NCBI RefSeq assembly: GCF_000176035.2
Contig: NC_015675.1
Location: 3,476,001-3,540,000, forward strand
Source: Mesorhizobium opportunistum WSM2075
Lineage (GTDB): Bacteria; Pseudomonadota; Alphaproteobacteria; Rhizobiales; Rhizobiaceae
DNA length: 64,000 nucleotides
Direction: 5' to 3'
The translations under genes and the position numbers were made by a program. Shown here in pieces: positions 1 to 64,000 of the stretch (position 1 is its first letter; every line of letters begins with the position of its first letter). The notes under the pieces were generated by a model. It ran no database searches, was not told where the DNA came from, and saw nothing but the letters and a program-made list of their open reading frames with translations.

Positions 1-1115
1 TGCTGCTCCAGCCCCCGTTTGAGGTTCCAGGCAACGCGTTCGGAGTGATCCTCTTTGGGGTATAGTTGTAGCGGTTCGTACACCGGGGATGCGCCAGGAT
101 TGAGCGATTGCGACACAGCCGGCGCCTTTGTGCCGACCGGTCCTGGGTCACAAAGACCTGCCTTCTTCGGATCGAGCTCGATGGCCTTGCGGCAATCGGC
201 GACTGCACCGACGGTGTTGCCGCTGCGAGCGCGCGTGAGCGAACGGCCGAAATAGGCGTCGGCGTCCGTCGGTTTGAGGGCGATCACCTTGTCGAAATCG
301 GCGATGGCGCGGTCGTCGTCGCCGCTGTTGGTCAAGGCAACGGCTCTGTTGTAATAGCCGTCGATGCTGGTGGAATCGAGCCCGACCGCCCGATCGGCGT
401 CTGCAAAGGCACGAGCCCAGTCGCTCTTGGCGATCCAGGCGGCGCTGCGACTGGCATAGGCATCCACGCTCTCGGGATCGAAGCCCGTGGCCGCGTCGAA
501 ATCGGCGATGGCAAGGTCGAAGTCGCCCCTGGAAGCGCGGGCTATGCCGCGGTTGACATACGCCTGGACATCCCGCGGATCGCTCCGGATCGCCTCGCCA
601 TATTCGGTGATCGCCCGGTCATGGTCGCCCTTTTGCTGCCAGACCACGCCAAGATTGTTGTGCGCTTTGCCATTGTTCGGATCGGCCGCGATCGCCTGTT
701 CGAAATCGATAATGGCCGCGTCGGTCTTGCCTTTGCGGAAGAAGGCCAGGCCACGGCTGTAGTAGGGATCACTCGAGTCCGGCTCGAGACTGATGGTGAC
801 GTTGAAGTCAGCAATGGCGCGGTCGTTTTCCCCCTTGTTGTACCAGGCAGTCCCGCGGTTGAAATAGGCGATAACGCGGTTCCGCGACGACTCCGTCTTG
901 TCCTCGGCAATCGGCGTGCAGGCGGCAATGAGTTGGTCGGCATCGACCTTGCCGTCGCTGAAGCAGACGGCGTAGTCCTTGCCGGCGCCGAGCGCGGCCG
1001 TGTTCAGTGCGAGAAAAGCGGCAAGGCCTGCCGGCCACCCTCGGCGCAAAGCTCTCGCCAGCAAGCACGATCCGATCGCGGCGGCGACCAGTCCCGCAGC
1101 CTTCCAGCTCACCAT
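1..1115 (-). CDS. TPR-repeat protein, C-terminus cut by window edge
   Basis: An open frame runs leftward from ATG at 1115 off the window edge (at least 371 codons). A GGAGG lies about 9 nt before the ATG. The first 44 residues form an Arg-containing hydrophobic stretch, a signal peptide or membrane anchor. About seven tetratricopeptide repeats follow, with recurrent NRG, RAIADF and DP signatures (for example NRGTAWYNKGENDRAIADF). TPR arrays are protein-binding scaffolds, so this is probably an envelope-associated adaptor; no catalytic domain is seen. A GAAC-N7-GAAC LexA-type box lies 55-69 bp upstream and may make it damage inducible. The partner is unknown. Confidence 0.85.
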   Translation of the reverse strand, partial: MVSWKAAGLVAAAIGSCLLARALRRGWPAGLAAFLALNTAALGAGKDYAVCFSDGKVDADQLIAACTPIAEDKTESSRNRVIAYFNRGTAWYNKGENDRAIADFNVTISLEPDSSDPYYSRGLAFFRKGKTDAAIIDFEQAIAADPNNGKAHNNLGVVWQQKGDHDRAITEYGEAIRSDPRDVQAYVNRGIARASRGDFDLAIADFDAATGFDPESVDAYASRSAAWIAKSDWARAFADADRAVGLDSTSIDGYYNRAVALTNSGDDDRAIADFDKVIALKPTDADAYFGRSLTRARSGNTVGAVADCRKAIELDPKKAGLCDPGPVGTKAPAVSQSLNPGASPVYEPLQLYPKEDHSERVAWNLKRGLEQ

Positions 1116-1169
1116 TCGCCGGTCCTCCCCCGAAAACCTTTGATCCGTTTCAATGACAATCGACTTATT

Positions 1170-1184
1170 GTTCTTTATTTGTTC
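1170..1184 (-). promoter_or_regulatory. Candidate LexA (SOS) box of alphaproteobacterial type
   Basis: The minus strand reads GAACAAATAAAGAAC, an exact GAAC-N7-GAAC direct repeat, the consensus known for LexA in Rhizobiales and other alphaproteobacteria. It sits 55 bp upstream of the TPR-protein start, inside a plausible promoter (TTGCAT, 17 nt, AACAAT on the minus strand). The divergent methyltransferase starts 170 bp away on the other side. Chance occurrence of an 8-base fixed pattern is possible, but its position is suggestive. Confidence 0.5.
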
Positions 1185-1354
1185 CAAAAATGCAAGCATA
1201 AATTGCAATACAGCTGAGACGATCGGCACTTCCTGGTGCTCGCACCCCTTTCGGAGGCCCTATTTAGTGCCGATCTGAGCTTCTCGGTTAACGGCCCGGC
1301 AATGGTTGCGTGCAAAGGTCACCCGGAGGGATCATTGGGGTGCTTGGCTTGCTC

Positions 1355-2035
1355 ATGTCTAAAAGTGAAACCCTTTCGAGCGCCAATGAGAGCGGGATTC
1401 TGTCCGCGGCCCGAAAGCGTGAAATCCTGATCGACCTGCGCGAAGGCTTCTTTCGTGTGTGTGCGTTGGCCTTTGCTGGCATGTTCGTCTACCGCGGCGT
1501 ATCCCATCTCATCGAGGATCCGACCCGACTCAACATTGCGTTGCTGGCAATCTCCGAGGTGCTCACCTTCACATGGCTGATGCTGTCGCGGCGCCCGGTG
1601 ACACGCGACTGGAACCCGCTCACCGTGATTGTCACCATGATTGCCAGTTTTGGCGCCGGCTTCATCACGCTGGAACCGGGAGCGGCCATCATTCCGGTGT
1701 ATGTCGCAGCCCCGCTGCAGATACTGGCGGTGTCGTTTGTCATTTGGGGGAAAGCATCGCTGGGGCGTTCGTTTGCCTTGCTGCCCGGCAATCGCGGCGT
1801 GATGACCGGCGGTGCCTACCGCCTGGTACGGCATCCAATCTATGCCGGCTACCTTGCCGGCCATATCCTGTTCCTGCTGTCGGCCTTCTCCTTCTACAAT
1901 CTCGCTGTCTACGCCGTGATAACCTATCTTCAGCTTTACCGAATCCTGCGTGAAGAGGCCCTGCTGGCGGCGTTGCCGGAATACCGCGACTACATGAGCC
2001 GCGTGCGCTACAGGCTGTTCTACGGGATCGCCTGA
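1355..2035 (+). CDS. Isoprenylcysteine carboxyl methyltransferase-like membrane methyltransferase
   Basis: A 226-residue integral membrane protein with about five or six hydrophobic helices. The C-terminal half carries the ICMT/PEMT-type SAM-binding signature: GAYRLVRHPIYAGYL, then a terminal REE-LLAALPEYRDYMSRVRYR segment. Proteins of this superfamily methylate prenylcysteine, phospholipid or small membrane-associated substrates; the bacterial substrate cannot be read from sequence. ATG at 1355 was chosen because it begins a normal polar N-terminus; an in-frame GTG at 1310 would add 15 residues. It stands alone, divergent from the TPR gene. Confidence 0.8.
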   Translation: MSKSETLSSANESGILSAARKREILIDLREGFFRVCALAFAGMFVYRGVSHLIEDPTRLNIALLAISEVLTFTWLMLSRRPVTRDWNPLTVIVTMIASFGAGFITLEPGAAIIPVYVAAPLQILAVSFVIWGKASLGRSFALLPGNRGVMTGGAYRLVRHPIYAGYLAGHILFLLSAFSFYNLAVYAVITYLQLYRILREEALLAALPEYRDYMSRVRYRLFYGIA

Positions 2036-2388
2036 TAGTTCCCGTCCCAGACGGAAGCCAAACTGCTTCGGACTGACTGAGGCCGTTTGGAATCTTTTGC
2101 CCTGGCCGGCATTGGAAAGCGTTTTCCGCGCTTGCGGTGCCTAAGGACATGGCGCCCGCGTCAGCTCTGCCTGCTGATCGCACACCGCTGAGGCCAGAGT
2201 GCCGGGATCCTGGCCCGCCGGTTGGAAAGCCCGCCGCCCAGGCGGGCTCTCTGCGTTTCTCGATGCCGGTTGTTGCCGTGGCATCAAGCCATCCGGCGGA
2301 ACGCAAATGCCCCAGAGGCGTTCATCTCCAGGCAACATCGCCAAGCGTGACGTGAGATCGGCACGCAGGCGCACAGGGAGCGGGAACC
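2036..2388. other. 353-bp non-coding stretch with one strong hairpin
   Basis: No convincing gene was found on either strand. The only clear structure is a perfect 8-bp stem, AGCCCGCC/GGCGGGCT at 2228-2248, with a five-base loop. It is followed by TCTCTGCGTTTCT on the plus strand and by TTTCC on the minus strand, so it could be a weak terminator in either direction. It probably ends the methyltransferase transcript. Confidence 0.4.
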
Positions 2389-2553
2389 ATGAGCTTAGGC
2401 ACCATACTCATCATCATTCTTGTCATTGCGCTGCTTGGCGGCTTCAGCGGGCTCGGCGGCGGACCGTTCTACGGAACCGGTTATTATGGTGGCGGCGGGC
2501 TCGGCCTTGTGCTGCTGATCATCATCATCCTTGTTCTGCTCGGGCGTATCTAG
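2389..2553 (+). CDS. DUF3309 family small membrane protein
   Basis: A 54-residue ORF that begins MSLGTILIIILVIALLGG, followed by a glycine/tyrosine-rich loop (GTGYYGGGG) and a second hydrophobic stretch ending ILVLLGRI. This hydrophobic-Gly/Tyr-hydrophobic layout and length match DUF3309, a small inner-membrane protein family common in Rhizobiales and often stress or envelope linked; its function is not established. ATG at 2389 has GGGAG 9-13 nt upstream. It is short, but the family pattern is unmistakable. Confidence 0.85.
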   Translation: MSLGTILIIILVIALLGGFSGLGGGPFYGTGYYGGGGLGLVLLIIIILVLLGRI

Positions 2554-2680
2554 CGGTGCGGTTCCGCCGTCGTCAGTCGCTCGCATTCTCGTGACCCCAT
2601 CGGCAGGGCCGCGCACCGCATTGTGATGAAAGCAGGCCGGCTTGTGATCCGGCATTTCGTGCGACTGAGGTATGGTGATT

Positions 2681-2776
2681 TCGGTCCACACCCCCCGTGG
2701 AAACAAGAGGAGAGGGTCCCACCCCTTGTCCTCCTCCAAGGCCCGCCCCGGCATCCCGGAGCGGGCTTTCTTTTTT
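2681..2776 (+). ncRNA. Candidate trans-acting sRNA with anti-Shine-Dalgarno motif
   Basis: Three RNA elements follow in order. Hairpin 1 is TCCAC/GTGGA (2685-2701) with a loop of one A and six C. Hairpin 2 is ACAAG/CTTGT (2703-2729), enclosing GGGT/ACCC. A single-stranded CCTCCTCC (2730-2737) then precedes a GC-rich terminator, GCCCGC/GCGGGC (2741-2766), with the T tract TTTCTTTTTT. C-rich loops and CCUCCUCC anti-Shine-Dalgarno motifs ahead of a rho-independent terminator are the hallmark of alphaproteobacterial regulatory RNAs of the alpha-r14/CcsR type. The 5' end is estimated and no clear promoter was recognised. The alternative is only a 3' UTR and terminator for the DUF3309 gene. Confidence 0.5.
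2741..2776 (+). terminator. Rho-independent terminator
   Basis: Stem GCCCGC/GCGGGC with an inner CCGG/CCGG stem, followed by TTTCTTTTTT. It ends the candidate small RNA and/or the DUF3309 transcript and isolates the GntR operon downstream. Confidence 0.8.
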
Positions 2777-2882
2777 CGCCTAGCGGTGTGTCGTCCGCGA
2801 TCGCGGACACTTTCTGGCAGAGCGCTACGAGGCCTTCCTTCATGGCGGTCCGTATCGTCGAGAAACATCCACCTGCCAATCG

Positions 2883-2939
2883 TTGACACAATTGCCGCAT
2901 CGAGATATTGAACAGGACTATACAGGTTTACTGAACAGG
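2883..2939 (+). promoter_or_regulatory. Promoter and possible operator of the GntR operon
   Basis: A -35 TTGACA (2883-2888) and a -10 TATTGA (2906-2911) are separated by exactly 17 nt. Between the -10 and the start codon at 2947 the pentamer ACAGG occurs three times (2912, 2922, 2935). These could be sites for the autogenous UTRA regulator. The promoter match is strong; the operator role is inference. Confidence 0.6.
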
Positions 2940-2946
2940 TACGCAT

Positions 2947-3672
2947 ATGAAGCGGCGCGCGGTTCAATTGTCTCCCGGCACGGGAAAGCCCGAGCAGATC
3001 GCCACCGTTCTCGAACATGAAATCCGTTCCGGCGTGCTCGGCTTCGGCGACCGGCTGCAAAGCGAGAACGAGCTCGTCCAGCGCTTCTCCGTCAGCCGCA
3101 ACACGGTCCGCAAGGGGCTCGAGGAGCTGTCCAGCCGCGGGCTGATCACCACAAAGGTCGGCATCGGTTCCTTCGTCACTTTCGATGGCAAGCCGGTCGA
3201 CGATGCCATCGGCTGGTCGCGGGCGCTGGCCAATGCCGGCGCCAATGCCGAGACGCGGACGCTGCGGCTGGAGGTTATCGAGGACGCCGATCTGGCTGCC
3301 ATGCTGGAGATCGAAAGCCCGTTCTTCATTGCCGTCGACCGGGTGCGCACCAATGCCAGCGACGGCCATGCAATCTCCATCGAGCGCAGCCGCCTGCCGT
3401 TATCGCCCGAGCTGGAAGACGTGCCGCTTCGCGGCCTGCGCGAAGGCTCGCTGCACCAGACGCTGCGCGCCGCCGGCCTCATTCCCGACCATGGCGAGGA
3501 ATGGGTGGGCATCGAGATGCTCAATGCGGAGGACGCCGCCATCCTCGGCTGCCCGCAAGGTACGCCTTTCCTGCGCGGCCGCCGATTGACCCGCGCCGCC
3601 GATGACCGGCCGATCGAATATGTCACCAGCCTGCTCAACCCGGCGCATTTCGCGCTGCATATGAGGTTCTGA
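2947..3672 (+). CDS. GntR-family regulator, HutC/UTRA subfamily
   Basis: 241 residues. The N-terminal winged helix-turn-helix (about residues 15-80) contains LQSENELVQRFSVSRNTVRKG and GLITTKVGIGSFV, classical for GntR. The rest is a UTRA ligand-binding domain with the typical IEYVTSLLNP near the C-terminus. HutC-type regulators sense small metabolites, often the substrate or product of the operon they repress. It is the first gene of a seven-gene plus-strand array, 3 nt before the ADP-ribosylglycohydrolase-like gene and behind its own promoter, so it probably regulates its own operon. Confidence 0.93.
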   Translation: MKRRAVQLSPGTGKPEQIATVLEHEIRSGVLGFGDRLQSENELVQRFSVSRNTVRKGLEELSSRGLITTKVGIGSFVTFDGKPVDDAIGWSRALANAGANAETRTLRLEVIEDADLAAMLEIESPFFIAVDRVRTNASDGHAISIERSRLPLSPELEDVPLRGLREGSLHQTLRAAGLIPDHGEEWVGIEMLNAEDAAILGCPQGTPFLRGRRLTRAADDRPIEYVTSLLNPAHFALHMRF

Positions 3673-3675
3673 GCG

Positions 3676-4725
3676 ATGCCGGATAGCACGACACTCGATC
3701 GGGCGATGGGCGCGTTTGTCGGCGGAGCGCTGGGCGACGCGCTCGGCATGCCGACGCAGCTTCTGTCACCGGCCCGGATTGCCGAACTCCACGGCCATGT
3801 CGAGGATTTCATCGCGCCTTTCGCCGACCATCCGGTGTCGAAGGGACTTCTGGCCGGAACCATTACCGACGATACCGAACAGGCGCTGCTGCTCGGCCGC
3901 ATCCTCGTCGAATCGGGCGAGCGCTTCGACCATGCGCGTTGGGTCAACGCGCTGCTCGACTGGGAGCGCGAGGTCAAGGTACGCGGCAGCTACGATCTCT
4001 TGGGGCCGTCGACCAAGCGCGCCATCGACGCCATCAACAATGGCGTGCCGGCGGAAGAGGCGGGGCGCAGTGGCGATACCAATGGCGCGGCCATGCGCAT
4101 CGCCCCGGTCGGCATCATGATGCCGCTGGAACCGCTGGACGCGTTCGTCGCCAAGGTAGCCGAAACCTGCCGCGCAACGCACAACACGTCGATCGCCATC
4201 GCCTCGGCCGCTGCCGTTGCGGCGGCCGTCAGCCGTGGCATCGCCGGTGGCGACTGGCGCGCCGCATCCGACAGCGCCGTCGCGGCGGCGAGGCGAGGGG
4301 CAACGCTCGGCCATTGGGTGACCGGTGGCGACATCGCAGCTCGCATTGTCTGGGCGCAGGATATCGTGCGCGGCAAGACGAAAAGGGATGCGATCCGGAT
4401 GATCATCGATCTGGTCGGCACCGGCGTCGCCAGCCAGGAATCGGTTCCGGCAGCCTTCGCTGTTCTGGAAGTCGCGGGCGGTGATCCCTGGCGGGCGGCG
4501 GTCATCAGTGCCAATCTCGGCGGCGATACCGACACGATCGGCGCCATCGCCGCCGGCATGGCGGGTGCCTGTGCCGGCTTCTCGCGATTGCCACGGCAGC
4601 GTGTCGCTGATCTCAAGGGCTTCGACATGGCGGACGTTCGCGCACTGGCAGCCGATCTCGTCGCGGCAAGGGTGGCAAGGAGCGGTGCGCAGAAAACGGG
4701 CTCCGGCAAGGACGCCGCGGCATGA
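3676..4725 (+). CDS. ADP-ribosylglycohydrolase family protein
   Basis: 349 residues, the usual length. Family metal-binding motifs are present: GDALG (residues 20-24), TDDT (64-67), GDTNGAAMR in the middle and GGDTDT (282-287). These acidic and threonine residues bind the two Mg ions that activate hydrolysis of N- or O-ribosyl bonds in DraG/ARH enzymes. No DraT partner or nitrogenase gene is near. Instead the gene overlaps a sugar kinase by ATGA and precedes an ABC importer, which points to a catabolic role such as cleaving a ribosylated small molecule. The exact substrate is unknown. Confidence 0.9.
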   Translation: MPDSTTLDRAMGAFVGGALGDALGMPTQLLSPARIAELHGHVEDFIAPFADHPVSKGLLAGTITDDTEQALLLGRILVESGERFDHARWVNALLDWEREVKVRGSYDLLGPSTKRAIDAINNGVPAEEAGRSGDTNGAAMRIAPVGIMMPLEPLDAFVAKVAETCRATHNTSIAIASAAAVAAAVSRGIAGGDWRAASDSAVAAARRGATLGHWVTGGDIAARIVWAQDIVRGKTKRDAIRMIIDLVGTGVASQESVPAAFAVLEVAGGDPWRAAVISANLGGDTDTIGAIAAGMAGACAGFSRLPRQRVADLKGFDMADVRALAADLVAARVARSGAQKTGSGKDAAA

Positions 4726-5699
4726 GCGGGCGTCTCGTCCATGTCGGCAGCGCGGTGGTCGATCATGTCTACCGCATCGATGCCTTGCCGACGCCAGGCA
4801 CCGAGAAGACCGCGTCGAGCTACGCGCAGGTCGCCGGCGGCGGTTTCAACATGATGGTCGCGGCCAGCCGCACAGGCATGAAGGTGGTGTTCGGCGGGCA
4901 GCTCGGCAGCGGACCGAATGGCGACTTCCTGTGCGCGGCCTTTGCCACGGAGGGGATCGAGACCCTGACACCGCCATCGCCGGTCATGGACAGCGGCAAT
5001 TGCGTCGCCATGATCTCGAGCGACGCCGAACGCACGTTCGTGTCGTGGCCGGGGGCGGAGAGCACTCTCAGCCTCGACATGATGACGCCGGTGTCGGTGG
5101 CACCGGGGGATTGGGTGTTCACGTCAGGCTATACGCTGAGCTATCCCAACAGCCGCGACGCACTCACCGACTGGATCGAGGCGCTGCCGGCGCAAACGCC
5201 TTTTGTCTTTGATCCGACACCGATCGTCTCAGACATTCCACGCCCCATCCTGTCGCGGGTGCTTGCCCGCACGACATGGCTGAGCTGCAACATGACGGAA
5301 GCGGTCGAGATTGCCGGTCAGGGCGATGTCGAGAGCCTCGCGACTCGGCTGCTTGCCGATCATTGTCCTCGGGCCGATGGTGTCGTCATCCGCAGCGCCG
5401 CCAAGGGCTGCCATATCAGGTTGGCAACGGGTTCGGCCCAAACCATTCCAGGTTTCAAGGTGGCGGCGGTCGACACCAACGGCGCCGGCGACACCCATAT
5501 CGGCGCTTTCGTCAGTGCGCTGTCGCGCGGCGTGCACTGCTTTGAGGCAGCGCGCTACGCCAATGCGGCGGCCGCCATTTCGGTTACCCGCCATGGCGGC
5601 TCGTCGGCGCCAAACGATGCGGAAATCCAGACTTTCCTGAGCCAGGCCGCCGCGACCGGCACGCCGGGCCAGAACCAGAAGGCCCATCAGACAGCCTGA
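4722..5699 (+). CDS. PfkB-family carbohydrate kinase (ribokinase-like)
   Basis: 325 residues. The N-terminal PfkB signature GGGFNMMVAASRTG lies at about residues 43-56, and the C-terminal signature DTNGAGD at 251-257, with D257 as the expected catalytic base. Members phosphorylate ribose, nucleosides, fructose or related sugars with ATP. Its start overlaps the stop of the glycohydrolase gene (ATGA), so the two are translationally coupled. A sequential reaction is likely: cleavage of a glycosidic bond followed by phosphorylation of the released sugar. Specificity for ribose is inference from the neighbour. Confidence 0.9.
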   Translation: MSGRLVHVGSAVVDHVYRIDALPTPGTEKTASSYAQVAGGGFNMMVAASRTGMKVVFGGQLGSGPNGDFLCAAFATEGIETLTPPSPVMDSGNCVAMISSDAERTFVSWPGAESTLSLDMMTPVSVAPGDWVFTSGYTLSYPNSRDALTDWIEALPAQTPFVFDPTPIVSDIPRPILSRVLARTTWLSCNMTEAVEIAGQGDVESLATRLLADHCPRADGVVIRSAAKGCHIRLATGSAQTIPGFKVAAVDTNGAGDTHIGAFVSALSRGVHCFEAARYANAAAAISVTRHGGSSAPNDAEIQTFLSQAAATGTPGQNQKAHQTA

Positions 5700-5747
5700 A
5701 CAGCCTGACAAGCCCGGGAAGCGGGCAAACCAAAGAGAGGAACCAAC

Positions 5748-6809
5748 ATGCGCATGCCAAGACTGACTGCTCTCTTGACGGCGACCGCCGTCTTCACCAC
5801 CGCGCTCACGCTGGCCGCCAGTGCCGCCGAAGTGCATGTGCTCAACTGGAAGGGCTATGGCGCTGACGAGCCGTGGGCCGTCGAGGCCTTCGAAAAGGCG
5901 ACCGGCAACAAGGTCGTCAACGATTTCTTCAATTCCGAACAGGAAATGCTGACCAAGATCCGGACCAATCCCGGTCTCTATGACGTGGTCATGATCAACG
6001 CCGCTTTCAACGACCAGGCGATGGCGGAAAAGCTGATCCAGCCGATCGACACCTCGAAGCTGCCGAACTATGCCGACATCAGCAAGGACAAGGCCGGTTC
6101 GCCAATGCTCGACCATGACGGCAAGGTCTATGGTGTGCCGTGGGTGTGGGGCCTGACGGCGCTCGCCATCAATGAAAAATCCTTCGACAAGCCGCCGACC
6201 AGCATCGCCGAAATGTGGGATCCCGCACACAAGGGCCGTGTCGTCATCCGCGACGACGCCGTCGAGGCGGTGCAGTTCGGCGCCATCGCCACCGGCCAGA
6301 ACATCAACGACATCAAGGACATGGACGCGGTCAAGACGAAGCTCACCTCGCTGATGCCGCAGATCAAGACTTTCTGGAGTTCGGAAAACGACTGGAACCA
6401 GATGGTCGCCTCCAACCAGATCGACATCGGCACCTACTGGAGCGGCTCGGCCGACCGCGCCAAGACGCACTTCAAGCTGCCGGTCTCGCTGGTCATTCCG
6501 CAGGAAGGCGCCGTCGCCTGGCTCGATGCGTTTTCCATTCCGGTCGGTTCCAAGAATGTCGCGGGCGCGGAGGCTTTCATCAACTACATGATCGACCCGA
6601 AATTCTATGTCGAATGGGTCACCAAGGTCGGCGCGCCCGTGTCGGCCAACACCAAGGCGGTGGACGCGCTGCCCGAGGATGCCTTCAACCGCAAGGTGAT
6701 GGGCGATCCCGAGGTCGCCAAGCGCATCCAATTCCAGGCGCCGATCACCGACAAACAGCGCGAAGCCTATCTGGCGCTGTGGCAGCAGCTCAAGGTCGAC
6801 GTGAAGTAA
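5748..6809 (+). CDS. Periplasmic solute-binding protein, spermidine/putrescine (PotD) type
   Basis: 353 residues with a Sec signal peptide (cleavage likely after ASAA, about residue 26). The mature start EVHVLNWKGY is characteristic of the PotD/PotF family. It delivers a ligand to the two permeases encoded next. PotD-type proteins bind polyamines, but relatives bind other cationic or sugar-like compounds, and the kinase and glycohydrolase upstream argue against a simple polyamine. RBS AGAGAGGAA lies 6-9 nt before the ATG. A hairpin follows the stop. Confidence 0.9.
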   Translation: MRMPRLTALLTATAVFTTALTLAASAAEVHVLNWKGYGADEPWAVEAFEKATGNKVVNDFFNSEQEMLTKIRTNPGLYDVVMINAAFNDQAMAEKLIQPIDTSKLPNYADISKDKAGSPMLDHDGKVYGVPWVWGLTALAINEKSFDKPPTSIAEMWDPAHKGRVVIRDDAVEAVQFGAIATGQNINDIKDMDAVKTKLTSLMPQIKTFWSSENDWNQMVASNQIDIGTYWSGSADRAKTHFKLPVSLVIPQEGAVAWLDAFSIPVGSKNVAGAEAFINYMIDPKFYVEWVTKVGAPVSANTKAVDALPEDAFNRKVMGDPEVAKRIQFQAPITDKQREAYLALWQQLKVDVK

Positions 6810-6828
6810 ATAGCAGACGTCAGGGCCG

Positions 6829-6847
6829 GCCGGCGATCTTCGCCGGC
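6829..6847 (+). terminator. Hairpin after solute-binding-protein gene
   Basis: Perfect 8-bp stem GCCGGCGA/TCGCCGGC with a three-base loop, possibly extended by outer CAGGGC/GCCCTG pairing. There is no clean T tract, so it is more likely an mRNA-stabilising or partial-termination element within the operon. Confidence 0.5.
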
Positions 6848-6874
6848 TGGTTCTTCAGCCCTGGGGAGGAGTGC

Positions 6875-7738
6875 ATGATGGCAGGTGCGGCCGCGTCGCG
6901 CAGCGGGCTGAAATCGGCGCTGCCGCTACTGGCGCCAGCCTATCTCTGGCTGACCGTGGCGATCTTCCTGCCGCTCTCGGCCATGGTCTTCTTCTCCTTC
7001 ATGACCGACCTGCCGCTGTCGGGAAAGCCGTGGGCCTTCACTCTTGGCAACTATGCCGCCTTCTTCTCGCAAAGCCTCTATTTGACGCTGCTGCTGGCGT
7101 CGCTGCGCCTCGGCCTCGAGGTGACGCTGTGGTGCATCGTCATCGGCTATCCCGCGGCCTATGTGCTGGCCAAGGTGCTGAAGGGCCGCAGCCGCGAGGC
7201 GATTTTTCTCCTCGTCATCCTGCCGTTCTGGTCTAATGGGCTGGTGCGGATCTTCTCCTGGGCGATGGTGCTGCGCGAGGGCGGCATCCTCGATACGGCG
7301 CTCAACGCGGTGCTGCCGTTCAAGATCAACATCGATCTGATGTATTCCTATCCAGCCGTCATCATCGGGCTGGTGCACTCCTACGTGCCCTACATGGTGC
7401 TGACCTGCTATCTCACTCTGCAGGCCATCGACGACTCGCTGATCGAGGCCGGGCGCTCGCTCGGCGCCTCACGGCTGCAGGTGCTGAAGCGGGTGATCAT
7501 CCCGCTGTCGATGCCGGGACTGGTGGCGGGCGCGGCGCTCATCTTCGTGCCGGTTGTCGGCTCGTTCATGGAGCCGCGCATTCTGGGCGGCCGCACCGGA
7601 ACCTTCTACGGCACGGTGATCGAGGACCAGTTCGTCGCCGTGTTCAACTGGCCGCTGGGCGCGGCACTCTCCTTCATCCTGCTGGCCGTCGTGCTGGTTA
7701 TCCTGGCGGTTGCCTCTCCGGTGTTGCGGAGGGCCTGA
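6875..7738 (+). CDS. ABC transporter permease (PotB type)
   Basis: 287 residues with six predicted membrane helices. A cytoplasmic EAA loop near residues 190-210 (DSLIEAGRSLGASRLQVLKRVIIPLSMPG) contacts the ATPase. The start is ATG 6875 just behind GGGGAGGAG; a second ATG follows directly at 6878. The open frame extends further upstream only because it shadows the binding-protein gene. The stop overlaps the start of the next permease by one base. Confidence 0.92.
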   Translation: MMAGAAASRSGLKSALPLLAPAYLWLTVAIFLPLSAMVFFSFMTDLPLSGKPWAFTLGNYAAFFSQSLYLTLLLASLRLGLEVTLWCIVIGYPAAYVLAKVLKGRSREAIFLLVILPFWSNGLVRIFSWAMVLREGGILDTALNAVLPFKINIDLMYSYPAVIIGLVHSYVPYMVLTCYLTLQAIDDSLIEAGRSLGASRLQVLKRVIIPLSMPGLVAGAALIFVPVVGSFMEPRILGGRTGTFYGTVIEDQFVAVFNWPLGAALSFILLAVVLVILAVASPVLRRA

Positions 7739-8529
7739 TGATGATGACGACCCGCATCCTGGAATGGTTCGGCCGCCTCTATGTCGGGCTGCTGCTCGCC
7801 TTCCTCTATCTGCCGATCATCATCATGGCGCTGATGTCGTTCAACGTCTCGCCCTTCTACCAATTGCCGTTCGAATGGACGACCGAGTGGTATGCCTCGC
7901 TGTGGCAGAACGACCAGCTGATCGCGGCCACCTGGAACAGCCTTGAGATCGCCGTCATCACCACCATCATCAGCGTGGTGCTGGGCTCTGCCGCGTCGCT
8001 GGCGCTCTACCGCTATGAATTCCGTGGCAAGAAAGTGCTGCAGGCGCTGCTGTTTCCGCCGATCGCCATTCCCTGGCTGATCACCGGCACGGCGATGCTG
8101 ATCTTCTTCTTCGGCGTCGGCATCGGGCGCGGCCTGTTCGCCATCCTGCTCGGCCATGTCGCGCTTGCGCTGCCCTATGTCATCGTCGTCGTCTCGGCAC
8201 GGCTGCAGACCTTCGCGCCCGAACTGGAAGAGGCGGCGCGTTCGCTCGGCGCCAACCAGTGGCAGGTGACCAACCGCGTCACGCTGCCCTGGATCATGCC
8301 TGGCGTCATCGCCGGCGGGCTGTTTGCCTTCGCGGTGTCGTTCGACCAGTTCGTCGTCTCCTATTTTCTGGCGACGCCTGGCCAGACGACGCTGCCGGTC
8401 GAAATCTACGCCGCAATCCGCAAGGGTTTTACGCCCGAGATCAACGCGGTCTCGACAATCATCATCGTGGTGTCGATGGCGCTGATGCTGCTGACGGCGC
8501 GCTTCTTCAAATTCGGCGGAGAGAAATAA
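7738..8529 (+). CDS. ABC transporter permease (PotC type)
   Basis: 263 residues with six membrane helices and an EAA loop (ELEEAARSLGANQWQVTNRVTLPWIMPG). It is the partner of the preceding permease in a heterodimeric channel, as in PotBC systems. The ATG overlaps the upstream TGA and its own TAA overlaps the ATPase ATG, a sign of tight translational coupling. Confidence 0.92.
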   Translation: MMMTTRILEWFGRLYVGLLLAFLYLPIIIMALMSFNVSPFYQLPFEWTTEWYASLWQNDQLIAATWNSLEIAVITTIISVVLGSAASLALYRYEFRGKKVLQALLFPPIAIPWLITGTAMLIFFFGVGIGRGLFAILLGHVALALPYVIVVVSARLQTFAPELEEAARSLGANQWQVTNRVTLPWIMPGVIAGGLFAFAVSFDQFVVSYFLATPGQTTLPVEIYAAIRKGFTPEINAVSTIIIVVSMALMLLTARFFKFGGEK

Positions 8530-9593
8530 TGGCCGGCGTGCAGGTATCGAACATCTCGCGCAGCTTTGGCGCGCACAAGGCGCTGGACGATGTCTCCATC
8601 GATTTCGCCGATGGCGGTTTCTATGCGTTGCTCGGGCCGTCGGGCAGCGGCAAGACCACGCTGCTGCGCCAGATCGCCGGCTTCGATTTTCCCGACTCCG
8701 GCCGCATCGCCATTGGTGGCGAGAGCGTCGAACGGGTGCCGGTTGAGAAGCGCCGCATCGGCATGGTGTTCCAGAACTACGCGCTGTTTCCCAATATGAG
8801 CGTCGCCGACAATGTCGCCTTCGGCCTGTCGGTGCGTGGCGAGGCCAAGGCGGTGATTGCCACCGAAGTGCAGCGCGCGCTCGATCTCGTGCAATTGGGC
8901 AAGCTCGGCGGCCGCCGGCCGCATCAGCTCTCCGGCGGCCAACGCCAACGCGTGGCGCTGGCGCGGGCCATCGTCACCAAGCCGCGCGTGCTTTTGCTCG
9001 ACGAGCCGCTCGGCGCGCTCGACAAGGCGCTGCGCGTCGACATGCAGATCGAACTGAAGCGCATCCAGCGCGAGATCGGCATCACCACCATCTTCGTCAC
9101 CCACGATCAGGAAGAAGCGCTGACGATGAGCGACCGCATCGGCATACTGCGCGACGGCAGGCTGGTGCAGGAAGGGCCGCCGGAGGAGATCTACGACCGG
9201 CCGAAAAGCGAATTCGCAGCAACCTTCCTCGGCGACGCCAACATCTTTCGCGGCGATTCGACCGGCAACGGCATCCGGCTGCCGGACGGCACGGCGATCG
9301 CCGCCGGCGTGGGCGCGACGCTTGCGGCCGGCGCGAAGGCCAGTTGCGCCGTTCGGCCCGAGCGCATTCGGATTGCCACGGATGCAGGCATTTCGGACGG
9401 CGATGCCAATAGCCTGAAGGGTCAGGTCTCCAAGCGCATCTTCGCCGGCAACAACAGCACCTACTTCGTCGAGCGGGCCGGCCAGACGCTGAAGGTCATC
9501 GTGCAGAACACCGGCGCGGACAGGCTGGCGGAAGGGCAGGATGTGGTGCTGCGCTGGTCGCCGGAGAGTACGGTGCTGATCGCGGCGGGGTAG
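8529..9593 (+). CDS. ABC transporter ATP-binding protein (PotA type)
   Basis: 354 residues. Walker A is GPSGSGKTT, the Q-loop VFQNYALFPNMSV, the signature LSGGQRQRVALARA, Walker B LLLDEPLGALD and the H-loop THDQEEA, all canonical. The C-terminal third is a TOBE-like regulatory domain. It energises the importer formed with the two preceding permeases and is the last gene of the operon. An imperfect inverted-repeat element follows 40 bp later. Confidence 0.95.
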   Translation: MAGVQVSNISRSFGAHKALDDVSIDFADGGFYALLGPSGSGKTTLLRQIAGFDFPDSGRIAIGGESVERVPVEKRRIGMVFQNYALFPNMSVADNVAFGLSVRGEAKAVIATEVQRALDLVQLGKLGGRRPHQLSGGQRQRVALARAIVTKPRVLLLDEPLGALDKALRVDMQIELKRIQREIGITTIFVTHDQEEALTMSDRIGILRDGRLVQEGPPEEIYDRPKSEFAATFLGDANIFRGDSTGNGIRLPDGTAIAAGVGATLAAGAKASCAVRPERIRIATDAGISDGDANSLKGQVSKRIFAGNNSTYFVERAGQTLKVIVQNTGADRLAEGQDVVLRWSPESTVLIAAG

Positions 9594-9632
9594 GCCGCGC
9601 GGTTCGATAACTGGGACTGTTGGCGTTCCTTC

Positions 9633-9792
9633 GCACCCCCCTCTGTCCTGCCGGACATCTCCCCCGCAAGGGGGGAGATTGGCGGTTCCAGCGTCGCTGC
9701 CCTTTCTCCAACGTCGAAAATTTGCGAAAGCGGTGAGGCCTGCCAATCTCCCCCCTTGCGGGGGAGATGCCTGGCAAGGCAGAGGGGGGTGC
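9633..9792. repeat. Intergenic inverted-repeat element, copy 1
   Basis: A 160-bp element bounded by perfect 13-bp inverted ends (GCACCCCCCTCTG and its complement). The arms continue imperfectly through CTGCCGGACATCTCCCCC...GGGGGGAGATTGGC and the mirrored half. It has no coding capacity. The same family recurs at 40919-41077. It is a rhizobial mosaic or MITE-like intergenic element and probably also folds as a terminator for the transport operon. Confidence 0.8.
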
Positions 9793-9831
9793 TGTCCCTC
9801 CGTCCTTTCTGATTGCGAGCCCGGAGCTACA

Positions 9832-11082
9832 ATGACCCTGGAACTGAGCGCGCGCGACCGATCCATGCTCGACGGCGAGCAAGGCCCATCCGCGGCTGCC
9901 GCCATGAAGATTCTCGTCGCCTTCTCCAACGCCGTCGGGGCGGACGGCCTGCTCGACATTACCAGCGCCCACATCGATGGATGCCTCTACCACGGCAAGG
10001 CCGGCCTCGATTTCGTCGAACGGCTCGCCGAGGGCGGCGGGCGTGTCAAGGTGCCGACGACGCTCAATGTCGGCTCGTTCGACCTCATCCATCCGGGCAT
10101 GGTGAAGATGCCGGCAGCGGAGGAGGTGCCGGCGCGGCGGCTGATGAAGGCGCATATGGAACTTGGCTGCCAGGCGACGTTCACCTGCGCGCCCTACCAG
10201 ACACGGTTCCGGCCCGAATTCGGTCAGCAGATCGCCTGGGGCGAATCCAACGCCATCGTGTTCGCCAATTCGGTGATCGGGGCGCGCACCAACCGCTATG
10301 GCGATTTCATCGACCTGTGCTGCGCCATGACTGGACGCGCGCCGGCTTGGGGCCTGCATCTGAGCGAAAACCGGCGCGGCCGCATCCTGTTCGAATTGGA
10401 CGTTCCTGATCCGGAGCCGAGCGACAGCCTGTTCGTCGGCGTTGGGCTGATCATCGGACAAGCCAGCGGCGATCGAATTCCGGTGATTGCCGGCCTGCCG
10501 CAGCCGCGCGACGAGGACCAGTTGAAGGCACTCGGTGCTGCGGCGGCAACGACGGGTGCTGTGGCGCTGTTCCATGCGGTCGGCATCACGCCGGAAGCCG
10601 GAACGCTCGGCGAGGCGTTTCATGGCGAGGCGCCGGAGGAGACGATCCGCATCGGCCGTTCCGATGTCGACCGTGCGCTGGCCAGGCTATCGACGGTGCC
10701 GGATGGCTCGCGGCTCGCGGCGGTCTCGTTGGGCACACCGCATTTCTCCCATGAGGAATGGATGCGCCTGTTGCCGCTGCTGCGCGAGGCAGCGCCGGGC
10801 AGGGGCATCCCGATCTATGTCAACACAGGCCGCGCGACACTGACACGGCTGCAGCAAGAGGGCGCCCTGGCTGGGATGGAGGCGTTCGGCCTGGTTCCGG
10901 TTGCCGACACCTGCACCTATGTCACCTCGATCATGGAACGGCTTGACGGCGTGGTGATGACCAATTCCGGCAAATGGGCGCATTACGCGCCGGGCAATAT
11001 CGGCGTGACGGTCGCCTTCGCCGACATGAAGGATTGCATCCGTTCCGCCGCGGTCGGCCATGTCGTGCGGAGCGGCACATGA
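9832..11082 (+). CDS. Aconitase X catalytic (large) subunit, DUF521
   Basis: 416 residues. AcnX landmarks are in order: a DGCLYHGKAG segment with C51, VPTTLNVGS (about residues 74-82), TFTCAPYQTR, ANSVIGARTNRYGDF, DTCTYV and TNSGKWAHYAPGN. AcnX enzymes are iron-sulfur hydro-lyases; characterised bacterial members dehydrate cis-3-hydroxy-L-proline, and archaeal ones act in the mevalonate pathway. Here the large and swivel subunits are separate genes overlapping by ATGA, the two-subunit type. ATG 9832 has GGAG 5 nt upstream; the open frame extends further only into the repeat element. The substrate is not proven. Confidence 0.88.
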   Translation: MTLELSARDRSMLDGEQGPSAAAAMKILVAFSNAVGADGLLDITSAHIDGCLYHGKAGLDFVERLAEGGGRVKVPTTLNVGSFDLIHPGMVKMPAAEEVPARRLMKAHMELGCQATFTCAPYQTRFRPEFGQQIAWGESNAIVFANSVIGARTNRYGDFIDLCCAMTGRAPAWGLHLSENRRGRILFELDVPDPEPSDSLFVGVGLIIGQASGDRIPVIAGLPQPRDEDQLKALGAAAATTGAVALFHAVGITPEAGTLGEAFHGEAPEETIRIGRSDVDRALARLSTVPDGSRLAAVSLGTPHFSHEEWMRLLPLLREAAPGRGIPIYVNTGRATLTRLQQEGALAGMEAFGLVPVADTCTYVTSIMERLDGVVMTNSGKWAHYAPGNIGVTVAFADMKDCIRSAAVGHVVRSGT

Positions 11083-11552
11083 CACAACTGGCGGAAGCGT
11101 TTGAAAGAGCAGGCATCTTTCAGCTGGCCGGCGAGGCCGAAGGTCGGGCGCTGGCGTTTTCGCAGCCGCTCAGTTTCTGGGGCGGGATCGATGCGGAGAC
11201 CGGAGACATCGTCGACCATTCGCATCCGGGGCTAGGCCAGAATGTCGCCGGCAAGATCCTGGTCATGCCGAGCGGGCGCGGCTCGTCATCTTCCTCCTCG
11301 GTGCTGGCCGAGGCGATCCGCAAGGGCACGGCGCCGGCCGGCGTTCTTCTGGAGCGGCCGGACCCGATCCTGGCGGTGGGCGCCATCGTCGCCGAGTTTC
11401 TCTATGGGATACGCATGCCGTTGGTGGTGTGTGACATTGCCGGCATTGAGACTGGTGACAGGATCGCGATCGGCTCAGGCGAGAATGGCCGCGCGACCAC
11501 CAGGGTTCAAACAGAAAGGCAGCCGCTCAGATCTCCGGGATGTTCTCCTTGA
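11079..11552 (+). CDS. Aconitase X swivel (small) subunit, DUF126
   Basis: 157 residues with the conserved pattern FWGGIDAETGDIVDHSHPG, VMPSGRGSSSSSSVL and GTAPAGVLLERPDPILAVGAIVAE. The poly-serine loop is the diagnostic DUF126 feature and closes over the active site of the large subunit. The start overlaps the large-subunit stop by ATGA. The last residues (after ENGR) look non-conserved, and the gene overlaps the convergent LacI gene by 26 bp. A slightly shorter ancestral stop may have been lost. Confidence 0.88.
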   Translation: MTQLAEAFERAGIFQLAGEAEGRALAFSQPLSFWGGIDAETGDIVDHSHPGLGQNVAGKILVMPSGRGSSSSSSVLAEAIRKGTAPAGVLLERPDPILAVGAIVAEFLYGIRMPLVVCDIAGIETGDRIAIGSGENGRATTRVQTERQPLRSPGCSP

Positions 11553-12555
11553 AGATCACCTGCAGCCTCGGCTGGTGCAATTCGTAGGCCAGTCCCCGGA
11601 CCGCATGGGTCAAGGTGTTGAGCGCCTCGCGGGCCTCGACGCGCGGGTTTTGGTCGATGACCGCGTCGAGCGTGCCGTCGAGCAGCAGGTCCTTGGTGCC
11701 GTCCGTCACCTCATGGCCGAGGAAGACCATGGATTGCGCGCGGCCGTGCTCCTTGAGCGCACGCGCAATGCCGGTGTTGCCGGCGCCGACATTGTAGATC
11801 GCGGCAAGGTCGGGATGCCGTTCCAAAAGCGCCGATGCTTCCGAATAGGCCTTTTCGCGGTCGTCCAGCATTTCGCGCATTTCGACGATCTCGAGATTGG
11901 GCGATTCCTCGGTCAATATGTGCCGGAACCCCATCTCGCGTTCCTCATGGCCGCGATAGGAGAGCGAGCCGGCGAACAGCGCCACCTTGCCGGGACGTTC
12001 CGACCCCATGAAGCGGTTGAGCAGATAGCCGGCCAGCCGGCCGGCGGCGCGGTTGTCGATGCCGATATAGGCGACCCTGGGCACATGCAGGATGTCGGAG
12101 GCGATGGTCACCACCTTGACGTCGTTGGCCGACAGCGAGCGGATCGCCTCGCGCACCGTCGGATGGTCGAGCGCGATGACGCCGACGCCTTGCGTCTGTC
12201 CCCGCAGATCCTGCAGCAGGCGGGCGAGCCGGTCGGGATTGAAGCCCTCTATGGTGGCGATGTGGACGTCGAGATCGGGTCGCGCCAGGGCCTGCGCCTC
12301 GATGTGGCGGTGCAGCATCTTGATGAAGGAATTGGTGCCGGCCGGCAGTGCGAAGTCGAGCCGGATGACCTCGCTGGGCGAAGGCCGTGGAGGCGCTCCG
12401 TTCGGGCTGTCGGCGATGTAGCCGAGGCGCTGCGCCATTTCGAGCACGACCTCGCGGGTGCGCGCCCGCACGCCGGGCCGATTGTTGAGCACGCGGTCGA
12501 CGGTGGCGGCGGAGACGCCGGCTTCCCGGGCTATGTCAGTCAGGGTGGAACGCAC
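11527..12555 (-). CDS. LacI-family transcriptional regulator
   Basis: 342 residues. The N-terminal helix-turn-helix and hinge read TLTDIAREAGVSAATVDRVL and a following LNNRPGVRARTRE, and the rest is a periplasmic-binding-protein-like ligand domain. It is convergent with the aconitase X genes and divergent from the large transport array that starts at 12913. It most likely controls that array, and perhaps itself, through sites in the 357-bp gap. The ligand is unknown; sugars or polyols are usual. Confidence 0.93.
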   Translation of the reverse strand: MRSTLTDIAREAGVSAATVDRVLNNRPGVRARTREVVLEMAQRLGYIADSPNGAPPRPSPSEVIRLDFALPAGTNSFIKMLHRHIEAQALARPDLDVHIATIEGFNPDRLARLLQDLRGQTQGVGVIALDHPTVREAIRSLSANDVKVVTIASDILHVPRVAYIGIDNRAAGRLAGYLLNRFMGSERPGKVALFAGSLSYRGHEEREMGFRHILTEESPNLEIVEMREMLDDREKAYSEASALLERHPDLAAIYNVGAGNTGIARALKEHGRAQSMVFLGHEVTDGTKDLLLDGTLDAVIDQNPRVEAREALNTLTHAVRGLAYELHQPRLQVIFKENIPEI

Positions 12556-12912
12556 CGTCTTTCATCTCCTCGACGCATCAGGATCACACATTGTCCGCGG
12601 CCGGCCTGATGGCAACGGCTCCTCGCTATCCGCGATTCTGATGGGAAATGATGTATCCGGCCTTGGCCGATGCGCAAGCCGTCGGGCTAAATCAAGTCGC
12701 CCGGCACGACGACACCGGGGCGGGAAGATACATTTCCCATCAAATCGAGGCACAGGAAGCGCTGTATGGGCCTTGGTATGACGCATTTCCTCGCCTCATT
12801 GCGATGTTGTGAGGTATTTTGATTATTTATGATGTTGACAGCCTTCCGATCCTGCCGTCAATATCCCTCATGGGCTCGTGGAGGAAACATTGGCCCTGAG
12901 GGAGGAATTCCA
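12556..12912. promoter_or_regulatory. Divergent control region with spaced inverted repeat
   Basis: This gap separates the LacI gene from the transport array. TGATGGGAAATGATGTATCC (12639-12658) and GATACATTTCCCATCA (12727-12742) are inverted copies of one motif, identical over TGATGGGAAATG plus TATC, about 70 bp apart. Such spaced sites suit looping by a tetrameric LacI-type protein. An AT-rich stretch near 12807-12833 (TTGTGA, 15 nt, TATGAT) is a possible plus-strand promoter. GGAGG at 12901 is the ribosome site of the next gene. Confidence 0.5.
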
Positions 12913-14526
12913 ATGTCTGATCTGATCCGCATGTCGCGACGCCGATTGTTGGCGTCCGGAGGAAAGGCGGCGGTGTTCGTAGCCGCGGCAGGTATCGCAC
13001 CCCAATTCATCCGTCCCGGCCGTGCCTATGCGGCGGACGCGCTGGCGCCGGGCATGATCGGCGGCCCGACCGGTTTCGAGGGCGCCGAGCGCTACCAGTA
13101 TGGCGCCGACACGCCGGAAGGCCGCGCTATCGAGGCGGCCAAGGCGCTGAAGGGCGCCGGCAAGGCGCCGGCCAAGATCGTGCTCGGCCTGTCGGACGGC
13201 TCGATCGGCCAGCTCACGCAGCCTTTCCCGGCTGGCGCGCCGTCGATCAAGGAACTGTGGGAAAAGGAAACCGGCATTCCGATCGAGATCGTCGGCCTGC
13301 CGAACGGCCAGGAATTCACCAAGACGATGCAGGACATCTCCACCAAGGGTGGGGCCTATGACATCTATTCGACCGAATGGAACCGCCTCGGCGATCTCGC
13401 CGAGACCGGCGGCATCGCCAAGCTCGACGACTTCGTCGCGCAGTACAAGCCTGAGTGGGACGACCCCAAGACCGGCTATGTCGACGGCACCAAGGGCGTG
13501 TCGCTGCTCAACAAATACCGTGGCTCGAACTATGGCGTGTCGCTGGACGGCGACTTCCAGACCTGGGTCTATCGCACCGACCTGTTCGGCGACGCCGCCG
13601 AGCAGAAGGCGTTCAAGGACAAATACGGCTACGATCTGGCGCCGCCGAAAACCTGGAAGCAGCACGGCGATATCGCAGCCTTCTTCCAGCGTCCGGACAA
13701 GGGCCTGTTCGGCTCGACCGACCTGCGCAACCAGGGCTGGGGCTACACCAATTGGTACCAGCGCTATGTCTCGATGGCCTCGCCCAACCAGTTCCTGTTC
13801 GGTGACGACGGCAAGCCGCTGATCAATTCCGAGCACGGCATCGCCGCCGCCAACGAATATGTCGAATCGCTCGTCCATCACTCGCCGGATGCGATCTCGT
13901 GGGGCTGGCCGGAGCAGTATGGCAATTTCGCCAAGGGCGGTGCGGCGATGACCTGCGCCTTCTCCAACCTGCCGAAATTCCTCGACAATGCCGGCAACAA
14001 GGATTCGGCCGTCACCGGCAAGATCGGCTCGATGCTGCCGCCCGGCCGCGAGATCGACGGCAAGCTGATCAGCCGCTCCGTGCTGTGGTTCTCGCTGACC
14101 GGCATGGTCTCGTCGCAGTCGAAGAACCAGGAAGTCGCCTATCTCCTGCTGCAATGGCTGGGCTCGGCCCGCATCTATGCCTGGATGAGCGCCAATCCCG
14201 GCGGCTATCTCGATCCGTTCCGGCTTTCGGATTTCTCCGATCCGCTGGTGCGCCAGACCTACCATGCCTACCACATGGACGTGGTGCGCGAGACGGTCGC
14301 CCGCACCGTCCCGACCATCAACTATCCCGGCGCCACCGCCTTCCACAACGCACTGGACGAAAACCTCATGGCCTCGCTGACCAAGGCCAAGACCGCGGAG
14401 CAGGCGATGGCCGATACCGAAGCCGAGTGGAAGAAGATCGCCCGGCGCATCGGCGAGGACAAGCTGCTGGAAGCCATCAGAACCAACAAGGAGGCCTGGC
14501 CGACCGTTCTCGATCCCATCAGCTGA
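12913..14526 (+). CDS. Extracellular solute-binding protein, Tat-exported, CUT1/glycerol type
   Basis: 537 residues, long for a sugar-binding protein and close to the GlpV-like proteins of rhizobial glycerol importers. The N-terminus has a twin-arginine motif (MSRRRLLASGG) and a hydrophobic core ending at AYA, so export of a folded protein by Tat is likely. ATG 12913 was chosen because GGAGG lies 8 nt before it. Two permeases and two ATPases follow, making a complete CUT1 importer. The ligand, perhaps a polyol or sugar, is not identified. Confidence 0.88.
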   Translation: MSDLIRMSRRRLLASGGKAAVFVAAAGIAPQFIRPGRAYAADALAPGMIGGPTGFEGAERYQYGADTPEGRAIEAAKALKGAGKAPAKIVLGLSDGSIGQLTQPFPAGAPSIKELWEKETGIPIEIVGLPNGQEFTKTMQDISTKGGAYDIYSTEWNRLGDLAETGGIAKLDDFVAQYKPEWDDPKTGYVDGTKGVSLLNKYRGSNYGVSLDGDFQTWVYRTDLFGDAAEQKAFKDKYGYDLAPPKTWKQHGDIAAFFQRPDKGLFGSTDLRNQGWGYTNWYQRYVSMASPNQFLFGDDGKPLINSEHGIAAANEYVESLVHHSPDAISWGWPEQYGNFAKGGAAMTCAFSNLPKFLDNAGNKDSAVTGKIGSMLPPGREIDGKLISRSVLWFSLTGMVSSQSKNQEVAYLLLQWLGSARIYAWMSANPGGYLDPFRLSDFSDPLVRQTYHAYHMDVVRETVARTVPTINYPGATAFHNALDENLMASLTKAKTAEQAMADTEAEWKKIARRIGEDKLLEAIRTNKEAWPTVLDPIS

Positions 14527-14547
14527 TCCGTCTCCCTGGATCAGACC

Positions 14548-14577
14548 GGAGGGGAAGGGCGAAAGCTCTTCCCCTCC
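14548..14577 (+). terminator. Hairpin after solute-binding-protein gene
   Basis: Perfect 10-bp stem GGAGGGGAAG/CTTCCCCTCC, 22 nt after the stop, with no T tract. It probably stabilises the upstream message or attenuates read-through into the permeases. Confidence 0.6.
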
Positions 14578-14607
14578 GCAGTCAACGCCACCAGCAAAAG
14601 CAGCCAG

Positions 14608-15468
14608 ATGAAGCGTTCCGTTCCATTCGAGATATTCCGCTACGCCGCGATCCTCGCGGCGATGGCGGTGACGCTGGTGCCGATCCTGTGGATGGTGTCG
14701 ATGGCCTTCAAGCCGATCGCCGAATGGTCGGCGACGGGCGCCGACCTGACATGGTGGCCGAAGAACCCGACGCTCAGCAATTTCCAGTTCGTGTTCGGCG
14801 AGTCCACCAACAGCCTCATCGTGGCGCTCGACCGCACCGCGCTGAAGCCGATCCTGTCGTCGCTGCTGTCGGCTGTGTTCGGCACCGCGATCGCCATGTC
14901 GGCGGGCACGGCGGCGGCCTATGGGCTGTCGCGCTTCGGCTCGGGACAGAACCTGCCGCTGGCGCTGATCCAGCTCAGGCTGTTTCCGCCGATGGCGGTG
15001 ATGATCCCGGTGATGATCATGTGGGCGTTCCTGAATTTCACCGACAGCTGGTGGGGCCTGGCGCTGATCTACGGCATCGTCACCTTGCCGTTCGCCTTCT
15101 GGCTGATGAAGACCTTCTTCGACGACATGCCGCGCGAGATCGAGGAAGCCGCCCTGGTCGAGGGCTGTTCGCGGCTGCGTGTCTTCACCCGCATCACGCT
15201 GCCGATGATGCGCGCGCCGCTCGCCAGTGCCGCACTCTTCGTCTTCATCCTCAACTGGTCTGACTATCTGATCGCGCTGCTTCTGACGACGCGCGAATGG
15301 GTGACGATCCCCGTCTACATGGCCTCGCTGTCGTCCTCGATGACCGGCCAGCTCTATGGCGCCAAGGCAGCGCTTGGCCTCATCGCCGCCGTGCCGCCCG
15401 TCATCATGGGAATCGCCATCCAGCGTCATCTGGTGCGTGGGCTGATTTTTGGGGCGCTCAAGCAATGA
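14608..15468 (+). CDS. Carbohydrate ABC permease (MalG/UgpE type)
   Basis: 286 residues with six membrane helices. The EAA loop is [25 protein letters not shown]. The N-terminus [22 protein letters not shown] is typical of CUT1 permeases. It pairs with the next gene, whose ATG overlaps this stop. In most CUT1 operons the MalF-type gene precedes the MalG-type gene; here the order is reversed. Confidence 0.9.
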
Positions 15469-16424
15469 GCGCGGTGACCGTGACTGTTTCGGAGGACGAA
15501 ATGGGTGCCGCGCGTGCGAAGCCGGCCCTGCGGGACGAGGGCGCGCGGCTGGGATTCCGGCTGACCCTGCCGGCGCAGATCCTGGTGCTGTTCATCTCCG
15601 TCTTTCCGCTCTTGATGCAGCTCTACATCAGCGTCACCGACTGGTCGCCGCTCTCGGGCATCGGCTGGTGGAACGCCTGGGAGATGTGGAACAGTTTTGC
15701 CAACTACACCGACCTTGCCGCCGATGCCCGTTTCTGGAGCGCGCTGAGGCGCACGGCGATCGTCATGGTCGTCTGCGTGCCGGCCGAATTCCTGTTGGGT
15801 CTCGCATTGGCGACGCTGTTCGCCGACGATTTTCCGGGCAAGCGCATCTTCTATTCGATCTTGCTGATGCCGATGATGGTGGTGCCGGCGGTGGCCGGCT
15901 ACATGTTCTTCATGCTGTTCCAGTCAGGCGGCCCGGTGAACGACATCCTGTCCACCATCACGGGTACACGCGTCACCATTGCCTGGCTTTCGGACCCGAC
16001 GCTGGCGCTGATCGCGGTGATGATCGCCGATATCTGGCAGTGGACGCCACTGATGTTCCTCATCCTGCTCGCCGGCCTGGTCGGCGTGCCGGAGGACCAG
16101 ATCAAGGCGGCGACACTGCTCGGCGCCAATCCGTGGCAGCGTTTCGTCACCATCGTGCTGCCGAAGATGAAGACGATCATCATCATCGCGCTGGCGATCC
16201 GGGTGATCGAGAACTTCAAGATCTTCGACACGCTCTACATCATGACCGGCGGCGGCCCCGGCGTCGCCACGGAAACGATCTCGGTCTACATCTACAAGGT
16301 CACCACGCAGGATCTGATCTGGGGCTATGTCGCGGCTATCGCGCTCGCCATCCTGATCGTGCTTTCCATCGTTGCCGTGTTCGCCATGAAGCGGATGGCG
16401 CGAGCAAGGCAGGTGCCGGCATGA
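15465..16424 (+). CDS. Carbohydrate ABC permease (MalF/UgpA type)
   Basis: 319 residues. The N-terminal cytoplasmic tail is about 28 residues long, followed by six helices and a degenerate EAA loop ([26 protein letters not shown]). ATG 15465 overlaps the preceding TGA. Its own stop overlaps the start of the first ATPase gene, indicating coupled synthesis of the importer core. Confidence 0.9.
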
Positions 16425-17512
16425 GCACGATCCAGCTGCGTAACCTCACCAAAACATTCGGCGATTTCACCGCGCTGAAGACCATGGACCTCGAAATATC
16501 CGATGGCGAGTTCATGGCGCTGCTCGGACCCTCGGGCTGCGGCAAGTCGACGACGATGAACATGATCGCCGGCATGGAAGAACCGACCAGCGGCAAGATC
16601 CTGTTTGGCGAGCGCGACATGGCCGGCGTGCCGATGGGCCGGCGCGGCGTCGGCTTCGTGTTCCAGAACTACGCCATCTTCACCCACATGACGGTGCGCC
16701 AGAACCTTGCCTATGGCCCGAGGATGCGCGGCGCGGACAAAGCCGAGATCGACCGCCGCGTCGGCGCCATTGCCGAGCTGCTGCAACTGGCGCCGCTGCT
16801 CGACCGCAAGGCCGACCGGCTCTCGGTCAACATATTGCAGCGCGTGGCGATCGGCCGCTCGGCCATCATGGAGCCTGCGATCTTCCTGCTCGACGAGCCG
16901 CTGTCCAATGTCGATGCCGCCTTCCGGGCTGTGATGCGCACCGAGCTGAAGCAGCTACAGCGCCAGTTCAGGCAGACCATGGTCTACGTCACTCACGACC
17001 AGCTCGAGGCCATGACCATGGCCGACCGCATTGCCGTGATGGATCATGGCGTGCTGCAGCAGGTCGGCACCCCGCTCGAGGTCTACAACAACCCAGCCAA
17101 TGTCTTCGTCGCCCGCTTCATCGGCGCCCCGGGCATGAACCTGCTCAAGGGCAGGCCGGCGGAGAGCGACCGCGGGCTGGTCATCGATCTCGGGCCGCTG
17201 GGTGTGACGCCGCCATTGCCGGACGATCTGGCAGCCACCGTGCGCGGTGCACGCGGCGACGTACTCTACGGCTTCAGGCCCGAACAGGTAGCTTTGGCGC
17301 AGGGCGCGCGCGGGCTCGCCATGCCTGTCACCTTCGTCGAGCGGATCGGTGCGCGCACCATCGTCCATCTCGGCGAAGGCGAGGGCGCCGTGAAGGCGGT
17401 GTTCGACAATGATGTCGGGCTGTCGATCGGGCAGATGGCTGTCGTCGCGCCCGCGGCTTCGTCGGTGCGTGTCTTCGACGCCGCCAGCGGCCTTGCGATG
17501 AGGGTGGGCTGA
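16421..17512 (+). CDS. ABC ATPase 1 of the CUT1 importer, degenerate signature motif
   Basis: 363 residues, MalK/UgpC type with a C-terminal TOBE-like domain. Walker A GPSGCGKST (36-44), Q-loop VFQNYAIFTHM, Walker B LLDEP with catalytic E159, and H-loop YVTHDQ are all intact. The signature that should read LSGGQ is LSVNI (134-138), followed by LQRVAIGRS. The neighbour ATPase has the opposite defect, so the two probably form an obligate heterodimer with one good and one degenerate ATP site. The frame is open throughout, so this is not a pseudogene. Confidence 0.92.
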   Translation: MSTIQLRNLTKTFGDFTALKTMDLEISDGEFMALLGPSGCGKSTTMNMIAGMEEPTSGKILFGERDMAGVPMGRRGVGFVFQNYAIFTHMTVRQNLAYGPRMRGADKAEIDRRVGAIAELLQLAPLLDRKADRLSVNILQRVAIGRSAIMEPAIFLLDEPLSNVDAAFRAVMRTELKQLQRQFRQTMVYVTHDQLEAMTMADRIAVMDHGVLQQVGTPLEVYNNPANVFVARFIGAPGMNLLKGRPAESDRGLVIDLGPLGVTPPLPDDLAATVRGARGDVLYGFRPEQVALAQGARGLAMPVTFVERIGARTIVHLGEGEGAVKAVFDNDVGLSIGQMAVVAPAASSVRVFDAASGLAMRVG

Positions 17513-17515
17513 GCC

Positions 17516-18577
17516 ATGGCCGACATCATCTTCCGCAATGTCACGAAACGCTATGGCGCAACGCTTGCCCTCGATGACGCCTCGTTCACCATCAACGACA
17601 ACGAGTTCTTCTGCTTCTTCGGGCCGCCGCTGTCGGGCAAGTCGACGATCCTGCGCCTGGTGCTCGGGCTTGAGACGCCGGATGCCGGCGAAATCCTGAT
17701 CGGCGGCAAGCCGGTCAATACGGTATCGCCGGCCGAGCGCAATGTGGCGATGGTGTTCCAGAACCTGGCGCTGTTCCCGCATATGAGCGCGCTGGACAAT
17801 GTGCGTTTCCCGCTGGTCGAGCGCCGGGTCGCCGAGACCCAGATCGAAAAGCGCGTCGCCGATGTCGCCGCCAAGCTGCATATCGGTCACATCCTGCACA
17901 AGCCGCCGGCGCAGCTTTCGGGCGGCGAGCGGCAGCGCGTGGCGATCGCGCGGGCGCTGGTGCGCGACCCCAATGCCTATCTGATGGACGATCCGATCTC
18001 GGCGCTCGATGCCAGGCTGCGCGAGGAAACGCGGGTCGAGCTGAAGCGCATCCAGCGCGAGCTCGGCAAGACGCTTATCTATGTCACCCACGACCAGGAA
18101 GAGGCGATGTCGATCGCCGACCGCATCGCCATACTGGACACTGGCACGATCAGGCAGATCGGTGCGCCGGCCGAGATCTACGACCGACCGGCCAGCACCT
18201 ATGTGGCGCGGCTGCTCGGTTCGCCTGTCATGAACATCCTGAAATCGGCGCGCGGCGAGGGCGGCGTCGAGGCGGCTGAAGGCACGATCCAGATTGCCGA
18301 CAAGGCTGCCCCCGTTGATGCTGTCGAGATTGGGCTGAGACCGGAAGACATCAAGGTTAGACCGTGGGGCGATGGAGGGCCGGGCCACCCGGCGCGGGTG
18401 TTCGAGGTCGAGCCGCTCGGCGGCTATACCGTGGTGACGCTCGCCGCCGGGCAGGCGCGGCTGAAGGCACTGTTGCGCGGCCAGCCCGACATCAGGCCCG
18501 ATGCGATGGTGGCGATATCCTGCGAGCCGGCCCGCGTGCATTATTTCGGGCAGAGCGGAGGCGCGTTGGCGAGATGA
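17516..18577 (+). CDS. ABC ATPase 2 of the CUT1 importer, catalytic Glu replaced
   Basis: 353 residues. Walker A is GPPLSGKST (36-44), the signature a canonical LSGGE (134-138) and the H-loop YVTHDQEEA. Walker B reads YLMDDP, so the catalytic glutamate position 159 holds aspartate. The C-terminus has a TOBE-type domain (VEIGLRPEDIKV). It lies 3 nt after ATPase 1 and aligns with it without gaps across the motifs. Together they would make an asymmetric nucleotide-binding pair. Rhizobial glycerol importers (GlpS/GlpT) also use two ATPases. Confidence 0.92.
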   Translation: MADIIFRNVTKRYGATLALDDASFTINDNEFFCFFGPPLSGKSTILRLVLGLETPDAGEILIGGKPVNTVSPAERNVAMVFQNLALFPHMSALDNVRFPLVERRVAETQIEKRVADVAAKLHIGHILHKPPAQLSGGERQRVAIARALVRDPNAYLMDDPISALDARLREETRVELKRIQRELGKTLIYVTHDQEEAMSIADRIAILDTGTIRQIGAPAEIYDRPASTYVARLLGSPVMNILKSARGEGGVEAAEGTIQIADKAAPVDAVEIGLRPEDIKVRPWGDGGPGHPARVFEVEPLGGYTVVTLAAGQARLKALLRGQPDIRPDAMVAISCEPARVHYFGQSGGALAR

Positions 18578-18612
18578 TTGCGGCCGCGAGGACAGAGTTT
18601 CGGGAGGAAGAC

Positions 18613-19698
18613 ATGACAGGCAAAGGTTTCGAGCCGGACGTGAAGGTCCGCACGAAAGAATACAGGATCGGCTGCGTCGGCGCCGGCATGATCATGGCCG
18701 AGTGCCATCTGGCTGCCTACAAGGAGGCCGGGTTTCCGGTGGTGGCGATCGCTTCGCGCACCAAGGCAAGCGCCCAGAAGGTGGCGACACGCTGGGGCAT
18801 CCCGATCGTCCACGATACACCGGAACAGCTGATGGAGGACACTGATGTCGAGATCATCGACCTTGCCTTTCCGCCGGACCAGCAGCCGGCGCTGATCCGC
18901 CATGCGCTGAAGCAGAAGCACATCAAGGCGATCCTGGCGCAGAAGCCGTTGGCGCTGTCGGTCGAGGAGGCGGTCAAGCTGCGCGACGAAGCGGCGACGG
19001 CCGGCAAGATCCTCTCGGTCAACCAGAACATGCGCTACGACCAGTCGATGCGCGTGCTGAAGCAGATCATGGACAGCGGCGCGCTCGGCGACATCGTGTT
19101 CGCGCAGATCGACATGCACGCCATCCCGCACTGGCAGACCTTCCTCGAGGATTACGACCGGCTGACGCTCGCCAATATGAGCGTGCATCATCTCGATGTG
19201 CTGCGTTTCCTGTTCGGCGATCCCGAGGAAATCACCACGCTGACGCGCAAGGATCCGCGCACGAAGTTCGATCACTCCGACGGCATCACCGTGTCGACAC
19301 TGCGCTTCCCATCCGGCGTGCTCGCCGTGTCGCTGGAGGATGTGTGGTCCGGCCCGCGCCAGGAAGGCTACAAGGACGACCAGCATATCAACTGGCGCGT
19401 CGACGGCACCAAGGGCGTGGCCAAGGGTACGATCGGCTGGCCGACGGGCGCTGCCTCGACCCTGACCTACGCCTCGACCGAGACCACCGGCGGCGAATGG
19501 GTGAGCCCAAGCTGGGACACAATGTGGTTCCCCCATGCCTTTATCGGGGTGATGGAGCAGCTGCAGCACGCGGTGAAGACAGGCACGCCGCCGGCGCTGT
19601 CGGTCGCCGACAACGTCAAGACCATGGCGCTGGTCGAGGCGGGCTACCGCTCGATCGACGAGGGCCGCACGGTCAAGCTGTCCGAGATCGCTACCTGA
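18613..19698 (+). CDS. Gfo/Idh/MocA-family NAD(P)-dependent oxidoreductase
   Basis: 361 residues. The N-terminal Rossmann fold begins YRIGCVGAGMIMAECHLAAY. The family motif is present as AQKPLA (the EKP region; Q replaces E), followed by VNQNMRYDQSM. The C-terminal half has HHLDVLRFLFGDP. Such enzymes oxidise inositols, sugars and, as MocA, rhizopines. ATG 18613 follows a strong GGGAGGAAG; an earlier ATG at 18574 overlaps the ATPase stop. Being downstream of the importer suggests that it oxidises the imported polyol or sugar. Confidence 0.88.
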   Translation: MTGKGFEPDVKVRTKEYRIGCVGAGMIMAECHLAAYKEAGFPVVAIASRTKASAQKVATRWGIPIVHDTPEQLMEDTDVEIIDLAFPPDQQPALIRHALKQKHIKAILAQKPLALSVEEAVKLRDEAATAGKILSVNQNMRYDQSMRVLKQIMDSGALGDIVFAQIDMHAIPHWQTFLEDYDRLTLANMSVHHLDVLRFLFGDPEEITTLTRKDPRTKFDHSDGITVSTLRFPSGVLAVSLEDVWSGPRQEGYKDDQHINWRVDGTKGVAKGTIGWPTGAASTLTYASTETTGGEWVSPSWDTMWFPHAFIGVMEQLQHAVKTGTPPALSVADNVKTMALVEAGYRSIDEGRTVKLSEIAT

Positions 19699-19753
19699 TC
19701 ACCGCAACTGAAACACCAGACAACTGAATCGCTTACAGGGAGGAATTCACGTC

Positions 19754-20668
19754 ATGATGCAGGCAGGTATTTTCACGGGCTATTTCCCGTACGGTCTCGA
19801 AGAGACGGCGAAGAAGATCCGCGGGCTCGGTTTCAACACGGTGCAGCTCGACCTGCACTTCAGGGATGTCGACCTGTCGGCCGGCCAGATCACCAAGGAC
19901 AAGGCGAAAAAGGTGCGCGACGTGTTCCGCGACCACAATCTGCCTGTCTGCTGCGTGTCGGGCTATACCAACATCATCCATCCCGACAAGGCCGAGCGCG
20001 ACAAGCGCGTCGGCTACCTCAAGGAGATCATCCGCAATGCCCGCCATTTCGGCTCGCCTTACGTGATCTCGGAGACCGGGACCTACAACACCGAATCCGA
20101 CTGGGTGCATCACCCCAAGAACAAGACGGAGGAAGGTTTCGAGGAATGCCGCAAGGTGATCGCGGACCTCGCGCAGACAGCCTATGACCACGGCGCGGTC
20201 TTCCTGCTCGAAACCTACGTCAACAACGTCGTCGGCTCGGTCGAGGAGACGGTCAGGATGTTCGCGCAGGTCGACCATCCCGGCCTTGGACTGCTGATGG
20301 ACCCGACCAACTATTTCGAGACGCACAACATCGACCGCATGGATCAGATCCTGAACCAGGTGTTCGACACGCTGACCGACAAGATCAAGATTGCGCACGC
20401 CAAGGACGTCAAGCGTTCTGGCGACGACAAGTCGGAGAAGCACGCCGATATCGGCGACGCCGACGCGATGGAAAGCCATACGTTCCGCGGCGTCGGCGAG
20501 ATCGAGCTGCCGGCGCCGGGCCTCGGCTCGCTGAACTACGACCTCTATCTCAAGCGGCTGGCGGAAAAGCACCCGAACATCCCGGTGATCATCGAGCATC
20601 TGTCGGAAGACGACGTGCCGCGCGCCAAGACATTCCTCGACGGGAAGTTCCGCGCCAACGGCCTCTGA
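19754..20668 (+). CDS. Sugar phosphate isomerase/epimerase family (xylose-isomerase-like TIM barrel)
   Basis: 304 residues. Metal-site segments typical of IolE/IolI/MocC-like enzymes are visible: ISETGTYN, a central LLETYVNN, LLMDPTNYFETHN, IKIAHAKDVK and IIEHLSEDD near the end. Members isomerise, epimerise or dehydrate keto-sugars and inosose, so action on the product of the preceding dehydrogenase is plausible. An AGGGAGGAATTCACGTC leader precedes ATG 19754, and another ATG follows at 19757. Confidence 0.88.
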   Translation: MMQAGIFTGYFPYGLEETAKKIRGLGFNTVQLDLHFRDVDLSAGQITKDKAKKVRDVFRDHNLPVCCVSGYTNIIHPDKAERDKRVGYLKEIIRNARHFGSPYVISETGTYNTESDWVHHPKNKTEEGFEECRKVIADLAQTAYDHGAVFLLETYVNNVVGSVEETVRMFAQVDHPGLGLLMDPTNYFETHNIDRMDQILNQVFDTLTDKIKIAHAKDVKRSGDDKSEKHADIGDADAMESHTFRGVGEIELPAPGLGSLNYDLYLKRLAEKHPNIPVIIEHLSEDDVPRAKTFLDGKFRANGL

Positions 20669-20724
20669 TGATCACTCCGCGCTGCCGGTTCGCGGCGGCG
20701 CGGTTCCAAACAAGGGAGGAAAGA

Positions 20725-21669
20725 ATGTTGAAATTTGCATTGAAATTGGCGGCCGCCGCGACAGTGCTTGCCGGCGTCGCGTTCGGATCGACGGCGCAGG
20801 CGCAAGATGGCCAGAAGACCTTCTATCTCCTGTCGCATGGCGGCCCGTCTGACGCGTTCTGGATCGACTGGAACGCCGGCGCGACCAAGGCCTGCGACCA
20901 GCTCAAGGTGACCTGCAAGATCTCCTTCAGCGGCGGCGACATGGCGGCGCAGAAGGAGGCCTTCAACTCGGCGCTCGCCGCCAAGCCTGACGGCATCGCC
21001 ACGACCTCGGCGCAGCCGGGCCTGTGGACCGAGGAGGTCAAGGCGGCCAAGGCGGCAGGCATCCCGATCGTGTTCTTCAACACCGATGATCCGGCGACGG
21101 GGCGTCAGGCCTATGTCGGGGCCGACCTCAAGGAAGCAGGCGCGATCTGGGCCAAATATCTCGTCGACCACAAGATGGTGAAGCAGGGCGACAAGGTGTT
21201 CCTGCCGGTCGAGGTTCCCGGCGCCAGCTACCAGCAGCTTGAAACCGAGGGCATCGCCAGCGTGTTCGATCCGCTGGGGATCAAATACGATGTGGTCGAT
21301 TGCGGCACCGATCCGGCCGGCATTATCGCCAAGATGACCGACTACATGGTGGCCAACAATCCGCCGGCGATCATCGCGCTCGGCGATTCCGTGGCGGCCA
21401 GCGTTAAGCGGGTGTTCGACGGCGCGGGTGTGCCGGCCGGCAAGATCCCGGTCGTCGGCTGGGGCAATTCCAAGGAGACGGGGCAGGCGGTCAAGGACGG
21501 CTTCGTCAACGCCGCCGCCTGGCAGTACCCGTCGGCGCAGGGCTTCATGCCGGTGGCGCTGCTCGGGCTCGCCGCCGCGGGTGAGCCGATCGGCTACGAC
21601 ATCCACACCTTCGGTCTCTACGACGCCTCCAGCGTCGACCCGATCCTGAAGCTCTACGACAAGAAGTGA
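20725..21669 (+). CDS. Periplasmic sugar-binding protein (CUT2, RbsB type)
   Basis: 314 residues with a signal peptide ending AQA (about residue 23). The mature protein has the RbsB-like fold with IPIVFFNTDDPATG and WQYPSAQGFMPVALL. It belongs with the permease and half-size ATPase that follow. ATG 20725 sits behind GGGAGGAAAGA. It is the second importer in one array, so the cluster may take up two related compounds. Confidence 0.88.
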   Translation: MLKFALKLAAAATVLAGVAFGSTAQAQDGQKTFYLLSHGGPSDAFWIDWNAGATKACDQLKVTCKISFSGGDMAAQKEAFNSALAAKPDGIATTSAQPGLWTEEVKAAKAAGIPIVFFNTDDPATGRQAYVGADLKEAGAIWAKYLVDHKMVKQGDKVFLPVEVPGASYQQLETEGIASVFDPLGIKYDVVDCGTDPAGIIAKMTDYMVANNPPAIIALGDSVAASVKRVFDGAGVPAGKIPVVGWGNSKETGQAVKDGFVNAAAWQYPSAQGFMPVALLGLAAAGEPIGYDIHTFGLYDASSVDPILKLYDKK

Positions 21670-21677
21670 GAAACCGG

Positions 21678-21706
21678 CGCCCGCCGGAAAAAGCGGCGGG
21701 CGTTTT
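21678..21706 (+). terminator. Terminator-like hairpin after solute-binding-protein gene
   Basis: Perfect 9-bp stem CGCCCGCCG/CGGCGGGCG with loop GAAAAAG and a TTTT tail, only 8 nt after the stop. It probably terminates a fraction of transcripts, so that binding protein exceeds permease. Confidence 0.7.
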
Positions 21707-21728
21707 CCAAAGCATGGTCCAAGCAGTC

Positions 21729-22733
21729 ATGACAATCGCCGCAGAAGATAACGCGCCGGGAGCGAAGGGCAGATCGAGCCTGCTGCGCTCGCCGCAATTC
21801 TCCTCCTTCGTCATCCTCGTCGTCCTGCTGGTGGCGTTCGCCATCGCGGACGCCAATTTCCTGTCGCCGCTCAACATCTCCAACATGATGGCGTTCCTGC
21901 CCGAGCTCGGCATTATCGCGCTCGGCATGACGCTGCTCCTGACGGCAGGCGAGTTCGACCTTTCCGTCGGCGCGGTGTTCGGGCTGGCGCCGGTCGTGGT
22001 CATGCTTCTGGTGCAGAATGGCGGGGTGGATATCGGCGTCGCCCTTCTGGCCGGGCTTCTCCTGTGCATCGCGATCGGCGCGATCAACGGGCTGATCGTC
22101 ACCAAGATCGGCATCTCGTCCTTCCTGGTGACGCTGTCGATGCTGCTCGTCGTGCGCGGGGCGGCGCTCTACATCACGCAGGGATTTCCGCTGAAATCCT
22201 GGGACCAGCCCGGCTTCTTCGTGACGCTGCTCGCCGGCAGCTTCAACATCGGCTCGTTCCGCTTCTACACCTCGCTGTGGTGGTTCATCGGCCTGTCGCT
22301 GTTTGCCATCTACATCCTGCGCTACGCCAAGCTCGGCAACTGGATCAGCGCCATCGGTTCGAACCGCAACGCGGCGGTGGCGCGCGGTGTGCCGGCGGAC
22401 GCCGTCAAGATCTGGCTGTTCATCGCGACCTCGGTGCTGGCCGGGCTTGCCGGCATGATCAGCGCCTTCCGCATCTCCGCCGCCTCACCGGTGGCCGGCA
22501 CCGGCTACGAGCTGGAAGTGATCGCCATGGTGGTGGTCGGCGGCACGGCGCTGACCGGCGGGCGCGGCACCATCCTGGGCACCATCGTCGGCGCGCTGAT
22601 GCTGCGCGCCATCCGCAACGGCATCGTGCTGATCGGCGTACCGGGGCTTGCCTACAATATTTTCGTCGGCCTCATCATCCTCGCCATGCTTATCCTGCAC
22701 GCTCTGCTGCAGAAGAACGCCGCAAGGGGCTGA
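21729..22733 (+). CDS. CUT2 sugar ABC permease (RbsC type)
   Basis: 334 residues with about ten hydrophobic helices. Landmarks are GMTLLLTAGEFDLSVGAVFG and the conserved GGTALTGGRGTILGTIVGA near the C-terminus. No good ribosome site was found. ATG 21729 (MTIAAED) is preferred; ATG 21714 or GTG 21666 inside the hairpin are alternatives. The stop is 2 nt before the ATPase start. Confidence 0.88.
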   Translation: MTIAAEDNAPGAKGRSSLLRSPQFSSFVILVVLLVAFAIADANFLSPLNISNMMAFLPELGIIALGMTLLLTAGEFDLSVGAVFGLAPVVVMLLVQNGGVDIGVALLAGLLLCIAIGAINGLIVTKIGISSFLVTLSMLLVVRGAALYITQGFPLKSWDQPGFFVTLLAGSFNIGSFRFYTSLWWFIGLSLFAIYILRYAKLGNWISAIGSNRNAAVARGVPADAVKIWLFIATSVLAGLAGMISAFRISAASPVAGTGYELEVIAMVVVGGTALTGGRGTILGTIVGALMLRAIRNGIVLIGVPGLAYNIFVGLIILAMLILHALLQKNAARG

Positions 22734-22735
22734 CG

Positions 22736-23512
22736 ATGGAAGTGCTTCGGCTGCAGAATCTGCAAAAATCCTTCGGCAGCGTGCGCGCGCTGAAGAATGC
22801 CTCGCTGACGCTGAGGGAGGGCGAGGTGGTGGCGCTGCTCGGCGACAATGGCGCCGGCAAGTCGACGCTGATCAAGGCGATCTCGGGCGTGTTCCCCGTC
22901 GACCGTGGCGACATCTTCGTGCGCGGCGAGAAGGTCTCGATCCGCTCGACCCGCGATGCGATGGACCTCGGCATCGAAACCATCCACCAGGACACCTCGC
23001 TGGCGCCGGATCTCAGCATCGCGCGCAATCTTTTCCTTGGCCGCGAGCCGGTCAGTTTTGGCTGGCTCGGCGTGTTCGCGCCGCTCGATCTCGCAAAGTT
23101 GCGCAAGGCCGCTTCCGAACTGCTCAAGCGCGTCGGCATTTCGAAGAAGCTGGACGCCGATGCGCTGGTCTCGACGTTGTCGGGCGGCGAACGGCAGTCG
23201 ATCGCCATTTCGCGCGCCATGCAGTTCGCCGCCAAGGTGATCATCCTGGACGAGCCGACCAACAATCTCGGTGTCGAGGAAACCCATGGCGTGCTGCGCT
23301 TCGTCAAGGAGGTGCGCGACGCCGGCCATTCGGTGCTGCTCATCACCCACAACATCCACCACGTGTTCCAGGTCGCCGATCGCATCATCGTCATGCGGCG
23401 TGGCGAGATCGTCGCCGAACAGACGGTCGCCGACACCGATCTCTTGACCGTGGAAAGCATCATCACCGGCGCCGACATGTCGGCCTTGCTCAAGGAGGCG
23501 AGGGCAAAGTGA
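22736..23512 (+). CDS. CUT2 ABC ATPase, half-size
   Basis: 258 residues, a single nucleotide-binding domain instead of the usual duplicated 500-residue RbsA form. Walker A GDNGAGKST, signature LSGGERQSIAIS, Walker B ILDEPTNNLG and H-loop ITHN are present. Single-domain CUT2 ATPases such as FrcA occur in rhizobial sugar importers. It ends 10 nt before the DUF4432 gene. Confidence 0.9.
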   Translation: MEVLRLQNLQKSFGSVRALKNASLTLREGEVVALLGDNGAGKSTLIKAISGVFPVDRGDIFVRGEKVSIRSTRDAMDLGIETIHQDTSLAPDLSIARNLFLGREPVSFGWLGVFAPLDLAKLRKAASELLKRVGISKKLDADALVSTLSGGERQSIAISRAMQFAAKVIILDEPTNNLGVEETHGVLRFVKEVRDAGHSVLLITHNIHHVFQVADRIIVMRRGEIVAEQTVADTDLLTVESIITGADMSALLKEARAK

Positions 23513-23522
23513 AGGACGTCGC

Positions 23523-24698
23523 ATGGTAGAGCTTTACGGCAAGACGCTGTCGCGAAGGCAAGTCGCCGAGCGGTCCGGCATGCTGTCGCAATTCGCCGGG
23601 GTGCGGCTGATGACGCTTGGCGACGGGGTGGAGCGCGGCATCCGCATGCTTGAGTTCCGTACCGGTTCGGGCCTGCGCTTCACCGCGCTGGTCGATCGCG
23701 CGCTCGACATCGCCGACTGCGACTATAGGGGCCAGGCGATCGGCTGGCATTCGCCGAGCGGTTTTCGCCATCCGGGCTTGCACGAGTATGAGGGGGAGGG
23801 CGGGCTCGCCTGGGCGCGCTCCTTTTCCGGCCTGCTCGTCACCTGCGGGCTCGACCACATACTGGGCCGGGAAGAAGTGCCTGTTGACACCTACAACTAC
23901 CCCGGCAAGAAGACCGCGGTCCATTCGCTGCATGGCCGTGTCGGCACGATCCCGGCGCGGCTGACCGGTTATGGCGAGCGCTGGGAGGGTGACCGCTGCG
24001 TGCTGTGGGCCGAAGGTGTCGTCCAGCAATCGGCGGTGTTCGGCGAGGATTTGCATCTGATCCGTCGCATCGAGACCGATGTCGGCGGCAGCGAGATCCG
24101 GCTGTCCGACCGTGTCGTCAATCACGGCTTCAACCGCACGCCGCATATGTGTTTCTACCACGTCAATGTCAGCCATCCCTTGCTCGACGAAGGGTCGCGT
24201 TATCTGGCGCCGATCCGCGAAATTGTCTGGGCCGGCCATGCCGGCGAGCGCTACGAGGCGCAGAAGGTCGGCTACCGCACGGTGCCGGGGCCGCAGCTCG
24301 GTTTCAGCGAACAGGTCTGGCAGCATGAGATGGCGGCCGACGCCAATGGCGAGGTACCGGTGGCGGTGGTCAACGACCGGCTCGGTCTCGGCTTCGAAGT
24401 GGTGACGCGCAAGGACCAATTGCCTTGCGCCTATCAATGGCAGAACTTCCAGGCCGGGCAGTATGCGCTGGGCATTGAGCCTTCGACCCATCATGTGCTC
24501 GGCGATCTCGCCGCGCGCGAACGCGGCGAGATGATCTGGCTGGAGCATGGCGAAAGCCGGGGCTACGATGCGGTGTTTCGCGTCCTCGATGGCGCCGGCG
24601 AGATTGCCGCGGCCGAAAGCAGGATTACCTCTATCGCCAGGCAGCCGCGGCAGGATTATCCGCAACCGTCGGGAAATTTTGCGAGATTGAGGGCATGA
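23523..24698 (+). CDS. DUF4432 aldose-1-epimerase-like protein
   Basis: 391 residues of beta-rich galactose-mutarotase-like fold. Visible segments are VDRALDIADCDYRG, VHSLHGRVGTIPA, MCFYHVNVSHPLLD and the C-terminal GIEPSTHH. DUF4432 proteins are linked to sugar catabolism operons and presumably interconvert anomers or act on sugar ring forms; no reaction is established. The position after the CUT2 importer supports a role in handling the imported sugar. Confidence 0.85.
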   Translation: MVELYGKTLSRRQVAERSGMLSQFAGVRLMTLGDGVERGIRMLEFRTGSGLRFTALVDRALDIADCDYRGQAIGWHSPSGFRHPGLHEYEGEGGLAWARSFSGLLVTCGLDHILGREEVPVDTYNYPGKKTAVHSLHGRVGTIPARLTGYGERWEGDRCVLWAEGVVQQSAVFGEDLHLIRRIETDVGGSEIRLSDRVVNHGFNRTPHMCFYHVNVSHPLLDEGSRYLAPIREIVWAGHAGERYEAQKVGYRTVPGPQLGFSEQVWQHEMAADANGEVPVAVVNDRLGLGFEVVTRKDQLPCAYQWQNFQAGQYALGIEPSTHHVLGDLAARERGEMIWLEHGESRGYDAVFRVLDGAGEIAAAESRITSIARQPRQDYPQPSGNFARLRA

Positions 24699-24747
24699 TG
24701 CGACAGGAATGCTCCGGCTGGCGGGCCGGAAAGCGGAGGCCGGTGTG

Positions 24748-25830
24748 ATGGGCAAAAAACGCGACTACAGTCTGGTCGGCGAAAGCACGCGGCTTGCGGT
24801 CGAGACCGGCCTGGCCTCGGCCGAGTGGTACCACACCGACGTGCCGCGCAAGGCGATGAAGGAGCTGATGCAACGCTCCGACGGTCCGGCGATCCGCGAC
24901 ACGGTGATCTGGCTCGCCGTCATACTGGGCTCCGCCGCCGGCATCGTCTGGTTCTGGGGCTCGTGGTGGGTGGTGCCGTTCCTGTTCGTCTACGGCGTGC
25001 TCTACGGCTCGTCGAGCGACTCCCGCTGGCACGAATGCGGCCACGGCACGGCCTTCCGCACGCGCTGGATGAACGATGTCGTCTACCACATCGCTTCCTT
25101 CATGCTGATGCGCAATCCGGTGCAATGGCGCTGGAGCCATGCCCGCCATCACACCGACACCATCATTGTCGGCCGTGACGCCGAGATCGCCGTCATGCGC
25201 CCGCCGGACCTGCTGAAGGCGGCGCTGGCGTTCACCGGGATTCTCGATTTCCGTTATTCGCTGCCGACCCTGGTGCGCCAGGCCTTTGGCACGCTGTCGG
25301 AGGAGGAGAAGAGCTACATCCCCGAGATGGAGCAGCACAAGGCGGTGGTCGTCGCTCGCTGGCACCTCGCCATCTATGTCGCGACCATCGCGCTTGCGAT
25401 CGCGCTGGGATCATGGCTGCCGCTGGTGCTGATCGGCCTGCCGCGCCTCTATGGCACCTGGCACATGGTGACGACCGGCCTGCTGCAGCATATCGGCCTT
25501 GCCGACAATGTCGTCGACCACCGGCTCAACACCCGCACGGTCTACATGAACCCGATCAGCCGGTTCATCTACTGGAACATGAACTACCACGTGGAGCATC
25601 ACATGTTCCCGATGGTGCCCTATCACGCGCTGCCCAGGCTGCACGAACTGATCAAGCACGACCTGCCCGAGCCGAACCCTTCCATGTGGCATGCCTATCG
25701 CGAGGTCTGGCCGGTCCTGCTCAGGCAGCTGAAATATGAGGATTATTACCTCAAGCGCGAATTGCCGCCGACGGCGAGACCCTATCGCGGCGAATTCCAC
25801 GAGGTCGATATGTCGGCGGCGGCCGAATAG
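24748..25830 (+). CDS. Fatty-acid-desaturase-superfamily di-iron oxygenase, MocD-like
   Basis: 360 residues with several membrane helices. Three histidine boxes bind two irons: HECGH (95-99), HARHH (131-135) and HVEHH (281-285). The adjacent Rieske ferredoxin matches the MocD-MocE pair of rhizopine catabolism, where the oxygenase is thought to demethylate an O-methyl inosamine. A similar oxidative demethylation or hydroxylation of a methylated polyol is the best guess; lipid desaturation cannot be excluded. Start ATG 24748 follows CGGAGG. Confidence 0.85.
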   Translation: MGKKRDYSLVGESTRLAVETGLASAEWYHTDVPRKAMKELMQRSDGPAIRDTVIWLAVILGSAAGIVWFWGSWWVVPFLFVYGVLYGSSSDSRWHECGHGTAFRTRWMNDVVYHIASFMLMRNPVQWRWSHARHHTDTIIVGRDAEIAVMRPPDLLKAALAFTGILDFRYSLPTLVRQAFGTLSEEEKSYIPEMEQHKAVVVARWHLAIYVATIALAIALGSWLPLVLIGLPRLYGTWHMVTTGLLQHIGLADNVVDHRLNTRTVYMNPISRFIYWNMNYHVEHHMFPMVPYHALPRLHELIKHDLPEPNPSMWHAYREVWPVLLRQLKYEDYYLKRELPPTARPYRGEFHEVDMSAAAE

Positions 25831-25844
25831 CTGAGGAGACAGAG

Positions 25845-26156
25845 ATGGCCGACTGGGTTGAAGCATGCGCGGTTGATGACATCGAGGAAGAGGATGTCAT
25901 CCGCTTCGATCATGGCGGCCGCACCTTTGCGATCTATCGCTCGCCGGATGACGAGTTCTTCGCCACTGACGGCTTTTGCACGCATGAGAAGGCGCATCTG
26001 GCCGACGGGCTGGTGATGGACGACATCATCGAATGCCCCAAGCACAATGGCCGCTTCAATTACAAGACCGGCCAGGCCAAGGGCGCGCCGGTCTGCGTCA
26101 ATCTCGCGACCTATCCGGTGAAGATCGAGGCCGGTAAGGTGATGATCGAGATTTGA
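25845..26156 (+). CDS. Rieske [2Fe-2S] ferredoxin, MocE-like
   Basis: 103 residues. The Rieske ligands are C45-T-H47 and C64-P-K-H67. It would pass electrons to the oxygenase encoded 14 nt upstream. No ferredoxin reductase (MocF-like) is found in this window, so the reductase must be supplied elsewhere. A GAGGAGACAGAG ribosome-binding region precedes the ATG. Confidence 0.92.
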   Translation: MADWVEACAVDDIEEEDVIRFDHGGRTFAIYRSPDDEFFATDGFCTHEKAHLADGLVMDDIIECPKHNGRFNYKTGQAKGAPVCVNLATYPVKIEAGKVMIEI

Positions 26157-26186
26157 CGTGTGGCAACCGATCCAGGGGACATCTAA

Positions 26187-26987
26187 ATGAGCCGAAAGAG
26201 ACCGACCGTCGCCGATCTGCGCGCGATGAAGGGCAAGCGCCAGCTGACCATGCTGCGCGTGCTCAACCTGGACGAGGCGGAGGCCGCCGAGCGGGCGGGG
26301 GTCGACATCGTCTCGGTGCCGCCCGAACTGGTGCTCAACCCGCAATACCGCGATGCAGCACCCAGCCTGTTCACCATGCCGGGCGAGAATTTCTTCGAGA
26401 TCGGTACGGCGGATGATTTCGTCCGCTGGGCGTTCCGGCTCTACAAAGCAAGCGCCGACGCGGTCTATTGCAGCGCCGGCTATGCCACGATCAAGCGGAT
26501 GGCTGATGACGCCATTCCCGTCATCGGCCATGTCGGGCTGATCCCGTCCCGCGCGACCTGGACCGGCGGCTTCAAGGCGGTCGGCAAGACCGCCGATGCC
26601 GCCATTCAGGTGTTCGAGGCGGTGAAGCAACTGGAGGCGGCCGGCGCCATCGGCGCCGAGATCGAAGTGGTGCCGGTCGAGGTGGCCAAGGCGATTTCCG
26701 AGCGCACCTCGCTGATCATGCTGTCGATGGGGGCGGGCACCGGCTGCGACGCGCAATATCTGTTCGCCGACGATATCCTTGGCCAGAACCGGGGCCACAT
26801 GCCCCGCCATTCCAAGGTCTATCGCAACTTCGCCGCCGAATATGACCGGCTGCGGGCGGAGCGGGTGGCGGCATTTTCCGAATATGTCGCCGACGTCAAC
26901 AGCGGCGCCTATCCCGAGGACAGGCACGTCGTGCACATGGATCCGGCCGAGCTACGCCTGTTTCTCGACAAGGTCGGCCGGGGTTAA
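26187..26987 (+). CDS. PanB-like (3-methyl-2-oxobutanoate hydroxymethyltransferase family) protein
   Basis: 266 residues, TIM barrel. Family segments include ADLRAMKGKRQLTMLRVLN at the start and the C-terminal EVVPVEVAKAISERTSL and MLSMGAGTGCDAQYLFADD, equivalent to the PanB IGAG...CDGQ...DMLG region. Canonical PanB transfers a one-carbon unit from methylene-tetrahydrofolate to a 2-oxoacid. No panC is adjacent, and the metal-binding N-terminal motif differs, so this is probably a catabolic paralogue and not a pantothenate enzyme. It overlaps the convergent lyase-like gene by 36 bp. Confidence 0.75.
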   Translation: MSRKRPTVADLRAMKGKRQLTMLRVLNLDEAEAAERAGVDIVSVPPELVLNPQYRDAAPSLFTMPGENFFEIGTADDFVRWAFRLYKASADAVYCSAGYATIKRMADDAIPVIGHVGLIPSRATWTGGFKAVGKTADAAIQVFEAVKQLEAAGAIGAEIEVVPVEVAKAISERTSLIMLSMGAGTGCDAQYLFADDILGQNRGHMPRHSKVYRNFAAEYDRLRAERVAAFSEYVADVNSGAYPEDRHVVHMDPAELRLFLDKVGRG

Positions 26988-28463
26988 GGTCCAATTCCCG
27001 CCGGCAAGCGCCGCATGGAGCGCTTCGGCCTCGACACCGAGCGGCCGGTCTTCCTTGAGGGCAGGGACAAGCGCGCGCGCCGCCGCATGGATCGCGCCAG
27101 TGTGTGGCGCCAGCGTCAACCCTTCACGCAGATCCACCGCCTGCGCCGCCGCCATCAGCTCGAAGGCGATCAGCCGCCGCCAGAGCGCGATCATGGCAGC
27201 GCATTTCGAAACGGCCAGCGGCGTCTGCGTTGCGTGGTCTTCGACGCCTTCCGACACGGGCAGGAAATCGAGCATCACAGGATTGGCCTTGTGGCGGATG
27301 CTGGCCAGGATCGATGTCGCCGTCTTCTGCAGCGGCACGAAACCAGCAGAGGCCCCGCCGACCGGCGACAGATATTTGGGCAGGCCGTTGCGGCCCGAAC
27401 CAGTGAGCTGGATGAAGCGGGCGACGCTTGCGGCGGCGCATTGCGCGATTGCCAGGCCAAGCGACTCGAAGGCGAGCGAAAGCGCGGCCGTGTGGAAATT
27501 GCCGGTCGACAACACCAGTTCGTCGTCACCGAGCACCAGCGGGTTGTCGGCGGCGGCGTTGAGTTCGATCTCGACGGCATGCTTTGCCTGACCGATTGCC
27601 TCGATCAGCGCGCCATGGATCGATGGCATGCAGCGGATCGACAGCGGGTCCTGTATGGTAGTCGGCGCGGGCGCCTCTTCGCGGGCGAGCAGATCATGCA
27701 GCGCCTTGGCGGCTTCCTGTTGACCGGCTGCGGGGCGGGCCATGTGCAGGCGTGGATCGAGGATGGTGCGATTGGCGCCAAACCCTTCCATGGTCAGCGC
27801 GCCTGCGTGCTGCTGCTGGGCCAGCGCCGACAGCGCATCGGTCACCGCAAGCGCGCCACTGCCGGCTGAGACCGCCGAGGCGTTGATCAGCGACAGTCCG
27901 TCCTTGGGCGCCAGGCCGATCGGAGCGAGGCGGGCCATCATCAGCGCCTTGGCGGCCGGCATGCGACGGCCCTGATAGTCGGCCTCGCCTTCGCCGATCA
28001 AGAGACGGGCTAGTGCCGTCATCAGCACCAGGTCGCCGGCACCGATCGAGCCGAGCGATGGCATCACCGGATGGACGCCGGCATTGAGTGCGTCGACCAG
28101 GGCGACAAACACGGCAGGCGACAGGCCGGAGCCGCCGGTGGACAGCATCGCCGCGCGGGCGACCATGGTTGCCCGCACGGCTTCCACCGGCAGCACTTCG
28201 CCGACCGCGGCGCTGCGCCCTTCCAGCAACTGGCGCTGGAAGGCACTGGCGTCGCCCTCGACCGTCGTGCCGAGATTGGCGCCGAGCCCGGTGTTCAGGC
28301 CGTAGATCTGCTGGCCGGAGGCGGCGGCCTGGTCGAGCACCTTTCGCGCCTTCTCCAGCCTGCCGATGACATCGGGTCCGATCTCTACCTTGCGCGCCTC
28401 GCGAGCGACGGTGGCGACATCGCTTGTGCTGACGCCGGTTCCGGTGAGGACGAGCGCGCTCAT
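26952..28463 (-). CDS. Aromatic amino acid lyase (HAL/PAL) homologue lacking the MIO serine
   Basis: 503 residues, family length. The fold markers YGLNTGLG (54-61), STGNFH (319-324) and VEDH (407-410) are retained. The cofactor-forming Ala-Ser-Gly is gone: GSIGAGDL (138-145) replaces GSVGASGDL with one residue deleted, and the catalytic Tyr of QD-YSLR is Leu (QDPLSIR, 271-277). Canonical 4-methylideneimidazole-5-one chemistry therefore looks impossible. Its start overlaps the stop of the upstream ornithine-cyclodeaminase-like gene by 4 nt, so both are probably one unit. The real reaction is unknown. Confidence 0.85.
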   Translation of the reverse strand: MSALVLTGTGVSTSDVATVAREARKVEIGPDVIGRLEKARKVLDQAAASGQQIYGLNTGLGANLGTTVEGDASAFQRQLLEGRSAAVGEVLPVEAVRATMVARAAMLSTGGSGLSPAVFVALVDALNAGVHPVMPSLGSIGAGDLVLMTALARLLIGEGEADYQGRRMPAAKALMMARLAPIGLAPKDGLSLINASAVSAGSGALAVTDALSALAQQQHAGALTMEGFGANRTILDPRLHMARPAAGQQEAAKALHDLLAREEAPAPTTIQDPLSIRCMPSIHGALIEAIGQAKHAVEIELNAAADNPLVLGDDELVLSTGNFHTAALSLAFESLGLAIAQCAAASVARFIQLTGSGRNGLPKYLSPVGGASAGFVPLQKTATSILASIRHKANPVMLDFLPVSEGVEDHATQTPLAVSKCAAMIALWRRLIAFELMAAAQAVDLREGLTLAPHTGAIHAAARALVPALKEDRPLGVEAEALHAALAGGNWTLTPADLVEKQA

Positions 28464-29461
28464 GCGAAGCGCAGCCTCTGGCCGATGCCTTTTTCTCCTG
28501 CCTTGGCCAGCATTGCCTTGCCCAGCGCAATGTCGGACAGCGACAGGCCGCGATGCCAGAACAGGATGGTTTCGTCATCGCTCTGGCGTCCGGGCTTGAG
28601 GCCGGCGGCGATCTGGCCGAGTTCGGCATGCAGCGTCTTTTCGCTCAGCCGGCCGGTCTCGACATGGGCGCGCAGCGAGCCGAACTTGCCGCCCTTGCAC
28701 TGGCCCCAGTCGTCGACGACCGTCTTCTGCATGATGTCGGTCAGCGATAGCTCGACCGCGCTCATCGTGCCGTAGGGCACGACCAGCGCGCCAGGCTTGA
28801 TCCATTCGGTCTTGAGCAGCGGTTGCGGCTCCGGCAGGCGCGAAGCCTCGACGACGATGTCGGCGCCTTCGACGCAGCTCTTCCAGTCGGCCACGGCCGT
28901 GACCTTCTTGCCGAGATCGGCGGAGAGCTTGGCGGCAAAGCCGTCGCGGCTCTCCGGGCGGCGCGAATGGACGCGGATTTCGTCAAAGTCGAAGAGATGA
29001 TCGAGCAGGCGTACGTTCCAGTAGGCGGTGCCGCGTGCGCCGATATGGGCCAGCACCTTGGAATTCTTGCGCGCCAGATGTTTGGCGCCGATGGCGGTGA
29101 CGGCGCCCGTGCGCATGTCGGTGATGACGGTGGCGTCGAGAATGGCGCGCGGCATACCGGTGCGCGGATCGAACAAATTGAGGATGCCGAATTCCGAGGG
29201 CAGGCCGTGCAGGTAGTTGTCGACGTAGTCGCCGACGATTTTCACACCCGCTGTATCGAGTGGCGCCACATAGCCGCGCAGCACGTTGAAATGGCCGTGG
29301 AAGGATGGATCCGGTTCGAGATGGACACGTGGTTCGATCACCGTCTGGCCCTTGCCCTGGGCGAGAAGGCCAGCCTCGACGGCGGCAATGATTTCGCCAT
29401 CGGTCATGGCAAGGGCATCGATGTCGAGGGCATTGAGGTAGTCGATATAGATCGCCTTCAT
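28460..29461 (-). CDS. Ornithine cyclodeaminase/mu-crystallin family protein
   Basis: 333 residues from ATG 29461 (MKAIYIDYLNALDID). An NAD-binding Rossmann core with VLAHIGARGTAYWNVRLL and VHSRRPESRDGFAAKL is typical. Members include ornithine cyclodeaminase, imine reductases and alanine dehydrogenases. Longer starts at 29497 or 29512 are possible; a GAGGA lies 14-18 nt ahead of 29461. It is the first gene of a two-gene minus-strand unit with the lyase homologue, so the pair probably handles an amino or imino acid. Confidence 0.85.
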   Translation of the reverse strand: MKAIYIDYLNALDIDALAMTDGEIIAAVEAGLLAQGKGQTVIEPRVHLEPDPSFHGHFNVLRGYVAPLDTAGVKIVGDYVDNYLHGLPSEFGILNLFDPRTGMPRAILDATVITDMRTGAVTAIGAKHLARKNSKVLAHIGARGTAYWNVRLLDHLFDFDEIRVHSRRPESRDGFAAKLSADLGKKVTAVADWKSCVEGADIVVEASRLPEPQPLLKTEWIKPGALVVPYGTMSAVELSLTDIMQKTVVDDWGQCKGGKFGSLRAHVETGRLSEKTLHAELGQIAAGLKPGRQSDDETILFWHRGLSLSDIALGKAMLAKAGEKGIGQRLRFA

Positions 29462-29582
29462 GTCAATGCGTGCACTTTCCTCGGTTGCCCCGCTCATCCC
29501 ATAGCAGGCCACGGCGCGACACGAAAGTTTGTTGCGCTATCTATGGACGCTGCCTCCCAAATGCTGTTCAAACCGATCCGTC

Positions 29583-31008
29583 ATGACTGCCATTCCCGAG
29601 ACTGAAGCCTCGTCCGAAACGGCCACGAATGCGCGGCGCGTGGCGCTGATCGTCGCCATCGCCTTCTTCATGCAACTGCTGGATTCGACGATCATCTCGA
29701 CGTCGCTGCCGCAGATGGGCGCCTCCTTCGGCGTGCCGGCGGTGGCGATGAGCATCGGCATCACCATCTACATGCTGACCATGGCAGTGTTCGTGCCATT
29801 GTCGGGCTGGCTCGCCGACCGCTTCGGCGCGCGCAACATCTTCCTAGTGGCGATCGCGCTGTTCACTTTGGCCTCGCTCGCCTGCGGCTTCTCGCAAAAC
29901 TTGACCGAGTTCGTTGCCGCGCGCGCAGTGCAGGGGCTGGGCAGCGCGCTGATGACGCCGGTCGGGCGCATTCTCGTCCTGCGCAACGCCTCGAAATCCG
30001 AGCTGCTCAATGCCACGGCGCTGATCACCTGGCCGGCGCTGTTCGCGCCAGTGGTCGGGCCGGTGCTCGGCGGCTTCATCACCACCTATCTCTCATGGCA
30101 CTGGAATTTCTTCATCAACATACCGCTGGGCGCGATCGGGCTGGCGCTGGTTGCGCGCTTCATTCCCGGCGACCGCGAGGCCGACCCGAAGCCTTTGGAC
30201 TGGCCGGGGTTTTTCCTGACATCGGCGGGGCTCGCGCTGCTGCTCTACGGTCTCGAGCGCATCGCGCATCCGGAAGACGGCGTCTTGCCGACAGTACTGC
30301 TGATCGTTGCCGGTATCATCGTCTCCTGGCTGGCGGCGCGGCATCTCCGGCGCGCGCCGCATCCGCTGCTCGATCTTTCCTCGTTCAAGGTACTGACTTT
30401 CGCCATCTCGACGCTCGCCGCCGGCACCATCTTCCGGGTGGCAATCAACGCCACGCCGTTCCTGCTGCCGCTTTTGTTCCAGGTCGGCTTCGGCCTCAGC
30501 CCCGTCGATGCCGGCATGATGATCCTGGCCTATTTCCTCGGCAATCTAGGCATGGACGACGCCGACCTTGCGGCGTTTCGGCTTCCGCTCGGTGATGGTC
30601 GTCAACGGCCTGATCGCCTCGGCCTCGATCATGGCCTGCGGGGCGATTTCGCCCCAGACACCACAGGCATTGGTGGTGGCGCTGATGCTGGTCGCCGGCC
30701 TGTCGCGCTCGATGCAGTTCACGGCGCTCAACACGCTGGCCTTCGCCGATATCGAAGCGGCACAGCGCAGTTCGGCGGCGACGCTGTCGTCGATGCTGCA
30801 GCAGGTGGCGATGCTGTTCGGCGTCGCGGTGGCGGCCGCGATCCTCAATCTGTCGCAGATCGTGAGGGCCCAGCCGGCGCTCGACCTCACCGATTTCCGA
30901 ATCGCCTTCCTGGCGATCGGCGTCATCGGGCTGGTGGCCGCGCTGCGATTTCTAGTGCTGCCGCCCGGCGCCGGCGCCGAGGTTTCCGGCCACACGCCGG
31001 GGAATTGA
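29583..31008 (+). pseudogene. MFS transporter (DHA2/EmrB type) broken by a frameshift
   Basis: The first part (29583-30555) encodes about ten membrane helices, with DSTIISTSLPQMG, the motif-A loop PLSGWLADRFGARN and GPVLGGF. At about 30555 the frame changes: homologous sequence continues from TLRRFGFRSVMVVNG to the stop at 31008 in another frame. The local sequence ATG-G-ACG-ACG-CCG-ACC suggests loss of two bases or gain of one. The full product would be about 475 residues. Either it is a recent pseudogene or the assembly has an error here. It diverges from the cyclodeaminase gene across a 120-bp gap. Confidence 0.8.
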
Positions 31009-31206
31009 AAATCGAATTTTTCCGCCTGGCGCGGAGATAAATTCCGCCTTGTCCTTTCGCCTTGATCCAGCACTTTCGCGCACAGCTGACATGGCGCAAT
31101 CAATTGCCAAAAATGCAGGCTTTTCCACGCATTGCGCCAGCTTAGGCTATCGATGCGTCCACTCTGCGAATATCGACATCAGGCCTCGTTCCGGACGCGG
31201 ATTCAT

Positions 31207-31236
31207 TTGACGAACTGGCGCTGAGCCGATTAGCTT
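31207..31236 (+). promoter_or_regulatory. Candidate promoter of the propeller-fusion CUT2 operon
   Basis: TTGACG (31207-31212), an 18-nt spacer, then TAGCTT (31231-31236). It lies 44 bp before the permease start and directly ahead of an 18-bp palindrome. The -35 is good, the -10 weak. Confidence 0.4.
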
Positions 31237-31246
31237 TTGTTTTCGG

Positions 31247-31264
31247 GATGGCAGCGCTGCCATC
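31247..31264. promoter_or_regulatory. LacI-type operator, 18-bp perfect palindrome
   Basis: GATGGCAGCGCTGCCATC is a perfect palindrome with the central AGCGCT expected of LacI-family operators. It sits just downstream of the putative -10 and 16 bp before the ATG, an ideal repressor position. It matches TGGTAGCGCTACCA at 57581-57594 except for one symmetric C/T change. Confidence 0.6.
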
Positions 31265-31279
31265 GGGGCGAATACAGAC

Positions 31280-32266
31280 ATGAACGCGACCGGCTGGCCG
31301 AACTTCAGGAGCCTGAATCAGGAAGGCATTGTCTTTGCCATAGCGGTGGTGCTGTTCGTTGCCGCGGCGATCGGCCTGCCGGGCTTCATCGACCCCAACA
31401 ATCTCGTCGCCATCGTCCGCTCGGTATCGGTGCTGGGGATCCTCGCGCTCGGCATGGCGGTCGTCATCATCGGTCGCGGTATCGACCTCTCCGCCGTGGC
31501 GATCATGGCGATGTCGGTCGCCTGGTACCTGCAATTGCTCAACACCGGCACCCCGGACGGGCTGGCCTTCGCCTATGTGCTGGCCGGCGTGCTCGCCATC
31601 GGCTTGCTCAATGGCTTTCTCGTTGCCTATGCCGATGTGCCGGCGATCTTCGTCACGCTGGCGACCGGCTCCTTCGTCTTCGGCTATGTGCGCTCGCAGC
31701 TGATCACGCAGGATGCCGTGCCGGTGCCGCAGGGCCATTGGGTCGAATTGCTGGGCGGCCTGCGCTTCCTCGACATTCCGATCGAGGTGTTCGTCTTCGC
31801 GGGGCTGGCCTTCCTGTTCTTCCTGTTCCTGCGCTACACAAAATGGGGCCGCTACATCTATTTCGCCGGCGACAATCCGGTGGCCGCGCGCAACATCGGC
31901 ATTCCGGTGCGGCCAATGCTGGTGCTGCGCTACGTGCTCTCCGCTTTCGTGGCGCTGGTCGCCGGCCTTTTGACGGCGGCCAGCCTGCATTCGATCAACA
32001 CCCGCATCGTCAATTCCACGCTGCTCTACGACATCGTGCTGGTGGCGGTGATCGGCGGCATCGGCCTGTCGGGCGGGCGGGGCGGGGTGCGCAACGTGCT
32101 GGTCGGTGCGGCGCTGATCGGCATTCTCTTGAACGCCATGACCATCATCGACATTCCGCTGCTCTACCAGAACCTGATCAAGGCAGCGATCCTGCTCGGC
32201 GCCATCATCGTCGACGGCATCATCAATCCACGTGACGAGCAGACTGCCCAGCAGGGCGACATTTAG
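31280..32266 (+). CDS. CUT2 sugar ABC permease (RbsC type)
   Basis: 328 residues, about ten helices, with GMAVVIIGRGIDLSAVAIMAM and GGIGLSGGRGGVRNVLVGAA. It opens an operon that contains a second, enzyme-fused permease, so the channel may be a heterodimer. No ribosome site better than GGGGCG was seen. The gene order permease-binding protein-permease is unusual for CUT2 systems. Confidence 0.9.
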   Translation: MNATGWPNFRSLNQEGIVFAIAVVLFVAAAIGLPGFIDPNNLVAIVRSVSVLGILALGMAVVIIGRGIDLSAVAIMAMSVAWYLQLLNTGTPDGLAFAYVLAGVLAIGLLNGFLVAYADVPAIFVTLATGSFVFGYVRSQLITQDAVPVPQGHWVELLGGLRFLDIPIEVFVFAGLAFLFFLFLRYTKWGRYIYFAGDNPVAARNIGIPVRPMLVLRYVLSAFVALVAGLLTAASLHSINTRIVNSTLLYDIVLVAVIGGIGLSGGRGGVRNVLVGAALIGILLNAMTIIDIPLLYQNLIKAAILLGAIIVDGIINPRDEQTAQQGDI

Positions 32267-32326
32267 ACCGGAAGCGGACGGTTGGGGCCGGCCGCTAACA
32301 ACAACGACCAAACCAGAGGATGTGAC

Positions 32327-33352
32327 ATGAAACTGATCAAGACTTTGATGGCCGCGGCAACGGCGCTCGCCGTTACCGCCTTCGTGGCGCCGACCTTTGC
32401 CGCAGACGATCCGGGTCCGGCTGCCTATGCGCAGGCGCTCAAGGGCAAGCGCGTCATGCTGGTGCCGTTGGCGATGGGCTTCGACCTGGCGCAAGGCTGG
32501 TCGCACTATCTGAAGACCGAAGTCGAGGCCTGGGGCGGCGTGTTCGAAACGCGCGATCCGAACTGGGTGGTCGACGCCGGCGCGCAAGCGATCACCGACG
32601 CGATCTCGTCGGACACCAGGCCCGATGTGCTGATCATCCATGCGCCCGACCTCAACTCCTACTCCAAGCTGATGAAGAAGGCGCAGGCCGCCGGCACCTA
32701 TGTACTTCTGGTCGACAATCCCGCCAACTTTCCGGCTGACGCCTTTGTCGGCAGCGACTGGGACCGGCTTGGCCAGCTCGAGGCCGAAGCGGCGATCAAG
32801 GGCTGCGGCGAAAATTCTTCCAAGAAGATCGGACTGGTACAGGGCGACCAGGCGAACTCCTCCAGCCTCTACCAATATGCCGGCATCATGAAGGTGCTGG
32901 ACAAGCATCCCGACTTCAAGGTGGTGGCCAAGCCCGACTCCAACTGGGATGCAACGACCTCGCGCAATGTGACGACGACGATGCTGCAGCAGAACCCGGA
33001 CATCTGCTCGATCATCGATTTCTGGGATGGTGACGCCACCGGCGCTTCCGCCGCGATCCGCGACGCCAAGCTCGACGGCAAGGTGTTTTTGGTCACCACC
33101 GGCGGCGGCGAGAAGGCGGCCGACTGCGACAAGCTGGCCGACGGCACCTATGGTGCCGTGGTGATGACCGACCTTGCCCGGCAATCGGGCGACATGAACG
33201 CCATCATCAAGTTCCTGCTGCAGAGCGGCCAGCCGGCCGGCACCTCTCACACCTACATCTACACGCTGGAGAAGGCGACGACCAAGGCCGACCTGAAGCC
33301 CGACAGCTGCTGGGACCTGAAGGCGCTGCAGGCCGAAGCGGCGGCCAAGTAA
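32327..33352 (+). CDS. Periplasmic sugar-binding protein (CUT2)
   Basis: 341 residues with a signal peptide ending TFAA (about residue 25). The fold begins KGKRVMLVPLAMGFDLAQGW and has YVLLVDNPANFPADAFVGSD. AGAGGA precedes ATG 32327 by 6 nt. It lies between the two permease genes. The ligand is unknown; the lactonase-like partners suggest a sugar acid, lactone or cyclic compound. Confidence 0.9.
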   Translation: MKLIKTLMAAATALAVTAFVAPTFAADDPGPAAYAQALKGKRVMLVPLAMGFDLAQGWSHYLKTEVEAWGGVFETRDPNWVVDAGAQAITDAISSDTRPDVLIIHAPDLNSYSKLMKKAQAAGTYVLLVDNPANFPADAFVGSDWDRLGQLEAEAAIKGCGENSSKKIGLVQGDQANSSSLYQYAGIMKVLDKHPDFKVVAKPDSNWDATTSRNVTTTMLQQNPDICSIIDFWDGDATGASAAIRDAKLDGKVFLVTTGGGEKAADCDKLADGTYGAVVMTDLARQSGDMNAIIKFLLQSGQPAGTSHTYIYTLEKATTKADLKPDSCWDLKALQAEAAAK

Positions 33353-33378
33353 GCCGATCCTTACAAACACCAGTCAAT

Positions 33379-33410
33379 GAGGTGGCCGGATTGCCTGGCC
33401 ACCTCTTTCT
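33379..33410 (+). terminator. Terminator-like hairpin after solute-binding-protein gene
   Basis: Perfect 9-bp stem GAGGTGGCC/GGCCACCTC followed by TTTCTCTT. It probably gives partial termination so that binding protein is made in excess over the downstream fused permease. Confidence 0.75.
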
Positions 33411-33427
33411 CTTGCCGTAGTGAGCCG

Positions 33428-35551
33428 ATGTCCTTTCGCGAACGCCTCCAGTCCTGGCGCTACAATCTCGTGCCTGACCATCTGGTCGGCGAGATCCTGA
33501 CCAAACGCTGGACCGACAACGCTATTCCCTTCCTGGCGCTGGTGGTGACATTGGCGACCTTCGGCTCGATCATTCCGGGGTTCTTCAAGCTGACCTCGCT
33601 GCAGGAATCGACCCGCCAGCTCGGCGAGTTCTCGATGGTCGTCACCGGCATGACGGTGGTCATGCTGGGCGGCGGCATCGATCTGTCGGTCGGCTCGATC
33701 TTCGCGCTGTCGTGCTTTTCCGCCGTCTATGTCTTCTTCATCTTGGAACAGTCAATCTGGCTGGCGCTGGCCGCATCGCTTGCCGCCGGTCTCGTCTTCG
33801 GCGCCATCAACGGTTATCTCGTCGGCTATCTGCGTCTGCGCGCCTTCCTGACCACGCTGGTGACCTTCATTTTTGGCCGGGCGCTGTTCGACATCCTGGT
33901 CACCACTTACGCCGCCGACGTCCAGCTTTCGACGGCGACCTCGGATGTGCTGGATTTCATCGGCGACAGCACCTTCTGGGGACTCTCCGTGTCGGTGTGG
34001 CTGGCCATCATCCTGGCCATCGTCACCCATGTCGCGCTGACGCGCTCGCGGCCGGGCTGGCACGTGCTGGCGGTCGGCGGTAGCAGGCGCTCGGCGCACA
34101 ATGCCGGCATCCGCGTGCGCCGCACCGTGTTCATGACCTATGTCTTCTCCGGTTTCTGTGCCTCGATCGGCGGTTTCCTCATCGCCTGCCGGCTGAGCGG
34201 GGCAGGGCCGGGCACCGGCCTCAACCTCGAGATCATGGCGCTGACGGCGGCGGTGGTCGGGGGCGTCAGCCTTGGCGGCGGCCGTGGCTCGGTGATCAAG
34301 GGTCTGATGGGCGCGATTATCGTCTTGACGATGACCAACGGTCTGATCCGGCTGGGCTACGGCACCGGCACCAACCAGATGGTGCTGGGCATCATGCTGG
34401 CGGTGGCGGTGACCATCGACATCCGCTGGCTGAAGAACCGTCACAAGGTGCTGAACGAGGTCTATGTCGCGCCGGTCTATCTCAAGATGGGCGAGACGCA
34501 GTCCGCCGCGCCGGGCTCCGGCACGCCATATGAACTCGACAACCGGCTGTCGGCGGCCGACCATATCGGGCTTGGCGAACTGGAAGGGCCGGAGGATGTC
34601 ATTCTCGACCGCGACGACAATCTCTACTGCGGCACGCGTCATGGCGAGATCGTCCGCTTTTTCGCGCCCGATTACGTCAAGTCGGAAGTGTTTGCCCATA
34701 TCGGCGGCTTTCCGCTCGGCCTCGCCTTCGACAAATCGGGCAATTTGATCAGTTGCGTCGGCGCAATGGGGCTCTATTCCGTCTCGCCGGACCGCGAGGT
34801 GAAACGCCTGTCGGCCGAGACATCGCGGTCCTGGACCTCGATCGTCGACGACGCGCGGCTGCGTGACCCCAACGATTGCGATATCGCACCTGACGGCCGC
34901 ATCTACTTCACCGACTCCACCAAGCGCTACGACGCCCATGACTGGGCGCTGGACTCGATCGAGAACCGCGCCACGGGGCGATTGCTGGTCTATGACCCGA
35001 AGGACGGGTCGACCAAGACGCTGCTCGACGGCTATCGCTACACCAACGGTGTGTGCATGGCGCATGACGGCAAGTCGCTGTTTTTTGCCGAAAGCTGGGC
35101 CTGCCGCGTGCATCGCTACTGGCTGGAGGGGCCGAAGGCCGGTACCGCCGAATGCGTCATTCGCGACATGCCTGGATATCCCGACAACATCAACCGGGCC
35201 TCGGATGGCAATTACTGGATGGCGTGGCTCGGCATGCGCACGCCGAGCTTCGACCTGTCGCTGCGCCATCCCGACATGCGCAAGCGCATGACGCGCCGGC
35301 TGCCGCAGGACGAATGGCTGTTTCCCAACATCAACACCGGCGGCGTGGTGAAATTCACGGAGAAGGGCAGCATCGTCGAGGCGATGGGCGACCTCACCGG
35401 CGGCGCGCATCCGATGGTCACCTCGATGCGCGAGCACAAGGGCTATCTGTTCGTCGGCGGTATCCTCAACAACCGCATCGGCCGCTACAAGATTTCAGGC
35501 GCCGACCCGAACTGGACCAGCCCGGCTTCCTATTGGGGAGCAAAATCATGA
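33428..35551 (+). CDS. Fusion of CUT2 permease and SMP-30/strictosidine-synthase-like beta-propeller
   Basis: 707 residues in one uninterrupted frame. Residues 1-338 are an RbsC-type permease (VMLGGGIDLSVGSIFA, GGVSLGGGRGSVIKG). After a linker of about 40 residues, 380-707 form a propeller with EGPEDVILDRDDNLYCGT, DPNDCDIAPDGRIYFTDST, TNGVCMAHDGKSLFFAES and DMPGYPDNINRASDGNYWM. Relatives hydrolyse lactones or organophosphates, or condense alkaloids. RbsC C-termini face the cytoplasm, so the enzyme domain would meet its substrate as it enters. The separate propeller gene next door overlaps by ATGA. Start ATG 33428. Confidence 0.9.
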   Translation: MSFRERLQSWRYNLVPDHLVGEILTKRWTDNAIPFLALVVTLATFGSIIPGFFKLTSLQESTRQLGEFSMVVTGMTVVMLGGGIDLSVGSIFALSCFSAVYVFFILEQSIWLALAASLAAGLVFGAINGYLVGYLRLRAFLTTLVTFIFGRALFDILVTTYAADVQLSTATSDVLDFIGDSTFWGLSVSVWLAIILAIVTHVALTRSRPGWHVLAVGGSRRSAHNAGIRVRRTVFMTYVFSGFCASIGGFLIACRLSGAGPGTGLNLEIMALTAAVVGGVSLGGGRGSVIKGLMGAIIVLTMTNGLIRLGYGTGTNQMVLGIMLAVAVTIDIRWLKNRHKVLNEVYVAPVYLKMGETQSAAPGSGTPYELDNRLSAADHIGLGELEGPEDVILDRDDNLYCGTRHGEIVRFFAPDYVKSEVFAHIGGFPLGLAFDKSGNLISCVGAMGLYSVSPDREVKRLSAETSRSWTSIVDDARLRDPNDCDIAPDGRIYFTDSTKRYDAHDWALDSIENRATGRLLVYDPKDGSTKTLLDGYRYTNGVCMAHDGKSLFFAESWACRVHRYWLEGPKAGTAECVIRDMPGYPDNINRASDGNYWMAWLGMRTPSFDLSLRHPDMRKRMTRRLPQDEWLFPNINTGGVVKFTEKGSIVEAMGDLTGGAHPMVTSMREHKGYLFVGGILNNRIGRYKISGADPNWTSPASYWGAKS

Positions 35552-36597
35552 TCCTCGATCCGATCCTGGATATGTTTCGCGGCAAGGCGGTGACCATCCC
35601 ACCGCTGGATGGTGCGTTTCGGCCCAACACGCGGCTGGACGATGCGCCGGCTTTTGCGGAGCTAACCGAGCCGGATAATCTGCTGGTCCCCGGTGACCGG
35701 CTGCTGGCTTCCAGCGGCAACGCCATCTATTCGCTTGCCGCCGAAACCGAGCCCAAGGTGGTCGAGACCTTTTCGTCCCCCATCACGGCGTTGGCTCTGT
35801 CGCCATCGGGTGAACTGACCGTCGGGTTGGAAAACGGCAAGCTGCTGATTGGCGGCCAGGAGATTTCGCTGCCGGCTGCTGTCCGCTGCATCACCGCGCT
35901 TGCTTATGCCGAGGACGGCACGCTGTGGCTGGCCAACGGCTCGACCGACGATACGCCGTCGCAATGGGCCGCCGATCTGATGAAGAAGGGCGCGTCCGGT
36001 TCGCTGTGGAAGCGGGACCCGGCCGGTGGGGACTTCCGCAAAGTGGTCGGCGATCTCGCTTTCCCTTACGGTCTCCATCCCGTCGGCCGTGACATTCTGG
36101 TCAGCGAAAGCTGGCGCCATCAGCTCATCCGCCTTGACGGCGCGACCGGCAGCCGCGCGACGGTACTGACGCATCTGCCTGGTTATCCTGCTCGCCTGTC
36201 GCCATCCGCGGATGGCGGGGCGTGGCTGACACTGTTTGCGCCACGCAATCGGCTGATCGAGTTCGTGCTGCAGGAAAGGCACTACCGGCAGGACATGATC
36301 GACCAGGTGCCGCCGGCATACTGGATCGCGCCGGCGCTGGCCTCCAGCCGCAGCTTCCTCGAGCCGCTGCAATGCGGCGGCATCCGCACCATGGGCATCC
36401 ACAAACCGTGGTCGCCGAGCCGCTCCTACGGGCTGGTGGTCAGGCTCGACCAGAGGATGCAACCGCAATTCAGCCTGCACAGCCGCGCCAACGGCACACG
36501 CCATGGCATCTGCAGCGTTGCGGAAAAGGGGGGCGAGTTGCTTATCGCCTCCAGGGGTGGCGACTGCATCCTTTCCGTCGACGCGGGAGGTTTCTGA
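35548..36597 (+). CDS. SMP-30/strictosidine-synthase-like beta-propeller protein
   Basis: 349 residues without a signal peptide. Propeller blades contain ALALSPSGELTVGLENGKL, ITALAYAEDGTLWLANGST, FPYGLHPVGRDILVSESW and HLPGYPARLSPSADGGAWL. It is more divergent than the fused propeller upstream; the TDST-type metal segment is replaced by ANGSTDDT. It probably arose by an old duplication and may form a complex with the fused domain. The ATG overlaps the upstream stop and the stop overlaps the ATPase start. Lactonase activity is only inferred. Confidence 0.8.
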   Translation: MILDPILDMFRGKAVTIPPLDGAFRPNTRLDDAPAFAELTEPDNLLVPGDRLLASSGNAIYSLAAETEPKVVETFSSPITALALSPSGELTVGLENGKLLIGGQEISLPAAVRCITALAYAEDGTLWLANGSTDDTPSQWAADLMKKGASGSLWKRDPAGGDFRKVVGDLAFPYGLHPVGRDILVSESWRHQLIRLDGATGSRATVLTHLPGYPARLSPSADGGAWLTLFAPRNRLIEFVLQERHYRQDMIDQVPPAYWIAPALASSRSFLEPLQCGGIRTMGIHKPWSPSRSYGLVVRLDQRMQPQFSLHSRANGTRHGICSVAEKGGELLIASRGGDCILSVDAGGF

Positions 36598-38093
36598 TGG
36601 AACCGATCGTTCGCCTGGAGAACGTCACCAAGAATTATCGCGGCGTGCCGGCGGTCAGGCAAGTCAGCTTCGAACTGCGCAAGGGCGAGATCCACGCGCT
36701 GCTTGGCGAGAACGGCGCCGGCAAATCGACACTGACCAAGATCATCGCCGGCGTCGTCGATGCCACTTCGGGCAAGATGTTCCACAAGGGTCGGGAGATC
36801 GCCTACGCGTCGCCGCATGCCGCACTTGAAGCCGGCATTGCCATGGTGTTCCAGGAGACCAGCCTGGTGCCGTCGATGACGGTGGCGCAGAACCTTTATC
36901 TCGGTACTGAAAAATTCCTCAACCGGCTGCGCGGCACGTATATTTCAGCACAGCAATTCCTGCAGTCGCTGAATTTTCCGGTCGATCCGAACGCCATGGT
37001 GGCGACGCTGGGTGCCGCCAAGCGGCAGATGGTCGAGATCGCGCGCGCGGTGCACCACAATGCCGAGATCATCATCTTCGACGAGCCGACGGCGACGCTG
37101 ACGCCGGAAGAAAAGCGCCACTTCTTTGCGCTGATCCGGCGGCTGAAAGCGAGTGGCGTGTCGATCGTCTTCATCAGCCATGCGCTGGAGGAGGCGCTTG
37201 CCATTGCCGACCGCATCACCATTTTGCGCGACGGCGAACTGGTCATCACCGACGACACATCCGCCTTCGATCGCGACCGAATTGTCGCCGCCATGGTCGG
37301 CCGCACCTTGTCGGGACAGATCTATCGCCAGCGCGACGAGACCAAGCTGCGCAAGGCCGGCAAGAAGGTGCTGTCGGTGCAGGACATCTCGATGAGCAAT
37401 GTCGTGCGCAACAATTCCTTCTCGATCTTCGAGGGCCAGATAACCGGCGTATTCGGGCTGATCGGCTCCGGCCGCACGGAGACGTTCAAGATCGTGTCGG
37501 GCATCTACAAGCGCGATTTCTTGCGCGGCGGCGCGATCGAACTGGACGACAGGCCGGTTCGTTATCTCGTGCCGAGCGAAGCCGTGGCCGACGGCATTGT
37601 CTACGTCACCGAGGACCGCAAGAGCGAAGGCATCTTCGAGACGATGGGCATCGCCGAGAACCTGTTTGGCGGCCTGCTGGCGGCCGGCCGCGAAAAGGCA
37701 TGGGTGATCAACCAGCAGGAAATGCGGCAGCTTTCGGCCGAATGGACGAAGACGCTGAACATCAAGACGATCAACGACAATGCGCGCGTCGTCGAGCTTT
37801 CCGGCGGCAACCAGCAGAAGGTGGTGATCGGCAAGGGGCTGGTGCAGCAGCCGCGCATCGTCATCTTCGACGAGCCGACGCGCGGCGTCGATGTCGGCGC
37901 CATCGCCGAGATTCACCAGATCATCAACCGGCTGGCCGACGAGGGCCTCGCCGTCGTCGTCATCTCGTCCTACCTGCCGGAGATCATGAACCTGTCGGAC
38001 CGGATTCTCGTATGCCGGCAAGGTCGGATCGTCGAGGAGTTTTCTCCGGCGGAAGCGACGGAGGAGAAGATCATGTATGCGGCGGTGCATTAG
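36597..38093 (+). CDS. CUT2 ABC ATPase, duplicated (RbsA type)
   Basis: 498 residues with two nucleotide-binding domains. N-half: Walker A GENGAGKST, signature-like LGAAKRQMVEIA, Walker B IFDEPTATLT. C-half: a degenerate Walker A at GLIGSGRTE, intact signature LSGGNQQKVVIGK and Walker B IFDEPTRGVD. This asymmetry is normal for RbsA-like proteins. It serves the permeases at 31280 and 33428. Its start overlaps the propeller stop by one base. Confidence 0.93.
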   Translation: MEPIVRLENVTKNYRGVPAVRQVSFELRKGEIHALLGENGAGKSTLTKIIAGVVDATSGKMFHKGREIAYASPHAALEAGIAMVFQETSLVPSMTVAQNLYLGTEKFLNRLRGTYISAQQFLQSLNFPVDPNAMVATLGAAKRQMVEIARAVHHNAEIIIFDEPTATLTPEEKRHFFALIRRLKASGVSIVFISHALEEALAIADRITILRDGELVITDDTSAFDRDRIVAAMVGRTLSGQIYRQRDETKLRKAGKKVLSVQDISMSNVVRNNSFSIFEGQITGVFGLIGSGRTETFKIVSGIYKRDFLRGGAIELDDRPVRYLVPSEAVADGIVYVTEDRKSEGIFETMGIAENLFGGLLAAGREKAWVINQQEMRQLSAEWTKTLNIKTINDNARVVELSGGNQQKVVIGKGLVQQPRIVIFDEPTRGVDVGAIAEIHQIINRLADEGLAVVVISSYLPEIMNLSDRILVCRQGRIVEEFSPAEATEEKIMYAAVH

Positions 38094-38154
38094 GTGGCGG
38101 GCAAGGCGGATGATCGCACCGTTGGATCGAACACCGGAAATTAGCCGAGGCATC

Positions 38155-38340
38155 CGTCATTTCGTCATCCACGGGCGGAGCAAGGAGCGTGGCGACGCAG
38201 CGCAGACCCGAGGATCCATGCCGGGACTCGGAAGCGCTGCCACGGTGCGGAATTCTGCTCCGCTGCACACTTCGATAGACGTCACGGAATGGATCCTCGG
38301 GTCTCCGCGACGGAGCTTCGCTCCTGCTTGGCCCTAGGAT
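38155..38340. repeat. Intergenic palindromic repeat element
   Basis: The 372-bp gap before the AhpD-like gene holds a repeat with perfect 16-bp inverted arms, AGACCCGAGGATCCAT (38204-38219) and its complement (38289-38304). Imperfect outer arms are rich in GGAGC/GCTCC. It has the look of a mobile non-coding rhizobial repeat and has no ORF. It may also terminate the ABC operon. Confidence 0.65.
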
Positions 38341-38465
38341 AAGGAAGGTGAAAAGCTTCGGCCAATCGTCAAGATCGTGTTTCGATACGCACGAAAACTG
38401 AATCAGAAGAGCCGACTAGCCATCTTTGCTCATGACCTGATTCAATTCACACGAAAGGAAACGCC

Positions 38466-38873
38466 ATGGCCACCACTAGACTCCTGAGCGATGCCGAGGT
38501 CGAAAAAATCCCTGATGTGAAGGCGGTATTCGACGATATCCGCGCGACACGCAAATCGGATTTCGTCAACAATTTCTGGCGCGGATTGGCCAATGATCCC
38601 CCGGCGCTGAAGCGCATCTGGGAGCAGCTGAAAGTGGTGATGGTGGCCGACAGCGCCATCGATCCGCTGACCAAGGAGATGATCTACATCGCGGTGTCGA
38701 CCGCCAATGGCTGTTCCTACTGCGTCCACTCGCATACGGCGGCGGCGCGCGCCAAGGGAATGACCGATGCGCAACATGGCGAGCTGGTGTCGATCATCGG
38801 ACTGGCCGGCCAGACCAACCATCTGGTGACGGCGATGCAGATCCCGGTCGATCCGCAATTCGAGGTGAAGTGA
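38466..38873 (+). CDS. Carboxymuconolactone decarboxylase/AhpD-like protein
   Basis: 135 residues. The AhpD redox motif is present: C83-S-Y-C86 followed by VHSH (H90), preceded by EMIYIAVSTANG. Most such proteins are alkylhydroperoxidase-like thiol reductants; true lactone decarboxylases lack the CxxC. AAAGGAAACGCC precedes the ATG. It is separated from the transporter by a repeat element and converges with the amidohydrolase gene, so it is probably its own unit. Confidence 0.88.
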   Translation: MATTRLLSDAEVEKIPDVKAVFDDIRATRKSDFVNNFWRGLANDPPALKRIWEQLKVVMVADSAIDPLTKEMIYIAVSTANGCSYCVHSHTAAARAKGMTDAQHGELVSIIGLAGQTNHLVTAMQIPVDPQFEVK

Positions 38874-38887
38874 GGGGAAGACCCGCG

Positions 38888-39775
38888 CTACACCGGCCGG
38901 TACACCTTCTCCGCCGTATTCCAGAAGATATCGGCCTCGGCGGCCGGACCATGCCTGGCCACCGCATCGCGGTGCGCCTTGATCAGCTCGGCGTGGCTGG
39001 TCCAGAGCTTCTCGATCGGGAAATTCGAGCCGAACATCAGGTGGTCGGCGCCCAAAATCTCGATTGCGTTGTCGACGATGTAGGCGATCAGCAGGGGATC
39101 GTTGCGGTGGACGAATGTGCCGAGGCCGGACAGCTTGGCGTAGAAATTGGGCGCGGCCGAGAGCGTCCTCAGGCCGGCCTTCCAGGCTTCGGTGGTTTCC
39201 GGCTCCATGTCCGTCAGCATGCCGGCATGGGTGAGGATGAAATTGGTTTGCGGGTTTTCGCCGACCAATGTCAGCCCATCCTTCATCTGGGCGGGAAAAA
39301 GCTGCAGGTCGAAGGACAGGCCGTAGTCCTTGAGCCGCGCCACGTTGGCGCGCACCTTGGGATCGATGACCTGGTCGGCCGAGGTGGCGAAGCGGAAGGC
39401 CGGCGTCTCGTGCCAGTGCAGTTGCATGCGCACGCCGCGCAGCAACTTGTATTTCATCAGCCGGTCGATCTGATGACGCACATCGTCCACCGTCATGTCG
39501 GCATAGCCGACAATGGCATGCGGCCAGCCGGTCTCGTCCGATGTCTTCTGCAGGAAGGCGACTTCCTTCTCGAAATCTTCCTTGGCCCAGTTGGTCTGGA
39601 CATAGACGGCCTTTTCAACGCCCGAACCCTTCTGGTCCTCCAAAAACTCCGTGATCGGATAGTCGCGGCGGATCGGCTCGTAGGGGCCGAAGATGCGCGG
39701 CACCATTGGACCGACCAGCCAGGGCTGATCCTGCTGGCGCCAGATGTGGAAATGCGCGTCGATGGCTTTCTGCAT
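38888..39775 (-). CDS. Amidohydrolase 2-family metal-dependent hydrolase
   Basis: 295 residues, TIM barrel. The N-terminal metal motif is AIDAHFHIW. Other segments are GVRMQLHWHETPAF, FILTHAGM and LMFGSNFPIEKLW, matching the COG3618 group that includes L-fucono-lactonases. It probably hydrolyses a lactone or amide. ATG 39775 overlaps the TGA of the VWA gene (GTG 39778 is an alternative), so it is the last gene of the molybdenum-hydroxylase operon. Its substrate may be the product of that enzyme. Confidence 0.88.
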   Translation of the reverse strand: MQKAIDAHFHIWRQQDQPWLVGPMVPRIFGPYEPIRRDYPITEFLEDQKGSGVEKAVYVQTNWAKEDFEKEVAFLQKTSDETGWPHAIVGYADMTVDDVRHQIDRLMKYKLLRGVRMQLHWHETPAFRFATSADQVIDPKVRANVARLKDYGLSFDLQLFPAQMKDGLTLVGENPQTNFILTHAGMLTDMEPETTEAWKAGLRTLSAAPNFYAKLSGLGTFVHRNDPLLIAYIVDNAIEILGADHLMFGSNFPIEKLWTSHAELIKAHRDAVARHGPAAEADIFWNTAEKVYRPV

Positions 39776-40911
39776 CACGATACCCTTTTCCAGATGGTCT
39801 CGGCCGCCGGGGCGGGGCGGGCGAGTGACAGGATGAAATCGGTGAGGCCGGCGAGCGAGGAGCCGTCGACCAGATCGTCGAGAACCGGCAGGATGGCGCG
39901 GAGCGCCGTCGTTTCCGGCCGGAAGCGCGGGTCACCGGCCAAAGGTGTGGCGAGCGACAGCCGGAAGGCGCGGGCGCTCAGCCGGCGCATGGCTGTTTCC
40001 AGTTCGGCATGGTCGCCGCGCTCCAGCGCGTCGGAGAGGATGACGATCGCGGCACCGCGCGCGAAGGATGAGAAGCGCGGCACCGAGAGGAAGGCGAGCA
40101 GCGTCGGCCCCATGCGGGTGCCGCCGTCCCAGTCGTCGACCTGGGCTGCCGCACGGGCCAGCGCCTGATCCCGATCGCGGATGCGCAATGCCGCGGTGAT
40201 GCGGGTCAGCCGTGTGCCGAAGGTGAAGATTTCGGCGCGGTCAGCGCCCTGCACGGCGGCGTGCGCCAGCTTGAGATAGTCCGCTGTGTGCAGCTTCATC
40301 GAGCCGGAGACATCGATCAGCAGCAGCAGCTTGCGTGGCACGGTCTGCCGCCGACGCAGCAGCGGCGAGGGGACATCGCCATCGGCACTGACGATTTCCC
40401 TGAGCGAGCGGCGCAAATCTAGCTTGCCGCGCGAATGGGTGCGCACGGTGCGGAAGGAGCGGCGGGCGGGCAGGGCGGCCGACAGTCTTCGGCGAAAGGC
40501 GGTCAGCCTGTCGTCGTCGCGTTGGAAATCGCGCATGCTCAATTGCTCGAGCGCCGAAGACAGCTCGCCGACCTCTTGTTGCTGCTCGGCTTCGATCCGC
40601 TCGTCGTCGGCGCCGCCATCATCCTTGATGCGGGTTTCCTCGTCGGCGTCGGCTTCGACCACGGCGGATGCGTTGCCATAGAAATGGCTCTGGAAATGCG
40701 CCTCGAATTCGTCACGGCGGTCGGGCGGTGGCGCCAGCGTGGCAAGGGCGGCCTCGCGTATGTCGGCCATCGAGCGTGGGCCGAGCAGTGTCACCGCCTG
40801 CATGAAGCTGGAGACTTGCTCGGGCGCGATGGCAAAGCCGTAGCGGCGCAGCAGGCGGGCGAAGCCGAAGAGGGGCACGGCGGCGCGGGGCAGGCTTGTT
40901 GCCCGCATCAT
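39775..40911 (-). CDS. VWA-domain protein, CoxE-like
   Basis: 378 residues. The C-terminal von Willebrand A domain has the MIDAS motif DVSGSMKLH and later the DWDGGTRMG threonine. The N-terminal part is the CoxE-specific helical region, and the middle is acidic (VVEADADEETRIKDDGG). CoxE works with the MoxR ATPase CoxD in maturing the active site of molybdenum hydroxylases. A repeat element lies directly upstream of the start and appears to supply the Shine-Dalgarno sequence. Confidence 0.88.
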   Translation of the reverse strand: MMRATSLPRAAVPLFGFARLLRRYGFAIAPEQVSSFMQAVTLLGPRSMADIREAALATLAPPPDRRDEFEAHFQSHFYGNASAVVEADADEETRIKDDGGADDERIEAEQQQEVGELSSALEQLSMRDFQRDDDRLTAFRRRLSAALPARRSFRTVRTHSRGKLDLRRSLREIVSADGDVPSPLLRRRQTVPRKLLLLIDVSGSMKLHTADYLKLAHAAVQGADRAEIFTFGTRLTRITAALRIRDRDQALARAAAQVDDWDGGTRMGPTLLAFLSVPRFSSFARGAAIVILSDALERGDHAELETAMRRLSARAFRLSLATPLAGDPRFRPETTALRAILPVLDDLVDGSSLAGLTDFILSLARPAPAAETIWKRVS

Positions 40912-40918
40912 TCTGTGT

Positions 40919-41077
40919 CGCCCCCCTCTGTCCTGCCGGACATCTCCCCCTCAAGGGGGGGAGATTGGCAGCTTTGATGCTTCGCTCAGCTTTGCGATGC
41001 TGGAGATTGGCGAAAGCCGCGATGGCGGCTGATCTCCCCCCTGGAGGGGGAGATGTCCGGCAGGACAGAGGGGGGCG
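40919..41077. repeat. Intergenic inverted-repeat element, copy 2
   Basis: A 159-bp element with perfect 34-bp terminal inverted repeats (40919-40952 and 41044-41077); each end begins CGCCCCCCTCTGTCCTGCC. It is the same family as 9633-9792 but better preserved. It is non-coding, has no transposase and sits inside an operon between the MoxR-like and CoxE-like genes. The minus-strand end GAGGGGGG falls 9 nt before the CoxE-like ATG. Confidence 0.85.
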
Positions 41078-41111
41078 CTGTCCCGCCAGCGTTGCGGAAT
41101 GAGGTCCCGGC

Positions 41112-41993
41112 TCACGCCAGCGCCTCCTCGACGATGCGGCCGAGCTCCGGCGCGATATAGGACAAATCCTCCTCGTCCTTGATCAGCACGCCGATGGCGC
41201 GGCGGAAGGCTTCCGGCCATGGGCTGCCGCCTTTTTCGAGGATGGTGGCGGCATTGGCCCATTCGACCGCTTCGGCGATGCCCGGCGGCTTGGCCAGCGG
41301 CCGGGCACGGATGGTCTGCACGGCGGTCGCCACGGCGCGCGCGGTGCCTTCAGCGACATTGCCGGCACGCAGCATGATGATGCCGGCTTCGCGCTCGGCG
41401 TCGGGATAGCCGATCCAGTGGTAGACGCAGCGCCGGCGCAGCGCTTCCGCCAATTCGCGGGTGCGGTTGGACGTCAGGATAACGATCGGCTGAGCCGCGG
41501 CGCGAATGGTGCCGCGCTCGGGAATGCTGATCTGGAAGTCGGAGAGGAATTCCAGCAGCAGCGCTTCGAATTCGTGGTCGGAACGGTCGATTTCGTCGAC
41601 CAGCAGCACGCGCTGCTCTGGCGCCTTCAGCACCTGCAGCAGCGGCCGCGCGATCAGGAAGCGATCGTCGTAGATGTCGATCTCATGCTCCCCGGCATGG
41701 CGGATGGCGAGCAGCTGGCGCTGGTAGTTCCACTCGTAGAGCGCGTGCGCGGCGTCGATCCCCTCATAGCATTGCAGCCGCACCAGATCGCGACCGAGCA
41801 GCTCGGCGATCGCCTTCGCGGCTTCCGTCTTGCCGACGCCCGGCGCGCCTTCGAGCAGCAGCGGTTTGCCCAGGCGGATCGCCAGGAAGATCGCGGTCGC
41901 CAGGCTGTCGTCGGCCAGATAGCGCGAGGCGGCGAGATGCTCGCCCACCGCCTCCGGCGAGGTCGCGACCGTTTCGGCGTTTGTCCCGGACAT
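41112..41993 (-). CDS. MoxR-family AAA+ ATPase, CoxD-like
   Basis: 293 residues. Walker A is GAPGVGKTEAAKAI, Walker B VLLVDEIDRSD, with sensor and arginine-finger segments ILTSNRTRELAEALRRR. CoxD-like ATPases, with CoxE, are needed for sulfuration or metal insertion in CO dehydrogenase-type enzymes. The gene starts 8 nt after the medium molybdopterin subunit, which supports a maturation role here. Confidence 0.92.
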   Translation of the reverse strand: MSGTNAETVATSPEAVGEHLAASRYLADDSLATAIFLAIRLGKPLLLEGAPGVGKTEAAKAIAELLGRDLVRLQCYEGIDAAHALYEWNYQRQLLAIRHAGEHEIDIYDDRFLIARPLLQVLKAPEQRVLLVDEIDRSDHEFEALLLEFLSDFQISIPERGTIRAAAQPIVILTSNRTRELAEALRRRCVYHWIGYPDAEREAGIIMLRAGNVAEGTARAVATAVQTIRARPLAKPPGIAEAVEWANAATILEKGGSPWPEAFRRAIGVLIKDEEDLSYIAPELGRIVEEALA

Positions 41994-42001
41994 TTCGGGC
42001 C

Positions 42002-43006
42002 TCAGTTCGCCGCTTGCGCCTTGAGCGCGCGCAAGATGCGCTCAGGCGTGATCGGCAGCGTGTCGATGCGTACGCCGACGGCGTCGAAAACGGCATTGGC
42101 GACCGCCGGTATCTGCGGGTTGGCGCACATTTCGCCAGGCCCCTTGGCACCGTAAGGCCCGTCGGCCGAGGGCCGTTCCAGCACGATGATCTCGGTCTCG
42201 GCAAGGTCGCCCGGGCCCGGCATCAGATACTGGTTGAAGTCGGTGCCGCCATGGTCGCGGTTGGGATAGTAAGGCTCGGTCGTCTCGTAGAGCGCGTGGC
42301 TGATGCCCATCCATGAACCGCCGACGAGTTGCTGCTCGACCATTTTGGGGTTCAGCGCGCGGCCGATCTCGAACACGTTCTTCACCGTCAGCACGGTCAC
42401 TTCGCCGGTTTCGTCGTCGACCTCGACCTCGGCCACCGTGCAGGCGTGCGCATAGCAGGTCGATGGTTTCATGGCCCCGGTCTCTTTCTCCGGATAGGAG
42501 CGCGGGATCAGGAACATGCCGCGGCCCGAGATCGAGCGGCCGCGCTTGAAATGCGCCGACAGCGCGACATCGAAGATCGAGATCGATTTCTGCGGCGCTC
42601 CCTTGACCAGTATGTTGCCCTGGCCGTCGGTCTCGAGGTCCGACGCATTGACTTCCAGCTCTTCCGCCGCCACTTCCAGCATCACCTGGCGGGCTTCCTT
42701 GGCTGCCTGGATGACGGCATTGCCGGCGCGGTGGGTGCCGCGCGAGGCGAAGGTGCCCATGCAATGCGGGCCGGTGTCGGTGTCGGCGGTGTCGACGACG
42801 ACACGGTCCGTCGGCACGCCGATGGTCTCGGCGCAGATCTGCGCCATGATCTGCTTCATACCCTGGCCGAGATCGACTGATGACAAAGTCACCATGAAAT
42901 TGCCGGTGGGTGTCGAATGGACCAGCGCCTGGGTCGGGTCGCCGCCAAGGTTCATGCCGGTCGGATAGTTGATGGCGGCAACGCCGCGTCCGCGCCTGAT
43001 CGTCAT
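42002..43006 (-). CDS. Molybdenum hydroxylase, C-terminal half of molybdopterin subunit (separate gene)
   Basis: 334 residues. It carries the second molybdopterin-binding domain, including VDLGQGMKQIMAQ, TGPHCMGTFASRGTHRAGNAV and the active-site GAKGPGE, whose Glu is the catalytic base in xanthine-dehydrogenase-type enzymes. In most relatives this is fused to the preceding gene. Here a stop (TGA) precedes its own ATG by one base, and AAGGGAG lies 7 nt upstream, so it is a real gene start and not a simple nonsense mutation. A similar L/M split is known for nicotinate dehydrogenase. Confidence 0.9.
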   Translation of the reverse strand: MTIRRGRGVAAINYPTGMNLGGDPTQALVHSTPTGNFMVTLSSVDLGQGMKQIMAQICAETIGVPTDRVVVDTADTDTGPHCMGTFASRGTHRAGNAVIQAAKEARQVMLEVAAEELEVNASDLETDGQGNILVKGAPQKSISIFDVALSAHFKRGRSISGRGMFLIPRSYPEKETGAMKPSTCYAHACTVAEVEVDDETGEVTVLTVKNVFEIGRALNPKMVEQQLVGGSWMGISHALYETTEPYYPNRDHGGTDFNQYLMPGPGDLAETEIIVLERPSADGPYGAKGPGEMCANPQIPAVANAVFDAVGVRIDTLPITPERILRALKAQAAN

Positions 43007-43007
43007 C

Positions 43008-44375
43008 TCAAGCTCCCTTCGCGTAGGAGGACATCGCCATGTATTTCTCCGCCACGGGCCAGTTGGCGGCGCGCGAGGCCTCCTGCATGCATTCGATCAG
43101 GGCAGCCCCCTCGGTCGGCTGTCGATGCGCCTTCATGTCGCCGTCGCGATAGGCGTTGATGAAGCGGAATTCGAGTGGGTCCATGCCGATCAGCCGCGCC
43201 AGCTTGTCCATCTGCACTTCCAGCGCGAAGTCGCCGATGGTGACGCCGAAGCCGCGCATGGCCGAGGACGGCGTGCGGTTGGTGTAGACGCAGTAAGTGT
43301 CGATCCACACATTGGGGATGGTATAGGGGCCGGGATAGTGCCCCGCGCCCTTCTGGGCGCCATAGGGGGAGTGGCGCGAATAGGCGCCGGCATCGGTGTA
43401 GCCGGTGACTTTGCGCGCGACGATACGGCCGTCCTTCATGACGCCGTCCTTGATGACGACCTTTTCGGCGGCGCGGGGCGAGGAGATCTGCATCTCCTCC
43501 TCGCGGCTGTAGATAAAACAGACTGGTCGACCGGTTAATTTCGCGCCGAGGATGGCGATCGGCTCGACGATGACGTCGACCTTGCCGCCAAAACCGCCGC
43601 CGACCGTGCCGCCGACGAAGTGCAGCTTGCTGCCTGGCATCTGCAGGATGATCGAGGTGTTGTCGAGGGTGAAGAACATCGCCTGCGTGTTGGTGTAGCA
43701 GGTGAAGCGGTCGTTGCCCTCCGGCGCCACCACGCAGCCCGTCGTCTCTGTCGGCGCATGCTCGATCGGCGAAGACTGGTAGCTTTGCTCCAGTATGTGG
43801 TCGGCGCCGGCAAAGCCGGCCTCGACATCGCCGAAACGCACCTTGCGGCACTCGCCGCTGTCGTAGAGATAATAGTTCTGGCCGTGATATTCGTTGACGA
43901 TGGGCGCGCCGGGCTTCAGCGCTTCCTCCATGTCGAAGACGGCCGGCAGCACCTCGTAGTCGACCTTGACCTTGGCGGCGGCCTCTTGCGCGGCGCGCTC
44001 GGTCTCGGCCAGCACCGCTACCACGGCCTCGCCCTTCCAGCGCACCTTGCCGTCGGCCAGGACCGTCTCGTCCTCGGGCCCGATCTGGATCAGTATCAGG
44101 ATGGTGTAGACGTTGTGGGGCACGTCCTTGGCGGTCAGCACCTTGACCACGCCCGGATGCTTTTCGGCCTCCGAAATGTCGATCGAGCGGATGCGGGCGT
44201 GGTGGTGCGGGCTGCGCACCATCTTCAGGTGCAGCATGCCGGGAAAATTACGGTCGGCGAAGTAGGCGGTCTTGCCGGTGACGTGGCCGGGCGAATCCGA
44301 GCGTGGCCTGGGCTGGCCGATCTCGTGTAGGTCGTCCTTGCGGACATCGGCGAAGTAGCTCTTGCGCAGTTCCAT
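43008..44375 (-). CDS. Molybdenum hydroxylase, N-terminal half of molybdopterin subunit
   Basis: 455 residues. The N-terminal a/b-hammerhead domain (VTGKTAYFADRNFPGMLHLK, GVVKVLTAKDVP) is followed by the first molybdopterin domain with GGTVGGGFGGK and SAMRGFG. The motif AYRCSFR of CO dehydrogenase is absent, so the enzyme belongs to the aldehyde oxidase/xanthine dehydrogenase/nicotinate-type group. The substrate is probably an aldehyde or N-heterocycle. A mosaic repeat separates it from the FeS gene upstream. Confidence 0.92.
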   Translation of the reverse strand: MELRKSYFADVRKDDLHEIGQPRPRSDSPGHVTGKTAYFADRNFPGMLHLKMVRSPHHHARIRSIDISEAEKHPGVVKVLTAKDVPHNVYTILILIQIGPEDETVLADGKVRWKGEAVVAVLAETERAAQEAAAKVKVDYEVLPAVFDMEEALKPGAPIVNEYHGQNYYLYDSGECRKVRFGDVEAGFAGADHILEQSYQSSPIEHAPTETTGCVVAPEGNDRFTCYTNTQAMFFTLDNTSIILQMPGSKLHFVGGTVGGGFGGKVDVIVEPIAILGAKLTGRPVCFIYSREEEMQISSPRAAEKVVIKDGVMKDGRIVARKVTGYTDAGAYSRHSPYGAQKGAGHYPGPYTIPNVWIDTYCVYTNRTPSSAMRGFGVTIGDFALEVQMDKLARLIGMDPLEFRFINAYRDGDMKAHRQPTEGAALIECMQEASRAANWPVAEKYMAMSSYAKGA

Positions 44376-44393
44376 GCTCTTGGTCCCCTCAGA

Positions 44394-44502
44394 CCATGAT
44401 GCCGAAAAGTGTGAAGCGGTTTTCGGACGACATCATGCTCTATCTCTTTGATTTAGAATCGGATTCAGGTTTCAGGTCGATTCGACCTGAAATCATCCGG
44501 CT
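44394..44502. repeat. Rhizobial mosaic intergenic element (RIME-like)
   Basis: A 109-bp non-coding insert between the FeS and large-subunit genes. It begins CATGATGCCGAAAAGTG with the complementary half CACTTTTCGG-like pairing to GGTTTTCGGACGACATCATG. It ends with a perfect 11-bp palindrome arm pair, TTTCAGGTCGA/TCGACCTGAAA (44470-44492). This modular palindrome pattern is typical of Rhizobiaceae mosaic elements. It may process or attenuate the operon message. Confidence 0.7.
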
Positions 44503-44985
44503 CTAGGCGGCGTTCTGCGAATTGGCGCGCGCGGCGGTAAGCACCGCCTGGATGATCGGCTCGTAGCCGGTGCAGCGGCAGATGTTGCCCGACAGCGCCT
44601 CGATCACCTCGTCGCGGCTGGGGTTGGGGGTGTGATCGAGCAGCACCTTGGCGGCCATGATCATGCCTGGCGTGCAGAAGCCGCATTGCGTGGCGAATGT
44701 GTCGAGGAATGCGCGCTGCAGCGGATGCAGCACGCCGCCCTCGGCGAGGCCGGACGTGGTGGTGATGGCGGCGCCATCGCAGGTCTCGGCCAGCGTCAGG
44801 CAGGAGAGCCGGAGCTCGCCGTCGACGATGACGGTGCAGGCGCCGCAAGTGCCCTGATGGCAGCCGCCCTTCGGCGAGGTATCGCCGATCTTGTCGCGCA
44901 GGGCGTTGAGCAGCGTTGTGCCGCCTTCGATGAATTCGGTTTTTTCAGAGCCGTTGAGCGTGAATTGAACCGGGACTTTCGCCAT
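44503..44985 (-). CDS. Molybdenum hydroxylase [2Fe-2S] subunit
   Basis: 160 residues with two [2Fe-2S] clusters: the plant-type CHQGTCGAC plus a later C (RLSC), and the C-terminal QCGFCTPG with ICRCTGY. It is the electron relay between the molybdenum centre and FAD. It follows the FAD gene by 59 nt and ends just before a mosaic repeat. Length and motifs match CoxS/NdhS-type subunits. Confidence 0.96.
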
Positions 44986-45044
44986 GTTTCCTCCTTGCGC
45001 GCCTGCCCGAGCAATCGGACAGACGCGCGCCCCCCGACGGATGT

Positions 45045-45839
45045 TTAACCAAGCAATAGCCGGCCGAGATGGACCGGCAGGACTTCAGCGCGATACCAGG
45101 CACTGGCGATCGGATCGGTGATCGGCGAGATGCCTTCGCTTGCGGCAGCCAGCGCTGGGGCGATGCCGTCCTTGGTCAGGCTTCGGCCGAGCAGCGCCTT
45201 TTCCGCCGCCCTGGCGCGCATCGGGCGATCGGCCATGCAACCGAGCGCGATCCGCGCCGAGGAGACTGTGCCGTCGGCAGCCCGCTCCAGAACGGCGGCG
45301 ATGCTGAGCACGGAGACACCCTTGGGCTTGATCCGCGACACTTTCAGGAAGCGGAAGCTGTCGGCACTTGGAAGTGAAAAGCTTACCGAGGTGACTATGA
45401 CGCGGCTGTTGTTCCGCCCGGCCAGGAAGCCTTCGATGGGCAATTCGCCGTCATCGGTGCCGACCGTGGCATCGAGCGCCAGCAAGGCAACCGCGAAATC
45501 GCCATAGGGTGAGGGCGCAAACAGATTGCCGCCGACGGTTGCCATGTTGCGGACCGCCGGACCACCGACGGCGCGCGCGGCCTTGGCGAGCGGGCCCAGT
45601 TCAGAATGGCGGGCGATCGCCGCCATGGTCACGGAAGCGCCGATGCGGGCCTTGCCGCCGGCGACCGCAATGGCCGACAGGGCCGGGTCGGTCGACCTGA
45701 CAAGGCCGGAAACCGAGACGTCGCCTTCATTGGCCGCGCGGATAACCAGCGTGCCGCCGCCGAGATAGCGGGTGCCGGCCGCCTTCAGCGCCGCGTTCGC
45801 ATCCTTTACCGTTGCAAAAGTCTGCAGTGCCAGCGCCAT
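45045..45839 (-). CDS. Molybdenum hydroxylase FAD-binding subunit
   Basis: 264 residues. FAD motifs are RYLGGGTLVIR and VGGPAVRNMATVGGNLFAPSPYGD, the second being the CoxM signature. ATG 45839 has AAGGAG 7 nt upstream; upstream in-frame codons belong to the shadow of the SRPBCC gene. It completes a four-subunit enzyme with the FeS, large and medium subunits. Confidence 0.95.
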   Translation of the reverse strand: MALALQTFATVKDANAALKAAGTRYLGGGTLVIRAANEGDVSVSGLVRSTDPALSAIAVAGGKARIGASVTMAAIARHSELGPLAKAARAVGGPAVRNMATVGGNLFAPSPYGDFAVALLALDATVGTDDGELPIEGFLAGRNNSRVIVTSVSFSLPSADSFRFLKVSRIKPKGVSVLSIAAVLERAADGTVSSARIALGCMADRPMRARAAEKALLGRSLTKDGIAPALAAASEGISPITDPIASAWYRAEVLPVHLGRLLLG

Positions 45840-45850
45840 GGCCCGCTCCT

Positions 45851-46294
45851 TCAGCTCTGGCCGGCGAAATGGCTTTTCAGGGCGTTGAAGCCGCCCTGGA
45901 AGACATTCGTGCCCATGCCCTCGGCCAGCTTGTCGGCGTCCTCGGGCGCGGCGTCGAAGCTGGCTGTCCATTCGGCATAGGTGCGGTCGCCGTCGGTGAC
46001 GCGCCTGAGCTGCAGCGTTGCCTTGTGGTTGGTCAGCGGTTGCGGCGTTTCCAGGATGGAATAGCTGACGAGGAAATTGTCATCGGAGAAATCGAGCAGT
46101 TTTTCGCGCAGGCGCGCGCCGCTGGCGAGCTGGAAGTTGCGCACGCAGCCAATCGTCGAGGCGTCCTTGCCGTCCTCGATATGGCTCTCGACCATGCGCG
46201 GATGCCAGCCCGGCAGGCCGTTGAAGTCGCGTATGCGCGCCCAGACCTTTTCGACCGGCGCGTCGATGACGCTTGAGATGGTGACTTTCGGCAT
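45851..46294 (-). CDS. SRPBCC-fold protein (polyketide cyclase/CoxG-like)
   Basis: 147 residues. Typical START-like features are an N-terminal VTISSVIDAPVEKVWARIRDF, a central GCVRNFQLASGARLREKLL and a long C-terminal helix with FQGGFNALKSHF. The family binds hydrophobic ligands; CoxG relatives accompany molybdenum hydroxylases as membrane or quinone recruiters. It is the first structural gene of the operon, 11 nt before the FAD subunit. Confidence 0.88.
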   Translation of the reverse strand: MPKVTISSVIDAPVEKVWARIRDFNGLPGWHPRMVESHIEDGKDASTIGCVRNFQLASGARLREKLLDFSDDNFLVSYSILETPQPLTNHKATLQLRRVTDGDRTYAEWTASFDAAPEDADKLAEGMGTNVFQGGFNALKSHFAGQS

Positions 46295-46408
46295 ATGATG
46301 TTCCCTTGCGAATGCGACAGTCGGGCAAGGGTAGGGCGGCCATTTCAAGGGCGCTTATCAATGCGTCTTGGGCGCGTATCAAGGAGTCTGAAAAACAGGC
46401 GTCGGGGC

Positions 46409-47236
46409 TCAGGCAGTTGCGCGCGCGGCCTCGCGGTAGAGCGTCGGCGGCACGCCGACATGGTCGCGGAAGAAGCGCGAGAAATTGCCTTGCGTGGTGA
46501 AGCCGAGGTTGCAGGCGACCGAAATCAGCGGCTCCTGCGACCACTGCAGCTGCCGCACCGCTTCCTCCATGCGCAGCGTGTTCCAGTAGACATTGGGCGT
46601 CAAATTGGTCTGTTCCTTGAACAAAGCGAAGAAATGCGGCCGCGACAGGCCGACGCTGCGCGCCACGTCGTCGAAGGAGATGCGCTCGCAGACATTGGCC
46701 TTCATCAGCTGGATCGCCTTGCGGACGCGGAAATCCTGCATGGTGCTGATGCGGGCGCGCGCCTCCTGCGGCGCCGAGGCGTCGGCGGCATCGAGCACAC
46801 TGTCGATGAAGCGCTCGATCTCGTAATTGGCGACGTCGTCGATGCTTTCATTGTCGGTCAGATGGTCGAGCAGGCTGGCGGCAGCCTGGTGCAACCAAGG
46901 TTCCAGCGTGATTGCCGCCTGCGAAAACAGCGGTGCGGAAGAGGGCAGGTCGCGGCGGCGGCGTGCCCAGTCGGGATCGATATAGAAGGCGAGAAACAGA
47001 CCGGGCGTCCCGTTCTGCGACAGGACATGGCTGTGCGGCTGGAAGGAATTGATGCCAGCGGCGGTGCATGGTCCGAGCCGGACGGTCTCTCGGCCGATGG
47101 TCATCTCGCCGGCGGTGCCTTCAAGCCAGATGATCAGATGTGCCTCGACATGGGCATGGGTGACGAAGTCGCTCGCGACATTCAGGACAGAAACATGTCC
47201 GAACCGGCCCCAGTAGAGCCTGATCGCTTCCGTCAT
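46409..47236 (-). CDS. AraC-family transcriptional regulator
   Basis: 275 residues. The N-terminal cupin-like sensing half contains THAHVEAHLIIWLEG; the C-terminal double helix-turn-helix has ISFDDVARSVGLSRPHFFALF and ISVACNLGFTTQGNFSRFFRDHVG. ATG 47236 has GGAGGATATACCC in front. It lies directly upstream of, and on the same strand as, the molybdenum hydroxylase genes and probably activates them. Its own promoter at 47285-47314 follows a 10-bp inverted repeat. Confidence 0.92.
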   Translation of the reverse strand: MTEAIRLYWGRFGHVSVLNVASDFVTHAHVEAHLIIWLEGTAGEMTIGRETVRLGPCTAAGINSFQPHSHVLSQNGTPGLFLAFYIDPDWARRRRDLPSSAPLFSQAAITLEPWLHQAAASLLDHLTDNESIDDVANYEIERFIDSVLDAADASAPQEARARISTMQDFRVRKAIQLMKANVCERISFDDVARSVGLSRPHFFALFKEQTNLTPNVYWNTLRMEEAVRQLQWSQEPLISVACNLGFTTQGNFSRFFRDHVGVPPTLYREAARATA

Positions 47237-47284
47237 GGGTATATCCTCCCGCAGGCGACTGGCCTCCCTTCGCCTGCATCCAGG

Positions 47285-47337
47285 ATTGTGCGGCCGGTTG
47301 TCCGCTTCCGTCAAGCTATCGGCTGTTAGCCGATAGC
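47285..47337 (-). promoter_or_regulatory. Promoter of the AraC gene with adjacent palindrome
   Basis: On the minus strand TTGACG (47314-47309), an 18-nt spacer and CACAAT (47290-47285) form a promoter about 50 nt before the start codon. Directly upstream is a perfect inverted repeat, GCTATCGGCT/AGCCGATAGC (47315-47337, 3-nt centre), a good candidate for an activator or autoregulatory site. Confidence 0.5.
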
Positions 47338-47396
47338 CATGACAGGCCGCTTCAGCCGATTTTCAGACTGAACGATAGGAACCAGAACGAATAACG

Positions 47397-47460
47397 CTTC
47401 GCCCTTCTCACTGTGGGAGAAGGACGGGGTCCCTTGTGGGAGAAGGACAGGCGCTTGAGC
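47397..47460. repeat. Short repeat fragment
   Basis: Contains GTGGGAGAAGGAC twice, plus CCTTCTC facing GGAGAAGG. It lies 1 nt beyond the permease stop, where it may serve as a terminator, and resembles the scattered non-coding repeats of rhizobial genomes. Confidence 0.45.
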
Positions 47461-47461
47461 T

Positions 47462-48460
47462 TCAGTCGCTGCGTCTGAAATTGCGGATGCGGTCGAACAG
47501 CACGGCCATCAGAATGGCGCCGCCGATGAACACGCCCTGCCAGAAGGCATTGATGCCGAGCAGGCCAAGGCTGTTGCGGATCACCTCGATGAGGGCCGCA
47601 CCGACGATGGCGCCGAAGGCGGTGCCGACGCCGCCGGCCAGATTGGCGCCGCCGATGACGGTGGCGGCGATCACCTGAAGCTCCATGCCGGTGCCGAGAT
47701 TGGTGGTGACGGCGCCCAGCCACCCGGTCTGGATGATGCCGGCAATGCCGGCTGAAAGCGCCGAGATCATGTAGACGGCGACCTTGATCTGCTTCACCGG
47801 GACGCCGGTCAGCGTCGCCGCATGCTCGTTGCCACCGATGGCGAAGATGTGGCGGCCGAATTTGGTCCAGCGCAGGATGAAGCCGGTGATCAGCCCCAGC
47901 AGGATCATGTAGAGCACCGGATTGGCGATGCCGAACACCCAGGCGCCGCCGCCGAGCGCCAGAAGCTTGTCGTGGTCCGGGCCGAATTGGAAGACGACGG
48001 TGTTGTTGGAGGCGACCATGGCCAGGCTGCGGGCAATCGATAGCATGCCGAGCGTCACCACGAACGGCGGAAAGCCGAGATAGGCGATCAAAATGCCGTT
48101 GAAGGCGCCGATGGCGAGCGCGGTGGCGATCGAAGCCAGGATGCCGACCTCGATCGAGTAGCCGGCATGCATGGTGACGGCTAGCACCATCGACGACAGG
48201 CACAGCACCGAGCCGACCGACAGGTCGATGCCCCCGGTGATGATGACGAAGGTCATGCCGAGCGCGATGATGGCGACAAAGGTGATGTTGCGGGTGATGT
48301 TGTAGAGGTTTTTCGATGTGGCGAAGGCGTCGGTTGCGAACGACAGGAAAATGCAGGCCAGGATGACGGCGATCACCACCCAGAAGGTCTGGGTGGAGAA
48401 CAGCCGCGACAGGAAACTGTGCTGCTTCTGTGCGATCGTCTGGTCAAGGGTGGCTGCCAT
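47462..48460 (-). CDS. CUT2 sugar ABC permease (FrcC/RbsC type)
   Basis: 332 residues, about ten helices. Signatures are GMTFVIITGGIDLSVGSVLCL and GGANLAGGVGTAFGAIVGAAL. It follows the ATPase gene by 55 nt on the minus strand; the binding protein is divergent at 49719. Gene arrangement and half-size ATPase resemble fructose- or xylose-type rhizobial importers, but the ligand is not readable from sequence. Confidence 0.92.
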   Translation of the reverse strand: MAATLDQTIAQKQHSFLSRLFSTQTFWVVIAVILACIFLSFATDAFATSKNLYNITRNITFVAIIALGMTFVIITGGIDLSVGSVLCLSSMVLAVTMHAGYSIEVGILASIATALAIGAFNGILIAYLGFPPFVVTLGMLSIARSLAMVASNNTVVFQFGPDHDKLLALGGGAWVFGIANPVLYMILLGLITGFILRWTKFGRHIFAIGGNEHAATLTGVPVKQIKVAVYMISALSAGIAGIIQTGWLGAVTTNLGTGMELQVIAATVIGGANLAGGVGTAFGAIVGAALIEVIRNSLGLLGINAFWQGVFIGGAILMAVLFDRIRNFRRSD

Positions 48461-48515
48461 TATCGACCTTTCCTGCCGGCTGCGATACGCGCCAGCCTGG
48501 TGAAATTAGCCGCGC

Positions 48516-49259
48516 TCACGAGACCTGCTCGATGGCGCCAGTGATGAGCCCGGTGACTTCCTCGGGCGAACTCGATGCGATTGCCTTGTCGGCGACCTTG
48601 CGTCCGCGCCGCATGACGATGACGCGGTCGGCGACGTCGAACACGTCGGGCATGCGGTGGCTGATCAGCACCACGGCGATGCCCTGGTCGCGCAGATGGC
48701 GGATCAGGTTGAGCACTTCGGCGACCTGCCTGACCGAGATCGCCGCCGTCGGTTCGTCCATCAGCACGATCTTGGCTTGCGACAGCATGGTGCGGGCAAT
48801 CGCCACCGCCTGGCGCTGGCCGCCCGACATCTGCTTGACGAGATCGCGCGGGCGGGTCTCGGATTTCAACTCGGCGAAGAGCTGGCCGGCGCGTTTGTAC
48901 ATGGCGGCATAGTCGAGGATGCGGAATGGGCCGACGCCGCGCCGCAGTTCGCGGCCGAGATAGACATTGGCGGCGGCTGTCAGATTGTTGCAGAGCGCAA
49001 GGTCCTGGTGGACGATCTCGATGCCGTGCTGGCGGGCTTCCGCCGGCTTGTTCAGGATCAATTCCTTGCCGTCCATGCGCATGATGCCATGGCTCGCGTG
49101 GAAATTGCCGGCGATCATCTTGACCAATGTCGATTTGCCCGCGCCATTGTCGCCCATCAGGCCGACGACCTGGCCGGGCTCGATCGACAGCGACACGTCG
49201 TTGACCGCCTGGATGGCGCCGAAATGCTTCGAGATATTGGTGAGTTCGAGAACCGCCAC
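48516..49259 (-). CDS. CUT2 ABC ATPase, half-size (FrcA type)
   Basis: 247 residues from GTG 49259, which lies 10 nt behind GGGAGG; an ATG at 49277 would add six residues but lacks a ribosome site. Walker A is GDNGAGKST, Q-loop VHQDLALCNNL, signature MSGGQRQAVAIAR, Walker B LMDEPTAAIS and H-loop ISHRM. A single domain must act as a homodimer. It is the first gene of the leftward transport unit. Confidence 0.92.
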   Translation of the reverse strand: MAVLELTNISKHFGAIQAVNDVSLSIEPGQVVGLMGDNGAGKSTLVKMIAGNFHASHGIMRMDGKELILNKPAEARQHGIEIVHQDLALCNNLTAAANVYLGRELRRGVGPFRILDYAAMYKRAGQLFAELKSETRPRDLVKQMSGGQRQAVAIARTMLSQAKIVLMDEPTAAISVRQVAEVLNLIRHLRDQGIAVVLISHRMPDVFDVADRVIVMRRGRKVADKAIASSSPEEVTGLITGAIEQVS

Positions 49260-49718
49260 CAGCCTATTGCCTCCCATGTTTGCCGCATACCCAAGCTAGG
49301 GTGCTGCCTTCACGTCGCGCTCCCAGATCCTCCCGGAACCAGCGATGACCGGCATTTACGCGAATGGCCGCGCGGGCGTCAATTGTCGCATGCACAAGAA
49401 AATCCAATTGTCAGACGAATAGTTTCGTGCTGTTTTGAAAAATCAGTTTTGTAGGACAAATTGCAATTGACGTTGGCCGTCCGCCGTTATTAGCTGGGAG
49501 CCGGAGGAAGATACGCTGGTTCCCTTGACGCCATCATCGGCGACGGGAGCGGCTGGAGGTTATTATCGATCGTGCCGGCGAATGCCGGCCCGGTCGTATC
49601 TGAAAATGCTCATCGGCCTGACTTGATGGCACGAGCGCTCGCGCCTTCGTCATCTTGCATCCGGGCTGGTTTGTGTGGCGGGCACGCCGTGTCCGTCTGT
49701 TTCCAAGGGAGGACTGAC
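49260..49718. promoter_or_regulatory. Divergent control region of the CUT2 importer
   Basis: This 459-bp gap holds no gene. AATTGTCAGACGAAT (49406-49420) resembles the perfect palindrome at 52763-52777 and is a likely FCD-regulator site. CAATTGTC also occurs at 49379-49386, and GACAAATTGCAATTGACG near 49455 is a mirrored relative. A plus-strand promoter candidate is TTGACG (49467), 17 nt, TTAGCT (49490). A small hairpin GCCGGC-GAAT-GCCGGC is at 49575-49590, in the leader of the binding-protein gene. Confidence 0.5.
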
Positions 49719-50708
49719 ATGAGGAAAACACTTTTGCTCGCCGCCGTCGCCGCCATGGCGTTGGGCGCCGGGCCGGCATTGGCCAAGAAGCAACTCGTCA
49801 TCGTGGTGAAAGGTCTCGACAATCCGTTCTTCGAGGCCATCCACCAAGGCTGCGAGAAGTGGAACAAGGAAAACGCCAGCTCGGAATATGAATGCTTCTA
49901 CACCGGCCCGGCGTCGACTTCCGACGAAGCCGGCGAAGCACAGATCGTCCAGGACATGCTGAGCAAGGCCGACACGGTCGCGATGGCGATCTCGCCGTCC
50001 AACGCGCCGCTGATCGCGCAGACGATCAAGTCCGCCAATCCGACGATCCCGATCATGACCGTCGACGCCGACCTTTCCAAGGACGACGCCGCGCTTCGCA
50101 AGACCTATCTCGGTACCGACAACTACCTGATGGGCAAGAAGATCGGCGAATACATCAAGAAGGCCAAGCCGAATGGCGGCACGATCTGCACCATCGAGGG
50201 CAATCCGGCGGCCGACAACATCCTGCGCCGCGCGCAAGGCATGCGCGACGCACTGACGGGCAAGGAAGGGCTCTCGGCGCTTGCCGGCGAAGGTGGCTGG
50301 ACCGAAGTCGCAGGCTGTCCGGTGTTCACCAATGACGACGGCGCCAAGGGCGTTCAGGCGATGACCGACATCCTCGCCGCCAACCCCAAGCTCGATGCGT
50401 TCGGCATCATGGGCGGCTGGCCGCTGTTCGGCGCGCCGCAGCCCTATCGCGACCTGGTCGGCCCGCTCAAGGACCGGCTGGCCAAGAACGACTTCGTCAT
50501 CGGCGCCGCCGACACGATCGGCGACGAGGTGGCGATCGCCAGAGACGGCCTTGTCACCGCGCTGGTCGGTCAGCGGCCGTTCGAGATGGGCTACAAGGCG
50601 CCGTCGGTGATGATCGACCTCATCGAGGGCAAGAAGGTCGACGATCCGGTCTTCACCGGCCTCGACGAATGCACCAAGGACACGGTCGACACCTGCATCC
50701 AGAAATAG
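49719..50708 (+). CDS. Periplasmic sugar-binding protein (CUT2)
   Basis: 329 residues with a signal peptide ending ALA (about residue 22). The fold starts KKQLVIVVKGLDNPFFEAIHQG. Segments MAISPSNAPLIAQ and YLGTDNYLMG line the ligand cleft. AGGGAGGACTGAC precedes ATG 49719. It is divergent from its permease and ATPase, an arrangement that lets one regulator act on both. Three cysteine pairs are possible, including two near the C-terminus. Confidence 0.9.
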   Translation: MRKTLLLAAVAAMALGAGPALAKKQLVIVVKGLDNPFFEAIHQGCEKWNKENASSEYECFYTGPASTSDEAGEAQIVQDMLSKADTVAMAISPSNAPLIAQTIKSANPTIPIMTVDADLSKDDAALRKTYLGTDNYLMGKKIGEYIKKAKPNGGTICTIEGNPAADNILRRAQGMRDALTGKEGLSALAGEGGWTEVAGCPVFTNDDGAKGVQAMTDILAANPKLDAFGIMGGWPLFGAPQPYRDLVGPLKDRLAKNDFVIGAADTIGDEVAIARDGLVTALVGQRPFEMGYKAPSVMIDLIEGKKVDDPVFTGLDECTKDTVDTCIQK

Positions 50709-50719
50709 GCTGCAACTTC

Positions 50720-50743
50720 GGGGCGCCCGGCGACGGGCGCCCC
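50720..50743 (+). terminator. Hairpin after solute-binding-protein gene
   Basis: Perfect 10-bp stem GGGGCGCCCG/CGGGCGCCCC with loop GCGA, then GTTCC. Very stable but without a T tract; it likely ends or protects the binding-protein message. Confidence 0.65.
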
Positions 50744-50889
50744 GTTCCATCGAACCTTCAGAAGACGCGGTAGCCGGGGCAATTGGCTCCAGCTTTGACG
50801 CGTCCAGAGTTTGAATTCGGCAACGGGATCGGCGCCGCGCAGATCCGGATCGATCCGGGCGACAGACGGCCGAACCTATTGGAACGTGA

Positions 50890-51669
50890 ATGCCGGACGA
50901 AAAGGCAAAGAAACAAGCCAGCCGGGCCAAGGTGCAAGCCAACCGCGATCCGGCGGCGCGCAGAGTGGATGCCGCGCACTTTTCGGGGTCTAGCGTCCAT
51001 GCCTCGCTGGCCAGCGAGATCGGCCTCAGGATCGTGCGCGGCGATTATCCGCCCGGCAGCATCCTGCCCAACGAAGCCAAATGGGCCGAGACCTTCAACG
51101 TCAGCCGCTCGGCGGTGCGCGAGGCGATCAAGATGCTGATGGCCAAGAGCCTTTTGGCATCACGCCCCAAGATCGGCAGCTGGGTCGAGCCGAAGGAGCG
51201 CTGGAACCTGCTCGACCGCGACGTGCTTGCCTGGTACGCGACCGCACCCGACCGCGAAGCGTTCCTGCGCACCGTGCAGGAGTTCCGTCACATCATCGAA
51301 CCGGAAGCATCCGCCTTTGCCGCCATAAGGCGCAACGACGAGCAGATGGCCGAGATCAGCCAGGCCTGCCGCGAGATGGGCGAGGCGGCGAACCTGCCGG
51401 AACGCATCCGCGCCGATACACGCTTCCACCTCGCCATCCTGCGCGCCTCGGGCAACGACCTGCTGGTGCCGCTCGGCGTGTTGATCGAGTCCGCGCTCGA
51501 CCATCTCTTCGTGTTCACGACGCGGCAGGTCGGCGACCAGCCGCGAGCGCAGAAATTGCACGAAGCGATCGAGAAAAGCATTCGCCTGCAGCGCCCGGCG
51601 GCGGCGCGCAATGCGGTGCACAAGCTGCTTGCGGACACCGATGAAGGGATCGGAAGGGGCCGGCGGTAA
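50890..51669 (+). CDS. GntR-family regulator, FCD (FadR) subfamily, copy 1
   Basis: 259 residues. After a basic N-terminal tail (about 35 residues) comes the winged helix with ILPNEAKWAETFNVSRSAVRE and LLASRPKIGSWVEP. The helical FCD effector domain follows (EFRHIIEPEASAFAA, metal-site FHLAILRASGND). It is nearly identical to the protein at 53863-54639, except in the N-terminal tail. It lies between a sugar importer and a divergent dehydrogenase pair and probably controls one or both. Confidence 0.93.
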   Translation: MPDEKAKKQASRAKVQANRDPAARRVDAAHFSGSSVHASLASEIGLRIVRGDYPPGSILPNEAKWAETFNVSRSAVREAIKMLMAKSLLASRPKIGSWVEPKERWNLLDRDVLAWYATAPDREAFLRTVQEFRHIIEPEASAFAAIRRNDEQMAEISQACREMGEAANLPERIRADTRFHLAILRASGNDLLVPLGVLIESALDHLFVFTTRQVGDQPRAQKLHEAIEKSIRLQRPAAARNAVHKLLADTDEGIGRGRR

Positions 51670-51702
51670 GGCCGCCTAGCTGCCCCAGCTCCTTGTTTTG
51701 AC

Positions 51703-51748
51703 GCAATTTCCCTGGGGAAAGCGCTACGCACTTTCCCCGGGAAAACTG
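51703..51748. repeat. Palindromic repeat between convergent genes
   Basis: TTTCCCTGGGGAAAG and CTTTCCCCGGGAAAA face each other around CGCTACGCA. This matches the scattered palindromic units of rhizobial genomes and can act as a bidirectional terminator between the FCD gene and the dehydrogenase gene. Confidence 0.55.
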
Positions 51749-51753
51749 CTCTT

Positions 51754-52692
51754 TCAAATCGTCTGCTTCTTGCCGTCCTTCATGGGCATCAGGTCGACGC
51801 CGTTGACCTTGCCGATATGGGTGGCCAGCATCGGCACGAACTGCTCGGCCGGGCCTGTGGCATGGGCGCCGGCGAAGGAGTTCTTGGTGGCGTTGCCGAG
51901 CGGGTTGGCAATGCCGGCGGCACCCGCCATCGATTCCAGATAGGTCAGATCCTTGAAGGCGTTGGCGATGGTGAACTTGTGCGCGTCGCGATCGCCTTCC
52001 AGCGTCCAGCGCATGAAGGTCTGGTAAAAGCCGCAATCCATGCGGCCGTTGCGGATGACGCTGTCGAAACGCGGCGGCGAGATGCCGACCTTTTGCGCCA
52101 GGGCCAGCGCTTCGGAATAGATCGCGGCATAGCCCAGCGAGATGAAATTGTTGAGCAGCTTCATGCGGTGGCCGTCACCTGTGTCGCCGATGTGGACGAT
52201 GCGGCCGGCCCAGGTTTCGATCACTGGCTTCACCCGGGCAAAGAGAGCGTCGGGCCCGCCGACCATCGCGTCGAGCGTGCCTTCCCAGGCTTCCTTCGGC
52301 GTGCGGCTCAGCGGTGCGTCGACATAGTCGATGCCCAGCGCCTTGAGTTCGGTCGCCAGTGCCACGGTCGAGACCGGATCGGAGGTCGAGCAATCGACGA
52401 CGACCGAGCCTTTTCTCAACCCCTCCTTGAGGCCGCCCGGGCCGCGGATGATGGCCTCGACTTCCCGCGAACCGGTGACGCAGATGAAGACGATCGTCGA
52501 TGCCGCGGCGACATCGCGCGAGGTCGAGGCTTCCTTGGCGCCACGGCCCAGAAGATCTTCCGCCGGTTTGCGGTTCTTGCGGCCGAGGAACGTCAGGGGA
52601 TAGCCCTTGTCGACGATGTTCTTGGCGATCCCGTGTCCCATCAGACCAAGGCCGATGAAGCCGATCGTCTCGCGCGCGGCAGTCGTGTTCAT
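51754..52692 (-). CDS. 3-hydroxyisobutyrate-dehydrogenase-family NAD(P) oxidoreductase
   Basis: 312 residues. The NAD-binding motif is IGFIGLGLMGHGIAKN, the substrate-binding motif DAPLSRTPKEAWEGTL and the catalytic lysine region KLLNNFISLGY. Members oxidise beta-hydroxy acids such as 3-hydroxyisobutyrate, tartronate semialdehyde or L-threonate. It diverges from an extended-SDR dehydrogenase across a 120-bp operator region, so both probably act in one pathway for a sugar acid. Confidence 0.9.
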   Translation of the reverse strand: MNTTAARETIGFIGLGLMGHGIAKNIVDKGYPLTFLGRKNRKPAEDLLGRGAKEASTSRDVAAASTIVFICVTGSREVEAIIRGPGGLKEGLRKGSVVVDCSTSDPVSTVALATELKALGIDYVDAPLSRTPKEAWEGTLDAMVGGPDALFARVKPVIETWAGRIVHIGDTGDGHRMKLLNNFISLGYAAIYSEALALAQKVGISPPRFDSVIRNGRMDCGFYQTFMRWTLEGDRDAHKFTIANAFKDLTYLESMAGAAGIANPLGNATKNSFAGAHATGPAEQFVPMLATHIGKVNGVDLMPMKDGKKQTI

Positions 52693-52762
52693 GTTATCAG
52701 TCCTATCCCAGATTATTGATAATAGCGCCGCCGTTTTAGCCCTACGCGGTTGCAGAAAGCAA

Positions 52763-52777
52763 TATTGTCTGACAATA
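52763..52777. promoter_or_regulatory. FCD-regulator operator overlapping a promoter
   Basis: TATTGTCTGACAATA is a perfect palindrome (7+1+7). It lies within the spacer and -10 of a plus-strand promoter candidate, TTGCAG (52750), 17 nt, CAATAC (52773), and between two divergent dehydrogenase genes. The half-site ATTGTC-N-GAC reappears at 49407. Both FCD genes flank the site. Confidence 0.6.
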
Positions 52778-52811
52778 CACGGGAATTCCAGAGCCTGTCA
52801 TGGAGACCACA

Positions 52812-53708
52812 ATGACGAAGCGGATCATGTTCACCGGCGGCAGCGGCAAGGCTGGGCGTCATGTCGTGCAGTATCTTGTCGAGCAGGGCTGCCAGGTGCT
52901 CAACATCGACACCAAGCCGCTCGACAATCCCAAGGTGCGCACGCTGATCACGGATATCACCGACAGCGGGCAGGTGTTCAACGCGTTGTCGAGCTATATG
53001 GGCCTGCACGAATTCGACCCGTCGCTGCGCCCGCAGCCGGTGGATGCGGTGGTGCATTTTGCCGCCATCCCGCGCATCATGATCACGCCCGACAATGAGG
53101 TGTTCCGCATCAATGCGATGGGCACCTACAATGTCATCGAGGCCGCGGTGAAGCTTGGCATCCGCAAGGTGATCGTCGCATCCAGCGAGACGACCTACGG
53201 CCTCGTCTTCGCCAACGAGCCGCGGGACCCCAAATATTTCCCGCTCGACGAGGAGTATGATGTCGATCCGATGGACAGCTACGCTTTGTCCAAGATCGTC
53301 AACGAGAAGACGGCGCGGGCCTTCGCGCAGCGCAATGGCACCGACATCTACGCCTTGCGCATCGGCAACGTCATCGAGCCGCATGAGTATTCGCTGTTCC
53401 CGAAATGGTTCGCCGATCCGGGCTTCCGCAAGCGCATCGCCTGGAGCTATGTCGACGCGCGCGATCTCGGCCAGATCACGCTGCGCGCTATCGAGAAGGA
53501 CGGGCTCGGCTACCAGGTGTTCAACGCCGCCAATGACGACACGTCGTCGGATCTGCCGACGGCGGAGCTTTTGAAGCGTTTCTATCCAGATGTGCCGGTC
53601 AAGGCGGAACTCGGCGAATACGAGACGCTGCTATCGAACCGCAAAGCGCGCGACATGCTGGGTTTCCGACCGGAGCATAGCTGGCGCAAATACGTCAAAA
53701 CCGCCTGA
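52812..53708 (+). CDS. NAD-dependent epimerase/dehydratase (extended SDR)
   Basis: 298 residues. The Rossmann motif GGSGKAG lies at about residues 9-15, the active-site segment VASSETTYG supplies Ser/Thr, and YALSK holds the catalytic Tyr and Lys. Similar proteins epimerise nucleotide sugars or oxidise uronates. ATG 52812 follows GGAG by 7 nt; ATG 52800 is an alternative. A strong hairpin follows the stop. Confidence 0.9.
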   Translation: MTKRIMFTGGSGKAGRHVVQYLVEQGCQVLNIDTKPLDNPKVRTLITDITDSGQVFNALSSYMGLHEFDPSLRPQPVDAVVHFAAIPRIMITPDNEVFRINAMGTYNVIEAAVKLGIRKVIVASSETTYGLVFANEPRDPKYFPLDEEYDVDPMDSYALSKIVNEKTARAFAQRNGTDIYALRIGNVIEPHEYSLFPKWFADPGFRKRIAWSYVDARDLGQITLRAIEKDGLGYQVFNAANDDTSSDLPTAELLKRFYPDVPVKAELGEYETLLSNRKARDMLGFRPEHSWRKYVKTA

Positions 53709-53716
53709 GGCAGGTC

Positions 53717-53750
53717 GAGGTTCAGGTGATGCCGGCCTGACCTGAACCTC
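53717..53750 (+). terminator. Hairpin after the SDR gene
   Basis: Perfect 11-bp stem GAGGTTCAGGT/ACCTGAACCTC, 9 nt after the stop, with no T tract. A probable transcript end or stabiliser before the second FCD gene. Confidence 0.6.
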
Positions 53751-53862
53751 AACATGCGCCATCGAGCAGCGGAACGGGCTGGGCTGTGCATAGCGGCGGG
53801 CTTTGCGGCCCAACGGCCCGACAGTGCTTGACAGCTTCCGCAAACCGGCCTTTCTGAAGTCC

Positions 53863-54639
53863 ATGCGGGACGCAAAGCCGAACAAGGAAAAATCGCCGAA
53901 AAAGGCTAAAGCCGCTGAGCGCCCGGCCGGTGTTCGGCGGTCCGACGCGGCGCGCATTCCCGGCTCCAGCGTCCACACATCACTGGCCAGCGAGATTGGT
54001 CTGCGGATCGTGCGCGGCGATTATCCGCCCGGCACCATCCTGCCCAATGAAGCCAAATGGTCGGAGACCTTCAGCGTCAGCCGTTCGGCGGTCCGCGAGG
54101 CGATCAAGATGCTGATGGCCAAGAGCCTTTTGGCCTCACGCCCCAAGATCGGCAGCTGGGTCGAGCCCAAGGAGCGCTGGAACCTGCTCGACCGAGACGT
54201 GCTCGCCTGGTACGCGACGTCGCCGGACCGCGAGGTGTTCCTGAAGACGGTGCAGGAGTTCCGTCATATCATCGAGCCGGAAGCGACCGCCTTTGCCGCC
54301 ATGCGGCGGACCGACGAGCAGATGGCCGAGATCAGCCAGGCCTGCCGCGAGATGGGGGAGGCGGCGAGCCTGCAGGAGCGCACGCGCGCCGACACGCACT
54401 TCCATCTTGCCATCCTGCGCGCCTCGGGCAACGATCTGCTGGTTCCGCTCGGCGTCCTGATCGAATCCGCCTTCGATCATCTCTTCACCTATACGACGCG
54501 GGCCGTCGACGATCTCAACCATGCGCAAAAGCTGCATGAGGCGATCGAGAAGAACATCCGCCTGCAGCGGCCGGACGCAGCACGCAACGCGGTGCGCAAA
54601 TTGCTGGCCAACACCGATCACGTGATCAAGTCGCGTTAG
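53863..54639 (+). CDS. GntR-family regulator, FCD subfamily, copy 2
   Basis: 258 residues, sharing nearly the whole winged helix and FCD domain with the copy at 50890-51669, including ASEIGLRIVRGDYPPG and LLDRDVLAWYAT. The lysine-rich N-terminal tail differs. DNA similarity is also high, so the duplication looks recent. ATG 53863 lacks a clear ribosome site; TTG 53803 would extend the protein by 20 residues. Confidence 0.92.
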   Translation: MRDAKPNKEKSPKKAKAAERPAGVRRSDAARIPGSSVHTSLASEIGLRIVRGDYPPGTILPNEAKWSETFSVSRSAVREAIKMLMAKSLLASRPKIGSWVEPKERWNLLDRDVLAWYATSPDREVFLKTVQEFRHIIEPEATAFAAMRRTDEQMAEISQACREMGEAASLQERTRADTHFHLAILRASGNDLLVPLGVLIESAFDHLFTYTTRAVDDLNHAQKLHEAIEKNIRLQRPDAARNAVRKLLANTDHVIKSR

Positions 54640-54648
54640 GCCCGGGCG

Positions 54649-54939
54649 CTAGCCTTCTTTCTCGCGGCCGAAGGCCACCCGCAGTTCGTCCTTGGCGTTC
54701 TCGAGCACCTTTTTGCGCGTAGCGGGCAGGTTTTTGCCGGCCCGGTTGATGTAGAAATTCAGCATCGACATGGCGGACTGAAACGGCTCGGCCTTGCGCC
54801 TGTGGCTGTGTTCGGCCGATCGCTTGAGCGAGGCAGCGATCTTCTTGGCATCGTCGGATTCGAAGACATGATCCTCGAGATCCATCGCGTTGCTGTGCTC
54901 GGTCACCTCGGCCGACCATTTTTCCTTGGCAGCGGTCAT
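54649..54939 (-). CDS. DUF3175 family protein
   Basis: 96 residues. It begins MTAAKEKWSAEVTEHS and continues with DLEDHVFESDDAKKIAASLK and a C-terminal MSMLNFYINRAGKNLPATR. This arrangement matches DUF3175, a small soluble family of unknown function common in Rhizobiales. AAGGAG lies 9 nt before ATG 54939. It converges with the second FCD gene, 9 bp apart. Confidence 0.85.
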   Translation of the reverse strand: MTAAKEKWSAEVTEHSNAMDLEDHVFESDDAKKIAASLKRSAEHSHRRKAEPFQSAMSMLNFYINRAGKNLPATRKKVLENAKDELRVAFGREKEG

Positions 54940-55118
54940 GGCTGGGACTCCTTTGCGGGGTTGCTGACCCGAAAACTCCACACATTGGCCTCGGTTCCCG
55001 CATTTCTTGTCCGCTCTGGAGCCACGGATTTGCCTGTCGTGGCGCTGCTGCGGTCCGAGAATGCGGCGATAGTGGGAGCGAACGGCAGCCGATTTCGAGA
55101 TCGCCGACAGGAAACGCC

Positions 55119-56348
55119 TTGACCCGAACAGACTTGAGCGGACCGAGCCCCGGCATCGACAGTTCCTACGCCTGGATGCGGCTTGCCATTTCGATGCTGC
55201 TGGCGACGATCGGCGCCGTGGGCATGTGGGCCGTTGTCGTGGTGTTGCCCGCCGTGCAGGCCGAGTTCGGCGTCGACCGCGCCGCGGCATCGATGCCCTA
55301 CACCGCAACCATGGTGGGCTTCGCCGCCGGTAATGTGCTGGTCGGCCGCGCCATCGACCGCATGGGCTACTGGATCCCGGCGCTGATCTCTTCCGTGGCG
55401 CTATCCGCAGGCCTCCTGTTGGCCGCGCTGTCGACCTCTATCCTGCAATTCACTCTTGCCCAGGGGGTACTGATCGGTGTCGGCACCTCGGTGATCTTCG
55501 GGCCGCTGATCGCCGACATCTCGCACTGGTTCAACCGCCGGCGCGGCGTCGCGGTGACAGCCGCGGCGGCAGGCAACTACCTTGCCGGAGCGATCTGGCC
55601 GACCATCATGCCGACAGTGATGAAAGCGGAAGGCTGGCGCTTCACCTATGCCGCCATCGGCATCTTTTGCCTGGTTACGATGGTGCCGCTGGTGTTGATG
55701 CTGCGGCGCGGCGCTCCGGAGGCCGCGGCCGCCGGCTCGCCGGGAAGCCGGCCGGTGCAGCCGATGCCAATGTCGCCGGCGGCGTTGCAGGCGCTGCTGG
55801 TCGTCGCCGGTCTCGGCTGCTGCGTGGCCATGTCGATGCCGCAAGTGCATATCGTGGCCTACTGCATGGATCTCGGCTACGGGGTGGCGCATGGCGCCGA
55901 CATGCTGTCGATCATGATGGCGGCGGGAGTCGTCAGCCGGCTTGCCTCCGGCTTTATTGCCGACCGCATCGGCGGCGCGAAAACCTTGCTTATCGGTTCG
56001 GTACTGCAATGCCTGTCGCTGCTGTTCTACATCCCGTTCGACGGGCTCGCCTCGCTCTATGTCGTGTCGCTGGTGTTTGGCCTGTCGCAGGGCGGCATCG
56101 TGCCGTGCTATGCGATCATCGTGCGCGAATATTTGCCTGCCAAGGAGGCCGGCCAGCGTATCGGCATCGTCATGATGGCGACGATTTTCGGCATGGCGAT
56201 CGGCGGCTGGATGTCGGGCTGGATCTACGATCTGACTGGCTCCTACGCCGCAGCATTCCTCAACGGCATCGCCTGGAATTTGTTGAACATACTGGCCATC
56301 GGCCTGTTCATGTGGAAGGCGAAGCACAGGGCCGTCGCAGTCATCTGA
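55119..56348 (+). CDS. MFS transporter
   Basis: 409 residues, twelve predicted helices. Motif-A-like loops are VGRAIDRMGYW and ADRIGGAKT; WFNRRRGVAVTAAAAGN is typical of the monocarboxylate/oxalate-formate group of MFS carriers. TTG 55119 has AGGAAA 6-11 nt upstream and is preferred; ATG 55176 would remove 19 residues. It lies between DUF3175 and the LacI regulator. The substrate is unknown, an organic acid being plausible. Confidence 0.88.
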   Translation: MTRTDLSGPSPGIDSSYAWMRLAISMLLATIGAVGMWAVVVVLPAVQAEFGVDRAAASMPYTATMVGFAAGNVLVGRAIDRMGYWIPALISSVALSAGLLLAALSTSILQFTLAQGVLIGVGTSVIFGPLIADISHWFNRRRGVAVTAAAAGNYLAGAIWPTIMPTVMKAEGWRFTYAAIGIFCLVTMVPLVLMLRRGAPEAAAAGSPGSRPVQPMPMSPAALQALLVVAGLGCCVAMSMPQVHIVAYCMDLGYGVAHGADMLSIMMAAGVVSRLASGFIADRIGGAKTLLIGSVLQCLSLLFYIPFDGLASLYVVSLVFGLSQGGIVPCYAIIVREYLPAKEAGQRIGIVMMATIFGMAIGGWMSGWIYDLTGSYAAAFLNGIAWNLLNILAIGLFMWKAKHRAVAVI

Positions 56349-56504
56349 GTTAAAGGGCGCGGTGCGCTGCGGAGTGCCTCGGCTTGACAACGGACAGGCA
56401 CTGCGCGACGCCAAAGGCCGAAGGGTGCGGCAACGGGCCGGTGACATGGCGACAGATCAGATGATCGTATTGCGGGTCCGCTTCGGCGGACATGCGCACG
56501 GGCC

Positions 56505-57539
56505 ATGGCCTTGATCAAGCCGCGCTCGCGCCGGGGCGGCGGCCGCCCGACCATATCCGATGTCGCGCGCAAGGCCGGCGTCGGCGCCATCACCGTGTCG
56601 CGCGCGCTGCGCGAGCCGGAGCGCGTCAGCCAGGATTTGCGTCGCCAGATCCAGGCCGCCGTCGACGAACTCGGCTATGTGCCGGACCCCAATGCAAGGG
56701 CGCTGGCCTCGGCGCGCGCCGAGGTGTTCGGCGTGCTGGTGCCTTCGCTCACCAACAACGTTTTCGCCGAAGTGGTGCGCGGCATCTATGACAGCCTGTC
56801 GGCCAGTCCGTTCCGCATCCAGCTTGGCAACACGCACTATTCCGGGCTGGAGGAGGAGCGGCTATTGCAGCTGTTCGGCTCGCAGCGGCCTGCAGCGCTG
56901 ATCGTGGCCGGCATCGATCAGACGCCGAGTTCACGAAGACTGCTGGAGAATGCCGGTTGCCCGGTGGTGCAGGTGATGGAGATCGGCCCCGATCCCGTCG
57001 ACATGATGGTCGGTTTTTCGCATCTCGACGGCGGCAGAACGGCGACCGAGCACCTGATCGAGATGGGGTATCGTCGTGTCGGCTTCATCGGCGCCCGCAT
57101 GGATCCGCGCTCGCAGCGCCGCCTTGCCGGCTACCGGATCGCCATGGAAAAAGCTGGCCTGTTCGATCCGCGCCTGGTCACCACCACGCCGGTGCCGTCC
57201 AGCGTGTCGCTCGGCCGCGAACTGTTCCGGGATGCCCTCGCCAAGGTTCCGACGCTCGACGGTGTGTTCTGCAACAATGACGACATCGCGCTCGGCGTGC
57301 TGTTCGAATGCCACCGCGCAGCGATCGACGTGCCAAAGACCATCGGCATCGTCGGCTTCAACGATCTCGACATGATGCAGGTGGCGTTTCCCTCGGTCAC
57401 CAGCATCCGCACCCATCGCTATGAAATCGGCCGGCGTGCCGTCGCCATGGCGCTGGCGGCGATCGGCGGCGACAGGCCGCAGCAGCGGGTCGTCGATCTC
57501 GGCTTCGAGCTCAAGCGCCGCGAGAGCACTGCCCGCTGA
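56505..57539 (+). CDS. LacI-family regulator, GntR (gluconate) type
   Basis: 344 residues. A basic start (KPRSRRGGGRP) precedes the helix-turn-helix TISDVARKAGVGAITVSRAL, followed by PNARALASARAEVFGVLVPSL. The ligand domain has GFSHLDGGRTATEHLIEMG and IGIVGFNDLDMMQ, as in gluconate repressors of the GntR/LacI type. A TGGTAGCGCTACCA palindrome lies 41 bp after its stop, before a sugar importer and gluconokinase. It probably represses that operon. Confidence 0.92.
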   Translation: MALIKPRSRRGGGRPTISDVARKAGVGAITVSRALREPERVSQDLRRQIQAAVDELGYVPDPNARALASARAEVFGVLVPSLTNNVFAEVVRGIYDSLSASPFRIQLGNTHYSGLEEERLLQLFGSQRPAALIVAGIDQTPSSRRLLENAGCPVVQVMEIGPDPVDMMVGFSHLDGGRTATEHLIEMGYRRVGFIGARMDPRSQRRLAGYRIAMEKAGLFDPRLVTTTPVPSSVSLGRELFRDALAKVPTLDGVFCNNDDIALGVLFECHRAAIDVPKTIGIVGFNDLDMMQVAFPSVTSIRTHRYEIGRRAVAMALAAIGGDRPQQRVVDLGFELKRRESTAR

Positions 57540-57580
57540 GTATCTTAGAGTCCGCTGAAATGAGACTTTACAGCCTTTCT

Positions 57581-57594
57581 TGGTAGCGCTACCA
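57581..57594. promoter_or_regulatory. LacI-type operator upstream of the gluconate-type operon
   Basis: TGGTAGCGCTACCA is a perfect 14-bp palindrome with central CG, the LacI-family pattern. It is positioned between the regulator and the operon at 57842. The same motif with one symmetric change occurs at 31249-31262. Confidence 0.65.
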
Positions 57595-57630
57595 TTCCGC
57601 GCTCGCGAAAACTCACAAGAGGAACAACTC

Positions 57631-57678
57631 TGTTTATTATACATAAGCGACAGAATGTTTCTTGTTTATTATGGATAA
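57631..57678. promoter_or_regulatory. Tandem AT-rich direct repeats in the operon leader
   Basis: TGTTTATTATACATAA (57631-57646) and TGTTTATTATGGATAA (57663-57678) match at 14 of 16 positions and start exactly 32 bp apart, three helical turns. They lie in the 302-bp gap before the binding-protein gene and stand out by low GC. They may be activator or nucleoid-protein sites. Confidence 0.5.
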
Positions 57679-57841
57679 TATGATAGTTTTCGTAGCCGCT
57701 TGAGGGAGCGACAAGGGAGAGGATCAGGTCGGCGTTGACCGCCTGAAACAGCGGCGGGCCAAGGCAGGAGGTGCTTGAGCAAGCGCGTCAATTGTACTGC
57801 AGCCAACAGATAAATCAGAACTGCAAATGGGAGGAATATCG

Positions 57842-58969
57842 ATGATCAAGTCACTCGTTGGTGGCATCGTTGCCGCCACTGCATTCGTCATGTTGAGTTC
57901 GGCGGCGATGGCCGCGGGGCCCGAAGTCGTCAAGGGGCCGGCCGCCGAGCCGGACTGTTTTGCGCCCTGGGCCGCCGATACCCAATTCTTCAAATTCCCC
58001 AAGAAGGACGGTCCATACCGCATTGCGCTCGCCAACGGCTATATCGCCAACACCTGGCGCATCCAGATGGTGCAGACCGCCAAGGCCTATGCCGCACAGC
58101 CGGATGTCGCCAAGAAGCTGAAGGAATTCAAGGTCGTCTCGACCGGCGAGGACGTTCCGGCGCAGATATCCGCGATCAACAACTTCATCGATTCCGGCTT
58201 TGACGCGATCGTCGTCAACGCGCAGAATCCGACCGCCTTCGGACCGGTCATCAAGCGTGCCAAGGAAGCCGGTGTGGTGCTCGTCGCCTTCGACAACATC
58301 CTCGACACCAAGGATGCCATCAACGTCAATGTCGACCAGAAGGGGCTTGGCGCATTGTGGGGCAAGTGGCTGGTCTCGCACGTGCCGAACGGCGGCAAGG
58401 TGCTCGAAGTGCGCGGCGTTGCCGGCACCTCGGTCGACACCGACCGCCATGCCGGCATCCATGAGGTCCTCGACGGTTCCGGCAAGAAGTGGGCCGTCAC
58501 CGAGGTGGTCGGCAAGTGGGACGATGGCGTGGCCCAGAAAGCGACTGCCGACGCGATCGCCACCAATGGACCTTTCGACGGCATCACCGGGCAGGGCGGC
58601 GATACCGGCATCGTGCAGGCGATGATGGACGCCAAGCATCCGTTTGTTCCGTTCGGCGGCGAAACGGAGAATGGCTTTCGCAAATTCTGCTCGGCGCATG
58701 CGGCGGATGGGCTCAAATGCTCATCGGCCGGCACTGGTCCTGCCCAGGTGGCGGTCGCCATCAAGACGGCGATAGCAGCCCTCGAAGGCAATGTCGTGCC
58801 GCAGTCGGTCAAGCTGCCGTTGGCAATCGTCGAGGATCCCAACTTCAAGGCAGGCCAGGATTTCTTCCCCGACCAGTCCGACAATTTCTTCGTCGGCAAT
58901 TCCTTCCCGACCTGCGGCATCAATTTCACGGCCCAGGAGATCATGGGCCAGACCAAGGAAAACAAATAA
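57842..58969 (+). CDS. Periplasmic sugar/sugar-acid-binding protein (CUT2)
   Basis: 375 residues with a signal peptide ending AMAA (about residue 25). The mature part is slightly long for RbsB, with an extra N-terminal segment EPDCFAPWAADTQFF. The ligand domain has IALANGYIANTWRIQM and FDAIVVNAQNPTAF. ATG 57842 follows GGGAGGAATATCG. With gluconokinase at the operon end, gluconate or a related aldonate is the likely ligand. Confidence 0.9.
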   Translation: MIKSLVGGIVAATAFVMLSSAAMAAGPEVVKGPAAEPDCFAPWAADTQFFKFPKKDGPYRIALANGYIANTWRIQMVQTAKAYAAQPDVAKKLKEFKVVSTGEDVPAQISAINNFIDSGFDAIVVNAQNPTAFGPVIKRAKEAGVVLVAFDNILDTKDAINVNVDQKGLGALWGKWLVSHVPNGGKVLEVRGVAGTSVDTDRHAGIHEVLDGSGKKWAVTEVVGKWDDGVAQKATADAIATNGPFDGITGQGGDTGIVQAMMDAKHPFVPFGGETENGFRKFCSAHAADGLKCSSAGTGPAQVAVAIKTAIAALEGNVVPQSVKLPLAIVEDPNFKAGQDFFPDQSDNFFVGNSFPTCGINFTAQEIMGQTKENK

Positions 58970-58982
58970 TCCGACCGGCCGA

Positions 58983-59006
58983 TGCCGCGGGAGAAATCCC
59001 GCGGCA
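58983..59006 (+). terminator. Hairpin after solute-binding-protein gene
   Basis: Perfect 10-bp stem TGCCGCGGGA/TCCCGCGGCA with a GAAA tetraloop, flanked by further GGCC pairing. There is no T tract; a stabiliser or partial terminator before the ATPase gene. Confidence 0.65.
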
Positions 59007-59049
59007 CCGGCCGCTTGTTCCAATCGCAAATTACCCTTGGGGAGGGCTG

Positions 59050-60597
59050 ATGGACGGCGCGGTTCCGCTCTTGCGCATGGAAGGCATATCCAAGCGCTAT
59101 GGCGGCGTACGGGCGCTGGAGAAGGCTGATCTGTCGGTTTCTGCCGGCAGCATCCACGCCATCCTCGGTGAAAACGGCGCCGGCAAATCCACATTGATCA
59201 AGGTCATGGCCGGTGTCGTGGCGCCCGACGAGGGCCGCATGATGCTGGACGGGCGCGAGGTGACCTTCGCTTCGCCGGGTGCGGCGAACAAGGCCGGCAT
59301 CGTCTGCATCTTCCAGGAATTGTCGCTGATCCCCGAACTCAGCGTCGCCGACAACATCGTCATTTCCGATCCGCCCAAACGCTTCGGCATGATCGACCGC
59401 AAGGCGCAGCGCCGCATCGCGGAAGATGCGCTGGCGCGCGCGGGGGCAGCCGATATCCACCCGCTGGCGTTGGTGAAGGACCTGCCGCTGTCGCGCCGGC
59501 AAATGGTCGAGATCGCCAAGGCCTTGGCGCGCAAGCCACGCATCCTCATCCTCGACGAGGCGACCTCGGCGCTGACGGCGGCGGATGTCTCGAGGATTTT
59601 CGAGGTGCTCAAGCGGCTGCGCTCGGAAGGGCTGGCGCTGCTCTATATCTCGCACCGCATGAATGAGATCGCCGAATTGGCCGACCAGTGCACGGTGTTT
59701 CGCAACGGCCGCAATGTCGCCAGCTACAAGGCCGGCTCGAAGAGCGACAATGAGGTGGTCGAACTGATGATCGGCCGCGAATACAGCCACATCTTTCCGC
59801 CCAAGCCGACGGCGGTGCCTGCCACCGCCGCCCCCAGGCTCGAGGCCCGCAAGCTTTCCTGGGCCGACCGGCTGGACAACATCTCGCTGACCGTCAGGGC
59901 CGGCGAGGTGGTCGGTCTCGGCGGCCTCGATGGCCAAGGCCAGCGCGAATTGCTGCTCGCCTTCTTCGGCGTGCTGCGCGGGCTGTCCGGTCAAATCCTG
60001 ATCGACGGCAAACCGGTGGCGATCGCCAGTCCATCGGCCGCCCGCGATGACGGCATCGGCATGGCGCTCATTCCCGAAGACCGCAAGACGGAAGGGTTGA
60101 TGCTGCCGATGACGGTGCGCGAGAACCTGTCCTTCGCCGCGCTCGACCGGCTGTCCAGGGGCGGCATCATCGACCGCACGGCCGAGCAGCGGCTGATCGA
60201 CGACATGGTCGGTCTTCTGGCGATCAAGACGGCGGGGCTCGACATTCCGGTCGGCGCGCTGTCGGGCGGCAACCAGCAGAAGGTGGTCATCGCCAAATGG
60301 CTGATGCGCCAGCCGCGCATCATCCTGCTCAACGATCCGACGCGCGGCATCGATGTCGGCACCAAGCAGGAGCTCTATCAGCTGATGCGCAAGCTGGCGG
60401 ATGCGGGTGCGGCGATCCTGTTCTATTCGACCGACTATGACGAGCTGATCGGCTGCTGCGACCGGGTGCTGGTGCTCTATGACGGGGCGGTCAAGCGCGA
60501 GCTGGTCGGCGCCGAGATCACCGAGCGGGCGCTGATATCGAGCGCGCTCAACATTGATGGCAAGGAGAGCCCGGTGAGCCTGGGAGCAAGTGCGTGA
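59050..60597 (+). CDS. CUT2 ABC ATPase, duplicated (RbsA type)
   Basis: 515 residues, two nucleotide-binding domains. N-half: Walker A GENGAGKST, signature-like LPLSRRQMVEIAKAL, Walker B LILDEATSALT. C-half: signature LSGGNQQKVVIAK, but Walker B reads ILLNDPTRGID, so the Walker B Asp is Asn428 and the catalytic Glu is Asp429. The C-half site is therefore probably non-hydrolytic. ATG 59050 follows GGGGAGGGCTG. It powers the two permeases that follow. Confidence 0.92.
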   Translation: MDGAVPLLRMEGISKRYGGVRALEKADLSVSAGSIHAILGENGAGKSTLIKVMAGVVAPDEGRMMLDGREVTFASPGAANKAGIVCIFQELSLIPELSVADNIVISDPPKRFGMIDRKAQRRIAEDALARAGAADIHPLALVKDLPLSRRQMVEIAKALARKPRILILDEATSALTAADVSRIFEVLKRLRSEGLALLYISHRMNEIAELADQCTVFRNGRNVASYKAGSKSDNEVVELMIGREYSHIFPPKPTAVPATAAPRLEARKLSWADRLDNISLTVRAGEVVGLGGLDGQGQRELLLAFFGVLRGLSGQILIDGKPVAIASPSAARDDGIGMALIPEDRKTEGLMLPMTVRENLSFAALDRLSRGGIIDRTAEQRLIDDMVGLLAIKTAGLDIPVGALSGGNQQKVVIAKWLMRQPRIILLNDPTRGIDVGTKQELYQLMRKLADAGAAILFYSTDYDELIGCCDRVLVLYDGAVKRELVGAEITERALISSALNIDGKESPVSLGASA

Positions 60598-61574
60598 AGG
60601 ATTGGCGCTACTGGCTGGCCGAGCAGCGCGGAACGCTGCTGGCGCTCGGCATCTTCATCGTCATGTTCGCCATCTACAGCGCGAACCATCCGGCCGGCTT
60701 CAGCGCCAATGTCGTGCAGACGGCGGCGAACAAAGGCGTGCTGCTCGCCTTCGTCGCCATGGCGCAAACGCTGGTGGTGATCACCGCCGGCATCGACCTG
60801 TCCGTCGGCATGATCTTCCTGCTTACCAATTGTCTCGCCTCCTGGCTGGTGGTGGGGACGCCGATGCAGACGGCGCTCGGCGTCGTCGCCGTGCTGGCGG
60901 TCGGGCTGTTGTGCGGCGCCATCAATGGCGCCATCGTGATCTACGGGCGGCTGCAGCCGATCGTCGCCACCATTGCGACGGGCGCTGTCTATTACGGCAT
61001 CGGCCTTCTGCTGCGGCCCTTTCCGGGTGGTTCGGTCAATGAGGATTTGGCCGATGCGCTGACCGGCCGCGTTTTCGGCGTGGTGCCGGCGAGCCTTGTC
61101 GTGCTGCTGGCCGTCGTGCTGGTGGTTTGGGTGCCGTTCAGCCGCTCGGTGCTCGGCAGGGCGGCTTACGCGGCCGGATCCTCGGAGACGGCCGCCTACA
61201 TGTCCGGCGTGCCGATAAGGCGCGGCAAGTTCGCTGCCTACGCGCTGGCCGGGCTGCTGGCCGCGATTGGCGGCCTGTTCCTGACCTTCTTCACCTATAC
61301 GGGCGAGGCGGCCTATGCCAGCGGCAACGCCTACACGCTGTTTTCGATCGCCGCGGTGGTGCTGGGCGGCGTCTCGCTGTTCGGCGGCAAGGGCAGCGCC
61401 ATCGGCGCGATCTTCGGCGCGCTTGCCTTTCGCACCATCGGCGACCTGTTGTTCGTGTTTGATTTCGATCCGCTCTGGCAGCCCTTGTTCCAGGGCGTTA
61501 TCCTGCTGGTCGCCGTCAGCCTCGGCGCCTTCGCCCTGTTTCGGGTCCGCAACCGGCTGGAGTGGTTCCTGTGA
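60594..61574 (+). CDS. CUT2 sugar ABC permease 1
   Basis: 326 residues, about ten helices, with MAQTLVVITAGIDLSVGMIF and VVLGGVSLFGGKGSAIGAIFG. The GTG start at 60594 overlaps the ATPase stop (GTGA). It is one of two different permeases in this operon, which implies a heterodimeric channel. Confidence 0.92.
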   Translation: MKDWRYWLAEQRGTLLALGIFIVMFAIYSANHPAGFSANVVQTAANKGVLLAFVAMAQTLVVITAGIDLSVGMIFLLTNCLASWLVVGTPMQTALGVVAVLAVGLLCGAINGAIVIYGRLQPIVATIATGAVYYGIGLLLRPFPGGSVNEDLADALTGRVFGVVPASLVVLLAVVLVVWVPFSRSVLGRAAYAAGSSETAAYMSGVPIRRGKFAAYALAGLLAAIGGLFLTFFTYTGEAAYASGNAYTLFSIAAVVLGGVSLFGGKGSAIGAIFGALAFRTIGDLLFVFDFDPLWQPLFQGVILLVAVSLGAFALFRVRNRLEWFL

Positions 61575-62557
61575 GCGAGACGACCTTGGGCGGCATTGCC
61601 GGCCGCATGCCGAAATTCATCCGCCGCGCCGATCCGGCGGTGCTGACGGCTTTTGCCTGCATCGTGATGCTGCTGTTGCTGGGCAGCCTCTATTCGCGCA
61701 GCTTCCTGTCGCCTGAATATCTGCTGCAGCAGCTGAAAGTGGCATCGTTTCTCGGCGTCATCGCCACCGGCATGATGCTGGTCGTCCTGCTCGGCCAGAT
61801 CGACCTGTCGGTACCATGGTCGGTGGCGGCAGGCGCGATGATGGCCTGCGCGGCGGCCGCCTACGGTCCGGTCGGGGTGGCGCTGGCCATTCCGTTCGGC
61901 ATCTTCTGCGGCGTGCTGATCGGCATCGTCAACGGCATTGGCGTCGCCTATCTGCGCATCCCCTCGATGATCATCACGCTTGCCACCAACGCCGTCGCGC
62001 AAGGGCTGATGGTGGTTTACACCGGCGGCTTCTCGCCTCAGGATTCGGCCACCGGCGCCATGCGATACCTGGCCACGGGCTTTGCCATTCCGGCGGTGCC
62101 CAATGCGGTGATCATCTGGGCGCTGATCGGCGCCGCGATGGTGTTCGTGCTGACCCGCACCGCCTTTGGCCGCACCGTCTACGGCATCGGCAACCGCGAG
62201 CGCGCCGCCTATCTCTCGGGCATCGACACAAGACGCGTGGTGATGATCGCCTTCGCCGTCTCCGGCGGGCTCTCCGCCTTTGGCGGCGTGCTTCTGGCCG
62301 GCTATGCCTCCAAGGCGGCGCAGTCGATGGGCGACGCCTACCTCCTGCCGTCGATCGCTGCCGTGGTGCTGGGTGGCACCTCGATCCTGGGCGGGCGCGG
62401 CTCCTATCTCGGCACCGTTGCCGGCGTCATCCTGATCACGCTCCTGCAATCCATCCTGTCGGTCATGCAGATGCCGGAAGCGGGGCGGCAGATCATCTAT
62501 GGCGTGGTCATCGTCGCCATGCTGTTGCTCTACGGCCGCGCGCCGGCAAGCCGCTGA
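61571..62557 (+). CDS. CUT2 sugar ABC permease 2
   Basis: 328 residues, with GMMLVVLLGQIDLSVPWSVAAG (Q in place of G before IDLS) and VVLGGTSILGGRGSYLGTVAG. The GTG at 61571 overlaps the previous stop (GTGA); an earlier GTG at 61562 is possible. It ends 2 nt before the gluconokinase start. Confidence 0.92.
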   Translation: MSETTLGGIAGRMPKFIRRADPAVLTAFACIVMLLLLGSLYSRSFLSPEYLLQQLKVASFLGVIATGMMLVVLLGQIDLSVPWSVAAGAMMACAAAAYGPVGVALAIPFGIFCGVLIGIVNGIGVAYLRIPSMIITLATNAVAQGLMVVYTGGFSPQDSATGAMRYLATGFAIPAVPNAVIIWALIGAAMVFVLTRTAFGRTVYGIGNRERAAYLSGIDTRRVVMIAFAVSGGLSAFGGVLLAGYASKAAQSMGDAYLLPSIAAVVLGGTSILGGRGSYLGTVAGVILITLLQSILSVMQMPEAGRQIIYGVVIVAMLLLYGRAPASR

Positions 62558-62559
62558 CC

Positions 62560-63108
62560 GTGGACGACAAGGCAGCGCAGGCGCCGTCGGGCGTCTCCGG
62601 TTCGGCGCCCCCCGCGATCGTGGTGATGGGCGTCGCCGGCTGCGGGAAGTCGGCCGTCGGAACCGCGCTGGCGGAGGCGCTGGGCGCGATCTTCATCGAG
62701 GGCGACAAGCTGCATCCGCCGGAAAATGTCGCCCGCATGGCAAGCGGCGAGCCGCTTACCGACCAGCTGCGCGAAGGCTGGCTCGACGCGATCGGCGAAC
62801 GTATCGTTGCGTCGGTCGGCCAAGGGCAGGGTGTGGTCGCTGCCTGCTCGGCGCTGAAGCGCAGCTACCGCGAACGGCTGCGCGGCTTCCGCCGCGACAT
62901 CGTCTTCCTTTACCTTGAGATCGATCCGGCGACGGCGAGTGAGCGGGTCGCCGGCCGCAAGGGCCATTTCATGCCGGCAAGCCTGGTCGACAGCCAGTTC
63001 GCCATCCTCGAGCCGCCCGGAATGGATGAGCAGGCGTTGACGCTCGATGCGACGCGCCCGGTCGCCGAACTCGTCACGGATGCGACCCGTTTGCTGCGCC
63101 GATCATGA
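62560..63108 (+). CDS. gntK: Gluconokinase
   Basis: 182 residues. The P-loop is VMGVAGCGKSAVG, followed by the gluconokinase-specific FIEGDKLHPPENVARMASGEPLTD (read in parts: GDKLHPPENV, MASGEPLTD), CSALKRSYRERLRG and the LID region GRKGHFMPASLVDSQF. It phosphorylates D-gluconate to 6-phosphogluconate in the cytoplasm. GTG 62560 is preferred because it follows the permease stop closely and gives a normal N-terminus. It is the last gene of the operon. Confidence 0.93.
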   Translation: MDDKAAQAPSGVSGSAPPAIVVMGVAGCGKSAVGTALAEALGAIFIEGDKLHPPENVARMASGEPLTDQLREGWLDAIGERIVASVGQGQGVVAACSALKRSYRERLRGFRRDIVFLYLEIDPATASERVAGRKGHFMPASLVDSQFAILEPPGMDEQALTLDATRPVAELVTDATRLLRRS

Positions 63109-64000
63109 GCCGTCATCGGCACCGATGCTGTGTCGACCCTCTGTCAGGCGTTGGCGACGGGACCACGACATCATCTGCTCGGGGCAATGCTTGAGTGCCT
63201 GCAGCAGACAATCACGCTTGAGCAGGATGTAGCTTGCCTGCAGGACCGTGTTCTTGGCTCCATCCCTGGATATACCCGTTGGCGGGCTCGCGGGCACCAA
63301 CTCGGGGCTCAGGACGGCCCGGTATTGGCTGAAGGGAACCTCTTCGAAGGTCGACATGGCAAACAGAGCCGCCTTGCCCCTGGCGGCGAAATTCGCCGGA
63401 GCCGACGCAAGATGCGTCCAGCCGCTCTCGCCCAGAGCGACCTCGGTGAAGGTCGAGCCGGCGTGAATGTTGTTGGTCATCAGCACCACGCCATTCTCCT
63501 TCAAGACCTTCTGGATGCGGATGGTGAGTTGATAGACATCGTCGCGGTCGAAGACGAGGCGGCCCTTCAGGAACCGGTTCTCGACATTGACCAGCGGCGG
63601 GTTCAGGAAGCGCAGGCCAAACGAAGACTCGGAAACTCCATGCGCGTTGACGCTCACCTGATAGGCCCCGATGCCGGCCTCGTGCAGGGCGCGCTTGCCG
63701 AAGATGGTCTGCGAGGTGAACTGATCGCACCAGATCATGGCGCCGTGGCCACGTTGCAAGGCGGCCCGCAGCCCCTCGAGCCCTTCCAGCCGGGTGGTTG
63801 GCGACCAGTGTCTGGCGACCAGATGCGCGGCAAGCTGCAGGCGGCGGCGATGGCGGGCCGCGAGCAAGGCCTCGAACAGGCTGCGCGCATCGATATCATC
63901 GCCAAGCACTGCGTGGACGGCTTCGGCGTAGGGTGAGAACTCCTTGCTCAGATGCCGCTTCAGGCCAAGTCTGGACACGCGCTGGCAGACCGGCGCCCAC
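63103..64000 (-). CDS. LPLAT/lipid A acyltransferase-like protein, N-terminus beyond window
   Basis: The frame is open from the window edge to the stop at 63103 (at least 298 codons), so the true start is outside. Segments RGHGAMIWCDQFTSQTIFGKRAL, MTNNIHAGSTFTEV and a following FAARGKAALFAMSTFEEVPF (read in parts) resemble the layout of LpxL/HtrB-type acyltransferases. The catalytic HX4D motif is not obvious: CDQF stands where H is expected. The assignment is tentative. It overlaps gluconokinase by 6 bp, convergently. Confidence 0.5.
   Translation of the reverse strand, partial: WAPVCQRVSRLGLKRHLSKEFSPYAEAVHAVLGDDIDARSLFEALLAARHRRRLQLAAHLVARHWSPTTRLEGLEGLRAALQRGHGAMIWCDQFTSQTIFGKRALHEAGIGAYQVSVNAHGVSESSFGLRFLNPPLVNVENRFLKGRLVFDRDDVYQLTIRIQKVLKENGVVLMTNNIHAGSTFTEVALGESGWTHLASAPANFAARGKAALFAMSTFEEVPFSQYRAVLSPELVPASPPTGISRDGAKNTVLQASYILLKRDCLLQALKHCPEQMMSWSRRQRLTEGRHSIGADDGS

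Follow-up and report, generated by a model that had tools for sequence, protein, structure and literature searches.

An MIO-less homolog of histidine ammonia-lyase and its linked ornithine cyclodeaminase family partner in Mesorhizobium opportunistum

Background

Ammonia-lyases depend on the MIO group to make a good leaving group out of a poor one. No MIO is needed by ergothionase (ergothioneine trimethylamine-lyase), because trimethylamine leaves readily as it is, and Maurer et al. in 2019 reportedly found that the enzyme uses acid/base catalysis with four essential residues. The ergothionase of Treponema denticola (PDB 6s7j and 6s7q) has the same PF00221 fold as a lyase encoded in the window, by which we mean the whole stretch of 64,000 nucleotides of the Mesorhizobium opportunistum WSM2075 genome analyzed here (NC_015675.1, positions 3,476,001 to 3,540,000). 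The two proteins are alike in a would-be MIO site that is one residue short and without Ser (SSIGEGDI in ergothionase, GSIGAGDL in the window lyase), in Leu for Tyr in QDPLS, in Lys in QKT, and in the retained Tyr, Arg, and Glu. A paper of 2026 states that ergothionase has no MIO (PMC13405746).

HutH, the histidine ammonia-lyase of the same genome (locus L081) and of structure 1b8f, also shares the fold with the window lyase, as well as the YG-N-TG, GNFH, and EDH motifs, but unlike the window lyase it has Ala-Ser-Gly, Tyr in QDPY, His83, and Val or Ile at the column of Lys380. The adjoining partner gene encodes a relative of the ornithine cyclodeaminase (OCD)/mu-crystallin family, for which the structures compared were the archaeal alanine dehydrogenase 1omo and SbnB (4m54). 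Judged by sequence, the window lyase belongs to the MIO-less lyases, of which ergothionase is the known member.

Results

As originally predicted, the lyase occupies an intact frame of 503 codons, with GSIGAGDL in place of GSVGASGDL and with QDPLSIR at the position of the catalytic Tyr motif. The features of the gene are as follows.

26952..28463, minus strand: MIO-less PF00221 lyase gene of the Arg83 branch, 503 amino acids, stop-free frame
28029..28052, minus strand: codons of GSIGAGDL (residues 138-145), the would-be MIO site, one residue short
27633..27653, minus strand: codons of QDPLSIR (residues 271-277), with Leu274 for Tyr and Arg277 kept
28215..28217, minus strand: codon of Arg83, a residue that is His in 18/18 ergothionase-side rows and 22/22 histidine ammonia-lyase (HAL) rows
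27324..27326, minus strand: codon of Lys380 (QKT), present in 47/51 MIO-less members and Val or Ile in the 22 HAL rows
28302..28304, minus strand: codon of Tyr54 (YGLNTG), conserved family-wide
27240..27242, minus strand: codon of Glu408 (VEDH), conserved family-wide

Residues 12-463 match PF00221 with 435.7 bits, above the gathering score, and together with the matching structure this places the protein in the aromatic amino acid lyase fold. It retains YGLNTG (54-59), STGNFH (319-324), and VEDH (407-410); its GSIGAGDL is one residue shorter than the GSVGASGDL of HutH in the same genome, and position 274 is Leu, compared with Tyr in 22/22 HAL rows. The score against TIGR01225 (hutH) is 360.7 bits, under the cut-off of 539.15, and that against PRK09367 (the NCBIfam histidine ammonia-lyase model) is 383.9 bits, under the cut-off of 524. 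The 6.88-Mb replicon of the window also holds the canonical HutH (L081, GSVGASGDL), and a Hut-pathway role for the window lyase was set aside on the strength of this second gene and of the score under the HutH cut-off. In records, proteins of this type are labelled as histidine ammonia-lyase or as HAL/PAL/TAL-family ammonia-lyase, a function against which the missing MIO triad speaks. The named nearest relatives are nearly all Mesorhizobium; the lyase is not universal in the genus, as 2/9 same-genus genomes (G700 and G703) gave a single PF00221 match.

We kept 80 orthologous loci from genome contigs, at an identity of at least 76%, out of 130 confirmed. The MIO site is one residue short in 80/80, with no inserted residue (GSIGAGDL in 70, GSIGDSDL in 7, and ASIGAGDL in 3), and an Ala-Ser-Gly triad, which with Ala-Cys-Gly defines the MIO-dependent class, occurs in 0/80. 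The original prediction that the protein lacks the triad to form a standard MIO is thus borne out; its wording "without Ser" is right for the window, whereas 7/80 orthologues have Ser at residue 143 (GSIGDSDL), still without Ala-Ser-Gly. The gene is intact and under selection, with dN/dS of 0.10-0.26 between the window lyase and 8 relatives. With the short site shared by 80/80 orthologues and with these dN/dS values, the site is unlikely to be a product of chance, of a sequencing error, or of decay.

Nor is the loss of the MIO a singular oddity. In a tree of 85 rows, from which L096 was left out for want of an N-terminus, a branch with 100/100 support sets 51 MIO-less sequences, ergothionase (6s7j) included, apart from the rest, and none of these 51 has Ala-Ser-Gly or Ala-Cys-Gly. 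Tyr54, Gln271, Arg277, Phe323, and Glu408 are among the residues kept in 95% or more of the rows compared (51 MIO-less rows and 22 HAL rows, the latter omitting 6 of the 28 MIO-type tree rows, namely 4 Ala-Cys-Gly rows, L106, and L181). Two positions separate the groups: Lys380 is found in 47/51 MIO-less rows vs 0/22 HAL rows, and position 274 is Leu or Ile (Val once) in MIO-less rows where HAL rows have Tyr.

Within the MIO-less branch, the window clade (13 rows, 100/100) and the ergothionase side (18 rows, 100/100) lie apart. Residue 83 is Arg in 13/13 rows of the window clade vs His in 18/18 on the ergothionase side; this residue lines the active site in HAL (PpHAL His83), and an Arg at that place points to another kind of substrate group, perhaps an anionic one. 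The window clade lacks W61, K63, Y122, and H441, which the T. denticola-type rows share. Ergothionase 6s7j is the best PDB match of the window lyase both by sequence and by structure, although in VIA-align its Z score and that of tyrosine aminomutase 3kdz (43.5) are no more than 1 apart and count as a tie. The window lyase has the features expected of an ergothionase at the MIO-less site, Tyr54, Arg277, Lys380 (QKT), and Glu408 (EDH). On clade position, Arg83, and the absence of W61, K63, and H441, we rejected membership of the ergothionase group.

Several other MIO-less proteins deserve mention in their own right. L097, L099, L101, and L144 keep Ser but lack Gly (ASD, GSD, ASD, and TSD), and the first three are also without Lys380. 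L177 (Sinorhizobium meliloti ml47 pSymA; the same gene as L124 of strain 1021) is an ergothionase-side lyase with Ala at the Lys380 column, adjoining a gene annotated as dimethylsulfoniopropionate lyase and an ABC transporter. The replicon of the window carries a second MIO-less paralogue (L083, also L129, at G000:C1:6087321-6088694) with His83 and GSIGA-ADL, found in other same-genus genomes as well; it lies near a class III aminotransferase and an SSADH-like gene and is uninformative for the window lyase. A 2.7-Mb genome (G236) has 30 PF00221-like matches, many very divergent.

An apparently separate loss of the MIO is seen in second HutH-like proteins, presumably Pseudomonas-like, that have GSVGY---LTH. 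These have lost the triad just as the window lyase has, but they are three residues shorter and group with the HALs (100/100). At L155, L156, L157, L160, and L166, a HutH-like protein with GSVGY---LTH, LSH, or IVH lies directly beside a canonical Ala-Ser-Gly HutH; further loci of the GSVGY type are L158, L161, L163, L165, L167, L169, L305, L309, and L314.

The lyase shares its start with the end of the gene upstream.

28460..29512, minus strand: partner gene, a divergent ornithine cyclodeaminase/mu-crystallin-family protein
28460..28463, minus strand: ATGA overlap of 4 bp between partner stop and lyase start

We infer translational coupling of partner and lyase from this arrangement. The true start of the partner is probably near residue 18, because its relatives align mostly from residues 11-21. 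A PF02423 match of 192.4 bits and the conserved Lys91 place the partner in the OCD/mu-crystallin family, and the Lys that aligns with Lys65 of 1omo is kept in 36/36 rows of its subfamily. It lacks two hallmarks of the family's dehydrogenases and cyclodeaminases: GARGT(A/S)YWNV replaces the GxGxQA loop (GARGTA in the window), and PYGTMS replaces the GAD/GSD motif, so that Met250 stands where the Asp would be. This column, Asp219 in known members, is Met (33) or Val (3) in 36/36 subfamily rows and Asp in 21/23 other OCD-family rows; Arg160 of the partner is found in 0/23 of the latter, and 61 positions are specific to the subfamily. The label "cyclodeaminase" given to the partner in the original prediction is therefore too simple. 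Across 535 genomes, subfamily members score 427-786 bits and one second copy 318, with all other listed matches at or below 138; by these scores the partner belongs to a sharply bounded subfamily, present in 36/535 genomes (27/385 in the class and 10/151 in the family, with the window's own genome counted in both).

The link between lyase and OCD genes is real. In 80/80 orthologous loci, or 78/78 after duplicate removal, the lyase has an OCD gene on its own strand no more than 300 bp away, in agreement with the proposed linkage of GAGDL-type homologs to ornithine cyclodeaminase-like genes. Within 5 kb, an OCD gene is found at 78/78 orthologues, 18/37 other MIO-less loci, 0/39 loci with Ala-Ser-Gly or Ala-Cys-Gly, and 0/11 GSVGY-type loci (these counts exclude near-duplicates and 10 rows with a flank under 1.4 kb, and the window's copy, L130, is left out of the 18/37). 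Arg83 is present in 17 of the 18 linked other MIO-less loci; the remaining 19/37 comprise 7 with Arg83 and 12 with His83, six of these 12 being second paralogues in same-genus genomes. Plasmids of Rhizobium acidisoli, Sinorhizobium sp. B11, and Rhizobium sp. CC-CFT758 carry the two genes as well (60% identity), with the lyase start overlapping the OCD end, and pRL12 of R. johnstonii 3841, R. lentis, and Martelella have both about 1 kb apart. The pairwise distances among the lyases agree with those among their partners (Mantel r 0.82, 0/2000 permutations, 21 pairs).

The association is not strict. Every searched genome in which an Arg83 lyase was read has the OCD subfamily, linked or not (20/20, the window's included), and G313 has the OCD subfamily with a partial lyase; G106 has a His83 lyase and no OCD subfamily. 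Conversely, 13 OCD-positive genomes have no Arg83 lyase among the PF00221 proteins read, a count in which misses are possible because lyases were read in part of the matching genomes (30/116 in the class and 8/129 in the family, then some more, including 17 genomes in which not every match was read); in 12 of the 13, the PF00221 proteins read are without exception HALs, of the Y type, or very divergent, and G350 has no PF00221 match. G396 is OCD-positive with divergent MIO-less copies. Two His83 lyases have an OCD gene nearby: L096 (G501), where the OCD gene is divergent at 45 bp, and L125 of the beta-proteobacterium Polaromonas JS666, whose lyase is of the ergothionase side and is the only one of the six such loci read (L124, L125, L127, L175, L176, and L177) with an OCD gene of the partner's type nearby. 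On the 13 genomes, as far as their PF00221 proteins were read, and on these two loci, we rejected a strict tie between OCD gene and lyase.

Some OCD-subfamily genes have other company. Very divergent PF00221 proteins (GNGGA-GEV and GMGMDGE) are encoded close to them at L293 and L290, and at L272, L273, and L287 a desaturase-fold gene lies beside the OCD-subfamily gene with no linked lyase (Pfam was checked in L272, and the other two loci have the gene of the same cluster), the two genes overlapping by 4 bp at their tails in L272 and L273. Around unlinked OCD genes we found SBP_bac_5, desaturase-fold, serine dehydratase, and PALP genes, with no common theme.

The wider neighborhood of the pair in the window is as follows.

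24709-25830, plus strand: MocD-like desaturase-fold oxygenase gene, convergent, near the pair in 73/80 orthologous loci
25845-26156, plus strand: MocE-family ferredoxin gene, convergent, near in 65/80
26187-26987, plus strand: gene for a PanB-like protein, convergent, near in 70/80
29529..31040, plus strand: divergent MFS transporter gene, near in 63/80, not core

The MocD, MocE, and PanB-like genes are not core either, because the same search did not find them in L121-L123. The MFS frame of the window loses its C-terminal homology, which goes on in another frame (30568-31008); 56/60 relatives checked have the C-terminal motif in one frame. Beside the pair of the window we saw no betaine-type importer. 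Among the 60%-identical relatives, an ABC importer is near the pair, and its binding protein (L121:5403-6284 in R. acidisoli) has precursors of acetylcholine and nicotine sensors, ProX, and the ergothioneine protein EgtU as its closest kin; two NtaA/DmoA-type flavin monooxygenases accompany the pair, and two of the three relatives have a PhnD/SsuA-like binding protein. The pRL12 cluster has an importer of the same class. It also has genes for a CoA-transferase, an SDR, MaoC, a YeiH exporter, and a regulator of the HutC type, as do L179, L180, and L204, other loci of that kind; this set would fit the breakdown of an enoate arising from an elimination.

Discussion

Our preferred reading, to which we assign a probability of roughly 0.55, is that the window gene encodes a working C-N lyase with the aromatic amino acid lyase fold, one that does without MIO and eliminates an amine from a quaternary-ammonium (betaine-like) amino acid. 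MIO-free elimination is the simplest account because the window lyase shares both the MIO loss and the Lys of the superclade, and the substrate probably differs from ergothioneine because of Arg83. The tertiary amine of a quaternary-ammonium amino acid would be a ready-made good leaving group requiring no electrophilic cofactor; acid/base elimination as in ergothionase would then give an alpha,beta-unsaturated acid, with Tyr54 as the base and Lys380 and Glu408 assisting; Arg83 would suit a substrate side chain that carries a negative charge or differs in some other way from the imidazole-thione of ergothioneine; and the OCD-fold partner might catalyze a further reaction, either of that substrate or of its product. 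We wish to stress that the analogy with ergothionase does not fix the substrate, because of Arg83 and the loss of W61, K63, Y122, and H441. Nor does the MIO loss imply unprecedented chemistry, since MIO-free elimination in the same fold is already seen in ergothionase.

The main rival is a C-N lyase, or in reverse an amine-adding enzyme, for a secondary amine (opine-like or an aminopolycarboxylate), with the other N-C bond broken or made by the partner. We regard it as unlikely, since the importers in the relatives' clusters resemble quaternary-ammonium binders and the partner is without the Asp and GxG of working OCD-family dehydrogenases. We give a somewhat smaller chance to the lyase being a pseudo-enzyme, or a protein that merely binds, and serving as regulator or scaffold of the partner: the MIO is lost, the partner is more conserved than the lyase (mean identity 75% vs 48% over 21 pairs), and G350 has the OCD subfamily with no PF00221 match, but Tyr54, Gln271, Arg277, Lys380, and Glu408 are kept, dN/dS is low enough (0.10-0.26) to tell against it, and ergothionase shows that loss of MIO need not equal inactivity. 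Elimination thus seems likelier than mere binding because Tyr54, Arg277, Glu408, and the Lys380 typical of MIO-less members are kept, and the purely binding role raised in the original prediction is disfavored by retention of such active-site-type residues under purifying selection.

That the window lyase is ergothionase proper we consider improbable. Ergothionase is its nearest solved structure, with the same one-residue-short site, and the relatives' importers are related to EgtU; against this stand the separate 100/100 clades and 31% identity to the T. denticola protein, Arg for His at residue 83 and the absent W61, K63, Y122, and H441, and the OCD gene near a single ergothionase-side locus of six (Polaromonas L125). 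Very improbable indeed is a standard ammonia-lyase whose MIO or MIO-like group forms from other residues: Ser143 of the 7/80 orthologues with GSIGDSDL and the A-S-D, G-S-D, and T-S-D of distant MIO-less members (L097, L101, L099, and L144) could be read that way, but the window site has no Ser, the Tyr of QDPYSLR is lost, and neither the 51 MIO-less rows nor the 80 orthologues contain Ala-Ser-Gly or Ala-Cys-Gly.

No description of the window clade or of its OCD partner is apparent in the open-access literature, judged from listings. The Arg83 MIO-less branch is large and common in Mesorhizobium and its kin, and the partner's name, ornithine cyclodeaminase family, fits its residues as badly as histidine ammonia-lyase fits those of the lyase. 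We tentatively suggest that the Arg83 lyases and the Met250 OCD-fold proteins may form an undescribed two-protein system for the cleavage of C-N bonds in alpha-proteobacteria, perhaps beyond, with both substrate and chemistry unlike those of ergothionase and of any NAD-dependent OCD enzyme; rhizobia might use it to draw nitrogen or carbon from some betaine-like compound of plants or soil. Assignment of the reaction would correct the annotation of many genomes and show MIO-free lyase chemistry on a compound other than ergothioneine, and it could uncover a source of nitrogen for legume symbionts.
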